Shown here: positions 1-64,000 of the stretch, piece after piece
Numbering within the stretch: position 1 is the first letter of the stretch
Layout of the letters: each line of letters opens with the position of its first letter
Source of the DNA: Spinellus fusiger
Taxonomy: Eukaryota; Mucoromycota; Mucoromycetes; Mucorales; Phycomycetaceae
Length of the DNA stretch: 64,000 bases
NCBI GenBank assembly: GCA_025094145.1
Contig: JALLLS010000036.1
Span: 186,001-250,000 of the forward strand
Direction of reading: 5' to 3'
Position numbers and translations under genes: made by a program
Notes under the pieces: model-generated
Told to the model about the DNA's origin: nothing
The model's input: the letters and a program-made list of their open reading frames with translations, nothing else
The model's database searches: none

Positions 1-1208
1 ACGTGGAAAAAGACAATCAGGATTGGCATGTACATAGGTGATTTTCCATTTGTATATTATTCTTTTCGCCTGTACAATGCCTGAGTTAGCGACAAGACTC
101 ATCAAAAGTAAAGTCCATAAATGCATGTTTAATTATGCTAAAGAGGCGAAAAGAAGAAAAGAAAAATTTGGTATCAGCCTTGCCTTTAAATATCTGGGTA
201 TTTTCTATCGATCAAATATAGACAGTCTTATGTTATTAAAATAGAGCAAACAAACACCTTATAATTAACACTTGGATATCTTTGAAGCCTCTTACATAAG
301 AGAATAAAAGACACCTTGACATTATATCATATACATCTATAGAAAGATAATAGTTATAAAAATACTAGAATATTAATAGGTAATAACTAGTGACAATTGG
401 CATTGTAATCTAACCAAGCAAAGTGTTGTGGTGGATGATTGATTTACTGACATCTTTACATGTTGCTGAGCATTTGAGAATCATTTATGCTAGATAACAG
501 CATTAGAATAACATATAAAATGACTAGTAATTCAGCATAAAAAAGAGTGAGTTGTCTTCAAGCATTGCCAAATATATTCAACGGTCTACAGAAGCAAACA
601 TCTTGTTTAAGGAGGTTGTATAAATATTTCAAGTATCATACTATCCACTTATCTATACTCTTTGTCTTACTCGTTTTCCAAGTCTCCTCTCTAATATCTT
701 CTTTGTGTTCATATCTACCTGTTCTTGTATCAATAACTGCTCGAACTTTTACCTCGTTGGAAGTTCCCTGTTCGATCACAATGGTGAGTACTATACGATA
801 TAATGAACAGTGTATACCACCTTATTAAATTTTTGCATTGGAGATATCCACAGAGAACATGTGGATAAAAACAAGTGTCTTCTAGTCATAAATACATCAA
901 AGAAAAACGAGCTCTGTCTTGTAACGAGATCAGATAAATATTATATCTTCTACATAGAAGAAAACACCCTCTAGACCGCAGCAAGTTCAGTTACTTAGTA
1001 TAAAAAAAGGAGGTTACAACAAGATAAAATGAATCGGGAGACATGATTCATTAATATTTGCTTTAGGACTCCCTTGTTGGTTTGTCTTTGCCCTTTAAAT
1101 TTTAGAGTACTCTGATCCTTGGAATCTATTTTTGCCTTGATCTATTCTCTTTCTCTTTCTTATACAAAACAAAAACACCTCGGGTAGAAGAAACGTCCCT
1201 TTTGCAGA
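1..1208. other. Upstream intergenic DNA, no convincing gene
   Basis: AT-rich DNA upstream of the FTR1-like gene. No open reading frame has a convincing start, splice pattern or recognisable domain. A stretch of roughly 60 codons on the minus strand (about 640-830) has coding-like composition with many charged residues but no recognised family. No multicopper oxidase (FET3) gene, the usual divergent partner of FTR1 in many fungi, is visible here. Confidence 0.5.
929..937 (+). promoter_or_regulatory. Candidate iron-responsive GATA factor site
   Basis: The nine bases ATCAGATAA match the extended consensus ATCWGATAA bound by iron-regulating GATA repressors in fungi (the Urbs1/SreA/Sfu1 family). 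The site lies about 270 bp upstream of the FTR1-like start codon. This is a motif match plus context; a nine-base match in AT-rich DNA can arise by chance. Confidence 0.4.
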
Positions 1209-2217
1209 ATGTCCCAGGATCTTTTCAACCTTCAAATATTCTTTATTGTCTTCCGAAGGACAACAGAAGCTGCTATTATCATCTCTATTCTTTTATCGTT
1301 TTTAAAAAGGGTGTTTGAACCTCGATCCGAGACATTAAAGAAAATTCGCAAATATGTTTGGCTTGGAAGTGCTGCAAGTTTGTTGATCTGTCTCTGCATA
1401 GGCTCTGCTTTTATTGCTGTTTGGTATACCGTCCAGAAGAATCTTTGGAGATCTTTGGAAGAGATATGGGAGGGTGTCTTCTCTCTAATAGCTTGTATTT
1501 TAATCACTGTGATGGGATTAGCAATACTGAAAATTGAACACATGCAAGACAGTTGGGATATCAAATTAGCACAGGCTATGGAAACAAGGAAAAAGAATGG
1601 GAGCTTCAAGGCTTGTTTTCAGTTATACTATTTTGCTCTACTGCCATTTATAACCATGATAAGAACAGGACTTGAAATTATTATCTATATTGGTGGTGTA
1701 AGTTCTAGATGCTGAAAAGAAAAAGACAATTTATTTTGTTACTGATGAATATCTTATGGATTAGTTAGCTCTTGATGTACAAGCAAAATCGGTTCCAATA
1801 GCTGTTATCACAGGGTTATTTTGTGGGCTTCTTGTTGGTGTTCTCATCTACTATGGTGGATATTTTTTGAAGCCTCGATGGTTCTTCACTGTTTCTACCA
1901 TTGCTCTCTGTTTAATTGCTGCTGGTCTTATGTCTAAATCTGTTGGTTTGTTTGAAGACTATGTCTGGAATCATACTGCTGGCGGTAAAGAGGGCAATCA
2001 TACTTCCCACAATGTGGCAACTGTAGTTTGGAGTGTCGCCTGGGGTGATCCTGAATTAAATACTGGTAAGAATATTGATTATCAGATGTTCAATTCTCTT
2101 CTTGGATGGAATAATGCTGCCACTATTGCCACTGTTACTATTTATTCCATCTACTGGCTTGTGGTAAATGGTGCTATTGCCTATATGTACTATATGGACA
2201 GGCGAGAAGTTATTTGA
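1209..2217 (+). CDS. FTR1-like high-affinity iron permease with altered REXXE motifs
   Basis: Two exons (1209-1697 and 1765-2217) joined by a phase-0 GTAAGT...TTAG intron give about 313 residues with several hydrophobic membrane segments. FTR1 family proteins carry ferric iron across the plasma membrane together with a multicopper oxidase, using two REXXE motifs. Family identity is clear from the N-terminal MSQDLFN start, the FIVFR-TTEAAIII block, the GLE-IIYIGGV block at the end of exon 1, and the C-terminal GWNN-AT block. Both motifs are changed: the first reads RRTTE (canonical RETTE or RETLE) and the second RTGLE (canonical REGLE), so the first acidic residue is lost in each. The protein also ends soon after the last membrane segment, without the cytoplasmic tail of many family members. 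The frame is open and splice sites are intact, so it may be a diverged paralogue, not a classical transporter. Confidence 0.88.
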
Positions 2218-3103
2218 AAATCTATAATGGTAATTGACATAATAAGAATGCTACTATTGAAAAGGGAGAGATACTGTACTGATCAACAGGTTGCTATTCT
2301 CAGTAACAAAAGGAAAGACAGAAAAACATTCAATAATAAGCTCATGGTAAGACTATTAAACCTTCCAAGCATTAAGCCTTAATTAGTATTTATTAATAGC
2401 TATAAAACATCCATCTATTTTCACATTAAAAAACTACTCTATAGTTACTCCTACAACCATTGTGTTTATTATATTATACTTAATACACCCACTGTAATTC
2501 CATAACTTTTATTTATGTCTCTGACAATAGAATATACAAAAAAAAGGGTGGTGTTCTTTACTTGTGAATGGATCAAAAACACATATCTGCTTCGAAATTC
2601 CACACAATAGTTAAACTATTGAAGAATTAGATCCAATACTATGAAATTGTTTTAGTTAATAAACGCAAAAATAAAATAAAAAAGATATCTCTTTATTATA
2701 ATTCGTGTCATTTAATCTTTTTTAATGTTGTTATTAATTTATTTTACTTGTCCTTAGTTCTAAATGATAAACTATTATTTACTATTTCTCCTCTCTTCTC
2801 ATAATAATACATTTTCTTGCTATGATTACACCATTCTACACCATGACTATTTTCTCTAAAACCCCCGAGATGTATAGAGAAAAAAAACTAAAATCGAGGC
2901 TCATTCATATACCTGCACCAGATGCTGAACATAAACACCACTCTGACCGAGACATCTTATTCAGCATGTCTGTATCCACTACAGGAAACAGAGTGAAGTG
3001 CTTCAAAGGAATAGGTTTAATAGACAACCTTATTGTTAGTATAGAGAAAATATACTAAGCACTGATAGATACCAGAGACCAATAGTAGTTATTTAGTGAT
3101 CTA
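2218..3103. other. Intergenic, AT-rich
   Basis: Between the permease gene and the Tc1 element. One 78-codon frame (2822-3058, plus strand, ATG start) has no recognisable domain and no splice support, so I do not call it a gene. Otherwise nothing seen. Confidence 0.5.
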
Positions 3104-4466
3104 TGGTGTCCGGTGGAAAATATATAAAGGTTTTTATTTTCCGATAGTATTCATGTTTGGGGAAATACTTATTGTTTTTAATAAAAACATACATTAAACA
3201 CACATTAGAGACTTGAGAATTAGATGAAGTATAAAGAAGTTCAACAGGATAATAAATACAGGTTTATTGGGTGAAAACCCTTAGTATTTGGTGTTTCCAC
3301 CCTTGGCCTCTATCACAGTCCTACATCTCCAATGCATGCTATTGATGAGGTTGTTGGTAACCTCTTTGGGGATCTTGTCTCATTCTTGGACCAGGAGAGC
3401 CTTCAGATTCTGGAGGGTGCTTTCTGGGGTCATCCTCTTCCGAATCGTTCTGTCTAGTTCCTCCCAAAGATGCTCTATTGGGTTCAGGTCAGGGCTCTGA
3501 GAGGGCTCCCCCTCCATCCTGGCAATCCTTCTCTCATCCTTTCATTTCCTAGTCTCCTTACTAGTATGGCAACTGGCATTTTCCTCTTGAAGAAAATAGC
3601 CTAACACTGGATTCAGTGTCGAAAAGACAAGCTAGCTCAGGGCAATAGGCTGTTTCTAAAGTACCAGTGTATTTGGCACTATTGATGGATCTCTCCATCA
3701 CAGCAAGTCTACCAACAACTTCACCAAAAAAGGAACCTTACACCATCACTCCACCACCACCAAACTTCATCGTCGGCTTCACATTCTTTGGGAGAAGACT
3801 CTCCTTCTTCCTGCGCACTAATATGGTACGGCTGTTGTTTCCCATTAGCTGGAACTTGGACTCATCAGACCAGATGACTGTCTTCCAGTCTTCATCTGTC
3901 CAACAAAGGTAGGTCCTAGTCCAAGTAAGCCTCAAATTCTTGTGTTTAATGATGAGAGAGGGTTTCTTAACAACCCTGAAAGAAGAAGGGCAAATCCTCT
4001 ATCATTTCTCAAAAAGTGCTCATGCACACTTTGGTGGTCATCTGCTTGCAAAGTTGATCTATTGTCTGAAATGAATCCCTTTCCATCTCGTATACAAACT
4101 CTCTCTCTCTTTTCCTTCTACGTCAGAATGAACTTTCAACTAAAGCCCATTCCTGATTTGAAACAGTCAGTTTCCCTGTACCTCTTCATAATGAGGCTGA
4201 CAGCAGAATGACTGATGCCAAACATGGCTGCAATATCCATTTGTCTGGTGCCATGTTGAGTGGCCTCATGAACAATGAGTTGACGAGTGAAGTCGTCTAT
4301 ATTTTTCTTCTTGATTACAATAGGCTTGGTGGATTGTTCAGTGGTGTTGGACATAGTAGACATTATAGTGGAAAAAGAAATGAGGAATAAGTAAAAAAAA
4401 GAATTTAACTTGAGCAAAATAAAGGTCGGAAAATGAAAGTCTTTATATATTTTCCACCGGACACTG
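3104..4466 (-). mobile_element. Decayed Tc1-family transposon
   Basis: The element is 1,363 bp with 26-bp imperfect terminal inverted repeats (3104-3129 and 4441-4466). The ends read inward as CAGTGTCCGGTGG (right) and TGGTGTCCGGTGG (left). A TA lies directly outside each end (3102-3103 and 4467-4468), as expected for Tc1/mariner target duplication. It belongs to the same family as the element at 56,094-57,950, with which it shares its 3' untranslated region and coding region. The transposase inside is broken, so the copy is non-autonomous. Confidence 0.9.
3281..4363 (-). pseudogene. Tc1 transposase, broken
   Basis: Read on the minus strand from an ATG at 4363, the first ~75 codons give a helix-turn-helix region (FTRQLIVHEAT... 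SAVSLIMKRYRETD). The DDE part is visible in a second frame around 3738-3935 with the first aspartate in VIWSDESKF. The NPIEHLWEELD block carrying the catalytic Glu is near 3470, and the C-terminus AKGGNTKY ends at 3281. Frameshifts and at least one stop (in the codon after VQE, near 3395) interrupt it. Here the codon after EHL is TGG (Trp), whereas the sister copy near 57 kb has TGA. Confidence 0.85.
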
Positions 4467-4489
4467 TATTAGTACATTAGAACCCTCAT

Positions 4490-4671
4490 TGAGGTTTTAT
4501 ATTCTCTTTTCTTTCTGTTTCTAATTCATTTGCATTATTTTTTTTCACTTTTTTATTTGAAGTGTTTATATGTATATTCTCATGTATTTCACAAAAGTTC
4601 TCATAGGGTGGCTGATATGCCCAAAGCGCGAATAGCAAACCACACCCAAAAAATAAAAATACTTTGAACTG
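4490..4671 (+). repeat. Single terminal copy of the 52.5/59.0-kb repeat family
   Basis: This segment matches the inverted termini of the 52,544-59,054 block but is diverged. It shares the motifs CCTCAT-GAGGTTTTATA, CTCATAGGGTGGCT, GCGCGAATAGCAA and the terminal ACTTTGAACTG. It ends at exactly the same base as the other two copies and is followed by TA (4672-4673). Only one end is present, and it sits 23 bp from the right end of the Tc1 element. It is either a 5'-truncated LINE tail or a broken end of a DNA transposon. Confidence 0.75.
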
Positions 4672-4673
4672 TA

Positions 4674-7035
4674 TTAATACATTTAAATAGCTTATCATCA
4701 CCTAACATTACCAAGTTATCCAACTAAGATTTAATAATTGAATTACAACTAAATAGAGAGTTTTCCTTATTTAATAGAATAGAACTTTTATTATTCTCAA
4801 TGTTCATTTTTATTTTCTGTTTTTTTATCCACATTAAAATGAGTTTTATAGTTTACCTAGAGCCTTTAACAGCAAGATTGCTTCATAGTCAATCTAATGG
4901 CTACTTTTAAAAAAATCTCATAATTATTTTATAAACTTGGATAAACTATGAGTAAAATGTTGTATTTGAATCCATTTGATTTTTTTCAAGAGTAGATTCT
5001 TATCAAATGGTGTTCTTTGTAAAGTATAAAAGGAATGGTAGTCTATTTTATGAGATATCTTGTTTTGTTGATGATCTTAGTCCTCTATTCCAATCAATGT
5101 CTTTCTTTTTAATTCTATGAAAGCAGTCTGAAGCACTAACAAGCCATTTATTGATTTGTGCATAAACATAGTTATTAAGTTATGAAAAGCATAAAATATT
5201 AATGTAAAGTCCCTGTAGATGTCTGGAGATAAACTTTTGTTCAATCTGACGGGGCAGGCAACATTATTCAGGCACATCAAAAGATCGCCTCATTTAAAAT
5301 TTTAATTTTAATACCTCACTAGGATCAGAAACAGTTATTTTATTTTATTTCTCGGTGAGTACTTTTCTTCATCCGTCTTTAATTATGGATACTGACTACC
5401 AGGTTTATTTAGTGTAATAGACTATTAAATACAGTGGAAAGATGAGTATTTCATCAAAGATATATAGAAATAAGCAATAAGAATTGGATACCTTAATATA
5501 ATGTGCGTCATATCATTGATTTCTTTTGATACTTGTAATGAAGTTGTATTTCAATAGATTCTCAACCATCACTGTACGATCTAAACATTACCTCATACTA
5601 CATGTGCCCACCATGTCACTTCAAAAGCCGGTTGACCGTATTACTACAAGAGTTTGGGATAATAGAGTACTTGGCTACTAAATCTGTCTCATATTTTAAA
5701 GTTCATTTTGGAACAAAAGTCTCTATTCTTATTGAATGAATCATAAGGATACCGATGCATAGAAACCCCCTCCCCCCTCCAAAAAAAAAGTCGTCTAAAC
5801 GTATCTATTTATTTTTTAGTAAGGAGATGATTTTCCGTACATGCTTTTACAGAGCATAGTTATGTGACACTCTTCTCATTAAGTGATACCCTAGAGATAT
5901 AGTTTTTCTCATTTCCTTTTCTCCTAGTCATTCAGAATCAATGATGTGTCATCTTATTCTTTCCAGTTCTCTACTGCTCTTTTTGGTCATGATAAAGTTA
6001 CACCCCATGTCAGTACTATTCTATGATGTATTTTCTTCTTCATTAAGTTATTTTTCTCTTCACACGTGGTAGGTGTCCATCGATTTTCCTGCAGTAGACA
6101 GATGCCTGTGTCTGATCAAGGATAATAGCATAGCATATCTCTTCTCGTTAGTGATCTCTTTGATTCTAGTCACAACAATAGATGCATTCTGTTCACGTGA
6201 GAGGGTTCTTTTTTTTTCCCTGAAATACTTTTATATTAGTAGTGATTAAACCCATGTTTCAATGTCAAATTATTTACTTATTTCAAAACAAAACAAAACG
6301 TATTGTCCTGGATTTCAAACATTATGGACTGTGTATGACAACCAATGCAATCCATATGCTTTCAATGGGGTTGGTAGATTACTCAGCTTAGCATGTATTA
6401 ATTGTAATATAATAGTGTGTATTTGATTTCATAGAAAATCAACTCCCTTTTTGTTGTTGTTGCTGTCTTGGAGATAAATCTAACTTCTGTAACGTAATAG
6501 ATACTGAGAAAGAGCTTGCCTTGTTACAGTTCCCTTTTTTCTTTTAAAATAAAAATAAAAATAAAAATAAAAATGCAATAAACTCATGACTATAAACCAC
6601 AACACTACACTTGTATGAGTACTAATAAATTAAATAGGTAGAATGGATTGAAATATACCCCTTTGCCAGATCTAAACAGTGTCACTAGTTATTGATAGTG
6701 AAGATGTCTCCAAGAAACAGATTGGTTCAGTTAATGTCAATGGTATGAGAAATAAAACTATCGTTTAATTCTTTAAATTATAAAGAGAGAGAATAAATAA
6801 AAATAAAAATACATCCTTGGATGTTATACTATGACTACAAAGAAATAAAAATAAAATAAAAAAGTACACAGTATTACACTGTCAATGACTTAAAAGGTGG
6901 TGTATAGACTAGATATTAAACATGTTTTTTCTTTCTTTCTAATAAGTCTCTGAAAATAAATAAAAATAAAAACTATATGCAATACTTCACTCTATAGGGA
7001 GAAAAAGGAGATGGCTTTCACTGTCCAATAGACCT
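4674..7035. other. Intergenic desert with A-rich microsatellites
   Basis: About 2.3 kb without a supported gene. Several short AAAAT-type runs occur (about 6544-6574, 6793-6812, 6841-6863, 6953-6972). No terminal repeats, RNA gene or coding exon was recognised. Confidence 0.5.
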
Positions 7036-9181
7036 TTATCTGCTATTCCATACGACTTGGAATGGATCTTTTCTCGCCAATGTGGTATCACATCCATGCA
7101 CATACTCATCAAAAGTATACGATGGACATTTAGAAAACATGCACTTGAGAATATTAGAAGCAGTATTTTTCCCTTCCAACCATGCACCATGCAGGAACCC
7201 ATAATAATTCGTAGACATGGCTTCTCCAGAAAACCATAGCCGGGGTGCCTTTACTACTGTTCCATTCACAAGGACATGCCCACCCAAAGGAGCTCGCATG
7301 TTTTCGTGGTGTCTTAGAGAAACGCCCAGTGGCCAATTGGAATAGGAGCCTTGGAAGAGAGGGTTTGTATGCCACCGTGGAATCAGTATGTCTGTAGGTT
7401 CAGTGACATTGGCATGAGGAAACATGCGTCTCAAGACTTGAAGTATTTCAGCCTGGACATCCGAGTCTTGCATACGCTCAATACGCTCAGACTCTTTATA
7501 GGTAGAGGTTACCATTAGAACATTGTCTTTGAGAAGGTCTTTGTTCATTGTATGTTGAGCATTAAAGTAGCCTGGTGCATTGAGGTTCTGCCATACAGTA
7601 TAGTGTCCTAGTCTCTGAGTGAAATTTCCAGCATAAAGAGCAAACTATAGATTAGAAGCATGAGTAAAGTGTGTTTATTATTATTTTGTTTATAGATGGA
7701 GTATGAACAAACAGAAAAACAGATAGATAGGAGTCCTACCTGCCAATCACCCCAAAACTTGGTATCAAACTTCAGGAATATTTTTGTATAAGTAGACATA
7801 TGAAAATTGAGTAGTGCTTCACGCTTCCATTCTGGAAAAGGAGGATTAAAATCAACGATATCACTCTGTAATACACCCAATCTATCATAGACAATACCAT
7901 TGAGATTAGGAAGGAAAGAAAAAGAGAATGTCTTTATACATGCTAGATCATTAAAGGGTACTTACGAGAAAGTGCAAATACAATAGTCTGCAATGATGGT
8001 GTCGCCATCTTCAATCTGTACAGTGACACCTTCAGAGTTATATATAACCTCTGTCACCCGACTATTGAGTAGTAGACGTGGATCTTCTTTTTCCAAGAAC
8101 CTATTGGCTTCTTCTTTAAGAATATAACTAAACCCCCTTTTTATATGCATATAAAACATATGAGTTTCTGATGGTCATTCTCCAATCCACTTATCCCACA
8201 AGAATTCAATCAATAGTGCTTACCGCTGATCCACTACAAATTCATTGCCATCTGGATACACCTCGTTTAGTAGATTAGCGGTTCCAACTGAATAATCCAG
8301 AGATACTACTTCAGCAGGTTCAGCCAATTCCCAGTCCATGGCAAAGTACTCGACAGCTGCCTTTATAGATGTGTTGGGCTGCCAATGAAGCATTCTCAAT
8401 GCACTTCTTGTGGATAGATCCACTTGGTTTGACTGAATGCGTCTATCTTTTGACTCAAGTTAACCTCCACTTTTATGGTCTTTATATCTATCTTTGTCTC
8501 ACAAGCCAACAGTAGAAATAGTAGCTTACCTGCATAGTTTGATAAATTCACCATGATTCCTGAAAATGAATCATATGCTTCCATTCCAGACCCATCTTTT
8601 ATCTCTCCATTATCATCAAAAAATGTAACATCTTCTTTTTCACTTGGTGCTGTTTTCAATCCATGACGAGCAGCAAGATGGTAGATGGGATTTGTGCCTT
8701 GTCCATAAATCTAAATGGGACACAGAAATCAAAAGAGGATTAGCTTAGTGTTCAAACTATCTGCTATGGTTGGACTATTTTTATTAAAATATTAAATTCA
8801 AAGTTTACCCAGTTGGCACCTAGCTCAACTTGATGATGTCCAAATGTTGCATTTTGCACCCTTCCTATTCAATTCGAAAAAGAGAGAAAAGAAGCCCTTT
8901 ATTTAGTATTTTATTCTGTATTTTATGTAGACCTTAATTTGTATTGGCTTTATATAAGAAAAGAAAAAGAAAATGAATATACCTCCTATCCATGGATTAG
9001 CTTCGACAATTAAGAAATCTGTCATTTTGGCTGAGCTGAGTCTCTTTGCTGCTGAAATGCCTGCTCCACCTGCTCCGAGAATGACTACTTTTGTACGACG
9101 TATGGAAGAGGCAGCAGTAGTAATAGGTAGTACCCATAATACCAAAGCAAGAATACCTGCTAGTTGGACACAAGGAGACAT
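7036..9181 (-). CDS. Secreted FAD-dependent polyamine oxidase-type amine oxidase
   Basis: Seven exons (9181-8983, 8864-8809, 8710-8530, 8446-8224, 8127-7966, 7881-7740, 7644-7036) join in frame to 523 residues. Residues 1-26 are a hydrophobic signal peptide, pointing to secretion or the cell surface. Residues 31-61 hold the Rossmann motif GAGGAG and the ribose-binding Glu in FLIVEAN. The ELGANW block follows, as in plant and fungal polyamine oxidases. The C-terminus has the flavin-contact block FSGEAMSTNYYGFLHGAWLEG. Family members oxidise spermine or spermidine with release of hydrogen peroxide; the exact substrate cannot be read from sequence. The ATG at 9181 is preferred because it starts the signal peptide directly. 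Junctions were chosen on GT-AG rules and frame continuity; exon 4 starts after CAAAAG. Confidence 0.88.
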
Positions 9182-10363
9182 TCTACACTGGTAAGTATAC
9201 ATTTATATATAAATATATAAAGAAATGATATATAAAGAAATAAATAAAGAGTTTTAAATAAATGAGATATATAATAACAATAATAACAATAAAGAGAGAG
9301 CAAGAAATAAAATGAAAAAAAAGAGCTCATATATCATTTGGTTATAAATTGCAGCTTGAAATGAAAATGAGGTCCTATGATGGCCAAATGAGTTTTGCTG
9401 ATTTGTACTTTTTATGGTCTCCTACAAGCTCACTTGACCCTACCTTTCTCAACACACAAATACACACACACAAATACACATCTTTATTTGTTCCTCCTTG
9501 TTTTATCAGATAAAATAAAACTGAAACAAAAATCAATGGGATACAAAGAGAAGAAATTGTTTAATCTTCTGTCATTTACAAAGCAATAGAGCCTACGGGT
9601 TAAATTAATAACAACTCCAGAAATGACAGTGGGTGCTGAATGTAGACACCACATGAAGACTATAGAGAACAAGGCAATTCTTTCTCTCTTTCTCTCTCTC
9701 TCTTTTATATATTTTATTTATATATTTTATTTATTTATTATTTATTTATTATTTATTTATTATTTATTTTAAGAATACTAAAAGATTGCACCGATTGAAT
9801 CCCAACTTCACCACTCACCACCACTCACTTTCACACAAACAAAGACCGAAGAGTTAAATAATGCATTGATATTTATATTTTTATATAAAGATATATAAAG
9901 AAAAAAAAAGAAGTTTAATGTTCTGTTGGCCAACAACAATAATTTAAGCATAAACAAATATATAAAAAAAATAAAAATAAAAAAGATGGGTAAAACAGGA
10001 CAAATGGGTAAAAACAGGACAAATAAAATAGAGAAAAATAATAATAATAGGTATAACAAACCAGGACGAAAAAGAAAAAAAAAATATAGAAAATAGAAAA
10101 TGACATAAAATGAGAAAATAGAAAATGCATAAAAATAAAAATAAAAATAAAAATAGAAAAGCATAAAAATAAATCAACAAATGTAAATGAAAATAATAAT
10201 AATGAAAATAATGAATAGCATAAGAAAGAAAATGAAGTTTTTTTTGTAGGGTGTTTTTGTAGGGTGTTTTTTTTTGTTTTTTTTGTTTTGCTTAGTTTGC
10301 TCGCTGTAGAATATGAGGTGAAATCAAAGGCATAGAATGAAATGAAATGAAAATTGAGAAGAA
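9182..10363. other. Intergenic, microsatellite-rich
   Basis: Spacer between the oxidase start and the Ste12 stop. It has a TATTTATTTATTA run around 9710-9770 and AAATAAAAATA runs around 9960-10170. The long minus-strand frames rich in Phe, Tyr and Ile are translations of this low-complexity DNA, not genes. Confidence 0.6.
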
Positions 10364-13300
10364 TTAGCAATAGACCATTGTTGTATCTTCAAGGGGTGCA
10401 GTGAAAGACATGTTGGGTGGGATCATGTCTTGGAATGAAAAGGGTGAATAGTCACATTGAGGAAGAGGTGCCATGAATGTTGGATCCAGACAAGGATTGG
10501 ACATGGAGGCATCAAATGAAGAAGGGTCCATGGATAGAGAAGAAAGACGGAATTCATTCATCGTTGGTGTATGACTCGTGCTGCTGCTACTACTGATGCT
10601 GCTGCTGCTGTTGTTATTGTAAGAATAATCGTCTTGATGTACCCATTCTGGCTTAAAGGAAGACAGGAGTGTCATTGGAAAAGCCCCAAGATCAGAATAA
10701 GGGATAGAATAATGATGATAGTGACTATTTGTCCACGTTTTTTCTGTGGTAGGGTCCATCTGTGGTACTGACATGTCTGGAAGTGTCTGGTAATAGGGCT
10801 GGACATAGTTGGGTGATGAAGAGGATGTCATTGAGTAGTGGTGATGATGCTCATGCTCATAAGGAGGAGGATGACCCGCCATCCCAAGACGAGGATACGG
10901 TGTCATATTTCTTTTGGCTTCTTGTTCTTTCCAAGGGAAAAGATCAGGTGAAAGAGCGAGAGAAGCGTGGGTTGGCATGATGATCTCTGTCATCATTACT
11001 GGTTCTGTCATTTCAGGCAAATAATAAGGATCTATGCCCACAGACTCCTTGTAATCATGCATATCAAGATCCAGATCCAGATCCAAATCCAAATCCAGCA
11101 CAGGACTTAATGTACTAGAGCGGCTGCTTGTCATGCTACTTACACTGGGATCTACATAGGCCATCATGCCATAATGGACTCCCATGCCATAGCCAATATC
11201 TTCCTGTTGGTGGTTAAGCACTGCTGCTCGAGAATAAATCTGTTCTGAGGAAGAGATCATAGGATGGGGTGAATCTTGAGTGATGTGTTCATCTTCCTCA
11301 TCACTATAACCACTACTGCTGTTTCTGTGATAGCTGTTGCTGTTGAGAGTGGTGGTGGTGTTGGTAGTAGTGTTGGTGGTGTTGATAGAATGGCTCATGA
11401 TACACTCTCCTCTTTTGATACTATTGGTACTGAGGGTTCTGTCCTCTTTCTTTTGATGGTCGGTAAACATTGAATTCATTGAATTCATTGGACCCACTGT
11501 CATTCCATGTGTATGGCTATGTTCTGCTAATGTATCTAAACATCCAAACTCCCTTCCACATAGAGTACATGCTATGGTCTCTGTTTTATAGGATTCTGTA
11601 TGCTTATCGATGTGTCCATTGTTCTGGAATTCACGCTCACACTGCTGCATCGAATGAGCTGAGATATCTTTGTTGTGATCAATGAAATCGACAGTTTCTT
11701 CTCTAAATCCTGCCTTTTCTGCTGCAATGGCAAGTTGACTGGCTGGTTTTAAAGTATGAATACCAGGACTAGAAACAGTTCTCAAATGGCCAGGAGTAGG
11801 ACGACGCACTCTTCTGGCACCCCCTGTTCCCTGCTGGGGTGGAGTAGAATGATAGTGTTGGCGTTGTGCACATACTATTGCAGTAGGTGTCGTTATGGAA
11901 GCAGCCCGACGTCTACGCTGCTTGTAGGTGGGAGATCCTTCAAACAGTGAGAGAGCACCAAACAGTTTCTTCTTTCCCAGTGTGTTGGGATCCATAGAGA
12001 GAGAGGCAGAACTGGCGAGGGATTCTCTGCTGTTGCTGTTGCTGATGATGCTACTACTGCTACTGCTACGGCTACTGCTACGGCTACGGCTACTGCTACG
12101 GCTACTGCTACGGCTACTGCTACTGCTACTGCTAATTTTAGTGGTGGTGGTTCCGTGCTCTACCGTGCTTATGCTGGGCATCGGAGTGTAGGCTGGGCGG
12201 AATGGCTTTGTAGAAGTGAGGAGGGTTGGATTTGAAATATAATCTCTTTTCTCTGTGACTCCAATATGAGAAGACACAGAAAGAGTGGGACTGGGTGTCG
12301 ACCGTTGGTATTTATAGGCCTTGCGGGCTACAGGAAGTTCATGACAAGCAGAATGACTTCTATGGTGGTGATCATGGCTGTGGCTGTGGCTGTGGCTGTG
12401 GCTGTGGCTGTAGCTGTAGCTGTGGTTGGTGTGGGGTGTGGGCTGGGAGTGATCAAGACGGGCTGGCACTGACCGACTGACAGGTACAGACTGAATGTGG
12501 GTGCGTCGAGCCTGAGTTGCCTTTGAGGGGGTTGGTACGACAGACTGGGAGGAAGTCCAATGTGTTTTCTTTCCGCCAGTTGTTTGTGCATAAGCAGCCG
12601 TCAATCTAGATGGAGTTGGTTCATGAGGACGATCCTCATCTATCTTCAAGTCAGTTCGCTGTAAGAAATGGCAATCTCTCTTCTCTCTCTCTTCTTATGG
12701 AGACTGTAAAAATAAAAATAAAAACATTGCTTCTACTCTATCTCTCAAATGTCTCTTATTATTATCTCTTATTATTATTTTGCTCTCCGTTCATGCATGC
12801 TCTTTAATGCCTTTCTACCATGTCTCCCAATATCTCCTACTATTATCTCATTTGACTCACCTGCCATGGTAGGAGGATGGATCGACAGAGTAGCACCTAC
12901 GATGGTGTTGACCTGGATGTCATTAGCTGTTACTGCTGCTGACAGAGAGGTTGATTTTCTGACTTTATGGAACAATTCCTGTGTAGTATCAAGAGAGAGA
13001 GAGATTGCTGGTTCAGCCATGGCCATGCTGGAAGACTCCAAACCCATCTTTTCTCTTTTAAGGTCACGCTCAAGGGCATCTAGGAATAGCCTGTCATGAG
13101 GAACAGAGTACCAAAAGAAGACTTTCTGCTTCTTTTGGGTACGAATACAGTTGTTCTTGTACAGCATGTCGAGTAGCTCCGATTTAGGTTCTTCTAAGCG
13201 AGCATCTGTACCAGGCTTGAGGTTACGAAGATCACTAAAAATGCCCTCTTCGAACTTTTTTGTGTTAGTGACGGGTCGACCAAAAGCATGAAAGCGAAAA

Positions 13301-13593
13301 GTAAGCGAGCGAACAATGTCAGTGCCAGTGATGAAAAACAAGTCGTTCCACAAGATACACGAGATAACTTCGCCTGTCGGAAGCTTGAATCGTTTGATGG
13401 TCTTTTCTTGATTCCATTTGTCGGTGGCCGTAGCTAGAAAGTACTTTAGATCATCAATCAGGCCTAAACGAGCCTTAATATTGTTGGCTGTAGGTAAATC
13501 CATATGGGTTAAGGTAGAGGGTGACAGTGTTTCTCCGTGGGATAAAGGGTACCCCATGGCGGCATCTGATTCATGAATGTCCATAAGAGACAT
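10364..13593 (-). CDS. ste12: Ste12-type transcription factor
   Basis: Exon 1 (13593-12861) encodes the STE homeodomain-like DNA-binding region: FKLPTGE-ISCILWND, FHAFGRPV, FEEGIFSDLRNLK, NNCIRTQKKQKVFFWYSVP and HDRLFLDALERDLKREKMG. These are close to the fungal Ste12 consensus. A phase-1 GTGAGT donor at 12860 leads to exon 2. The acceptor that keeps frame is GATAG at about 12640; the stronger-looking TTTTTACAG at 12704 would give an early stop, so this junction is uncertain. Total about 1,002 residues. Exon 2 carries His/Ser repeats, an Arg/Ser run, an Asp-Leu repeat and a C2H2 finger (CTLC...HSHTH, genomic about 11510-11575). The finger usually found just before it is degenerate. Ste12 proteins act below mating and filamentation MAPKs; filamentous-fungal members have C2H2 fingers that yeast Ste12 lacks. 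The ATG at 13593 is the first ATG in frame. Confidence 0.93.
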
Positions 13594-16500
13594 TGGAGTA
13601 GCCAATGTGAAGAAATAATAATAGTGAAAAGAAGCAGATAATGGATTTGGGAACACTGATCAATAAAGATGGTGTGCTTTTTATGCTGCTTATTCAAACA
13701 AAGAAGGCTATTGAGAAAAATAAGAGCGTGTATTGAAAATGGCTGTCAAAGAAAGAAAATCTCTTTGAGGGAAAATAAAAGTGTTAAGAAAGAGTCAATG
13801 AAGAAAGACACTGAAAGACACAGTGATGGAAACAGAAGAAGAAGAAAGTCAATGAAGGGGGTTATGGTACAGAATCAATCACAGGGGGAAATATATTTTT
13901 GTGTTTCCTGGGGAATGAGATGATAAACTATGAAAAGGAAGAAACAGACAAAAAAAGAAGGAAGAGGTGGAGGTGGAGAAGGAGAAGAAGAAGATAAATA
14001 AAAGAGACAGTGAAAATAAGAACCCGAAAAAGGTACAGGAAAATAAAGCTCAGGAAATAATAAAAACGGAACGGACGGAATAAGTTGGCTGCAGAAAGAA
14101 CGCATCGGTCAACAGGTAAAAAGTGAAAGAAAGTATCGTATAGCCACACCACCCAATAATAAGTATAAGAGGGATGATACTAATAGTAGTAGTCATAGTG
14201 ATACTAATAGTAGTAGTCATAGTGATACTAATATGTAATAAAAGATAGTAATGATAATAATGACAGTGCTAATGACAGTGATAACAACATTAATAACACT
14301 AACACTAATAATATTAACAACAACAACAACAACAATAGCAACAACAACAACAACAACAACAACAACAGCAGCAGCAGCAGCATCAGCAGCAGCAGCAGCA
14401 GCAATAATAGTCAATAATAGTAAGCATCATCATCATCATAAAAAAAAAGGTTTAGGGGCTGTTGCTAACCAACAGATTAAAAAATCAAGTGGGTGGGTGA
14501 AAAACTAAATAGACAATAAGGAATAAGAGGAAAATTAAAAATTAAAAAGAGTGAAAATGGAGAGGTAAAAGGGGGAAGTAAGTGGACAAGTGAGTTACTC
14601 AGTCAATGAGTGAGAAAGAGACAGAGGGAGAGAGTGGAGAAATAGATGAATGAGTAGCTCAGTGAGGGCAAATAGTAGTCCTAGAGAAAGTTAAATAATA
14701 AAATAATAAAAAAGAGGGGGAGAGGAGCAGTACATAGTAAATAGCACTTGATAAATAGCACTTAACTAATCAACAAAACATGAATTCGATTTGTATAGGA
14801 AGAATGCACTATAGGCCACATTACAAGCAGTTCAATGAATACAAAAAGGATCCTATGGTTTATCACACCCTTGTCTTGATGGCTGCAGCTGTAATAATTG
14901 ATCTTTATGCACAAAAGAGCGAACGAATAAAGGGGGAAAGTGGAGAAGGGACTTTCCCCTTATTATTCAACCTATCCACCACTGACACACTCACACCCAT
15001 CTACATGGACACTCAGCAAAGACGCATTTGCCAAGAGATAACTGATTTTAAAACTGCCACTTATAGAAATTACTCCATCGTTGAAATGTAAAGACCCACT
15101 TTACTATTCAGATCTTTCACAAATGACGCTAAGCTATAGGGCCTTTTTTTTCCTTTCTTCCTCTGATTCAGGCATCTCCACATTTCCTTGCCTTGCCTTG
15201 TTTTTTTTTGTTCTCCTTTTTTGTTCTTTTATTTACCTAGAGCTGTTTGTATATTAGCGTAAATACATCTTACATCACAGTGCAGAAAGAGAAGATGAAG
15301 ACTATAGCAGCCTTCCTCATGCTTTGGCTATCACTTTTATCAAGAGAGAAAAGAGAGAAAAGATGTCTCCTCCAGTCTTTCAATAGCAGTCCATGAGTGG
15401 ATTCTGTTCTATTACAAGGACTATTTATCGTCTGACATGGTTTACTTTATGTTATTTTTAGCCCCTCTATTGCTCAGATAGGTCCAAACTGGAGACAACG
15501 ATGAAATACAAAAGGTACACAAATAGAGGGCGTATTTCTTTATTTTGATAGAGTAAACTGTATTTCTATGTTTCCATTTATCTCTATGTGTTTTTATCTA
15601 TCTCCATGTATATTTACCTGTATTTCTATGTAGTTTTATATAGCAGAAACGGTGCAACTGTCTGATCAATAGAGCTATGACTATTCATTTTTAAAGTATT
15701 TTACTAAACTATCCTTGAAGGAAAGTGTGAGCCTTGGCTTTTATTTATTTACCCCTGCATGAATGTACTTTAGTAACCTTCTTGCACTGATAATTGAATA
15801 GATGTCCTTTCCTACTGCCTGCCTATAGGATCAGACGATGATGGCTGGGTCAAATTAAGCAAAGAACCAAACAAACATATAAATAAAACAGAGCTGGGCC
15901 ATTCTGCCCTTTCACAACCATTGAAAAAGAAAATTGAAATTGAGCTCAGCCTATTTCATTCTGACATTGGCTGGCGGATTGGACTTGTGTAATTTAGTGT
16001 TCATTGCCACGAGTGATCGGAATGAGCCGATAAATAAGAAGGCCAGGAATGCGTAAATTGTCAGTAGTAATAGAAAAAGCCCTCTTTGTTTGTCCTAATT
16101 CTACTCAAGCACAAAAATGTGTACCTATTTCAAAGCACAATGTTTGTTAAGAGAGAGAGACAAGAACAAAAAAAAAAAAGGTATTGACTCTGTAGATGTC
16201 ACAAAGCAATAACATGCGCCCTTAGTCATCTGAGTTACACCTACACAAAAGAAAAAAGAAAAAAGAAAAAAGAGACTCTATTGAATATCTATACTGTAGA
16301 TGGATAGATATGTATTGATGGAGGAGGTACAAGGGAATAGATAGGAGGTCAAAAGTAAGTTTCCTCTTTCTCGGATATCATGGCTAACAAAGCCATTCAG
16401 GGTTAAGGCCAGCGATCATAAGGTACCAATCAATGAACAGTAGGTCGGGTCATGGAGTCTGACGTCCGTTCAACTTGGCCACATGGATAAGTAGGTACAG

Positions 16501-17395
16501 CAACGTCATATGTGTTCTTGGTAGTTAGACAAAATAGTCCATCTCTCTCTTCAAAGAATGGCACGTATGTTCTATCGTCCGTCATACCATTTTCTGAGGA
16601 GAAACAAGTCCTACGTGTGTATGGAGCCGAATGTTTATTGATATGTTTGCAGGGAAATAGATAGACTGAAGTGGGTGGTACAGCCCCACCTCTTTATTCT
16701 CTAATTGTGCTGGTCACTGACTTTATTGTTGACAGCGGTACAATGCATCCATTCTAAAGATGTACAACTAACTTCAGATCAGAATTTAGTCGCTTGCTGA
16801 AATCATTAGTGCTGCAGTCATAGCCACTTATTTTCATTGAATATGAGAGCAGAAAACAACAGGCATCATTAGAAGAGTAAAAGTAACAATATACATTGGA
16901 AGAAGAATGAAAGCAAGAGCAAGAACAAGAAGAACAATAAGAGTAACAATAATAATAAGAGTAACAATAACAATAAGAGTAACAATAATAATAAGAGTAA
17001 CAATAACAATAAGGGTAAGAGTAACAATAATAATAAGGGTAAGAGTAACAATAATAGGGGTAAGAGTGATAATTATTTAGGTAATAACAGATATAACAAA
17101 CATAACAAACATAACAAACATAACAGATATATCATCAACAAGTGTCATCAACAACACGTAACCCTTACTTGATCACTTAATAGTATGCAATATCACAACA
17201 TATAAAAATAGAAAGTAGGAGCTTGCCTTAACTATAAATAACAAATATAAAAAGATAAATAAAAACACGTAACTTGTCATGATTAAAAATATAGTATTAT
17301 AATAAAGAGAATAAACAACTACTAAACAACTACTAAACAACTACTAAACAAGTGCAATCTCATTCACTGATGACTCCAGTGAAAATGCATATAAT
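13594..17395. other. Intergenic, 3.8 kb, with triplet repeats
   Basis: Upstream of ste12 and downstream of erg6. It contains a 24-bp unit repeated about 2.5 times near 14175-14235 (GATACTAATAGTAGTAGTCA...). An AAC/AGC triplet array lies at about 14315-14405 and an AATAATAAGAGTAAC array at about 16930-17065. A 103-codon ATG frame at 14780-15091 on the plus strand shows no recognisable domain and is not called. Nothing else recognised. Confidence 0.5.
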
Positions 17396-19047
17396 CTATT
17401 GTGTAAGGGAGGGCTTCTTGGCAATAAAGAAGAACATGGGTGTAAAGAGCTTCTTTTGTGCACCAGATACCAAAGCATCGGCAGCTGTTTCCAAGAACTT
17501 CTGGGTCTCGACAGTGCCTTTGGGTGCGAAACCAACTTTCTCCAATACACGGCACAAGTTGGTGGTGGCGAAACGACCTGCTTTGGTCATGGCTATTATA
17601 GTCAACAGATCACGCACTGTCTGGCATTTACGCAGATCGCCCTCAAGAGGGTAGTACCATTTCACAGAGTCATCCATATCAGCCAAGTCCTGGTATATTT
17701 CTACTTCAAATCCAACATTCTTCAAGGCCTGGATACACTCGGCAGTACCGCGCATCTTGGGAATACCGTTACCAATCTAGAGTAAGAACATGGAGTAGCA
17801 GATCCATTCGATTAAGTCATGGCGTCCCAGAAGAACCAACACACCCCAACAAATAAGTGAATGAATGATTTACCTCAATGCCATGTGCGATCTCTCTGTG
17901 GACTGGATCAGACTCATTGTAGTCTTCTAACATACACCATTCGTAACAACCAAACTTTCCTCCAGGCTTCAATACACGGAAGATTTCTCCATAGACACCT
18001 TCAAAAGTAGGTGCATGGCAGGTAGCCTCAATAGCATAGACAGCATCATAGGAGTTCTCTTCAAAGGGCATCTCCATAAAGTTACCCTATATAATCCACC
18101 CCCTTGCATTGAGTCTTTGTTCTCATTTGTATGTGTGTTTTTCTTCTTCTTCCCCTGTCCACATCCAAACAGACGCGTCTCTTTTTTGTTTTTTTTTTGT
18201 TTGTGGACTCATTATCTTTCTTACCTTGATGAACTCAGTCTGGTTTTCTAATCCTTCATTGATAGCATATTTTCTTGCTCTCTCTAATTGATAGGCGTTG
18301 TTGTTCAAACCAACCACATGAGCACCAGTGAAGTGAGCAATTTCACGAGCAGGGCCACCTAATCAGAAAGATTCTTGTGTATTAGCACTCCTCTTTATTT
18401 CATGCATTGTCACTCCACAATAACAACAACAACAACAAAAGAATGACAGAGATATAAAAGAAAAGAAAAGAGAATGCTCTTTTAATTGTAATTGTTGTTG
18501 TTGTTGATACTAATACTAATACACCTCGAGATAACACCCTACACAAAGCAATTCAACTTACCCACACCACAGCCTACATCAAGAACACGCATGTTCTTGT
18601 TAATACCAATACTAGCAGCCAAGAAATGTTCATGACGAGAAATGGCACGGAAAAAGTCTTCTCCAGGATAATAACGGCAAAAGTGGAAACTTGTTCCCCA
18701 GCCTAAGAGAAAGAAGAAGAAAGACAAGATGATGAGATGAGATGCCTTGTTTATCCAGCCACCTGTTTTCTCTTTCTTAACTTACCATATTCATAGAAAT
18801 CAGTAGCCAAGTTATAGTATGAGTTCACCAACTGAGTGTATTTGTCCAGTCTCTTGCTTTCATCTTCTGTTGTTTCTGCACTAGGCTTCTTCCACATGTT
18901 AAGATAAGTGTCTGTAGCAGCATTATGGGCCTGGGCATTCTTTGATCTCAAATTAGAGATAAGTCCACTCTTGATGTTATCGCCATGGAGTGCCTTTGCG
19001 AATGCGATATCTTCTGAGTTGGCAGTAGAGACAGTGTTTTGGGCCAT
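17396..19047 (-). CDS. erg6: Sterol 24-C-methyltransferase (Erg6)
   Basis: Five exons (19047-18786, 18702-18562, 18358-18225, 18086-17874, 17776-17396), each with GTAAG/GTAAA donors and TAG acceptors, join in frame to 376 residues, the usual length of the family. The enzyme transfers a methyl group from S-adenosylmethionine to C-24 of the sterol side chain in ergosterol synthesis, on lipid droplets or ER. Diagnostic blocks are [18 protein letters not shown], the SAM-binding motif [14 protein letters not shown], and [10 protein letters not shown], with EWCMLEDYN, a family hallmark, following. No defect is visible. Confidence 0.97.
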
Positions 19048-22012
19048 GGTAAGGATAGGAGAAGAAAAAGAAGAGTGAGCGACAAGACTGGGTTTTCTTA
19101 TATTTATAACAAGTCAATCTGTTCACCAAACCTCTGAGTTAGGATATGTTGTAACTCAGAAGAAAGCAAGGGCAGGATGGTTCTACAGTGATCAATTCAT
19201 TTGCAGTGAGAGTGAAAGAATAGTAGTGATAGGGATGGGTATTTTATAGTGGTGGTGGTGGTGGTGATTGGTGGTGATTGGTGGTAGTGGTAGTGGTGAT
19301 TAGTAATACCAGTAGTAGTAGTAATATCAGTAGTAGTAATATCAGTAGTAGTAGTGGTATTAGTAGCAGCAGCAGCAGCAGTATCAAGGACAGTACCAAT
19401 AATAACACCGTAAAGAGTGAGTTGCTAAGCACAAAACAGCCTAGGCCACAGCGTAGGAGTAGGACACAGACAATGATCAGCACAAAAACATGTGATTTCT
19501 TACTCTTGCAATTATAAATAGCGTCATTGTGGCCTATGCCTCTATGGAAAAGGGTATTCAAAGGCGATATCAATAGGGATCGGAGGAGCTGGCAGCCGGA
19601 CAGAAGAAAGTGGTTTGTACTGCATTCCTTTCCCTCTCTGTCTGTCATTGTCATCCCTGGAGATGCGTAATACTCGAGGCACCACTTACTTGATGGGCTA
19701 TTTCTCTTCGGGAGATGAATTATTATAACGGAGAGCCTATTCTCTTTTCCTATCTTCCTGTCATTGAGATAGGTTTCTATAGAGACCCTTTAGTTGATAG
19801 GAACACAGATGGCCACAGAGACAAGAGATGGTGCTGTACAACAAGAAATATCAGTCTGTAGGAGAAGATATCTACAGGTGTTCTGTCTATTCTATCCCTT
19901 CAAAAAGCAGAAATGACACCAAGAAAGAATCCCAAGAGAAGGCAGTTCAGTGAACTTTGAGAAGGTTGGTGGACACAAGTCTCATAACTTTATTGAGGTA
20001 GTGCCACATTGGAGCAGATTACTAACACAGCGGAGGGCACAGTGTAACTCTAGCAGATAGTTTTCAAGGTTACTCTTATCCTTATACCAGGGAATGTTAG
20101 AAAGCCTGTGATAGAGAGTATAACAGTGAGAAAGAGGCAGATGCAAGAACACAGAGTGAATCACTCTATTCGATTGGACACAAGGTAGAGTACAGCCTTC
20201 CAAAGTGTTCAATGGACTTTGTTCTATTCGTCATAAGAGAACAGAGTAGATGTTCTATTGCACTAGTCAATAAAGTGCTGTTAGGTCTGCCTTTTATTGG
20301 TGACTTCATCAAGAGGGAAAGTGGGTCTGTCAACGTGTCATGATTAACAATGGAGACTTGAAATGAGGATTTGTCAATGAATTGTACTTGTCCCAAAGAT
20401 GGCTATAGAAATGTAAATGCGTGTTTCTATTTATGTTACACTTGCTTAATCATTGATGGCCAGAGCGTTGTTGTATTTATAATAGCCAATAGTCTCTGTC
20501 GTATCAATGGCTCAGTGAGCAGCACTCCATTGTTCTTTTGTGACTAGAGCGTAGTGCCTTTGTTCTGTAGAGAGGTAACTGACAAAATAAAATAAAAAAA
20601 GAAACTCTCACATAAGTCTCCTTGCAGCCCTTGTGCCCTCTTTTATAGATTAAGTAGAAATAGAGATGGACACACATGTGCAGACAAAGCTACCTACATT
20701 TTTATAGAGACATAACTACCTACATTTTTATAGAGACAAAGCTACCTACAGGTACACCTATAGGTACACTCTACCTATAGATTAAAAAGGGAAATGGACC
20801 CAAAGGCAATGGACCCTTTACCTGTAAACCTTAAAGACACTGAACAAACTATGTGGGTTGATCAAAAAAGAGAGGGGCAACAAATGATCTTCACACTTTA
20901 TCTTTTTCTCTTGATCTGTACCTCCTTTTTCATGCATTTGCCTATGTTCATGCTCATGGAAAGATCTCTCATTATCAGTGCCATTGTCCAACTAGCCACT
21001 GCAGCCAATCAATCCATCGAGAGTGTAGATGAGATAGAAGAGAATAAGCATTACAGAAATGCATATCGACTCTTATTGATGCTGGTGGAGGGTCTACTTA
21101 TAGATAGCATAGTCATCTTTCCTGTAGCGAAGAAAGATCAGCGCATTTACAATTAACCCAAACACAATAAAACAAGCACCAACCCAAACACAACAAGCAC
21201 CCTCTTTACAGTACACTGGGCTCTACACAAAAACCCACACTTATTTTATGCATGATAAAAGGGACTGTGGTTAACATGGTAATTGTAATTGCCCATATGC
21301 CCGACAGATCCTTACTATCAGCATTCCACTCTATAATTTAATCTACATCCACATCTATACTTTCACTCAATCATCTGTTAATTCTGCTATTCACTGCATC
21401 TTGTGAACCTAATTGTCTGGAGGGTTCTCAAGCATACCAGCATTTGTCACTTTACGATCAGTGGCAATAAGAAGAAACAGGGTAGTATCAGATGTATCTA
21501 ATGAAGAATTAAAGAAAGTGGCACACTCGTGCTTGAATAACCGATCTACATACCTTTTTTTTTTTTTTTGCTATGTCTCCTTTTCCTACAAATTCACAGT
21601 ACAAGATCCTTTACAATAACAAAAAGCATGGATACCAAAGATATGCTGCCATGTGGAGAAAGAAGCGTGAAATATATCTCATAACTGGCCCCCTTGATTA
21701 CTTTTTTTTTTATTTTTATTATTATTATTATACTCTTTCCTTTTGCGCCCCCCCTTCTTATTTATAACCCTTAGTTCTTTTGCCCCTCTTCATTTTTCTT
21801 TTTTTCTTGCCTTGTTCACTGACAGTGTTGATTGTGCAACTTGAGTGGGACAAGAATAAAGTGTATCTGATTGACATTGACATCCACACATAAACATACG
21901 GACCCACAGACATACGGACCCACAGACATAGACCCTACACCTACACATAGCATTGTTACTCTCCATTAGCCCACTCTCAATTCACCTATTCAACTGCTGC
22001 TATTGACTTGCC
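19048..22012. other. Intergenic, erg6/cla4 divergent spacer
   Basis: About 3 kb between divergently transcribed genes. A GGT/AGT-rich array lies at 19240-19385. On the minus strand 20,400-19,982, two overlapping open frames could be exons of one unrecognised protein, but joining them would need an unusually short intron, so no gene is called. On the plus strand 20794-21156, a 120-codon ATG frame has two hydrophobic stretches and no recognised family. 21894-21934 repeats ACATACGGACCCACAG. Confidence 0.45.
20794..21156 (+). CDS. Possible small membrane protein, unrecognised
   Basis: A single-exon ATG frame of 120 residues. It has a hydrophobic segment around residues 31-55 and another near 93-110, with charged residues between. 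I recognise no family, and there is no splice evidence or neighbour to support it. It lies 0.85 kb upstream of cla4 on the same strand. It may be a chance frame in an otherwise empty spacer. Confidence 0.2.
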   Translation: MDPKAMDPLPVNLKDTEQTMWVDQKREGQQMIFTLYLFLLICTSFFMHLPMFMLMERSLIISAIVQLATAANQSIESVDEIEENKHYRNAYRLLLMLVEGLLIDSIVIFPVAKKDQRIYN

Positions 22013-25000
22013 ATGACAGAAATAAAAAAAGACGGCTACTTGCAAGTGAAAGAAGATGGATTAAGGGCATGGATATGGTCCAAACGTTATGTTGTTCTCA
22101 GAGAACAGACACTGACATTTCATCGAAATGAGGTAAAAAGAGTCCACGTCCTATTCGTATCCTTCTATTTCTTATGCACTCTTGGTATAGCAAATGGGCC
22201 AATGTGTTGCATTAATCTTTTTGAAAGATATCAATTCTGTCACCCGCACTGAATTAAAGACACACTGCTTTGAGCTCAGTACAAAACAAAAGACATACTA
22301 TGTAGCCTGCAAAAATGATGAGGAACTTTATTCTTGGATGGATGAAGTCTATAATGTAAGTCCATTCACTGTCTTCTTACTGAAGAAGTTAATATGTGTG
22401 GTATGGTGGACTCATTCATGTACATTCGCCTCTATTTCTTATCATTATAATATACTCTATGGGAATTTAATATTCTATCTGATATGAATGGAAAAAAAAA
22501 AAACTCATACACTATAGAAGCGCTCTCCATTGGGTGTTTCTGGACCCACCAATTTTGTGCATAAAATCCATGTAGGCTATGATCCAATCACAGGCGCCTT
22601 TACAGTAAGTAGCATTGTGTCAACATATCAACATCTATAGTGTTAAAGTGTTTATTGATTTATTAATGAATTTTTTTTTATTAAAAATAATAATAATATA
22701 CACTTTATTCACCCGTACTATGATTGCCTTTAGGGTCTTCCGGAACAATGGACAGTTCTACTCAAAGGATCCAAGATTACACCTGAAGATGCTGCCAAAA
22801 ACCCTCAGGCCGTGTTGGAAGCATTGGAGTTTTATGCAGAACAAACCAAAAGAGAGAAAGAAGGGTTTACAACCCAAGAGAAGGAGGTGGGGTGGGCTGT
22901 CAATTACAATAAAGAACTTCAACCGAAACCCAGTCGATCCACACCTGCTCCTCTTTATCTTCGAGAAGCTCCTCATCCTGTACCCCTTCCAAGTACATCC
23001 AAAACACTCGCCTCTGGTCCTGGAAAAATGATGAATAAAGAAGTACAGGAGATGATGGAGAAATTGAAAGGAGCACAGGCAAAGAAACAGCACTATAAAG
23101 TAACGTATCCTATTGTTTTTGTTCACTCGATTGTTTTTATTTTTATTTTTATCTTTATTTATGCTTATGCTTATTTATTTGTTTTTCATAGGAAAAGTTA
23201 CCCAAGCCAAGAGAAACACGTCAAGGCTCCGTGCCTTCACTGTTCAGCAACACAGCGTCTGTCAAAGTATCCCCTGTCAATGCTCATCCCACTGCCTTTT
23301 CAAACCCCAGTCAACGCATTACCACCAAGAAACTAGTGCATCCATTGCCCTTGCCTTCTTCTTTGCCTGTCTTTTTACCCATTCCACCTACACCACAACC
23401 ATCACAATGGACATCGCCTTGCCATCTACGATTTTCTACTACGCGCAGTGCCTTTTCTGAGACATCGAGTCCAGAGAAATCCCATTTTGAGCTTGTGAAG
23501 GAAGGATTGAAGCAGTCGGCCAAGATCCTTGAAAGAGACATGCTACGAGAACGCGAGAAGGAGCGAGAGTACATTATGAAGCTGAGGACGCGACCCCATC
23601 CGCCTGTGATGAATGCACCACCTCTATTGAAACCACCCCCTCCTCCCATTTCTTCTGCCTCCTACCTGCAACTCCAGCCACAGCCACAGCAGTCGACTCC
23701 AGTACCTTCCTCTTCTACTACAACCCTTGATTTGGTCATGAAAAAGCAGGAGCAGAGAGCCAGTACAATGAGCAATCTACAGATTATGGAGAGACTAAGT
23801 AAGTGACCAGAAAAGAAAGAAGGAGCGTGCAGTTATCTGTTCTCGTCGATTGTTAGTATGGATATTAAGTAGAGTCTCTAGAATCTGTTGTATCGAATGG
23901 GAATCCCAGTCTTCTTTACCAGAGATCAGAGCGTATTGGCCAAGGGTAAGGTCCTACGCTTCTTTATCTATAGTGTTTCTCTCTCTCTATGAACTGACAC
24001 GGCTCTTTTAGTGCTTCTGGGTCTGTCTACCTTGCTAAACACTTGACACAGCAGACACAGGTGGCCATCAAGCAAATGAATTTGGCTAGACAATCTCGCC
24101 TGGACTTGATTGTGAATGAGATCATGATCATGAAAGAGTCTGGCCATACTAACATTGTCAATTTTCTTGACTCTTTTCTTGTCATGGGAGATTTGTGGGT
24201 GGTCATGGAGTACATGGAGGGAGGTGCACTGACGGACGTGATTGAGAATAATACGATGACTGAACAAGACATTGCTACTGTGTGTATGGAGGTAAGCAGA
24301 GGATTGAAGAAGAAGGAGAGAGAGAGATGGCTAAGATGTATTGACAATAGACAGCCAAAGGACTTCATCACCTTCATACACAAAATATTATCCACCGTGA
24401 TATTAAATCTGATAACGTACTCATGAACTTCCAAGGCAATGTTAAGATTAGTAAGTCATGGCTCTTTTTATGTAGGGGTGTGGGTGGTGAGTCCTATGAG
24501 GATTAACACATGTATGATGATGCTCTATAGGTGACTTTGGTTACTGTGCCAAGTTAACAGACCAACGTAACAAGAGAGCCACCATGGTGGGCACTCCTTA
24601 CTGGGTGAGTGAATGAGGCATCTTATGGCTACAAATAACTCACTCTTGTGGGCTGTAGATGGCACCTGAAGTCGTTAAACAAAAGGAATACGGTGTCAAG
24701 GTGGATATCTGGTCCTTGGGCATTATGGCCATTGAGATGATTGAGAACGAACCTCCTTACCTGGATGAAGAACCCCTCAAGGCATTGTATCTGATTGCCA
24801 CTAATGGCACCCCTACCCTTAAGAGTCCAGAAAGACTTACCAGAGACCTCAAGGGATTCTTGGCAGTGTGTTTGTGTGTGGATGTCAAATCACGCGCTTC
24901 TGCTCTTGAGCTGTTAAAGGTAAATACAAACAAAACCCTTTTCTTTCTACACGACCCATTCTATCATCATCATCATCACCACTATCATCATCACAATAAT

Positions 25001-25095
25001 AATAATAATAATAATAAACACAATAGCATGACTTTATGGCCAAAGCAGGTCCTACGAATAAGTTATCTCGTCTATTACAATTCAAGCAAAGGTAG
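22013..25095 (+). CDS. cla4: Cla4-type p21-activated protein kinase (PH-CRIB-kinase)
   Basis: Eleven exons (22013-22132, 22191-22355, 22518-22604, 22734-23099, 23192-23798, 23882-23945, 24012-24291, 24351-24450, 24531-24604, 24659-24919, 25027-25095) join in frame to about 730 residues. Residues 1-95 are a PH domain ([11 protein letters not shown]... SWMDEVYN). A CRIB motif for Cdc42/Rac binding follows ([15 protein letters not shown]). A Pro/Ser-rich linker leads to the kinase domain: glycine loop GQGASGSVY, lysine VAIKQM, catalytic [11 protein letters not shown] in SDFGYCAKL, activation segment [14 protein letters not shown] plus CRIB marks the Cla4/Skm1 branch, as distinct from Ste20, which lacks PH. 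These kinases act with Cdc42 in polarity, septins and cytokinesis. Exon 6 is small (64 bp), and exon 5/6 joining is the least certain junction. Confidence 0.93.
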
Positions 25096-26045
25096 TGTAT
25101 GATTGTAGATATGAGGCATCCTACCCCATCCACCTGTATGTATCTTCTCTTTTCCTCCTCTTTTTCACTGTATATACACCATTCTTTCTTTATCTTTATC
25201 TTTGTGCATGTACCAGGTTGTTAGGCTCTTGTGCTTCTTCTACTCTCCACTGAAAATGAATATAATCACTATGGATCTTTATTATTTATACCACTCTCTC
25301 ATCATTCTACCCTTTATTTATTTTAATAAAGCAAATAAGCTTAGAAATCAAGAAATAGCTGAGGCAGGATTCTCTCCAAATGTTCAACATCCAATGTCTT
25401 GTCTGTAGTATCATGAGCACCCAATCGATCACTCTCCTCAGATGCACGATGGATGGCCTCTTTTTATATTTATATTTATATTTATATATTTATATATCAC
25501 ATACATAAATGAGAGAGGAAATCATAAGCAACCTTTTCTTGAGAAAGAAGAAAAGAACAACCACTACTGTTCTTTATTACCTTGGACAAACAGACGTAGA
25601 AACTCACAAGAAAGAAGCAATGCATCCTTATTGACTGCGCAGATGTGTTATTCACCCCAAAACTCAATGAAGACTTACTTTTCACACTGTTCTCCTTCCA
25701 TACTTCCTTCATTAATGCTTGAAGTGTTTCCTATCCCATGATTAGTTTTTTTTGTTGTTGATTCTGATTCTAATGATGAGGTTTATCTCTTTTCTCTTTT
25801 ATCTCTCTCTTTTTTTTCTTTTTTTTTTTGCTTACAGGTTGAAGTCCTTTTTCATTCATCTTTATTATTTTAATATTTATTTCTGTAAAAAGCTCAAAAA
25901 CATCTCCCTGTTTCTCTACTTTCTTATTTCCCATTCTTTTTTTTTTCAACGATCATTTTATTGTGACTGCGAGATTGACCAAGAAAGAGAAAAGATAGAC
26001 GAATGGAGGGGAAGAGGAAATAGGTCCATAACAGCAGCAGGTGTT
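25096..26045. other. Intergenic between convergent genes
   Basis: Tail-to-tail spacer between the PAK gene and the CCDC6-like gene. It contains T-rich runs and a short TTTATA array (25461-25497). No gene was recognised. Confidence 0.55.
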
Positions 26046-28491
26046 TCAAGGGTGAGGAGGGTGCTGTGGGGGAGGAGAGTGAATACCAAATAGACTGCCA
26101 GAGATACGTCGAGAAGGATCTCTTCTTGAGAGACTACTGGACAAGGAGTTGATGGAGCCTAACAGAGGAGATGGATGTTAAATGAAAAGAAAGATACAGA
26201 GGATGGATGTGGCAGCTAGAGGGACAGGGCTTCTTGCTTACCTGATCGAGAGCGATTGATGGAATGGTCTGGAATGGATTGTGGTGAGACTGAACTATGA
26301 GAAGATACAGTAGGATCTGGCCCATGCATAGTAGCAGCAGTGGCAGTGGAGGAGGAGGAAGAGGAGAGGCTGTTATCCAGCTGAAGAGGGGAATGGGACT
26401 GTTGAAGTAGCCACTCGCCTTTTCAGAGGTAGTAGAGCGTTGGGAAGAAGTAGACGTGGATCGATTGGCCTATAAGCATAGCTAAGTGTGGATATTCTCT
26501 ACAAATACACTCCCATCTTGCAACCTACTCTCACATGTCTTCCTGGAGAAGGAGGAACAGAGCGAAATACATGTGGGATGCTATAGAGACAGCTCATTAG
26601 AGTCATTCCACACAACATTCTAGGCATTACCCTTCATCCAATGTAATGTCATCCAAGGGTAAGTGGTTCTCTTTACGGAGCTGCACCAATTCAGTCTTGT
26701 ATCGGTTGCATTGTTGGTACTTTGCAATGTCTATTATAACAAAAAGGAATGGGATAAGAAACCTCCTTCCCTCCCTCCTTTTTCTTTTTCTTTTCTTTGG
26801 TGTAGATGGGGTCTATGGATCCCATTCTCCATAGAGACAAGTAGCCCCTATCACCTTACATTCTCTCTCCATTTCCACTGCCTTGCTCTTGAGACTGGTC
26901 ACTTCTGACCTAAGGACTTCCATCAGACCTGTGGGGGGCAGTTCTCCCAATGGACCAGGCGAATGAGGCATCCATTTCTTTGCATTGGTTTCTACTTGAG
27001 CATAAGCAGGTGTCTTGTACAGTCCACATTACCTGTACCTGTCATGGAGGGACTGATAGGCAAGGACCCTGCCCCCGAAAGATCCGTCAGTCCATACGAG
27101 GAGGTACGTGAAGGAGACTGAGAAAGTGTCTGCTGCATTCGAAGCGAGTCCAATTGTTTCTGTAGCTTATTCACAATATACTCTTGTTCTTGTTCCAATG
27201 CATTCTCCAGATCAATCTTCTCCTTCTGCAACTACACCCAAACCACCCACATCCTCTTCCGTCAATCCCGTTTCCTTCTGCCGAGGGACTTTCTTCCACT
27301 TACTTGGGACAGTTTCTTCTGCAGCATATTTGTAAGATATTCTTCTTCTTGTTCTACTTGTACGAGCAATTCTCCCTTTTCCTTCTTGAGTCCTGAAATG
27401 CGCTTGAGAAGTTTGTTGGAGATGTACTCTTCTTCCTGTTCTGCCAATGCCGTCTATAGATACACAGATACACAGATACACAGAATACACAGAATACACA
27501 GAATACATAGATACATAGAGAGAAACACACACCATGTTGGCCATGGGATCAGTTGATTCTCTTTCCTTGGGATGCCAAGGTTGGTTATTTACCATGTCCA
27601 CAGTCATTTGTCGCAACAGTTGGTTATCGTGTCTGAGAATATTGACGTGTCCTTGTTCCATTTCGAGCTCAAACTCGAGCTTTTTGATGCGCGCCTCCTG
27701 TGCCACGCATGTTCTGTGCAACTTTTGTGTCTCTTCTTTGAGCAGATCCAAGTCTTGGATGCTCATCAAAAGATCGCCTTTGGAAATTGTGTCTCTAAGA
27801 TATATAGATATATAAAGATATAAAGATATATAGATATAGATATAGATATAAAAGAAGAAGAAGTATGTGTGTTAGCTGGAGTCCTTGTCAGTATGGACAG
27901 GGATTACGTTTGTGTGCCAGACTGGAGTCTGTCCAATGTCGCCTGGAATGCCTTTGCCCTAGAAGCAAGGTCAGCCTCCAGTGTGGCCTTGTCTTTGCGT
28001 GCCTTTATAGAGAGGAAGAAAAAAAAAGTCAGTGGATGTTCTTTAGCAGTGTATCCTTCTGTAATTCTCAATAACAACAATGGCAATAACATGCAACTGT
28101 TCTTTTTTTTTCTTTTTTTTCTTCTTTGTTCTTTCTTATCTCTTGTTTTCTGTTCCAATAAAACCATCAAAAAGAAAGAGCAGATTTACTTTGTCCAATT
28201 GCTCACGCAAGGAATCTGTGAATCTCTGTTCGCCCTGTTGCAATTCCTCCAAGGATGTTTCGTCCTAACCATAAACAACAATCGCTGGTTAGGCAATGCC
28301 ACAAGGAGAAAAAAAAGAAGAAAGAGAGAGAGAGAGGGAGGGAGAGAAAGGGGCAAGTGCCAAGCAACACCATGTACCGGAAGTGTTCCGTAGTAACTAA
28401 GCGTAGAAGGAATCCCAGTCAAGGAGGTGATGGAGGGGGTGTCTTTGGTGGCGGTGGTGGTTTGTCTCGGTTCATTCTGTGTGATGCTCAT
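26046..28491 (-). CDS. CCDC6-like long coiled-coil protein
   Basis: Twelve exons can be joined without a frame break into about 489 residues (28491-28378, 28264-28190, 28002-27908, 27794-27533, 27453-27304, 27231-27039, 26991-26860, 26730-26631, 26580-26535, 26469-26419, 26380-26242, 26158-26046). Human CCDC6 is of similar length (about 474). The hallmark is the repeated coiled-coil unit: AEQEEEYISNKLLKRI, then VEQEEEYLTNMLQKKL, then KIDLENALEQEQEYIVNKL. This triple EQEEE pattern is typical of CCDC6/DUF2046 proteins. The C-terminal third is Ser/Pro rich. In animals CCDC6 is a scaffold in DNA-damage and phosphatase control; a fungal role is not established here. The intron 26418-26381 is only 38 bp and starts GC, yet it is needed to keep frame. 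Confidence 0.82.
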
Positions 28492-29200
28492 CTTGGCTAC
28501 TTGTGGAATGTAGAGTTATAAAAAGAAAAAAGAAGAAGAAGGGGGACGATGAAAAGGAAGAAGAAAAAGAGAAAAAAAATGTCGACTTTTTAACGCTCCT
28601 TTCTTTGTTTCGGTGTTTGAATAGATGAGCAGATGCCACTCGAGTAAGAGATGTCTTTTTTACACTGCTTTAGATCCATGCAACGAGGAAGACAAGTGAC
28701 TGCTGAATAGAGAGAGCCTGTTCTATGAAGGAGAAGGGTGTGTGATTTCCTTTTCCATTGGTAGTCCACAAGGTAGCTAAGAAAAGAAGGCAGTGAGTGT
28801 ATATTATGGCCAATGAATGATAAGCAAGCGGATGGGTGGGTTATTTGCATTAAGATGGGCCATGAGGATAGATAGTGCGATTAGCAGTGCGATTAGCAGT
28901 GCAGTGGATAGTGCAGTGGATAGTACAGTGGATGATACAGTGGATGGTACAGTGGATAGACAGCCCTATGGATAGACAGCCCTATGGATAGACTTCCATT
29001 GACCCATAAACCCACCCCACTGGATGTCCTTCCACTGTCTAATGAAAAAGGCAAAGGTGCCTTTATAAAAGAGAGACGTCATGAAAACCCTTTCTTTCTT
29101 TCTTTTCATTTCTTACTGGACAAGTCTATAAACCTTCTTCTGCCTCTGCTTCCTCCCCCTCCCTTGTTTACTCTTTTCTTTTCTTCTCCTCTTCTTCTTC
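28492..29200. other. Spacer with a short minisatellite
   Basis: Divergent spacer between the CCDC6-like gene and the LIM gene. Around 28868-28990 lies a variable tandem array of AGTGCAGTGGATAGT-like units, followed by two copies of GACAGCCCTATGGATA. The promoters of both flanking genes must lie here. No gene was recognised. Confidence 0.55.
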
Positions 29201-29663
29201 ATGGACTGCCCCATCTGTTTAAAGACTGTGTATTTTGTTGAAAAGATAGAAGCCAACGGACGGCCCTACCACAAATCATGCTTCAAAGTAGGTAGAGTGC
29301 CTACACAGTCTATTCCATCTTATTTCATCCTAATCAATCCTATTCCATCCTACCCATAGTGCACAGAGAGTGGCTGTCGGTTGACATTGGCCAACTTCCA
29401 TTATTGTGAAGGACGTCTGTTCTGTCCCAAACATGTTCCTAAACTCCAGGCAATAGTGCGACGTAGGTGTCCTTTTCTATGTTTCTATTCTTTACCATTC
29501 TATAGCTATACTACAATAGAATGGTAAAGAATAGACCCTGCCAATCTATAGCAGGGGGTTGGAGAGCAGTGACCAAGGGGAAGGAGAAAGGAGATGCTGC
29601 CAAACCCATTGACTTTTCTTTTTTCATGGTATAGAAATGGCTATTGTCCAAGAAGCTTCCTAG
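29201..29663 (+). CDS. Small single-LIM-domain protein
   Basis: Exon 1 (29201-29287) and exon 2 (29360-29462) encode one LIM zinc-binding domain. Its ligand order is C-x2-C (CPIC), H-x2-C (HKSC), C-x4-C (CTESGC) and C-x2-H (CPKH). LIM domains are protein-docking modules, often on the actin cytoskeleton. The third exon is uncertain. A GTAGGT donor at 29463 gives a 72-residue protein stopping at 29663; a GTGTCC donor four bases later gives a different, slightly longer tail. The second intron contains a striking hairpin, listed separately. The gene is tail-to-tail with the NRAMP gene, 183 bp away. Confidence 0.75.
29485..29534. repeat. Perfect 19-bp inverted repeat in an intron
   Basis: Arms at 29485-29503 (CTATTCTTTACCATTCTAT) and 29516-29534 are exact reverse complements separated by 12 bases, so the transcript would fold into a stable stem-loop. 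It lies in the second intron of the LIM gene. It could be a tiny mobile-element footprint or an RNA structure affecting splicing. Confidence 0.9.
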
Positions 29664-29846
29664 ATCCATACCATTGATTCCTCATTTACTGCATTCTTCT
29701 CACATATCACCTGTGCATCTGCTCATCCATTCATCTACTAGTACTAGGATGCCCACTAGGATGCCCACTAGGATGCCTTGTTCTATCCCTAACGAAAAAC
29801 CCCAATAAACAAATAAAGGAGAAAGAGAAAGCCGCTGTAGTACACT

Positions 29847-31919
29847 TTATGAATGAACGAGGGTGTCTATAGAGAGAGGAGTGTAGATTAAATACCCAAC
29901 AAATACAAAATACACCAGACTAAGCAGTAAAAGCACAGGCGGATAGTGGTTATCAGAAAGAAACCCCACCAACAAGTAGAGATTGAACACAAACAGGATC
30001 CAGGAGAGACTCCAGCAAAAGGCAGAAGCCCACCTACTATTTTTAAACGTACGAGTCATAATACTGGTTGAACTGGTGAGCTTGAGAATAGGAACAATGG
30101 CAGTAGGAAGACAGACACTGTAAACATCACGCAAGAGCAAATGTTGGCATGGGGTTTTATTAGAAGACGAGTGAGAGGAAGACTGGGAAGCCGCTGGACA
30201 AGCATCTACAGACACCACTCCTCTCTGACGATGGAACTTACCTTTGCAATACATTCAGGACTTCTCCAAGGGTGTCTATTCTATCCACTGCCCACACAGC
30301 CACCAACAGACTAGGCACAAGAGCCACCAACCGCGTAAGAGCCACTCTATGCCACTGCTTCTTGAAGATGGCACCAAAGAATCCCTCCACGACCTACAAT
30401 CAGGATAGGCGTCAACTTGTCCACTCTTCACTTGTCACTTACATATTGTCCTGCAAGTGTGCCTGTCATTGTAGAGCTCTGTCCTGCTGCTAATAATCCC
30501 GCTGCCCACAAGTACCGTGCATATTCACCCAATGTATTCCTCAATACCTCAGACGCATCGTACAGGCCAGGAAGTTGCCCCATCTCCTTGCCAGGCTGAT
30601 AAAACACCTGTGCAAACACCACCACAATGGCCAGATTGATAAGGTATGAGGTAAGGAGAGCCAGTCCAGACTCAATGGCAAAATAGAAGTTGGCCTCCCT
30701 GACTTTATGCTGGCTGGGGGCTACTCCTAGATTACGAGACATGACCAGTGCACTTGCAAGGGGTTGTGAGTGTTGTGTCGGTTTGGATCCACCCTCCTGT
30801 TTCTTTTTTCTTTTCTTTTTCTCCTTCTTTCTTTATCCTAGTCTTTACCTATGAAGATACATGTTGTGGGGCATGATCACAGCCCCCACCATCCCAACAG
30901 CCTGCACCATGGTGTTCTCGGGGATGCTAGGGACCACAATCCCCTCGAGAATAGGCCCCAGACGTGGATGAGACAGAATCATCTCTGCCCAAAAGCAAAC
31001 AATCATGACACCAATCAGTACCATAAAGAAGACCTCAATCTTCCTTACACCGTAATGCTGCAGCCACATAAACACAAATGTATCCGTGGCTGTCACCAAC
31101 ACCCCTACGATCAGACGGAAGCCAAAAAGAATCTTCAATGCAATGGCAGTGCCTATGATCTCCTGGATATCAGAGCCAACAATGGCCACTTGGATGAATG
31201 CCCAGATCAGAGTGCGTGTGGGCTGTGGGTAGTTGTCTTTTACCAGGTGGGCTAGGTGTTTGCCTGTCACCACGCCCAGCCGGGCTGATAATATCTGGAG
31301 GACCAGTCCTTTTTATTTATATGAGATGCAGCTGTGTTAACCCGTGAGTGGGTGGGTGGATAGGTGTGGATAGGTGTTTATGAGTAGATAGGTGGATAGG
31401 TGGATAGGTGTCTATGAGTGGATAGGTGGATAGGTGGATAGGTGTCTATGAGTGGATAGGTGGATAGGTGGATTACCTGCTGCATGGGCCCAGAACAGAA
31501 GCCATAGTAGACGATAGCCTGCCACTGCACCTGATTGTAGATCGGATTCTAAATTACCAGGATCCAAGTAGGCAATGGACCTGTAGAAAAGAATGAGTGG
31601 AGGAGGAGGAGGGAGAGTGTGTGTCCACTTGCATAAGCCAACCAGGTCCACTGTAAAGAAACAGTTTTCTCCAAGAAAAGAAGGGTTCTTGGGATGGATC
31701 CATTATATCTGCCTGGACATTAACCTGGCCTTTAATGTCCATGTCCACATTCCAATCACGTAAAGTATCTTCTTCTCTTTCTTCTTCTCTTTCTTCTCTG
31801 TGGAGAGAGGGACAGGGGACTGTTGTTTTGCTATTCACAGACTGGTAGGACTGTCCTCCTTCTCCTGCTAACAGTAGAGTGGTGTGGCTGGCTGGACTGC
31901 CGACAGTAGCAGATGTCAT
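29847..31919 (-). CDS. NRAMP-family divalent metal transporter (Smf type)
   Basis: Six exons (31919-31633, 31580-31477, 31308-30849, 30752-30443, 30393-30242, 30117-29847) join in frame to 527 residues. NRAMP proteins carry Mn2+, Fe2+ and related ions with protons. The metal-binding motifs are present: DPGN in [13 protein letters not shown] (residues about 101-104) and MPHN in [14 protein letters not shown] near residue 278. About ten hydrophobic segments follow an N-terminal cytoplasmic region of about 80 residues rich in Glu and Arg. Intron 1 begins GCAAGT, a GC-AG intron: only this donor rebuilds the expected [13 protein letters not shown] junction. Intron 2 carries a minisatellite. No defect was seen. 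Confidence 0.93.
31340..31476. repeat. Minisatellite in NRAMP intron 2
   Basis: Tandem variants of GTGGATAGGTG(TCTATGAGTG)GATAG. Two near-identical longer units of about 50 bp can be read at about 31375-31475, formed from shorter GGTGGATA units. It occupies most of the second intron of the NRAMP gene. Confidence 0.85.
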
Positions 31920-32347
31920 GGTGCAATAGGAAAAGAAAGAAAAAGAAAAGAAAAAAGAAAAAAAAAGAAAAAAGAAAGGAGTGAAAGAGTAAGAAAAAGA
32001 ACCCTTAAAATGACACTACTTCTCTAGGAAGCGGGGTTTCTATTCCATCCAGCTTCCTCACCATGAGATCCACAGCTTCCTCATCATCACCTACCAATGA
32101 GAAATCCACAACATCCCAAGAACACAGCCTTGTTCTCTACGGATGGAGGATGTTTTCTGTCTTTTCTTTCTGTCTTTCTTTTGATTGGAGAATAAGCCTC
32201 CCTTTATTATTACCATTTTATAAGCTATAGATACAATGGACTACGGGATCAAGAATAGAATCCATCCCATCCACTACAAAGAAGCAGAGGGAGATATGTC
32301 AGGCGTTGGTTCTCTTTCTTTTCTTCTTCTTTCTTTCCTAGTAGATG
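31920..32347. other. NRAMP upstream spacer
   Basis: About 430 bp between the start of the NRAMP gene and the stop of the next gene on the same strand. A purine run lies at 31930-31980. Promoter sequence is expected here but no specific site was recognised. Confidence 0.5.
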
Positions 32348-34086
32348 TTAAGCAGTGGTCGTTGACGATAGCAGGACTTGTTTTACTAGTCGGCGTCTTT
32401 CCATATTCCATGCGTCTGTCTTTTCACCCAATTGGATTCTCTTTTCTACTTCTTGGTGTAGGTGGAGAGAGACTCTTTCATCACACCACAGCAGCAGTGC
32501 CTCCAGTTGGTAGCGGATATCCCACAAGTAGTACTGCATGGGAGAATAGTAGGCAGCCATTGGGTCGTTTTCTATTGAAGGGACAGAAGAAAGGGTGGCT
32601 GGTGTGTCCTCTGCTGTAATGGCTGGTGCTGGTGCTGGTGCTGGTGCTGGTGCTGGTGTGTCCTCTGCTGTGTCTGCTTTCCTAATACATCGAGTCAATA
32701 AAGAGGCCCACAGACCCTCTTTTCTTTCTTCTTCTTTCTTCTTTTCTTTTCTATTACATTTCAGGAGATCGGATGCCAGGTAGTTCTGGGCACATTCTTC
32801 TTGCCTCCAGAATAGCATCATAGGCTGTCTGTGGAAAGTAGATTCTTCCGCTGTTGATTGACTTTTCAATGGAAGTATGGCGGAGATCAAGAATAGCCTC
32901 GAGCAATGCATTGTCCGCTCTCTTCAAGCATTCTCTCACCTCCTCCAGACACACATCAGAGGCTATCATCTATCACAAACACTATGAGACGGGGGCGCTC
33001 CTATGGTGACTGCTGTCATGCCACCTACTGTTGTAATCTCCTTCTCAAGGGCCAGGATCTCTTCATGGGCTGCTGTCTCTGAAGCAAAGTCTTGTCCTTG
33101 GAGCATCTGGAAGCTCAGTGTCAATAGCCGAGCACAAGGAATCCCGCCTACTTACTTCATCCAACAAGACAGTCAGATCCTCCCTGAACTTCTGTAGACT
33201 TCTATAGTCCACCTGGTTCTTCTCATTCTATAGCGACACAGCCACCCCATCCTCACTGTTATTAAGAAAGAAGAAGAGAAAGAGAAAGAGAAGGATCTCC
33301 ATGCAGCTTACTTACACGTCGCTCTACGTCTCTTATCTCTTCATCTTTGACTGCTACAGGGGCCATGGCCTCCTCCACCACCTTGGATGCCTTTTCCTGG
33401 TTGTTCTTCACTCTGTCAATCTCAGAAGCAAGTCCACACTACACCAACAAACGAAAAGAAAACAAGTTTAAAAAACAAGTCCATGCTGTGTTCTGCTTAC
33501 CGTAAGAGACAGTAGAAACCACTGCAGACTCCAAGAATGAAGGTTAATGTACTCTGCATCCCACACAGCTGCCTTTTCATTGGCAGCATCAAGGCTCTTT
33601 TGAAGTGGTTTCTTTTCCTTTTCAATACTGTGCACTTGGAGTCTTGTCTGTAGGCAGGGGACTTCAATGTGTGATAGACCAGCCACAGCATGGACCAAGT
33701 CTTCCAGTGTAGTCAAATGATGAGGCAAGAGTGTAGACTGCATATGTATTAATAAAGAAAGAAAGAAAGAAAAGAAAAAATGAAAAAAAAATGATAGTGT
33801 AGTTGGGCACCTTTTTTTTTTTTTCCTTTTTTTGCATGTCCATGGAGACTCCACTAGCTGCCTTTTCTGGAGAAATAAGAATCTCAACCAATAGTAACTC
33901 AGATATGTGGAGAGGACTGTCTTTTTTTTCTTTTTTCTTTTTTCTTTTTTCTTTTTTTGAAATAAAAAGAGGTGGGGTTGGAACTCCGGGTGTCCGTGAG
34001 TCGTTTGCACTGTCTGCGTTGTTTGTATTTGTATTTGTATTTGTGGAGTGTGTGTGTGTGTAAAAAGATTCAAAGACAGACGGCAT
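32348..34086 (-). CDS. Unrecognised multi-exon coiled-coil protein
   Basis: I do not recognise the family. From the ATG at 34086, seven exons can be joined: 34086-33811, 33737-33501, 33438-33316, then about 33230-33159, 33113-33005, 32964-32757 and 32670-32348. This gives roughly 440 residues in one frame. The protein has a Thr/Asn-rich start, a very Lys-rich stretch, long charged helices (SIEKEKKPLQKSLDAANEK; ASEIDRVKNNQEKASKVVEE) and an Ala-Pro repeat (APAPAPAPA). A helical C-terminus follows (YYLWDIRYQLEALLLWC). The overall look resembles subunits of cytoskeletal or kinetochore complexes, which is only an impression. The junctions around 32,965-33,005 need a 41-bp intron and are weak. Confidence 0.55.
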
Positions 34087-34899
34087 TCATAAACAGAAGA
34101 AAGTTCTATTCTCACTATCTGAGATACAATATTATAAGGTCCGTCTCATTTACCCCACGCTATTTTATTTTAATTTTACAGTGGGTGTGCTTTTCTTTAT
34201 TTATACAAGTCAATCTGTATGGAACAGACAAACAGAATGTGTAGATTCCAGTAGGGTTGTTTGATCCAAGAAGAGGTATTGAGTTATAGTAAAAGGTTGA
34301 GTGCAAAAAGTCTACCTTCTCTACCTGCCCACAGATATAGAAATACAGCAATAGATATATTATGGGATCCATACACTATAGAGATACACTCAATAAGCAC
34401 CAGCCACTGACTAATATTTGTCCAACCAAAGAATGGAAAAGAGAGAATAATGTGTGTATAAATCTGTAGTGAGATTTGTCAATGGTTAAACGTAGGACAT
34501 TGCGGTACATTGTTATGAGGATGGGAGGAATGAATTAAAGTGCATAAATAGGCCTATGAACATTTTGGTAAATGTTTAAATAAGTATTTACACAAGTAAC
34601 AGAGTGATAACTAGTGTTCTGTCTAATACCATTGCACTGATTCACTCATTTATATCTAGGTATTTATAAAAGATAAGAGATAAACACACCCACATAATAA
34701 AGAGGTCAACAGCAGCCTACAAGTTTAAAAGCATTAAGAATAGTAGTAGTGGTAATAGTGGTAGTAGTGGTGGTAGTGGTAACAATAATAACAATAATAG
34801 TGGTAGTGGTAATAATGGTTGTTATTCTATAAAGAATAGAAAAAAGAAAAAAAAGTCTATCAATAAAAACACAAAAAAATACATCTATAAAAAATACAA
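34087..34899. other. Spacer with triplet microsatellites
   Basis: Spacer between two minus-strand genes. It has a TAGTAGTGGTAATAG array around 34740-34820. No gene was recognised; it should contain the 3' end of the flippase transcript. Confidence 0.55.
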
Positions 34900-37800
34900 C
34901 TATTTAGGATGCCTTTTTGCCTTGTTCAAACCAGGTACTATGAATTGCTCTTGATCGTACGCTTGGTGAGGCCTTTGTACCAATTCAATTTCACGGATAA
35001 TGTCGTTATCATGGGGGTAGTATTGGTGAAGAATATACTTGGCCGCCATACGAGGCACAAAGCAAGCGACAATCGTAAGAATAAATACCAGCCAATAAGA
35101 ACCTGTACCAAGAAGACGAACATGACCAGCAAAGATAAACACATTGAACTGTGAATAGATAGAAACAAAGACATAGTAGACAAGAACCGAAAGACCCGTC
35201 ACTACTACTTGTGGCCATGTATAACTGTTCAGTGAGAGAAAGGAGAAGAGGTTGGCCACAGTGACGCCTACACTGGACATGATGGTACCAATTTCATACA
35301 AGCCATTAGTGGAATACCCATTGGCATCAAAGGCACCTGCGACAAGAAGCATGTAGGGGAAGAAGAAGGAGACAGAGGACTGGTAAATGGCATCAGCAGT
35401 GGTGAGCCAGAATCGCCATAGTTTGAATTTGTCATTGCGAAGACCCATGCGGTACAGCTCTGGGTATCTGAGGGAGATTTCTGCAGATAGATCTTGATCC
35501 CAGATACCAAGAAAGATGATGGGTAAGGAGGTGAACATGAGATTGTAAAGAGTAACAAGAGCATAGTCAAATAACATGGAGCCATTAAATCTAATAGATA
35601 GAAAAAAAAAGAAAAAAGAAAAAGGGGGAGGAAAAGGATCAATACAACAGGCAATAAGAATAAGCAGAATTAGAAGAGTACACTTACTGGCAGAATATTT
35701 GGTACCAAAACAACACAAAAGTCCAGGCAATATTCTTGAAGAAGAAGCCCATAATCATCTCTGCTGTTCTCAAATAAGACCACCGACCATGGACAAGAAG
35801 TAGTTTGTGTAGGTATCTGAATTGAGCAATAGCATAATCAGAGGCCATCACAGCCTGTCTTCCCTCCACACCACTGATGCCTATGCCCACATTAGCTGCC
35901 TGGATCATAGACACATCATTGGCACCATCTCCAATAGCAAGAGTCATGACCTTGAGTCCTTTTTTCACCAACAGGACTACTTCTGCTTTTTGCTTGGGAC
36001 TGACACGACAGCACAAGACACTGGCACATTGCATTCCAAGACTAAGGAACATGGACCTGCAATCCTTTGAAAGAGCATGACGAAGGGTTGTGCCATCAAT
36101 CACAAGGGCTCTCTTTCTGTCCGTACCATTCTCAGCATCACCCTGTTCAAGTGCCCTTTTCAACTGCTGCTTTGTCTCGTCTCTTGTCTGTGATTTGATG
36201 ACGATCAATTCCATATCTACTGTGAGCAGGTTACAAGAGAATCCAATGTTAATGGCTGTTTCTGTCTTGTCGCCTGTCAGCACCCACAACTTGATCCCTG
36301 ACTTGGACAGTTCAGCAATTGTCTCTGGAACACCCAATTGAAGACGGTCTTCAATGGCAGTACCTCCCATCAACAGCATTTCACGTTCAATTAATTCATA
36401 CACTTGCTCCAACTTCTCTTCTCTGGCATGGATACTAGCACTCGCTTCTTCATGGCGCTTGTTCCATGCTGTGTATTCTTTCCTGGAGATAAACCGGTAC
36501 GACAGACACAAAGTACGCAATCCTTCATTGGCGAATTCCTCCAATGCACTGGCTGTGCTTTCTCTTACTTTTCTCTGAGATTCCTCTAGGTTCTTTTGTT
36601 GACCAAATTCTTCACAGAGACGCTCGTAGATAACAGAGTCTGCTCCTTTACATAACAAGACAATCTTGTCACTCTTCTCAGGCTTGACGATCACACTCAT
36701 ACGTTTACGAGTAGAGTTGAATTCCAGGACATTGAGGAGAGTGTACCGTTCTTCTCTGCCTTTAACAAGGACAGTGATGACTTTTGCATTTTGTTTTAGG
36801 AATACAAAGCCCATATCGCGTGCTGTGGCGACCAAGGCGGCTTCGTCAGGCGATTGGGCCTTGTATTCGATGGTGGTGGTGGTGGTGGTGGTGGTGTTGG
36901 GAGGAGGATTGCTAGAGTCACTGATCTGACGGATGATATCCCCTTCTTCATCGGCACTGCTGGCACTTGCACTGCTGCTGACATCGCTGGTGGCCTTTGG
37001 GTACTCTGGAATGGCCGTATGACAAATAGCAAGCGACACTCCAAAATGTTCCATCATCTGAGCATGTTCGTCGTCTTTCCCAAGGTCATCAAAGAAATCA
37101 GAATCAATAAACGTGGGGTGGCCTACATAAGGATTATCAAACAGCTGTGCTTGCTTTTGGTACATGGTGTGTCGTGTTGATTCCAAGAAATCATCATCAA
37201 AGAAATTGTCTTTTTCATAGGTGGTGTCGTGAGGAGGGTCGTGAGTGTGAGTGGCAGTATGGCCCATGGTGTTGAGGGTGTTTTTTGTACGGAGACGGGC
37301 CCCTTTCATGGCTTCTGTGCTGCCAATGCCATACGAAACTCCATTGATTGTACATTTACGAAACTCCATGACATTCTGTGTCAATGTGCCGGTTTTATCA
37401 GAGAATACGTATTCAATTTGACCTAGATCGTCAGAAATGTTCCATGTCTTGGGAAGACAGGGTGTATCCGTGGGTGCATGATACATATCAATATCAGAAT
37501 AGATAAAGTAAGCCTAGTAAAAAACAAACAAACAAACAAACAAACAAACAGATAAGTATGCCTTGATAGGATAGAATGATAACATAATGGTGATGATAAT
37601 AATAACAATAATAACAATAATAACAATAATAAACACTTACTGCACATGTTTTTACAATTTCAACAGAAATGTACAGTGAAATAGGCACAATGTTTTGGTA
37701 CAGAATCAAGGTCACCCTATGTTCGTAGATTAATTACCCTTCTCCTGTAGAAAGAAAAAGAAAAAAAAAGACCCTCTGTAGGAGAAAGAAGAAAAGGTAT

Positions 37801-39688
37801 ATTACCAGAATGTAAGGAATCCAGAATAAGAACCACTTTGTCCCTCAATGCCATAGTCAAAGAAGCGAGAGGAGCCTGGAGCATTGAAATAAACACTGTC
37901 AAGAATAGAACTCACAATAGCAAGAATAGCAAGAATAACAAAGTTCGCAATGACCTAAGTTCCATCGTCAGTCCACAAACTCCATCCACTCCTCTTCTAT
38001 CCATAGCTTACATGGGGATTTGTGGCCTTGGCTATCTTACTACGCTTGGAAGGTGTCTTTCCAGAATTCAACATGATCTTGGTCTCATTGCCTGTATACA
38101 CTACCATACCAATCACCCAGTCCGTATTGCGCACAACACATCCACGCAACAGTACATTGCTATACGTAATAGGATCCGCCTTTTGATGTGACACACCAGA
38201 TCGTACTGTTGCTGTGTCCTCTGGTGTCTCAATCTCCCACCGCAGCACACCACTGTACTGGTAGAGATTGACGTGTGGAGGCTCGCTCTCAATATAAAAC
38301 CGTGCTCGCTCACAGTCATGCTCTGTTCGAATGCCACTGGTACCCAAAAGACCTTGGCGTGATTTGAGATTTGTTTCTCCGTCCAGGTTCTGAGTCTCCA
38401 CATAACAGACATGGTCGTTATCTGATGTAGAGAGAATGACAATGTCGGCAGGAACATTCTCATTATTGAGGATTTTGACGTAATCACCGACTTGGATGTT
38501 CTGCCAGTGGGTGGTTTGCCATGTGGTTTTGCAGTGGGTCGCGGGTGGGTCGCCTGCGTAGCTGTTGGCACATGTAGCAGAAGCACTGGTGTGGGTGGTG
38601 TGGGTGGTGTGGGCAGAGGGGAGGGTGAGGAGATCAGGCCTTTGTCCTACCTCTCGAGTGGGTATACGGAAAAGAACAGAGTGAGGCACAGAGCCTGGTC
38701 GGTAAGGAAGGCATTCTTTTTTCTGTGTATTAGGCATCCACTTTCTACTCATGGAGCGTAGTGTATCGGAGCGTGCTCTGAGTTTCGAGGCCAGCTTGGG
38801 CTCGGAGGAGGTGGGGCTCGGAGGAGTAGGAAGAGCAGGTGGAGGAGGAGGAATTAAGGCTGAGGAGGAGGAAGGGAGGGGTGGAGCGCTTTGGGAAAGA
38901 CTAAAGGAAGACAGTGTACGGTTCTCTTGAGGAAGATTTGACTCTGCCTCTGCCTCTGTATCAATCTCAATCATAGGCACCTCCAACAGTGCCTCATTAT
39001 CTCCATGGGTAGCGTAGGCATTTGTGGCTGTATTTGCATGGGTGGCTGCTGTCATTTTCTGCTCTTTTCTTATGGATGCCATTTCGTTCTTTTGGAGGGC
39101 CATGGACTGGTAAGAGCGAGTGTATTCATTCTCGACCCCCAGCCGTATTAGAAACCATCCAATGTAGGCATAGAGGTAGTAAAGACGCCCCCTTGATTCA
39201 TCAGACAGGTTGACATTGCGCCAGTGACTGAGGGTGAGGACTTTGGCATTGTTGACTTTTTTATCGCTTTGATGACGGTTTAAATCTTCAATACCGTCTT
39301 TAATCGCAGTAATAATGAGAATAACAATCAGTGGAAGGGCTGATACTACAGGTGCTGTAACTCCAAAAATAGGAATACATTGGAGAATGACGAGGAAAAG
39401 GAAATAAAGATTAGCGACGTTACGAAACTGTTCAAACAGATTTTTCGGTACAAAAGAAATAAGAGTGTATTTGGCAGTAGTAATTGCATTGTTGATGAAA
39501 TAGCGAGGAACCAGCCGACCCTTGACATCGTATTCAGCAGAAGGGGGTGGCATATTTACGTAGATTGTGCGTCTCTGCTGCATAACAGAGGTATTTGTCT
39601 CTGTGCGTCGTAAGGTGGTGTTATTTTCCTCATTATTGACTTGATCTTTTTCTTTACGAAATAATGCTTTAATGCGTGTGTTTATCAT
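34900..39688 (-). CDS. P4-type ATPase, Dnf1/Dnf2-like phospholipid flippase
   Basis: Five exons (39688-38012, 37954-37806, 37716-37641, 37513-35688, 35590-34900) join in frame to about 1,472 residues. P4-ATPases flip phospholipids to the cytosolic leaflet. Diagnostic blocks: N-terminal NLFEQFRNVANLYFL, the actuator motif LDGETNLKSRQ (DGET replaces the ion-pump TGES), the phosphorylation site FSDKTGTLTQN, nucleotide-binding KGADSVIYERL, GDKTETAINIG, and the hinge AIGDGANDVSMIQAANVGIGISG. The C-terminus has several membrane helices. Between membrane helix 2 and the actuator domain there is a long, largely low-complexity insert of about 250 residues (Pro/Ser runs, HTTHTTHT). Dnf-type flippases carry an insert here, but this one is long. 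Size and insert favour Dnf1/2 over Drs2. Confidence 0.93.
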
Positions 39689-41757
39689 TCTATTATAAAA
39701 GTAGAACCAATGGAATGGAGTGGTCTACAGATACATTCAACTTTTTAGGCGCTTTTATTTCTTGTTTAGCTTTGTGAAAAGGAGTGGGCAGCTAAAATGC
39801 ACGGGGAAAAGAAGTAGTTGTTTTTATTTTGGGTGTATAGAAAGAGAGAAAGAAGAGTAAAATAAGAACTTTTCATTTGTGCTTCATGGAAACATAGTCC
39901 GCAAGTTTTAAAAAGCAGGAAAGCCCTTTGAGTGATCTTTGTCCCACTTCAATAGACACTCGAACGAAGATCCGGTAGGCTGATTGAAACTGCGGATAAA
40001 CAATTGCCGTATCTCATTGGACTGAAATCCCTATAATCATTCATTGACTGTTACTATTTAGGTAGGTTGAGTGTACACAATGTGCATTGATAACAGCCAA
40101 TAATTGCTATCAATTCATGGTGTAGATTTGTAAGCCAAAGAATGGCGTGCCCCCATGCCTTCATCGAACTACCAATACATTAACCCATGTGACACTGATC
40201 ACTTAAATAGAGCTGAAAAAGATAGAGAAAAAATAGATAAAAAGGGGGATATAAGTCTGTCATGGTAACAGACATCGGATCGGACACTGTTGTCATGGCA
40301 AATAAAATTATGAAATATGAAAAAGAGCCTTGCATATCAATATCAAAACAATCCTTCTCGAAGAAGAAATCTCCGATCTATCCATTCAACCTCTTTTAAA
40401 ATCTCCGCTTTTCTTTGCCACTCTTTCCCTCCCCTCTCTGTAATTATGTTTTTAATAGATTTGTATTTGTCAAGGTATTTCTAAAGCAAGAGAACGAATG
40501 GAGTCTATTTTTCCATAAAAGGACTTTTATCTGTCTTTTTATTTTTCAATTACTTTCTATTTAATTATTCCATGACGTCAAATGGTCTGTGTTGGTATTT
40601 AAAAGAAAAAACCTTGTTTTAGAAAGAGTTTAAAGGGGGTGAGTGAACAAGAAAAGACAGGTGCAGCTAGAGTCATACACAAGAGTGCAAGAAATGGACT
40701 TGTGGGTGAAATTGAGCAATGAGTGAATATAAATTTATATGAGAGAAATACCTGCCTAGAATAATAATAGTATTAGAAGTAGGCATACTTTGTGCTGTAC
40801 CACAGCCAATCTATCGAATCAATTGAATGAGTAGGGAAAATGCATTAGGAAGGATAGGCAGATATCAATCGATACAAACGTGACAAATCTTTAACATCAG
40901 TCCATAGCACCTTCTTCTTTACTATAGATTCAGTGGTGTGTTATTATTCAGTAAGTAGTTATTGGTACTCATTAGAGTCTAGACACACAAGCCATGGGAA
41001 AAGAGGTGGGGTTAGATAGCCAACCATTCCCACTGTATACTATCCATCCAAAGACTATTCCAAAGTGGCCTATACTAGTATGGGTACTGAGTAAGAGGCT
41101 TATAGTGTTATGATCGCAACTATTCTACAGCTACAGATATACATTAGAAGACTAACAAACAACAATAGGATAAGGCAATATTCCCTCTTCACTCTCCATC
41201 CAATCAATGAATATTTATTTATTAATTAATTTCTGGAAATATCACGTAACCCTGGTATTAAACGCTAGAACAGAAGGAATAGCCTTTGATGGAGTGTGTA
41301 TTCTTATAGACATTAAGCCAATGCTTATTGATAATAAGTACTAAAATTAAGGTAATCAGACTGTTGAGAGATAAGTCCTTAGTATTGTTGTACACTTTTA
41401 TTGAGTGTATAGAAAGAACACACATTTAAGGAATACATCATATGTCTACTGTTAAGAATAAATAAATAGAGTTATAACAGTTTAATATTAAGGAACTGAT
41501 TCAAGATACTCTTTTGTTACCTATTAAAGAGTCACTCAATCACTCATATCAATATAAGGAATCTTTTTCTAGTCTAGTATGTACATGTATTTATAAATGA
41601 CTATTTGTACTCTGGTATTGGTTACCATTCCTTGTTTTTAAACCATCTTGTTACTTGCCTCTATAAAAATAAGAGTATGTGAGTTCTGTCATTTGTAAGA
41701 CCAAGACTGTCCTCATACCTCTTGAGGCGCAGTAATAAAAACACCTTTTACTGTCGC
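39689..41757. other. Intergenic, no gene seen
   Basis: About 2.1 kb upstream of the flippase, AT-rich, with no recognisable exon or element. The proximal few hundred bases presumably hold the flippase promoter. Confidence 0.5.
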
Positions 41758-42214
41758 ATTTATGTTTATGTTTATGTTTATATTTATGTTTATGTTTATG
41801 TTTATGTTTATGTTTATATTTATATTTATGTTTATGTTTATGTTTATATTTATGTTTATGTTTATGTTTATATTTATGTTTATGTTTATGTTTATATTTA
41901 TGTTTATGTTTATGTTTATATTTATGTTTATATTTATGTTTATATTTATGTTTATGTTTATGTTTATATTTATGTTTATATTTATGTTTATGTTTATGTT
42001 TATATTTATACTTATATTTATATTTATACTTATATTTATATTTATACTTATATTTATATTTATACTTATATTTATATTTATACTTATATTTATATTTATA
42101 CTTATATTTATATTTATATTTATATTTATATTTATACTTATATTTATATTTATACTTATATTTATATTTATACTTATATTTATATTTATATTTATATTTA
42201 TACTTATATTTATA
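41758..42214. repeat. Hexanucleotide satellite (TTTATG/TTTATA/CTTATA)n
   Basis: About 455 bp of continuous 6-bp units. The left half (to about 42003) mixes TTTATG and TTTATA. The right half is dominated by an 18-bp higher-order unit TTTATACTTATATTTATA repeated about ten times. Because the unit is a multiple of three without stops in most frames, long open frames appear on both strands; they are not genes. Confidence 0.95.
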
Positions 42215-43243
42215 TTGCATTTAGATATGTATTTATGTACTCCTTAACCCTTAGTTATGTTTTCGATCACCAAGATTGATTAATCGAACTTCATCATGGT
42301 AAAACTGCTTTTTGACAAGACTTTATGCAGGTGCACGTGTAATATTAAAGAACATCACTCACTTGAGGACATTGCATTCCACTTTCACACACATCCTCCA
42401 ACACATCTTTTAAGAAATAAGGAGTAGTAAGCCTACCCTAGAAGAGACAAAAGAGTTCAAAAATAAGAAACTCTGTCTTATCTCTTTGTACAGATATCTG
42501 CCTTTCTATTTGGATGCCACTGTTTGTAAATATTGGCGAGGGAACATTTATTTATTTAAAAAGTTCAAGTGCTATGGATGGTGGCTATTTCTACCCTCCG
42601 CTATGCTTCTTTACACCTTTAAACTTCAAGTGTCTATTTTTGGAATGGTAAAAGAGTAAAAAAGAGTGTAAGTTTTTTTTTCTTTCTGTTTTTAGCAGTA
42701 AAAATTCTTTGTTTATATTCTAACATTCTTTTCATTGTTTTAATGAGAAGACAGTTGGCCCTGCTTGTCTTTAAAGGATTTTATCCTAAAATTAGACAAC
42801 AGGAAATTTAGTTTGGGACAGTCCGAATATGAACATTAGACAATGTTAGAGATGCAATTATCACTTTTAAGACGACACTAAGTCTTTTGAAGACAGCGAG
42901 GCAACCTTCACTGTTTCATAAGTATGTATCAATAGGCTATACATTTTTGGCAGCCATGATATCTCGATTCCAGTCAATATTACATCTGTTAAAGATCACT
43001 CTCTGATGAACATAGTATACATTGCTCATTCTAACTTTTAGATTTCCGGTGTCTTATTGGAAACACTAACTACATATCTGTATAAAATACTAAGACGGTA
43101 TTGTCTTAATATAGGATGATATACTTATACATGTGTGTACATGTACATTTATATATTAGCATAAAGATTGGGTTCGAACAAGAGTAAGAAACCAGATTCG
43201 GCTACAAATAACGCCAGACTTTGTTCAAAATATAAAACTTTTA
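42215..43243. other. Intergenic, nothing recognised
   Basis: AT-rich DNA between the satellite and the transposon at 43,244. No exon, terminal repeat or RNA gene was seen. Confidence 0.5.
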
Positions 43244-44841
43244 CACTATTTTCACTTATTATTGTCGCACTTTTAGAGAAAAATATGTCGCATTAATTAA
43301 TTAAAATTTGGTATAGTAAGAGATTTAAAACTGGCGTATTCTAAGTACTTGAGGTTTTCTTATATTTTACTTTTCTTAAAAAAATGAATAACATTGTGCA
43401 CGAAGACGTCCAAGGAAATATCTATAATGATGAAGGAATAGCCGTTACAGTAGTGGAGATGGAGGTAGACGAGGAGACGTACCCTATTGAGACGGTTACA
43501 AATTTCGGGATGTACCTTGACCTCAAACCACCTAAGAAGCCAAAAAGAAGGACTGTACAACAATCTGTAGACAGAGATGTCAATACGGAAGAGGATAACA
43601 GAGCTCCTGGCATCCACAGGCACTACAGAGATTCTGAGAAAGAGCAGTTATTTGTGTTGATTTATGAAAGGAGTATGAGCGTCAGAGCTGCTGCACTGAA
43701 ACTTCAAATCAACCCACGTACTGCTCAGCGATGGTACTCAAACGATCAGCAGAATCCTCAGACATTCATTGCCAGAAAAGAAGGTAGTGGAAGGCCAGTT
43801 GGTAGACCAGCACTACTGGACGATAGCCACAAAAGATTTTTAGTCGATTTATTGGATGATCAGCCCTCTTTAGTTTTGGATCAAATGATGGAGAGTTTGA
43901 GAACGTCTTTTAATGATTTGGAGATATCGAAAACAGCTCTCTACAATTTTTGGTGACAAAATTGTAAGATCAGTCTAAAAAGAGCCCATTTTCATTCAGT
44001 TGACCGCAATAGTCCTAAAAAGATCAAGGATCGAAAGGAGTGGGTACAAAAATGGATGAAGACAGATATGGACTACATGAGTAACTGTGTCTTCATAGAT
44101 GAGGCGGCATTCCACATCAACATGAAGCGTACTTTTGCTTGGTCAAAAGTAGGTACTTGTGCAGTAGTAAAAGTACCAAGAATGAGGGCTAAAACAACAA
44201 CTATCATGGGAGCAACATCTGCTCAGGGCATTGTCAATATAAAAGTAAGACGGCCTCGAATGTTGCCTGTTTCAAAGAAGAGAAAAACTACTAGATCTGG
44301 TGGGCCTTCCCAGAAACAAAGCAAAGGCACTGTTACTGGCCACTATATCAATTTCTTGAGCGATACAATGGATGTCATGGACAGTTTTCCAGATATTTTC
44401 AAGGATAATTACTTGATTATGGACAACGCCCCTATCCATATGAATGAAGACATTAAAAGCTTCATTAAAAGCCGTGGGTATAGATGTGTCTATCTTCCTC
44501 CATACTCACAAGAGTTGAATCCTATCGAGCAATTCTGGTCTGTTTGCAAAAGCAAGTTGAAAAGAGAAAGACTCTTGGAAGAAGAAACACTGTCATCTAG
44601 AATCGCCGATGCATCTAACCAAGTTCTTCTCAGTGATCTCAGAGGATTTTGCAAATACTCTGTCGATAGATTTGAGGATTACTTACAAGAGAAGCCTCTT
44701 TAACAATAAAACATTTATGTCGCATTTGTCGCATCCAACTTATAAGCCATCTTTTAATTTATTAATGCGACAATTTTTTTTTTCAACTTGTGTGCTAAGT
44801 TTTTTTTTCCAAATGTGCGACAATAATAAGTGAAGATAGTA
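43244..44841 (+). mobile_element. IS630/Tc1-superfamily transposon, nearly intact
   Basis: The element is 1,598 bp with terminal inverted repeats of 21 bp at the outermost ends (CACTATTTTCACTTATTATTG left; TACTATCTTCACTTATTATTG on the complementary strand at right). Weaker inverted homology continues inward through GTCGCA motifs. TA dinucleotides flank both ends (43242-43243 and 44842-44843). It encodes one transposase with a single in-frame stop. It is the best preserved DNA transposon in the window. Confidence 0.92.
43384..44703 (+). pseudogene. DDE transposase with one in-frame stop
   Basis: Reading from the ATG at 43384 gives 439 codons in one frame, interrupted only by TGA at 43954-43956 (after ALYNFW). 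The N-terminus is acidic, then basic (PPKKPKRR). A helix-turn-helix follows (SVRAAALKLQINPRTAQRWY). The catalytic triad is complete: Asp in FIDEAAFH, Asp in LIMDNAPIH, and Glu in YSQELNPIEQFW, with 34 residues between the second Asp and the Glu (DD34E). The degraded neighbour has Ala-Thr where this copy has Trp-stop, so the stop is a recent nonsense change and not a frameshift. Confidence 0.9.
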
Positions 44842-44869
44842 TATACAAAAAAAAATAGTAAATTCAAGA

Positions 44870-46139
44870 ATGGATAACTTCATTTATAAAGGTAAGAGTG
44901 GGGAAGACATTGAGTTTGAAATAGAAGTTGACAATGGAGCATACCTACTTGGAGATGTAACAGACTTCAATATGTATTAGAATCAAAAGCCTCAAGTGAA
45001 AAATATTCCAGGAAGCCAAGAAGAAGAAATTTGAAGAAAAAACTATTGGCCAGTTGAAAATTAATGAAGCGTCAAATGTGTATCGAAAGTAAAAAGCAGA
45101 AGACAAAAGAAAGTTTTTTTTTAGTCTACCAGAAAGGCATGAGTCAGAGGTCCTGCTAGATAACTGACGATACCGCATACTACAGCACAAATATGATATG
45201 AGAAGAGAGATAGAAGCTTGGAAAGAGATGAAGAAGTGGCTATGGAGAGGAATTTGGATAGCGATAGACGTCTTAAGAGACAGACTACCATTAATAATGC
45301 TCATAGAGGCTGTCTTGTAAAGACTCTTGATGATAAGCCTGAATGGGTTTGGATGAAATAATGGAATGTCTCACTGATAATTTTCAAGGACTGCAAATAT
45401 CAAAAGCTAATTTATATGAGTTTGCTACTCAAAAATGCAATATCAATTTTAAAACGGCATCCTTTCATTCAGTTGAGAGAAGCGCCCCTGAAAAATTGAA
45501 ACGAGGTGTGAGTAAATTAAACTTTAGTTAGAGACAGACGTGTATTGCACAAGCAACTGTGTGTTCATTTTCGGAACACTCCTATGCTTGGTTTAAGATA
45601 TATGAGCTAGCTATTGTTGTTGTTCCCAAGACATGATCAAAAAAACCCCCACAGTTATTAGGGCTATTTGTGTCTCTGGCATAGTGAATATCAAGGCGAA
45701 GCAACCTAAAGTGACCAAACCATCCAATAAAAGAAAGTTGTTTAGCCAAAACACAACAAAGACTAACCAAAACAAAGGAGGCACTACCACTGGCCATTGC
45801 CTCAACCTCATTTCTAGCACTTTAAATATCATGGAACAGAATGAAGTGTTCAAAAACAATTATATCATACTGGACAATGCACTAAAACTCAAGGAGTTAT
45901 ATTGGAATCAGAGAGCATAACTGTATTTATCTTCTGTCATACTCGGCTCCTCTCAATCCTATTGAAGAATTTTGGACTATATTTAAAAGCAAAGTCAAAA
46001 AAGAAAAACTCCTGAAAGAAGAAACATTTACCTCTAAAATCAGACAACGACAACAAAGCCCTTGTAAGTGATCTAGAAGGTATTTCTAGGCATTCAGTAC
46101 CCATGTTTGAAGATTGTTTGAATCGCAAGCCAATCTAAT
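44870..46139 (+). pseudogene. Second, decayed copy of the same transposase family
   Basis: It begins 29 bp after the intact-looking copy and in the same orientation. Recognisable parts are the N-terminal MDNFIYKG-EFEIEVDNG block (44870-44980), LYEFATQKCNINFKTASFHSVER (45412-45485), ASGIVNIKAKQP-like sequence (45675-45720), YIILDNALK around the second Asp (45865) and APLNPIEEFW (45940-45985). Frameshifts and stops occur throughout. No clear left terminal repeat was found, so the two may be a tandem array sharing a junction or a nested pair. Confidence 0.85.
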
Positions 46140-47426
46140 AAATTCAGATCTTATTCACAGTGCACAAAATTTATGACAAACTCTCTTAATTTTTGCACAA
46201 TTTGAATTTTTATTAATGCAAAAATACTTTCCAAAAATGTTGTACTGTAATAGAGTAGAGCAACTCATATTTCAATAGGCATTAGAATAAATACATACTC
46301 ACTTGTTTTGTTACTCTATTATCATCATCTCTTCTACTATTACCAATATCAAAAATAGTCTGTGTACGGGAGACAGTAGTCTTTGCTCTAAGTAATCATT
46401 TCAGCATGCAGTCATAATGCAGAATAACTTTGAGGCTTCTATCATTTAAAGGAAAATTCAGATAAACCTGATAATAAAAGGTAATGAAGAATTTTTATCT
46501 TTTGGGAGGAATAACACGAATCTTTTCTAGAAAGAAATATATAAAATCGCGACTACCCGAGATTTGTTGATTTATTCAATGGACAGTAAGACGATTAATA
46601 TTCTATTATCTCGGCCAGGCATATGGCATGAATAATTAAAGTTTTGTGAGAGTGAAATTATAGTATGGAGATGAATGAGCAGTGGATTTATTTAGAGCTT
46701 ATGGACCGTGGATGAGAATATCCTCACCAAGAACTACACCAGTAAAAAGCAATTAGAGGACTCTGTGAGGTTAAAAGAGTAAAGTATATCCAAAGATATT
46801 CTTGTTGCCTCTCACAGCCTCTTAGTCAAAGCGTTCTTTGCAATGCATATCTAAATAATAAGAAATAAAGTTTATAAATATATACAATAGAAAGTATTTG
46901 ATAAAATAGGATAGTTTTATTATTGGGAAAAATACCAGAAAATATTTAATGAGGGAAAAGGGAAAATCCAGGTATTGGGATCATAGCTTATTAGCTCATG
47001 ATGATTGTTTATAAACCACACATGTTTTTAAGAACAGTCGAGGTGAATAAGAAACTCAGAATTACCTGAGGCTTGATATACTATTAGTTTCATGTAGCTT
47101 TCAAATAGTAAGTTTATTTCTGGTGTTGTTTGTATGCTTGATACAGATAAAAACTCAATTGAACCCAAAGATGCTCAGTGAAGAAAATTTTTATCAATAT
47201 AAAGAGTATTTAAATTACTAAGAGAGTTTTATGGGTATCCAATATGTTGGAATAGGATAAATTACTTAAAAAATATACAAATCATCTTACTAATATTCAG
47301 TGGATATGACAGGTAGCCACTAATTCCAATAAAATATGCCTGAGACCACTCAATTTATTGTGAGATAATCTTTCAGAATGTCATATTTATGAAATTATGT
47401 AATCTCGATTGAAATTCAATGTTATA

Positions 47427-47524
47427 CACTACTTCCAAAAATTAATGTCGCGTTTCATAAATATTTATAATACAATATATACGCAGATGTGACAAGTGAA
47501 TGCGACATTACTTTTCGGAAATGG
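47427..47524. mobile_element. 98-bp MITE-like element
   Basis: A short sequence whose two ends are imperfect inverted repeats of about 33 bp (ACTTCCAAAAATTAATGTCG... and the complement of ...CGACATTACTTTTCGGAAAT). TA lies on both sides (47425-47426 and 47525-47526). There is no coding capacity. The TA target and the GTCGCA-like motif resemble the ends of the transposon at 43,244, suggesting it was moved by a related transposase. Confidence 0.75.
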
Positions 47525-48580
47525 TATACATGGATCATCTTTATGTCTTTCTTATTTCGTATTGGAATGCAAATATATTTATGATTAGTTCAAATAAAGC
47601 CAAACATAATGGAGCTATCTTTGTTCTATAACATGATCCATTTCTGACGTTAAATCATAATTCTCTGATATATGCAGTTGATGGTCATTAAAATATGAAC
47701 TGATCAGGTGAAATTCTATTAAATGTCACACCTTATCAAATATTTACTAAATTTTTATTACTGCTATTATAGATAATACATTTAAACTTTCCCAGAATGT
47801 TCAGAATATCCTATCTTTTTTCCCATGATCACTCTTCTTTTGACTTATTTATATCAAGATAGTTATATTTATTCTATATTCATACCAGTTTATCCTTAAA
47901 ATAACACATATTAGAGCCTGCTATAATCTTATTATAATATATATCATATTGTGTCAAGAAAGAAAAGAAAAGAGAAAAGCATAATGTAGATGTGTAGATG
48001 TTTAGTACATGAAAAGAGTAAATGCGAAGAATGAAGAAATGAAAAAAAAAACTTAACTAAATCTGGAATCTGGGTATTTGACATTGTAACTTAGTAGTGT
48101 GATCATTGACTACAGACTATTATAGCTTAAGTATTTTCACCAGTGTTCTGCTTTTATGAAGACTTTGATTTAATTGAGTCATCGACACAACTAAAGATAC
48201 ACATAATGTCTCTTTAATGATTCGAAAGAAAGAAAGTAATATTAATAAGTAAATTACATGATTATTTTGTTAATGAACACTGAAGAACAGATCAAGAGAC
48301 TTAAAGATTTCTCAAACTATTAAATGGAGTATGTGTAAATATGTAAATATTTTACAAGCTTTATAAACAGGGTCTATTGCTTATTCGAATTTTAAGCTTT
48401 ATATTGTATATTCTATTGACAGACATATGACATGTCAAACTGCATTGGCTATCACTAACACTATTTGTTCAAGACTAAGTCAAATTTAATCGAGATCAAA
48501 GTTAGAATTGTTCTTTTCTATAAAAAAAAAGTAATATCTTTTCTTTATACGTTTTCTTTTTCTTTTTACTGAGAAATATT

Positions 48581-48998
48581 ACTAAAGTTCTACACTATGA
48601 ATAGTTCCATTTCATCACAAACAAAATACCATAACGAATTTAACAAAAAAAAATAGAGCTGGTTTAAGTATTCTCATTCATGCTTCTATCAATCACTACT
48701 ATTAATATACGACTACCAAGTCCACATGAATTTGATACTATTGATTCATTGTCTCATAACTATTTTCCCAGGCAATTAGTATGTCATATGATGTGTTGGT
48801 CAGATCTACTATGAAAGAAAAGCTCACTGAATAGTGTCATTCAAATTGTTTTTTTAATATATATATATATATATATATAAGTATTACAATATTTTCTTAC
48901 TTAATAGGTCATTCTGGGTACAGAAAGACCTGTGCATTTTTCAGTCTACAAAGACACTAAAGATTCTTGTGTGTCCTTCAAGACTCTATGCCTATTTT
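48581..48998 (+). repeat. 415-bp dispersed repeat, copy A
   Basis: This 418-bp sequence recurs at 62,666-63,079 in the same orientation. By eye the two differ only by two A residues in one homopolymer (9 versus 7) and two bases in GACTCTATG versus GACTATG. It includes a long (AT) run. No terminal inverted repeats, tail or coding frame was seen. Confidence 0.95.
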
Positions 48999-49344
48999 CT
49001 CACTGTTTTATTCAGTTTTCTCGTTGACTAAATCAGAAAAGGTGAGCAGTGAAACCTATTCAATAGTAATCTATTTTCATATTTATTTCTCCGCGATGAT
49101 TTAAATATTCCTCGACAAGGGTCTTTTTTATGAAACATTTCTTTTAATACGCGATGATCTATTCGCATAGAAGAATAGTTTATTCTCATATGAAACTACT
49201 CATACACTCTGACTTTTAAATATGCATAAATTGTTGATATTTCTATTATATAAACTCATTGTTTATAAAAAAAATATAAACTCATTGTTTTATTATTTTA
49301 TTTACCTTTAGTTCTATCTCTTTTTTTATAAGAATCAATTTAAT

Positions 49345-51434
49345 ATGGGATTAGCTTCTAGGATAACTACCAATGTTTATGTAAGTTCTATTTAACAAAA
49401 CTTCTCATTGAGAAATTTGTTATTTACAATGTGTTATTAACTGTTATTCATAAATGTGTAGGCTATTGGTGCATTTGCCGCACTTGCTGGTATTATGTTT
49501 GGGTTCGATATTGGATCTAGTTCTGTAAGTCATCTGAATAATATTTTGTTTTTAAGTAAAATTCGAAATAAGAATGCAGTGTATCAATGCATATACTTAT
49601 ACATTTGTTTTGTTTTAGGGAATCATTGGAACACGACAGTACGCATATATTGTTTTAAATGTGCATAGATAACTCAATTATTTGCCTATAGATACCAAGA
49701 ATATTTTGACAGACCAAGTGATCTGCTGCAGGGTGGCATCAATGGTGCTCTTAGTGCTGGATGTTTTTTTGGTGCTCTAATCTCTGGTTACCCCGCTGAT
49801 CGTTTCTCTCGCAAATACACTTTAATTGGTGCATCTTTCATTTTCACCGTGGGTGCTGTTCTACAGGCTGCCTCCAATGGTGTTGCAATGCTTTGTATTG
49901 GCCGTGCTTTAGCTGGTAAGTAGAGTTACATTTCGCTTTTAATCTTCACTTCCTATGAGCATCGAGACTCCAAGAATTCATAGGACTCATGCTTTTCTGA
50001 TTTATCATAGGTCTTTCTGTTGGAATTACTTCCATGGTGGTCCCTATTTACCAGTCTGAGATTGCTCCCAAAGAAATTCGTGGTCGTATTGTTGCTGTTC
50101 AACAATGGAGTATTACATGGGGTATTATGGTATCGTAAGTTCTTAATATATAGATATGTTGATGTATCAAACAAATACTCAATACTGTCATACTAAATCA
50201 TACACACAGATTCTGGATTCAATATGGATGTCAATTTATTGATAGTACTGCCGCTTTCCGTATTCCATGGGCTGTTCAGTCTTTTCCTGCTGTTCTTCTC
50301 ATGTGTGGCATGTGGTTTTTCCCTTTCTCCCCTCGTTGGTTGGCTGACCATGATCGTATGGATGAAGCTATAAAAGTGCTGGCTGATATTCATGGCGATG
50401 GTGATGTTGACCACCCACGTGTACAGCAGGTAATATATTCAGCTACAATAATAGAATCGAGCCCACCTTCCAATCTTTACTATTCATGACCCAGTATCTT
50501 ATTATAATAATTATAGGAAATCAAAGAAATCAAGGCCGTCATCTACTTTGACCGTGAGGTTGCTTCTCACCGCTACTCTGATCTGTTAAAACCCGGAATC
50601 CTTTACCGTGTCTTCCTTGGTGTTTGTCTTCAGATCTGGCAGCAATTGACAGGCATGAATATTATCATGTTTTACGTTGTATTTCTCTTTCAGCAAGCCG
50701 GTATTGGAAGTAGTCAAGAGGCCGTCTTGGTATCTTCTGGTATCTCTTATGTTGTGAATGTCGTCATGACAGTACCTGCCATCATCTATATTGATAAGTG
50801 GGGACGTCGTCCTACCATGATCATTGGTGCTCTTTCCATGTCTCTCTTCTTATGGATTGTAGGAGGTGTCTTGAGCACAGGCAATTGGTATATTAGTCCC
50901 GACACCGATAAATGGGTAGTGGATTTGAATAGCAAACCCAAGGCAGATCTTGTAGTTGCTTGTGTTTATCTATTTGTCGCCGCTTTTGCCACCTCATGGG
51001 GTCCTTTAGGATGGATTTATCCTGCCGAAATTTACCCTCTTCGTGTCCGTGCAAATGCTGTTTCCTTGTCCACTGCCTCTAACTGGTTCTTTAACTGGCT
51101 TCTTAATTTTATTGTTCCCCTGTTGATGCAGCGCCTTCGCTATGGACTTTACATGCTGTTTGCAGCCTTTAACTTTTTGATGGCACTCCATATCTATTTT
51201 GCTTATCCTGAGACCAAAGGATTTACGGTAAGACCTTTATTCTCTCTCTTATTTTATTTATTAATGCTAATTACAACAACAACAAAACACTAGCTTGAAG
51301 AAATCGAGATTGTATTCAAACACAACCCTCGCAAGAAGATCGACCGTGCTATGGTAGAAAGAGAAACAGCTCAGTTGTATAGTACCAGCACCTCATATAG
51401 TAATGAAAAAGAACTGGAAGAAGTCCGTACATAG
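49345..51434 (+). CDS. MFS sugar transporter
   Basis: Eight exons (49345-49380, 49462-49524, 49619-49638, 49692-49915, 50011-50134, 50210-50429, 50517-51227, 51294-51434) join in frame to 512 residues with twelve hydrophobic segments. It belongs to the major facilitator sugar-porter family that carries hexoses or polyols across the plasma membrane. Signature blocks: MFGFDIGSSSGIIG, the D-R-x-x-R-K loop (PADRFSRKYT), IYQSEIAPKEIRGR, PFSPRWL (PESPRWL in most hexose transporters), QQLTGMNIIMFY, DKWGRRPT and PETKGFTLEEIE. Substrate cannot be assigned. Exon 3 is only 20 bp. It is the only intact gene between 40 and 64 kb, surrounded by transposons. Confidence 0.93.
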
Positions 51435-51935
51435 ATTAGAAACCAGAATGATGAGATCATCTTTTGATTCTTAACTTTTTTTTACTCACCTTGGCAGATA
51501 AGATGAATTTAACCTAAAGTCGAACTATTTCCAACTCTTATTAGCCATCTCTATCTCCATTCTATACTATAATTCACTACGACAATAACTTTATTAATTC
51601 TATATACAACTGATCTCTAACTTAACCAATAAAGAAAATAATGTTTTTTTTTACAATAAATATTTAGTGTAAGTTGGTGCTTAGTGGGTCAAGTCTTTGG
51701 CATCTATCAAATTCTACACTAAGAAAACATATGGAACATGAAATCTCAAATGGCAAATGGTGTTCATTACTTCTGTACCATACCTTGTTATATTTATAAC
51801 TCTACTAATTCTATAGATACATGTTTTCAAAATTTTAAACAATAATAAAAAACCACTATATATAAATATATTCACTATAAAGCACTTAGCACTTTTTAAG
51901 TCTACCATTAATATTGATAACATCCTAGCAGCTCT
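51435..51935. other. 3' flank of the sugar transporter
   Basis: About 500 bp, AT-rich, with possible AATAAA-type signals near 51628-51660. No gene was recognised. Confidence 0.5.
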
Positions 51936-52060
51936 GTCTCATGCTAACAATGAGCTTATTGGTATACTCCTTGGGAACCTTCTTCCCTTCAACCCCAATG
52001 GCTGCCTTGAACTTCTTTTTAGAAGAGTAGATACCAGACTTACAAATTTTTCAATCCTAA
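51936..52060 (-). pseudogene. Tc1 transposase C-terminal scrap
   Basis: On the minus strand this reads KKKFKAAIGVEGKKVPKEYT followed by NKLIVSMRQSC. It matches the pattern of Tc1 transposase tails (a ...IP-EY-NKLI-SMP-R block). Nothing of the catalytic core remains in frame. It may be from a different element than the next fragment. Confidence 0.55.
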
Positions 52061-52279
52061 ACTACATAGTGGCCAGAAGGGTGTGGTATCTACAGTCCTA
52101 TGTAATAAGTGACTAAACAAAAAATCAAAATAATTGAATTTTTTTTTGAAAAATAAAGGTATATCTATCAGTCTAAGATGTTCATAATATAATATTTATT
52201 GAATAAAATAATATTTGGGACAGTTGTTCTTTAAATGATTGTCTACATTTTTTATTATAAATATATTACTTAGTACTTT

Positions 52280-52541
52280 GTAGCAAAGCCTTTATTTTTC
52301 ATCACAGCGGAGCGCCTCTTTGGCATGCTATCCACTAATTTTCCAGAAATTCATTTGGAATCTTTTTGCATTCACTACACAAGCATCGTTGAGGCTGTTT
52401 TGTATTAGTTATACTTGTTCGATATGGCTCAATTCTTTCAAGATAAGCCCAGGCATGCTCAATTGGGTTAAGATATGGAGTTTGTGTAGGCCAAAAATCA
52501 AAACATCTGATCATACATCTTTCTTGTTTGTACCATCCTAC
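52280..52541 (-). pseudogene. Tc1 transposase C-terminal fragment, cut at the 52.54-kb junction
   Basis: The minus strand encodes FDFWPTQTPYLNPIEHAW, the catalytic-Glu block of Tc1 transposases. It continues to a tail DSMPKRRSAVMKNKGFATKY that ends near 52,275. A frameshift separates the two parts. The fragment stops abruptly at 52,541, where the 6.5-kb block begins. Confidence 0.8.
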
Positions 52542-52543
52542 TA

Positions 52544-52778
52544 CAGTTCAAAGTATTTTATTATTTTTGGGTGTTGGTTGCTATTCGCGCATTGGGCATG
52601 TTAGCCACCCTATGAGAACTTTTGAACAATTAAGATATACATATAAACACGTTCAAATACAAAAGTGGAAAAAATAAATGCAAGGAAAAAAGAAACAGAA
52701 AGATAAGAGTATATAAAACCTCGAAATGAGGGGAAAAATGAAGAGAAATATGAGAAATGAGAGAAAATGACAATGCAG
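52544..52778 (+). repeat. Left inverted terminus of the 6.5-kb block
   Basis: Bases 52544-52660 are identical by eye to the reverse complement of 59054-58938. From 52661 to about 52778 similarity falls but motifs such as TATAAAACCTCGAAATGAGG persist. A third, diverged copy is at 4490-4671. Confidence 0.9.
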
Positions 52779-52838
52779 ACATAGACATTAGTTTGAGCCT
52801 AATCCCACAAGCTTTTAATAGACCAAAGATTGGTCTGT

Positions 52839-53943
52839 TTATAAGTCTTGTTGGGTGTGTTGATTGTCTCCCTCGACTCCTTCCATGGCTGAGTCAGACC
52901 CAAATGCCTGGAGGGCTTCTTTTTCAAGGGTGGCGGGAGGGCTGGCGACTGTGGCCTTGGCCTTGAGGTCTGCCAGGAGCTTCTCAAAGGCAATGGTGGA
53001 TAGACAGGGCGTGGCAATGCTTGAGCCAAAGTGGCGAGCAATGCTGTACCCTAAATGGGTGGGGGCACGAAGACAAGTGTTGGACACTCTTTGCTCAAAG
53101 AGTTCTTGGGCCATTGCAGTCTTGGTGCTGTCAGACTCCTGCTGTAGATTAGGGTCTGCAATCACCGTTGCAGCTACTGGATCAAAGCTTGCCTGTGGCT
53201 TGATCTTTGATTTCTCGAGTTTCTCCTCGAGTTCTTGCTTGAAGCTACCGTGTACAAGCAGTGCAATTGTACCCCTTGCTGGGAAGTGGATGTCTATGAT
53301 CCGTGACTGTTGGATCTTCAGTGATCCCAACATCTTGCGGATCTGGCCGTACTTGAGGTAGTGGCGACAGGGCAAGTATACAGAGTCGTATACTGAGGGC
53401 CCAGTAGGCTCTTGTAAGGCCCGAACTGTTTGCGCTCTAAGCACTGCTCTGGCCTTTGCTGTCTTCTTTGGTGGAGGCGTTCTTTTTAGCCATGTTGGCA
53501 TAAATGACAGTAGCCTTTTCTATGGCATCTGTGGGTTTCACTGTGGGGATGGGTGTGGGGGTAGGGGTGGGAGGTGATTTGGGTGCATTATCTGCACTCT
53601 TGGCATTGATCTGAGCCTGGAGAGATGTAATAAGGTCATCCTTGACCTTGACTTGTGCTTCCAATTCCTGGATGCGGAGTCCAATTGTTGCCATTTGTCT
53701 CTGAATATCTGACAGAAATGCCATCATCTGCTGGGTGAAGGTATCAGACTTTTCTACCTCAGTCATTTGATACTCGTAAGTATTTGCACGAGTGCGTTTG
53801 GTAAGTAGTCTGGGTTTTCTGCTGTCTGAGTTAGGAATGGTGGTAGCAGTGGTGGCCTCAGACACAAAGGGTCTGACAGGTGCTGGTACAGGAGGTTGCT
53901 TGATGGTTGGTGATTGGCCAGGATCCGTAGTTGGTGTATCCAA
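52839..53943 (-). pseudogene. LINE (non-LTR retrotransposon) ORF1 with one frameshift
   Basis: Starting at the ATG at 53943, the first frame runs to 53437 and the second from about 53501 to the stop at 52839. Together they make about 350 residues. The first part is Pro/Thr-rich followed by a coiled coil (IRQMATIG-RIQELEAQVKVKDDLI type). The second has an RRM-like stretch (DSVYLPCRHYLKYGQIRKML ... IIDIHFPARGTIALLVH) of the kind I associate with ORF1 proteins of Mucoromycota LINEs. A one-base indel in the 65-bp overlap (Lys/Pro-rich) explains the break. No reverse transcriptase follows on this strand: the stop is about 60 bp from the terminal repeat. Confidence 0.65.
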
Positions 53944-54002
53944 TGTGTACTGTGTACTATGTGGGTGGATGGGGATTGTTGCTGATGGATTGTCCTATTA
54001 TA

Positions 54003-55410
54003 CAGTCACACAACATTAGATTTTTTTTTGTAAGTCATTGACCAATTTTATTTACACGCACACACAACATTAGAAAGTATACGACCCCCTAATTTATACA
54101 TTTTTAAACACGATTCATCTTCTTCTTTGTACCACAGAATCACATTCCATTAAGCAATCTCAAATGTCAAACGCAGAATTCTCAGCTAGAAACTCTAGAG
54201 TTTATAATAAGCTTGAAGAAAAGAGAGTAATAGGGTGTTTACTGGCTTTTAAAAAAGAAAATTACTCTATGGGTAGCATTTCAAAGGTCGTTGGCATTAG
54301 CAAGTCTACTGCCCAGAATATCATTAGTAGAATCAAGACCACTGATACACCTCTACCAAAGCCTAGTTCTTGTGCACCAAAAAAAAACTAAACGGGAGAG
54401 ATCTCGGACGACTTGAGGCCATTCTAAGAGGCAACCTATTTGCCTCCTATAACTACATAAATTTTGAACTTAAGGCACATGAGATAATCATCTGTAGAGC
54501 AATATTCATAAAATACATATACTAGGTTGGGTTTGGTTCCTACTTTAAAGCACACAAGCCAAGGTTGTCTGAAGAAAACATGAAGAAAAGACTTTGTTGG
54601 GCGAAGGAACGGGTCAATTGGACTCCTGAGGACTGGAGACGCGTCGTATGGTCTGATTCATCACCGTTTGAAGTAGAGGGTTACCAGGGAGGAGCCAGAG
54701 TTATTCGAAAGATCGGAGATAGTTATAAGGCTGCTCATATCATAGCTACAACCAAATGGGGGAAAGGCAGCATAATGATCTGGAGCTGTTTCTGGGCGGG
54801 TGGATTTGGGCCTTTGGTCTTTGTTGATGGCACTGGAAATCAGGACATATATGTCAACATTTTGGCAGGAAAATTTCTGCCATGGTTCATTGAATTGAAT
54901 GAGAAGGAGAATAAGTACTTTATATTCCAAGAAGATGGGGCTAGCTGCCATACAGGTGGCTATACAACATGATGGAAAAACACACATGCAATCAGGCGCT
55001 TTGATTACTGGCCTACCCAAAGTCCTGATCTCAACCCCATCGAACATCTCTGGAGCTGTCTTGATAAGCTTATCAATGAAAAGAAGGCCAGTATCAAAAA
55101 TATCGATGAGCTCAAGACAGCTTTAGAAGAAGCTTGGGGAAATATCTAAGTTGATCTTGCCGAACGTTTAGTTGGCTCAATGAAGGATCGCTGCCAGGCA
55201 GTTATTGATGCCAAAGGTGGCCCAAAAAAATATTAAATAAAAACTTTTATATTTATATATTAATATAGATAATATGTTAAACTAACTTTGTGTTGAATTT
55301 GAAGTCATTAGTATGTGTTTTGAGGTCGTAACATCTATATCCGTAAAGCATGTTTTTTTTTCAGGATTTCAAAAAATGAAAATCGTATACTTTCCAATGT
55401 TGTGTGACTT
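54003..55410 (+). mobile_element. Tc1-family element with a duplicated left end
   Basis: The element is 1,408 bp flanked by TA (54001-54002 and 55411-55412). The right end, read inward, is AAGTCACACAACATTGGAAAGTATACG. The left end begins CAGTCACACAACATTAGA but reaches AAAGTATACG only after about 55 bp, because CACACAACATTAGA occurs twice (54007-54020 and 54062-54075). The left end thus carries an internal duplication. It sits just upstream of the LINE ORF1 start. Confidence 0.88.
54164..55236 (+). pseudogene. Tc1 transposase, several breaks
   Basis: An N-terminal helix-turn-helix (YSMGSISKVVGISKSTAQNI) is followed by a frameshift in an A-run near 54381-54389 and a stop near 54523. The catalytic region is then open from 54565: first Asp in VVWSDSSPF, second Asp in QEDGASCH. 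A TGA at 54970-54972 falls where Trp is usual, then the Glu in SPDLNPIEHLW. Another stop lies near 55147. About 35 residues separate the second Asp from the Glu. Confidence 0.88.
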
Positions 55411-55412
55411 TA

Positions 55413-56093
55413 TAAAAACAAAGGCATAAATCGACCCAAACTGCGTACAGGAAGACCTGAAAAGGTTTCATCTACTTCAAAACTGACTATCGTTTTGTCT
55501 ATTTGCAGAAACCCTATGCAAATAATTGCATACCAGTTGAAAATATGAATGATAAAGGTGTGGGTATTTTCCGTAAGACATTTCTAAAATATATTCATGA
55601 ACTTGGGGAGTTTCATGCTCACCATCAAAAAAACTTGGCATGATATTTACTCACAATTAAAGATAATCGTAATAATGTAAATACAAGGTTGATTAGCCAG
55701 TGGAAAGGTGGGATAGCGTTGTTTGGTCTGATGTATCTTGTTTTACAGTTGTAGGCAATGATAAGGAGCCTAGAGTGATTAGAATGATAGATGAAAGGTA
55801 TGAGGAGCGTCATACGCAAAGAAAATACGAGTATTACAAGGATTCGGTCATGGTTTAGGGCTGCTTTTGGTGTAAAAGTGTAGGACCTCTTGTACTCTTA
55901 AGGGATCAGTTAATCAAGACAGGTATTTCAATATACTTGCCAGACACTTTATTACCTGGTTCTAAAAATTGCAAGAGGACCTCAATGGGACCATGCTCCT
56001 TAAAGAAGACAGGACTTCTTGCCACACAGGAGCATATACAGTGGCTCCTAACAAAACAATGGATTTTTTTCATGCTCTGGTCTAATTCTGTAA
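55413..56093 (+). pseudogene. Heavily decayed Tc1 transposase remnant
   Basis: Scattered blocks in different frames are recognisable. They include LRTGRPEKV near 55440, SVVWSDVSCFTVVG around the first Asp (55710-55755), and EDRTSCHTGAYT near the second Asp (56003-56040). No ends were found; the right side abuts the next Tc1 element at about 56,094. Confidence 0.7.
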
Positions 56094-56215
56094 TAGGAAA
56101 TACTTATTCTTTATCATAAAAACATACATTAAACACACAGTAGAGACTTGAAAATAGGATGAAGTATAAAGAAGGTCAATGGGATAATAAATACAAATTT
56201 ATTGGGTGGAAACCC

Positions 56216-57878
56216 TTAGTATTTGGTGCTTCCACCCTTGGCCTCAATGACAGCCCTACATCTCCGATGCATGCTGGCTGTCGTGTTCCGACTTCAATCC
56301 AAAGATTCTTTATGAATTGGTCAACATGAATAGTATGCTGTGACATTCGGAATACTCTATGAAAGCTTTAGTGCACACAAGTACCATAGTACATCTCTGT
56401 ATAATCTCACTGATCGGTCGTAACTACAAATCAACCTTCTAAGCTCAATTTACTATCGGACACTTAATGAGCTGCCTTCATCTATAAATCCTTAGTGGAT
56501 TAAATAAGACCTATCAAAGACAATTAAAAGTGAAGACATAATAGATGGCTCTATAATGTTGTGCTTATTCAATGAACCAACCATAAGGCTCCAACATGTA
56601 GTCTACCATTAGGTAGAACAGCTACACCAACCATAAATCTACACCTATGTAAACTACCATAGGATAAATCATCTACACCAACCATACGGTTGCATCTATC
56701 AATAAGCTATTCCATGAACTAATCATTAACTACCAAAAGGTAGAATACTACTGAAGGATAAGCATCCACAAAAAGTATAAATAATGAACCACTCTTCACT
56801 TAATAAAAATTATCTTTGTTCAGTCTCGTTATTTCTACTTGTCTGAATAATCACACTGGCAATGAGGGTGTCTGTGGTGTCCTTGGGATTTTTTTTCCCG
56901 TTCTTGCAATAGAAGCACCTCCAAATCCTGAAGGGAGCTTGCTGGGGTCATCCTCTTCCTAATGGCCCTGTCAAGCACCTCTCAAAGATGCTCTATTGGG
57001 TTCAGGTCGGGGCTTTGTGAGGGCCACCCTTCCATAGTGGCAACGTTCTCTTGTGCCTTCCACAACCTGAACCCTCTACTCTTGTGGCAGCTAGCATTGT
57101 CTTCCTGAAGAACATAATCAATCTCTGGATTCAGTGCCTTGAGTTGGGCCAGCTCAGGGCAGTAGTTCTCCTTTAAGATCTCAATGTATCTTCCACTGTC
57201 TATACTGCCCTTCACAGGCGCCAATCTCCCGACACCTTCACCAGAGAAAGATCCCCACACCATCACGCTGCCACCTCCAAACTTCATGGTGAGCTTGACG
57301 TTCTTCGGGAGCAGCCCCTCATTAACTTTTCGCACCACCCTGGTACGGTTGTTGGTGGTGACCAACTGGTATCTGGACTCATCAGACCAGATGACTGTCT
57401 TCCAGTCGTTTTCGGTCCAGTGGAGATGGGCCTTAACCCAAGCAAGCCTCAACTTCTTGTGCTTGATGCTGAGAGAAGGTTTCTTGACCACCCTGCAAAA
57501 AAACAGGCCAAGCTTCTTCATCATTTTTGAGAAGGTGTTCCTGGACACTTTGGTGGTCATCTGCTTGTGAAGCTGATTCATTGTCTGAAATGAATCCCTT
57601 CCCACTTCGCGACTGACCTCTCTCTCATCCCTCTCTTTCAGAATGGGCTTGCGCCCAGTGCTGTTCTTGGCCTTGAAACAGCCAGTTTCCTTATATCTCT
57701 TTACGATAAGGGAAACAGACTGCCTACTAACTCCAAACCTAGCAGAAATGGCAACCTGGCTGGTCCCATTTACGGTGGCCTCGTGAGCAATGAGGCATCG
57801 AGTGAAGTTATCGATATTCTTCTTTCTGTTTCCAAGAGATCTCATGGGTTGTTCGGTGGTGTTAGATGAGGTAGACAT
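56216..57878 (-). pseudogene. Tc1 transposase, nonsense mutation plus LTR insertion
   Basis: From the ATG at 57878 there are 298 open codons. They contain the helix-turn-helix (FTRCLIAHEATVNGTS... SRQSVSLIVKRYKETG), the first Asp (VIWSDESRY), second Asp (LQEDNASCH) and Glu (SPDLNPIEHL). Translation then stops at a TGA (56982-56984) where the 3104-4466 copy has TGG. The frame continues open beyond the stop (EVLDRAIRKRMTPASSLQDL) until the solo LTR, and the tail AKGGSTKY ends at 56216. The triad is intact, so this is a recently inactivated gene. Confidence 0.9.
56279..56855. mobile_element. Solo LTR with 5-bp target duplication
   Basis: A 577-bp insert starting TGTCGTG and ending ATCACA (TG...CA termini), flanked by an exact direct repeat CTGGC (56274-56278 and 56856-56860). 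Comparison with the uninterrupted Tc1 copy shows one such site before insertion. A TATAAATA box and an AATAAAAATT signal near the right end (about 56776-56813) suggest plus-strand transcription. The motif CTACACCAACCATA recurs. There is no internal retrotransposon sequence, so it is a recombination remnant. The superfamily cannot be told. Confidence 0.92.
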
Positions 57879-57950
57879 TAGAGTGGAAAAGCAATAAATG
57901 AAGAATGTTTAATTAAAAAAATTAAGGGTAAAATTATGGTCTGAATTTGA

Positions 57951-58650
57951 AAATACCATTGTTTTGTTAGGAGCCATTGTAGTAGGATGGTGTAGGGGAG
58001 TACTCTGGCAAAATGCTCAAAGAATAGGACGGGCTCACAACCCTCCTAAATATCCATTAAAAGTAGCTTATCTTGAACGTCTTCAAAGTGAAATTACTAG
58101 TCTAGTACGTGGCAAGAATCCGCTGGTGACGGTAGCCCGTGGACTATGTAGACCTGTTTGGGATCCAATTCTTCTACTACCGTGCACGCGCAAAGAAAGA
58201 CATCGTCTACTAAAATGGAGGATTGCTTGGTTACCACCAACACCTTCAGTTCCTTGCCAATGTGGCCACCCGTCTACCAATCGGGACCACTTTCTCACTT
58301 GCACATTCGTTGACCATGAACGCTCCACGTTCTTGTTCTTCTTAGTTCCTGCACCACAAGACGTTCATCCAATTGACTATTGTCTAAATCTTCTGCAGCG
58401 CACGGTTAAGTCTTTTGTTAAATGGCGAGATCTTTGGCCCAGTTTGTTAATACTGCTGCAAGCCATTGATCGAGCCACGTCTACTCGAGACTTTAAGGTA
58501 GAGCCATCAGCTGGTAGCTTGCTCATTGAGGCTGCTGATGGGTGTGTTGAGCGGGAACGCCAACGCCGCCATAGAGTGCAAAGACTCCTGCAGCAACAGA
58601 CGCTGTATCCTCACTTCTTCTCCGATCTCTCCTCTACCACCCATTCTTAA
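57951..58650 (+). pseudogene. LINE reverse-transcriptase C-terminal fragment
   Basis: About 230 codons open to a stop at 58650 with no credible start; the left side is cut by the Tc1 element. The ending includes a cysteine/histidine motif CQCGHPSTNRDHFLTC, typical of the region after the reverse-transcriptase domain in fungal LINEs, followed by a helical, basic tail. None of the catalytic reverse-transcriptase motifs is present. It points outward to the right terminus, opposite to the ORF1 remnant. Confidence 0.65.
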
Positions 58651-58819
58651 CCCGTTTAGCAAAGCCAGAAGCTGCTAGTGTAGTTGCTGTATTTGTGCCC
58701 TCAGTATTGTCCGAGTTGCTCTAAGTATCCCTCGTTGGATTTCGAATCGCCACAGGATGACGGTTATCTTTTTGGTGTCCTGGTTTCCTTGCTGACTTTA
58801 TGGCCTTTTGGATGTCTAT

Positions 58820-59054
58820 TCATAATTCTCATTTTACCATCATTTCCACTCATTTTCATTATTTTCCCCTCATTTCGAGGTTTTATATTCTCTTTTCTTT
58901 CCGTCTCTTCTCTCTTTGCATTATTTTTTTCACTTACGTATTTGAACGTGTTTATATGTATATCTTAATTGTTCAAAAGTTCTCATAGGGTGGCTAACAT
59001 GCCCAATGCGCGAATAGCAACCAACACCCAAAAATAATAAAATACTTTGAACTG
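58820..59054 (-). repeat. Right inverted terminus of the 6.5-kb block
   Basis: Reverse complement of the left terminus, identical by eye over the outer 117 bp (58938-59054) and diverging further in. It ends ACTTTGAACTG followed by TA. Confidence 0.9.
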
Positions 59055-59056
59055 TA

Positions 59057-59290
59057 CAATAGGACACTCTTGCCCACTGTGCTCTTTGGGATGTCAAAAT
59101 CGTCAGAAATCTCTTGATAAGTAGTATGTCTTTTCTATTGTCCTATGATTTGACTTATAATAAACATAGCATGTTCTCTTCTTATAATGGGACTATCTTC
59201 ATGTTCTTGGCTAAGAGTTGGCTGATTCTTATTGCTTTAAGTCATCTTTTGAATAAGTTGTAAGAGAAAAAAAACCTCTATTTTATTTTT
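59057..59290 (-). pseudogene. Tc1 transposase N-terminal (helix-turn-helix) fragment
   Basis: On the minus strand: IIRREHAMFIISQIIGQ, a stop, then TTYQEISDDFDIPKSTVGKS, which reads like the DNA-binding region of Tc1 transposases. It is cut at 59,056 by the 6.5-kb block. Its orientation and position fit the missing front half of the fragment at 52,280-52,541, but about 180 residues between the two are absent. Confidence 0.6.
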
Positions 59291-62200
59291 GAAGAATAAA
59301 AAATAAAAATTAGTTCGCTGTCTAGTCATTTATTAGATAAGACTGTATATTCAGGGGTTAACTTATCGAAATGCTATGAACTATCGTCATCACTTAATAT
59401 TCGATAGAGTCCTCTTCTTAGTTTGGTAATAAATTAGTCCTAATCCTCAAGAGAGTGATCCTTCCCATTATGGTGAAAAGTCTTCACGACACTATGATAA
59501 ATATTTTTAAAATATTGTTATTCTGCAAATACTGTGAGCTTAAAGATAACATTATGTTAAGAGAAGAATATCAGTGACTGAGTTTTAATTATGTGGTGAT
59601 TCTGGTTCTATTTCCTGTCTTTACAGCCAATTCTATACTTTTTAATTGCAAAGTCAATCGTCATTGCTAGAATAGGCAGGTAGAGTTTGAAATAGTATAT
59701 TTAGACATCGAAAAAGTATTTTTAAACACATTAGCCAATCATATGAATATTGCGATTTTACTCTCAGGATATTTTCTTATATATCCCAAAGATCTTTGGG
59801 TGTGTAAGTTAACTTAGAATGTGTCACAGCCAAAAAGAAAAGAATAAAGATATTGGAATTGTCAATATTCTACTCTATTGTTTGCTTCTTATGTACCAAT
59901 TACATATTTATAGTGTTAGTTAATGATGTATACATATGCTAGAACAATGTAAGATATGAATTTATAATTGTAAATCTCAGAAATATAAAACATACTAGAC
60001 AGTGTAATGCCTTTTGCATAATAAAATACAATAAGACACACTTTATCACTCTTTAGATAGTTTTTGTTTTATTTTATTTTATTTTATTTTATTAGTATTG
60101 AAGACTTCTGTCAGTCAACCGAGGCTCCACTGATAATTAAGAAAAAAGTAGATAAACCAGAAGGCTTGCACTTTCTATTAGTTTTAGCTTATCTTGCTGA
60201 ATGGGTAACATTTTTTTAGTTCAGAGAGATAGATAGAAGCCATATAGTTTATTTTTAATAATAACATTGAATACTATCAGATACTATTTATTATACACAG
60301 ATGTGATAGTGTCTTCAATGACTTCTTAGGTCTAAAGATATTTGGTTAGTTAATTTACAATTGATTCTGCTTTTTTATTCAACTTTACTATTCTTTTATA
60401 TTTTCATTCTACTCTATTTGTTACAACAAATAGAAGAACTTAACAGAATTCATCACCAAATATAATAACCTTACTACCAAAAGACATACATTCTAATACA
60501 GACTGTTTTATTTTCATACTATCTCTAATATCCATCAACTGTATCAAATGCACTACGGCTCATCATAGATTCTTTATCCCATACTAATCATTTTGTGGCT
60601 GTGTGTGGCTGTGTGTGTGTGTGTGTTTACGATTTACTAGTTGCTAACTCTTTGTTTTTCTTAATATAAAGTATGTGTAAACATAACAGATATGTATTTT
60701 TATTTGTGGTTATGAAAGAATAAAAAACAGGTGTCAATAACCTTTAATTCTTTTCAAATAAAAGACACACCAAGTATGGACACAAACAAAGATTTATTAG
60801 ATATATATCAGAGAAATATGAGTACATAAAAGTATTGTGTCTGACACAGAAGCTATCAACATTCTTCCAAAGGGAATTATGCTAAGTATCATTCAATATT
60901 CATATATTTCATAGAGAATCACTGTGAAGAAATATAAATATATAAAATTCAGTGTATAAAAACTCTTAGACTAAGATATATATTTCTACATTTCTACTTA
61001 ATCTATTGTGATCAATTCAGTAGCATGCTATTAAAACTAATGTTTTATTTGTAAACACCATGGCATTATTTTGTATTATTTGAAATATTCCAACCTTCAA
61101 TTATAAGCATATGCTTATAGTATTGTTGTTAGTTTGAGTTATAGAGAGCTCTTGTTTATGTGTCGTGCTACTGATCGGTTCTATAGTGTCTAATTAATGA
61201 GCCGCCCTGGAACTCTCTCTCTTTTCTTTTTTAATCTTTTCTAGCTGTTTAAACTGATATTTTCTGTATCTTCTGCTTTCATCGTTTTTACAACACTTTC
61301 TATTGTCTTTGTCTTTTTTTTTAGGAAGCCTTTCATCAATATATGTATTATGTTACTGATACTGATACTCTAGAACTGTTCATACTCAAGTATAAGATTA
61401 TTATTCAAATAAATAGTGAATATATAGCGGTTGTTATTAGCAGTAGTATATATCTGCATGTCCATGTCCATGTAAAGATATGCATATCTGCTTATCTATG
61501 TGTATGTGTATGTTATAATCTATGATCGTATGTATTTGTACATAGTTGTATCGGTGTCTGTATTTGTAGGACAAATAAAAAACTGATATAAGTGCAGTTA
61601 TAACTAAAAGAAATTTTATGAAAAGAGCTGATGGTGAGATGAAACATATGTGATGGTCACCAAAAGAAATGACTGAAATTATATTTAGAAAGTAGCGAGT
61701 TTTTTTTTATTATAAAAAAATAAAATAAAATAAGATTGAGACAATAGACACATCTTCAGCATAGATTACTATCCCCAACTATATTTAACCCTAGATCAAT
61801 CTCTGGCCTCTTGTAAAATAATTCAAATAAGAAGAACAGCAGTGAAAGTTCATTTTACATTATTAAAGATCTATTGCTTTGATTCTATCTAAATTTAAGA
61901 ACACAAGCGGATTTGTGGCTACACTTGTATCACTCTTGTGAATACAACAGCTCTTGAGCCAAGGATGATTTTCTAGTTGTAGTCCAAGATACCCAATATA
62001 GAAATTAAAAAAGATAAATTAAAAAAAAAATTAATACTGTTGCTTAGTAGGATTTCAATTGATTATTGACTATTAAAGTTAATCGAGACATATTTGATCC
62101 AAAGTGTTTTATTGACAAAAAGACCGTATGATCTAATTGAACTACTACTGGTACAATTAAACAAACCTTATAGTTAAAGTATACCTCTTTCATGACAATA

Positions 62201-62665
62201 ATAAGCAGAACAAAGTACAAAAGGTAGTAGTCGCAAGTGTGATATGCTTATCTTGTAAATCGGCAAAACAGTCCGAAAGGCTCAAGAGAGTTAGACTTAT
62301 GGATTGCTCCTAACTATTAACAGAGAGAGTATACTATATAAATATAATACATGGTTGTTCAATTAGTGTTTACCGATTGTTCTAACCCTGAACAACATTC
62401 TATTCAATTAGAAAACACAAAATATTAAGGTGTATTGTTTATCATCAAAATTATATTTTCAGAGCCAAATCAGGTGTGAGTAAAACTCAAGTCAGCATTA
62501 TTTCTTTCTAGAGTATGTGATACCTCTTTTCTTGTACCGTTTTCTTTTGTTTCTACCGGAAAAAAAATCACGCTTGATAAATATAATACTAATAAAGAAC
62601 ATGAAAGAATGAGGAACAATAGATGAATAGCAGTGAATACAAAAACATAGCTATAGTAACAATAG
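59291..62665. other. AT-rich gene desert
   Basis: About 3.4 kb with short microsatellites (TTTTA run near 60065-60092, GTGTGT near 60597-60626). No exon, terminal repeat, tRNA or other gene was recognised. Confidence 0.55.
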
Positions 62666-63079
62666 ACTAAAGTTCTACACTATGAATAGTTCCATTTCAT
62701 CACAAACAAAATACCATAACGAATTTAACAAAAAAATAGAGCTGGTTTAAGTATTCTCATTCATGCTTCTATCAATCACTACTATTAATATACGACTACC
62801 AAGTCCACATGAATTTGATACTATTGATTCATTGTCTCATAACTATTTTCCCAGGCAATTAGTATGTCATATGATGTGTTGGTCAGATCTACTATGAAAG
62901 AAAAGCTCACTGAATAGTGTCATTCAAATTGTTTTTTTAATATATATATATATATATATATAAGTATTACAATATTTTCTTACTTAATAGGTCATTCTGG
63001 GTACAGAAAGACCTGTGCATTTTTCAGTCTACAAAGACACTAAAGATTCTTGTGTGTCCTTCAAGACTATGCCTATTTT
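62666..63079 (+). repeat. 415-bp dispersed repeat, copy B
   Basis: Same orientation as copy A at 48,581-48,998 and almost identical over 414 bp, including the (AT) run. Flanking sequences of the two copies are unrelated on both sides, so the repeat boundaries are sharp. Confidence 0.95.
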
Positions 63080-64000
63080 TTTTCCCGATAGAATCGTGTT
63101 TCAATCGATATAATTACTTATCATAGAAATGTCTAAGGAATTTTCTGGACCTGAAACATTATTCTTTTGCTAGAGAATCTATTATAAATCAATTGATTTT
63201 TATGTATTAGAAGCCGCACACTCATGGATCATTTTAAACTTTAAACAACACTTTTGTCACTCGTGGATGATCAATAATTGCTTTCTATAGAAATAAAGAT
63301 ACACAAACACAAACAGGCCTTGTTTGGAATAGCTTTTTCAAAGTAATCAATATATTTACATTCATAGACTTGGAGACAAATGGATATTATACAAAAATGG
63401 ATTAATCATCAAAAAAAGTTTATTAAAAGATGGTTGGCCAATACTATCTGATATCATATCTGTTGCTTAGAGATACTTATAGAGATAATGAGTAGCCTAT
63501 CTTATTGAGCTGACAGAACAGTTAATACAGAAGAACACTTTTACTTTGGATTGAAAGAAGTTCTTTATTTAATTAATAATAGTTATAGACTATCTATTAG
63601 AAGAATCATAGTAGGTAGTAAGGTCAATAGAATAAAAGATGTTCCTGTTTAAATTTATGTTAAGTAAAGGGTCTTTTTTATTTGAATGAATGATTAAGAA
63701 ATTGCATATTAATATAATACTGTTTTGCCAATTCAAGACCTAGACTGTTCATACTAATGACTATGTCTATATGACAATAATAAATACTTTCCCGTCTTTA
63801 TAATAAGTCATATGTGGTAGCTACATCCTTCACTTTATTATATCATTTACCTTTTAATAGCATACCATCTTAGTTGTAAACTTGGATTAAGATTTTTATC
63901 ATAAACAATTCAAGTAGAAATAGCTTTTCACATTTAACTTTCTATTTTCATTAAATATATCTCTTATGTCTTCATACAATCAATAAAAGAATGCTATTTC
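63080..64000. other. AT-rich DNA, nothing recognised
   Basis: The last 0.9 kb of the window. No coding or repeat feature was seen. Confidence 0.5.

Follow-up and report, generated by a model that had tools for sequence, protein, structure and literature searches.

The inverted block at positions 52544–59054 of the window (the whole 64,000-nucleotide stretch of Spinellus fusiger DNA that was analyzed) is very probably made of two copies of a target-specific LINE that were inserted on outward-facing Tc1/mariner termini, with the interior later inverted by an exchange between their 3′UTRs. The termini of the block are the 3′ ends of a young LINE family in the 38-Mb genome. The two arms, at 52542–52677 (forward strand) and 58921–59056 (reverse strand), were 98% complementary over 136 nt, and a second complementary stretch (52668–52737 and 58862–58931) gave 87%. 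The first 117 bases inward from 52544 and 59054 were identical, with lower identity deeper in. CAGT opened both block ends and TA preceded each. In the self-BLAST of the window, the inverted ends aligned over 250 bp at 89.6% with an E value of 8e-85, which meant that they did not arise by chance. The perfect, TA-bordered 117-bp inverted repeat reported in the first-pass annotation was confirmed by the arm comparison and the self-BLAST. Its ORF1 reading leftward (52839–53943) and reverse-transcriptase tail reading rightward (57964–58650) were also found.

The left part of the block was an ORF1-only (HAL1-like) LINE copy on the reverse strand (52544–53990), with its 3′ end at 52544. It was 97% identical to a 1,524-bp copy in L010, and the first 75 bp were absent. 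Its ORF1 (52839–53943, reverse strand) was broken into two overlapping frames, 52839–53501 and 53437–53943, and the Pfam search gave only a weak coiled coil under the cut-off. The target duplication of this copy, TATAATAGGACA (53991–54002, reverse strand), adjoined the Tc1 terminus GTGTGACTG. This was the left end of a Tc1/mariner element (54003–55410) with a broken transposase and terminal repeats matching at 18 of 24 bases, and it was the target of the left LINE. A remnant of another Tc1-like transposase was detected by tblastn at approximately 55679–56040 on the forward strand. The next Tc1/mariner element (56039–57979, reverse strand) had terminal repeats matching at 23 of 24 bases and a transposase ORF (56982–57878) with PF01498 and PF13358. 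The first-pass annotation did not mention that the interior was composed of Tc1/mariner elements. The right end of the latter element (GAGCCATTG followed by TA) was the target of the right LINE, whose target duplication was TAGTAGGATGGT (57980–57991, forward strand). The right LINE (57992–59054, forward strand) was a 5′-truncated copy of the autonomous type with the C-terminal end of ORF2 and the 3′UTR. From 58000 on, it was 96.5% identical to the full-length copy L072. The entire block was enclosed by a further Tc1-like element (52093–59345), likewise unmentioned in the first-pass annotation, with the ends CAGTCCTATGTAATAAGTGACTAA and CAGTCTTATCTAATAAATGACTAG. The inverted ends of this element matched at 20 of 24 bases with TA on both sides, and its inner frames were stop-rich. 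Its family was assigned from the ends, since three queries gave no transposase match at E 1e-3. A third, single LINE tail copy, also absent from the first-pass annotation, was located at 4479–4671 on the forward strand. Its target was a Tc1/mariner element at 3104–4466 with a broken transposase and terminal repeats matching at 22 of 24 bases. The layout was CCGGACACTG, TATTAGTACATT, the tail ending in GAACTG, and TATTAATACATT, with a duplication matching at 11 of 12 bases. All three LINE copies of the window were placed on Tc1 ends.

The autonomous element was 5.2 kb long and carried ORF1 as well as ORF2, which encodes an APE endonuclease and a reverse transcriptase. In L072, both ORF2 domains of an APE-type LINE were present (APE, PF03372, 3.7e-06; RVT_1, PF00078, 1.8e-20), and the best solved match of ORF2 was the LINE-1 ORF2 protein. 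As in other APE-type LINEs, the 3′ end was constant, the 5′ truncation was variable, target duplications were found, and single copies occurred without terminal repeats (the copy ending at 4671 and the resolved single copies). Among 150 scored ORF2-tail matches of 806 candidates, the open-frame lengths varied widely and an uninterrupted 1,208-codon frame was kept in 6. The 5′ ends of the LINE copies were 98–100% identical to each other. Named relatives of ORF2 were found in Circinella, Rhizopus, Phycomyces, Cokeromyces, Dichotomocladium, and Umbelopsis, and more distant ones in two arthropods. For the LINE 3′UTR, RNAalifold suggested a long stem that surrounds its 3′ end. The stem showed no covariation and no pair with a two-sided change; therefore, no RNA structure is claimed for the 3′UTR.

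The ORF1-only partner was approximately 1.5 kb long (1,524 bp in the copy compared). It kept ORF1, lacked ORF2, and shared both ends with the autonomous LINE. The identity to the autonomous copy was 79% over the 5′ 90 bp, 74% in the ORF1 region, and 82% over the 3′ 251 bp. The 74% DNA identity in ORF1 indicated that the two elements diverged long ago. The shared ends and shared target suggested that the full element presumably mobilizes the ORF1-only element in trans through its ORF2. In excerpts of PMC5753468, the mammalian HAL1 (half-L1) is described as an ORF1-only derivative of an ORF1+ORF2 LINE. The present element resembles HAL1, as excerpted there, in being such a derivative. In contrast, it is fungal, and its 3′ end is site-specific and lacks poly(A).

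Each search of the genome with the terminus gave at least 40 copies. The 40 scored per search came from 824 first-look candidates in one and 834 in the other, and most of them had no inverted partner. Where the upstream sequence was compared, the terminus was the end of a LINE of the ORF2 or ORF1 type that had a target duplication like those of LINEs. The first-pass annotation had expected single ends, variable 5′ truncation, and an upstream ORF2 from a LINE 3′ end. Most scored copies had a single end, and the 5′ truncation was variable; some copies were in inverted arrangements and some were of the ORF1 type.

The insertion sites were compared next to the 5′ junctions, with the arrow marking the junction. 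Outside the window, (A/G)(C/T)TG↓TA preceded 73 of the 74 insertions whose 5′ junction was examined. Recognizable Tc1/mariner termini (typically CACTG↓TA) accounted for 56 of the 73, 9 were self-insertions on the 3′ end of another copy (GAACTG↓TA), and 8 were unclassified. Most insertions were at one defined sequence, as in a target-specific LINE. A set of 35 insertions was picked by an exact duplication of at least 11 bp, without use of the motif. In this set, TG was at −1/−2 and TA directly after the junction in 35 of 35, C was at −3 in 33, and A was at −4 in 34. In 39 further full-length copies, where the motif was searched for and not discovered blind, it was 3–26 nt upstream of the element in 38 (35 as ACTGTA) and absent at L075. 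TG is common to the LINE end and the target, so the nick position is uncertain by 2 nt. Tc1 transposase was within 1.5 kb upstream in 9 of 10 full-length copies sampled systematically (every fourth). In 8 of the 10, a whole Tc1 element of 1,347–1,379 bp ended, with TA, exactly at the LINE junction, and its partner repeat matched 18–24 of 24 bases. In 8 of the 9, the ATG ORFs of the 1.5-kb upstream stretch did not exceed 237 aa. Since most of the upstream Tc1 stretches lacked long ORFs while the LINE 5′ ends were 98–100% alike, the LINE was probably inserted later than Tc1. L082 was at GAGCTG↓TA with no Tc1 nearby. No transposase was found further upstream of L126 and L128, two of the four unclassified sites so examined, and none was found at L057/L058 either.

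These sites could also be explained by insertion at ordinary ACTGTA hexamers, with Tc1 ends struck merely because they contain the hexamer. Nearly all sites did share ACTG↓TA, and the end of the LINE itself was used as well. However, when all 41 ACTGTA sites of the window were paired, 3 were LINE 3′ ends, 5 were paired Tc1-type ends, and 33 were others; 2 of the 5 Tc1-type ends and, in these small numbers, 0 of the 33 ordinary sites were occupied. In contrast, 56 of 64 non-self insertions elsewhere resembled Tc1 ends. The same Tc1-end test flagged 2 of the 41 window sites as a control, a rate that is a lower bound because the test misses real ends (54003, 52093, and 59345 were unflagged). We consider the hexamer explanation unlikely. 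Beyond the hexamer, there must be a contribution of flanking sequence, DNA shape, chromatin, or a Tc1-bound protein. Targeting of Tc1/mariner ends also explained the link to Tc1/mariner made in the first-pass annotation. The link existed, but for a different reason: Tc1/mariner ends are the insertion sites of the LINE, and the "Tc1-like" end of the block belonged to the LINE itself, whose 3′ end matches that target.

In the proposed mechanism, the LINE endonuclease would act where the Tc1/mariner terminal repeat meets the TA duplication, (C)ACTG↓TA, and nick the opposite strand; the target would probably be recognized by the APE domain of ORF2. The LINE RNA would be copied at the nick by target-primed reverse transcription. 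Insertion leaves a duplication of 11–15 bp that starts with TA and extends into the host DNA, and the ORF1-only partner uses the same sites as the full element. Since GAACTG↓TA at the LINE 3′ end offers the same motif, this end is also a target, and tandem arrays form. Because a Tc1 element has two outward ends, LINEs on both would give an inverted pair of 3′ ends around Tc1 sequence, and such a pair would look like the long terminal inverted repeats of a transposon. The two 3′UTRs would then have undergone homologous exchange, which flipped the interior and left ORF1-type 3′ sequence in both arms. The order of events is inferred, whereas the identity of the LINE, its target motif and duplications, the adjoining Tc1 termini, the swap, and the exchange tract were observed. 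Three other routes were considered. Template jumping between ORF2 and ORF1 RNAs was rejected as the source of ORF2→ORF1 tandems; a full target duplication between the units indicated separate insertions. Twin priming was rejected for the inverted pair of the window, where each LINE had its own 3′UTR and its own Tc1 target. Priming of the LINE by transposase nicks was not favored, as no Tc1 is required for insertion at a LINE 3′ end.

The target duplications were swapped between the two LINE copies, and the first-pass annotation did not mention these matches between outer and inner flanks. The left outer flank (52532–52543, reverse strand) was the duplication TAGTAGGATGGT of the right copy, as the reverse complement of 57980–57991. 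The right outer flank, TACAATAGGACA (59055–59066, forward strand), matched the reverse complement of the left copy's duplication (53991–54002) at 11 of 12 bases, not 12 of 12. Four of the six inverted arrangements examined were swapped: the window, C12, and C121 reciprocally, and C109 on one side. C46 and C19 were unswapped, and C19 had the outer flanks of C109 with the interior in the opposite orientation. Inversions at long repeats can be assembly errors, and C109/C19, with a near-identical repeat of approximately 960 bp, are weakest there. The left arm was an ORF1-type 3′UTR, and the right arm was ORF2-type inside and ORF1-type in its outer ~117 bp. Of 1,131 ORF1-type × ORF2-type pairs, only the two window arms differed at no more than 2 columns over the outer 117 bp, against a median of 16. 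At one column, C was unique to the two window arms; 30 others had A and 48 had a gap. ORF1-type ends were often alike, with 16 of 406 pairs identical across the outer 117 bp; therefore, the exchange is claimed on the type switch and the one shared rare base. No clean reciprocal exchange was seen in the C12 arms. The swapped duplications and the left-type 3′ sequence in the right arm suggested that recombination between the LINE ends flipped the interior. The inward drop in identity, previously taken as a sign of terminal repeats, followed from the exchange between the ORF1-type and ORF2-type 3′UTRs. Exchange between inverted transposable-element copies flips the intervening DNA. Unlike in repeat-mediated inversions in general, the target duplications here were tags that exposed the flip.

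A swap could also arise at birth by concerted insertion at both Tc1 ends, in which two LINE RNAs are reverse-transcribed simultaneously, the staggered cuts free the Tc1, and it is rejoined either way. The swap in 4 of 6 arrangements was near the expected one-half, and the C12 interior between two LINE 5′ ends was a single Tc1. However, two different Tc1 elements lay between the window LINEs, and ORF1-type sequence was confined to the outer right arm, as homologous exchange predicts. C109 and C19, with both orientations between the same outer flanks, fitted a flip after insertion. Concerted insertion is quite improbable, and inversion after separate insertions is preferred.

The polarity might be opposite, with Tc1/mariner inserted into the TA that opens the 5′ target duplication of the LINE, and at any single locus the end structure would be identical. 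However, several Tc1 families would have had to pick a single TA out of many at 56 of 64 sites, the adjoining Tc1s were mostly decayed while the LINEs were near-identical, and the self-insertions showed ACTG↓TA as the LINE target without any Tc1. This makes the opposite polarity highly unlikely. The reading preferred in the first-pass annotation, a composite Tc1/mariner-like DNA transposon with 117–235-bp terminal inverted repeats and captured LINE pieces, agreed with the CAGT start, the TA border, and the perfect inverted ends, but is extremely unlikely: the same terminus, mostly unpartnered, ended variably 5′-truncated LINE copies across the genome, the arms belonged to two LINE types, the outer flanks were two different 12-bp LINE duplications starting with TA and not a single TA duplication, and no set of two-ended copies with the same interior was found among the matches listed, where the other inverted arrangements (C12, C46, C109/C19, C121) had other lengths (~3.9 to 7.6 kb) and other Tc1 ends. 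Its alternative, an inverted pair of LINE copies with a shared 3′ end finishing in CTGTA, was right.

Target-specific LINEs are known at RNA genes, telomeres, microsatellites, and occasionally one transposon. Tx1L of Xenopus inserts in the DNA transposon Tx1D, at one site of one transposon family. Tx1L and Tx1D were not found together in searches of the open-licence PMC literature, and none of the papers listed by these searches described a LINE at Tc1/mariner ends in its title or abstract opening. Like Tx1L, the present LINE is target-specific and APE-type, with a target within a DNA transposon. In contrast, its target is the outer terminus and TA of many Tc1/mariner families, together with its own 3′ end. 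Excerpts of PMC4640811 list "transposons" among known LINE targets and assign an APE endonuclease to the target-specific LINEs of the Tx1 and R1 clades. The present LINE shares the APE endonuclease with them, and also ORF1 and ORF2 and a precise 3′ junction; its target class differs from theirs, such as RNA genes and microsatellites. Zepp of green algae is a LINE that builds nested clusters, one per chromosome and probably centromeric, according to excerpts of PMC3446292. The clustering here is similar to that description, but the arrays are short and on Tc1 ends.

These results suggested that the LINE endonuclease probably targets the outer termini of Tc1/mariner elements as a class, and that the 3′ end of its own RNA came to match this target. 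The LINE would then parasitize both DNA transposons and itself, and paired insertions would give invertible Tc1 cassettes bounded by LINE 3′ ends. Targeting of Tc1 ends gives the LINE many probably harmless sites that are renewed by Tc1 movement. The system also lends itself to testing how a short target is read by an APE endonuclease and which features are required in addition to ACTG↓TA. The match between the 3′ end and the target suggests a simple route for a LINE to start tandem arrays. In addition, other apparent composite transposons can be checked for a duplication swap to distinguish recombination from insertion.

Genome searches were performed with both termini of the inverted-repeat block at 52544-59054 and with its ORF2 tail. 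The repeat of 117 perfect bases was as the first-pass annotation had described it; identity was 98% over 136 nt and 89.6% over 250 bp. A third, solitary terminus copy was found at 4479-4671. That annotation had preferred a TA-flanked composite Tc1/mariner-like transposon, with two inverted LINE 3' ends as the rival, and the searches upheld the rival. The left and right termini each gave at least 40 scored copies (from 824 and 834 first-look candidates) in the 38-Mb genome. For the ORF2 tail, 150 matches were scored out of 806 candidates, six in an uninterrupted 1,208-codon frame and the others in shorter or broken frames. The terminus family is almost certainly a LINE. The closest named relatives of its proteins were from Mucoromycota, e.g. 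Circinella, Rhizopus and Phycomyces.

A full-length copy of 5,205 bp (L072, contig C112) carried ORF1 followed by ORF2, whose ATG overlapped the ORF1 stop. The 1,197-aa ORF2 product contained APE endonuclease and reverse transcriptase domains, and its best solved match was the LINE-1 ORF2 protein. Two classes of ORF1 were identified. The first was ~75% identical to the window ORF1 and lay upstream of a same-strand ORF2 (e.g. on C112, C127 and C1). The second was mostly 82-94% identical and belonged to a 1.5-kb element, which had no ORF2 wherever both ends were covered. This element matched the autonomous LINE at 79% over 90 bp of the 5' end, 74% in ORF1 and 82% over 251 bp of the 3' end. Its organisation resembles that of mammalian HAL1, and it may be carried in trans by ORF2. 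The left half of the block was such an ORF1-only copy (97% to L010, another genomic copy), and the right half was an autonomous copy truncated at its 5' end (96.5% to L072).

Insertion sites were surveyed without assuming any site, by searching upstream for the bases that followed ...GAACTG at each distinct 3' junction. The input was 81 rows of distinct 3' junctions in fetched loci, including some chance pattern matches; junctions whose 5' end lay beyond the fetched stretch, or without exact duplication, were left out of the count. An exact duplication of at least 11 bases was found at 35 junctions. All 35 duplications began with TA and were preceded by TG, with C further 5' in 33 and then A in 34. 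The 5' junctions were fetched for 39 of the 40 listed full-length copies; the fortieth, L072, was likewise preceded by CACTG|TA. (C/T)TGTA lay 8-18 nt upstream in 35 of the 39, and the motif (A/G)(C/T)TG|TA lay 3-26 nt upstream in 38 (ACTGTA in 35), being absent only upstream of L075. By chance, ACTGTA is expected in such a span at ~1%, given the window density of 41 sites per 128 kb of strand. The nick was resolved to within two bases only, since the target and the LINE end share the dinucleotide TG; before TG, L057, L058 and L027 differed from the LINE end. The APE domain may read the target site. One full-length LINE (L082/L065, C187) occupied a non-Tc1 site, GAGCTG|TA, and its own 3' end was also GAGCTG, a match that would arise if the LINE had acquired the base preceding CTG from the target.

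Each non-self site was then compared with a library of Tc1 ends, seeded by elements having both terminal repeats, and the alignment had to reach the same terminus. This test was positive at 56 of 64 non-self sites, compared with 2 of 41 window ACTGTA sites as control, and it missed three ends found by terminal-repeat pairing (54003, 52093 and 59345). In a systematic sample (every fourth full-length copy, n=10), a Tc1-type transposase lay within 1.5 kb upstream in nine, and a whole Tc1 of 1,347-1,379 bp with partner repeat (18-24/24) and TA in eight. The upstream 1.5 kb of L082 contained neither transposase nor partner repeat, and that of L074 contained a transposase with no partner repeat found. 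Multiple Tc1 families were used, with ends TAGGAGCCACTG, GATGTGACACTG, TGCCGGACACTG, CACGAGTCACTG and GCTAGCCCACTG having little in common except CACTG. The other eight non-self sites were unclassified; four were checked 1.5 kb further upstream, with a transposase present at L127 and L129 and none at L126 and L128. No transposase was seen for L057 and L058. The LINE insertions were later than the Tc1 elements, because eight of nine transposase-bearing upstream stretches of 1.5 kb had no ATG ORF >237 aa, while LINE 5' ends matched each other at 98-100%. All three BLAST-found LINE copies in the window were on Tc1 ends. Its 41 ACTGTA sites comprised three LINE 3' ends, five paired Tc1-type ends (two occupied) and 33 others, none occupied; the third occupied Tc1 end was ATTGTA. 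These results made it very likely that the LINE family targets Tc1 ends.

The motif was also present in the LINE's own end (GAACTG|TA). In nine of the 35 insertions, the LINE abutted the 3' end of a further copy, and the duplication recurred between the two units. On C112, C164 and C1, the order was Tc1, duplication, autonomous LINE, duplication, ORF1-only LINE, duplication, and the same 11-13-bp sequence appeared three times (L072 with L011; L074 with L005; L100 with L028).

In the window, the ORF1-only copy was on the left end of Tc1 element 1 (54003-55410), and the ORF2 copy was on the right end of Tc1 element 2 (56039-57979). Each LINE's 5' duplication matched the other's outer flank. The right LINE's duplication, TAGTAGGATGGT at 57980, had its reversed copy at 52532-52543, and the left LINE's duplication, TATAATAGGACA (reversed, 53991-54002), matched TACAATAGGACA at 59055 in 11/12 bases. 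Reciprocal swaps were exact at C12:38338-45414 and on C121 (TATAATGAATTC / TATGATAGAGCT); on C46 the duplications were unswapped (12/12 and 10/11). C109:752-5336 (L042, L048) and C19:18716-23301 (L043, L049) had common outer flanks and oppositely oriented interiors. The left copy's duplication on C109 matched the right outer flank, as read from its 5' end alone, and the right copy on C19 had its own. This pair represents an inversion polymorphism, a haplotype difference or an assembly alternative. Swapped duplications mean that the interior is turned relative to its surroundings, and inversion by recombination is the probable cause, rather than assembly error or concerted insertion. The whole block was nested in an older element bounded by Tc1-like inverted ends (52093-59345; 20/24 bases, TA on both sides), whose reading frames were full of stops.

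Other repeats were also observed in the window. In Tc1 element 2, ~640 bp at 56276-56917, including a 51-bp unit repeated twice, stood where a related Tc1 at 3104-4466 had only ~60 bp. A 418-bp direct repeat (99% identity; 48581-48998 and 62666-63079) was spaced 14 kb apart, and a tandem array of many high-identity units lay at 41758-42238.

The 3' ends were compared using 29 ORF1-type and 39 ORF2-type ends; 14 further ends were unclassified. The two types differed at many diagnostic columns. The right arm of the window was chimeric, with an ORF2-type inner part and an ORF1-type outer part. Across the outer 117 bases, the 1,131 ORF1-type x ORF2-type pairs differed at a median of 16 columns, and the window arms were the sole pair with no more than two differences. 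Both arms carried a C found in no other end, at a column with A in 30 and a gap in 48. Small differences were common among ORF1-type pairs (median 3; 16 of 406 identical), so the case for exchange rests on the change of type within the right arm and on the rare C common to both arms. The alignment provides good evidence that homologous exchange occurred between the arms, which would explain why their identity ends at ~117 bp. No clean arm exchange was seen at C12. A second chimeric LINE end, L032 (C12:38338), had an ORF2-type 3'UTR with an ORF1-like stretch near the end.

Tx1L is a LINE with a transposon target. PMC4640811 includes transposons in its list of LINE targets. Searches of the open-licence PMC literature, by titles and abstract openings, turned up no LINE directed at Tc1/mariner ends as a class.
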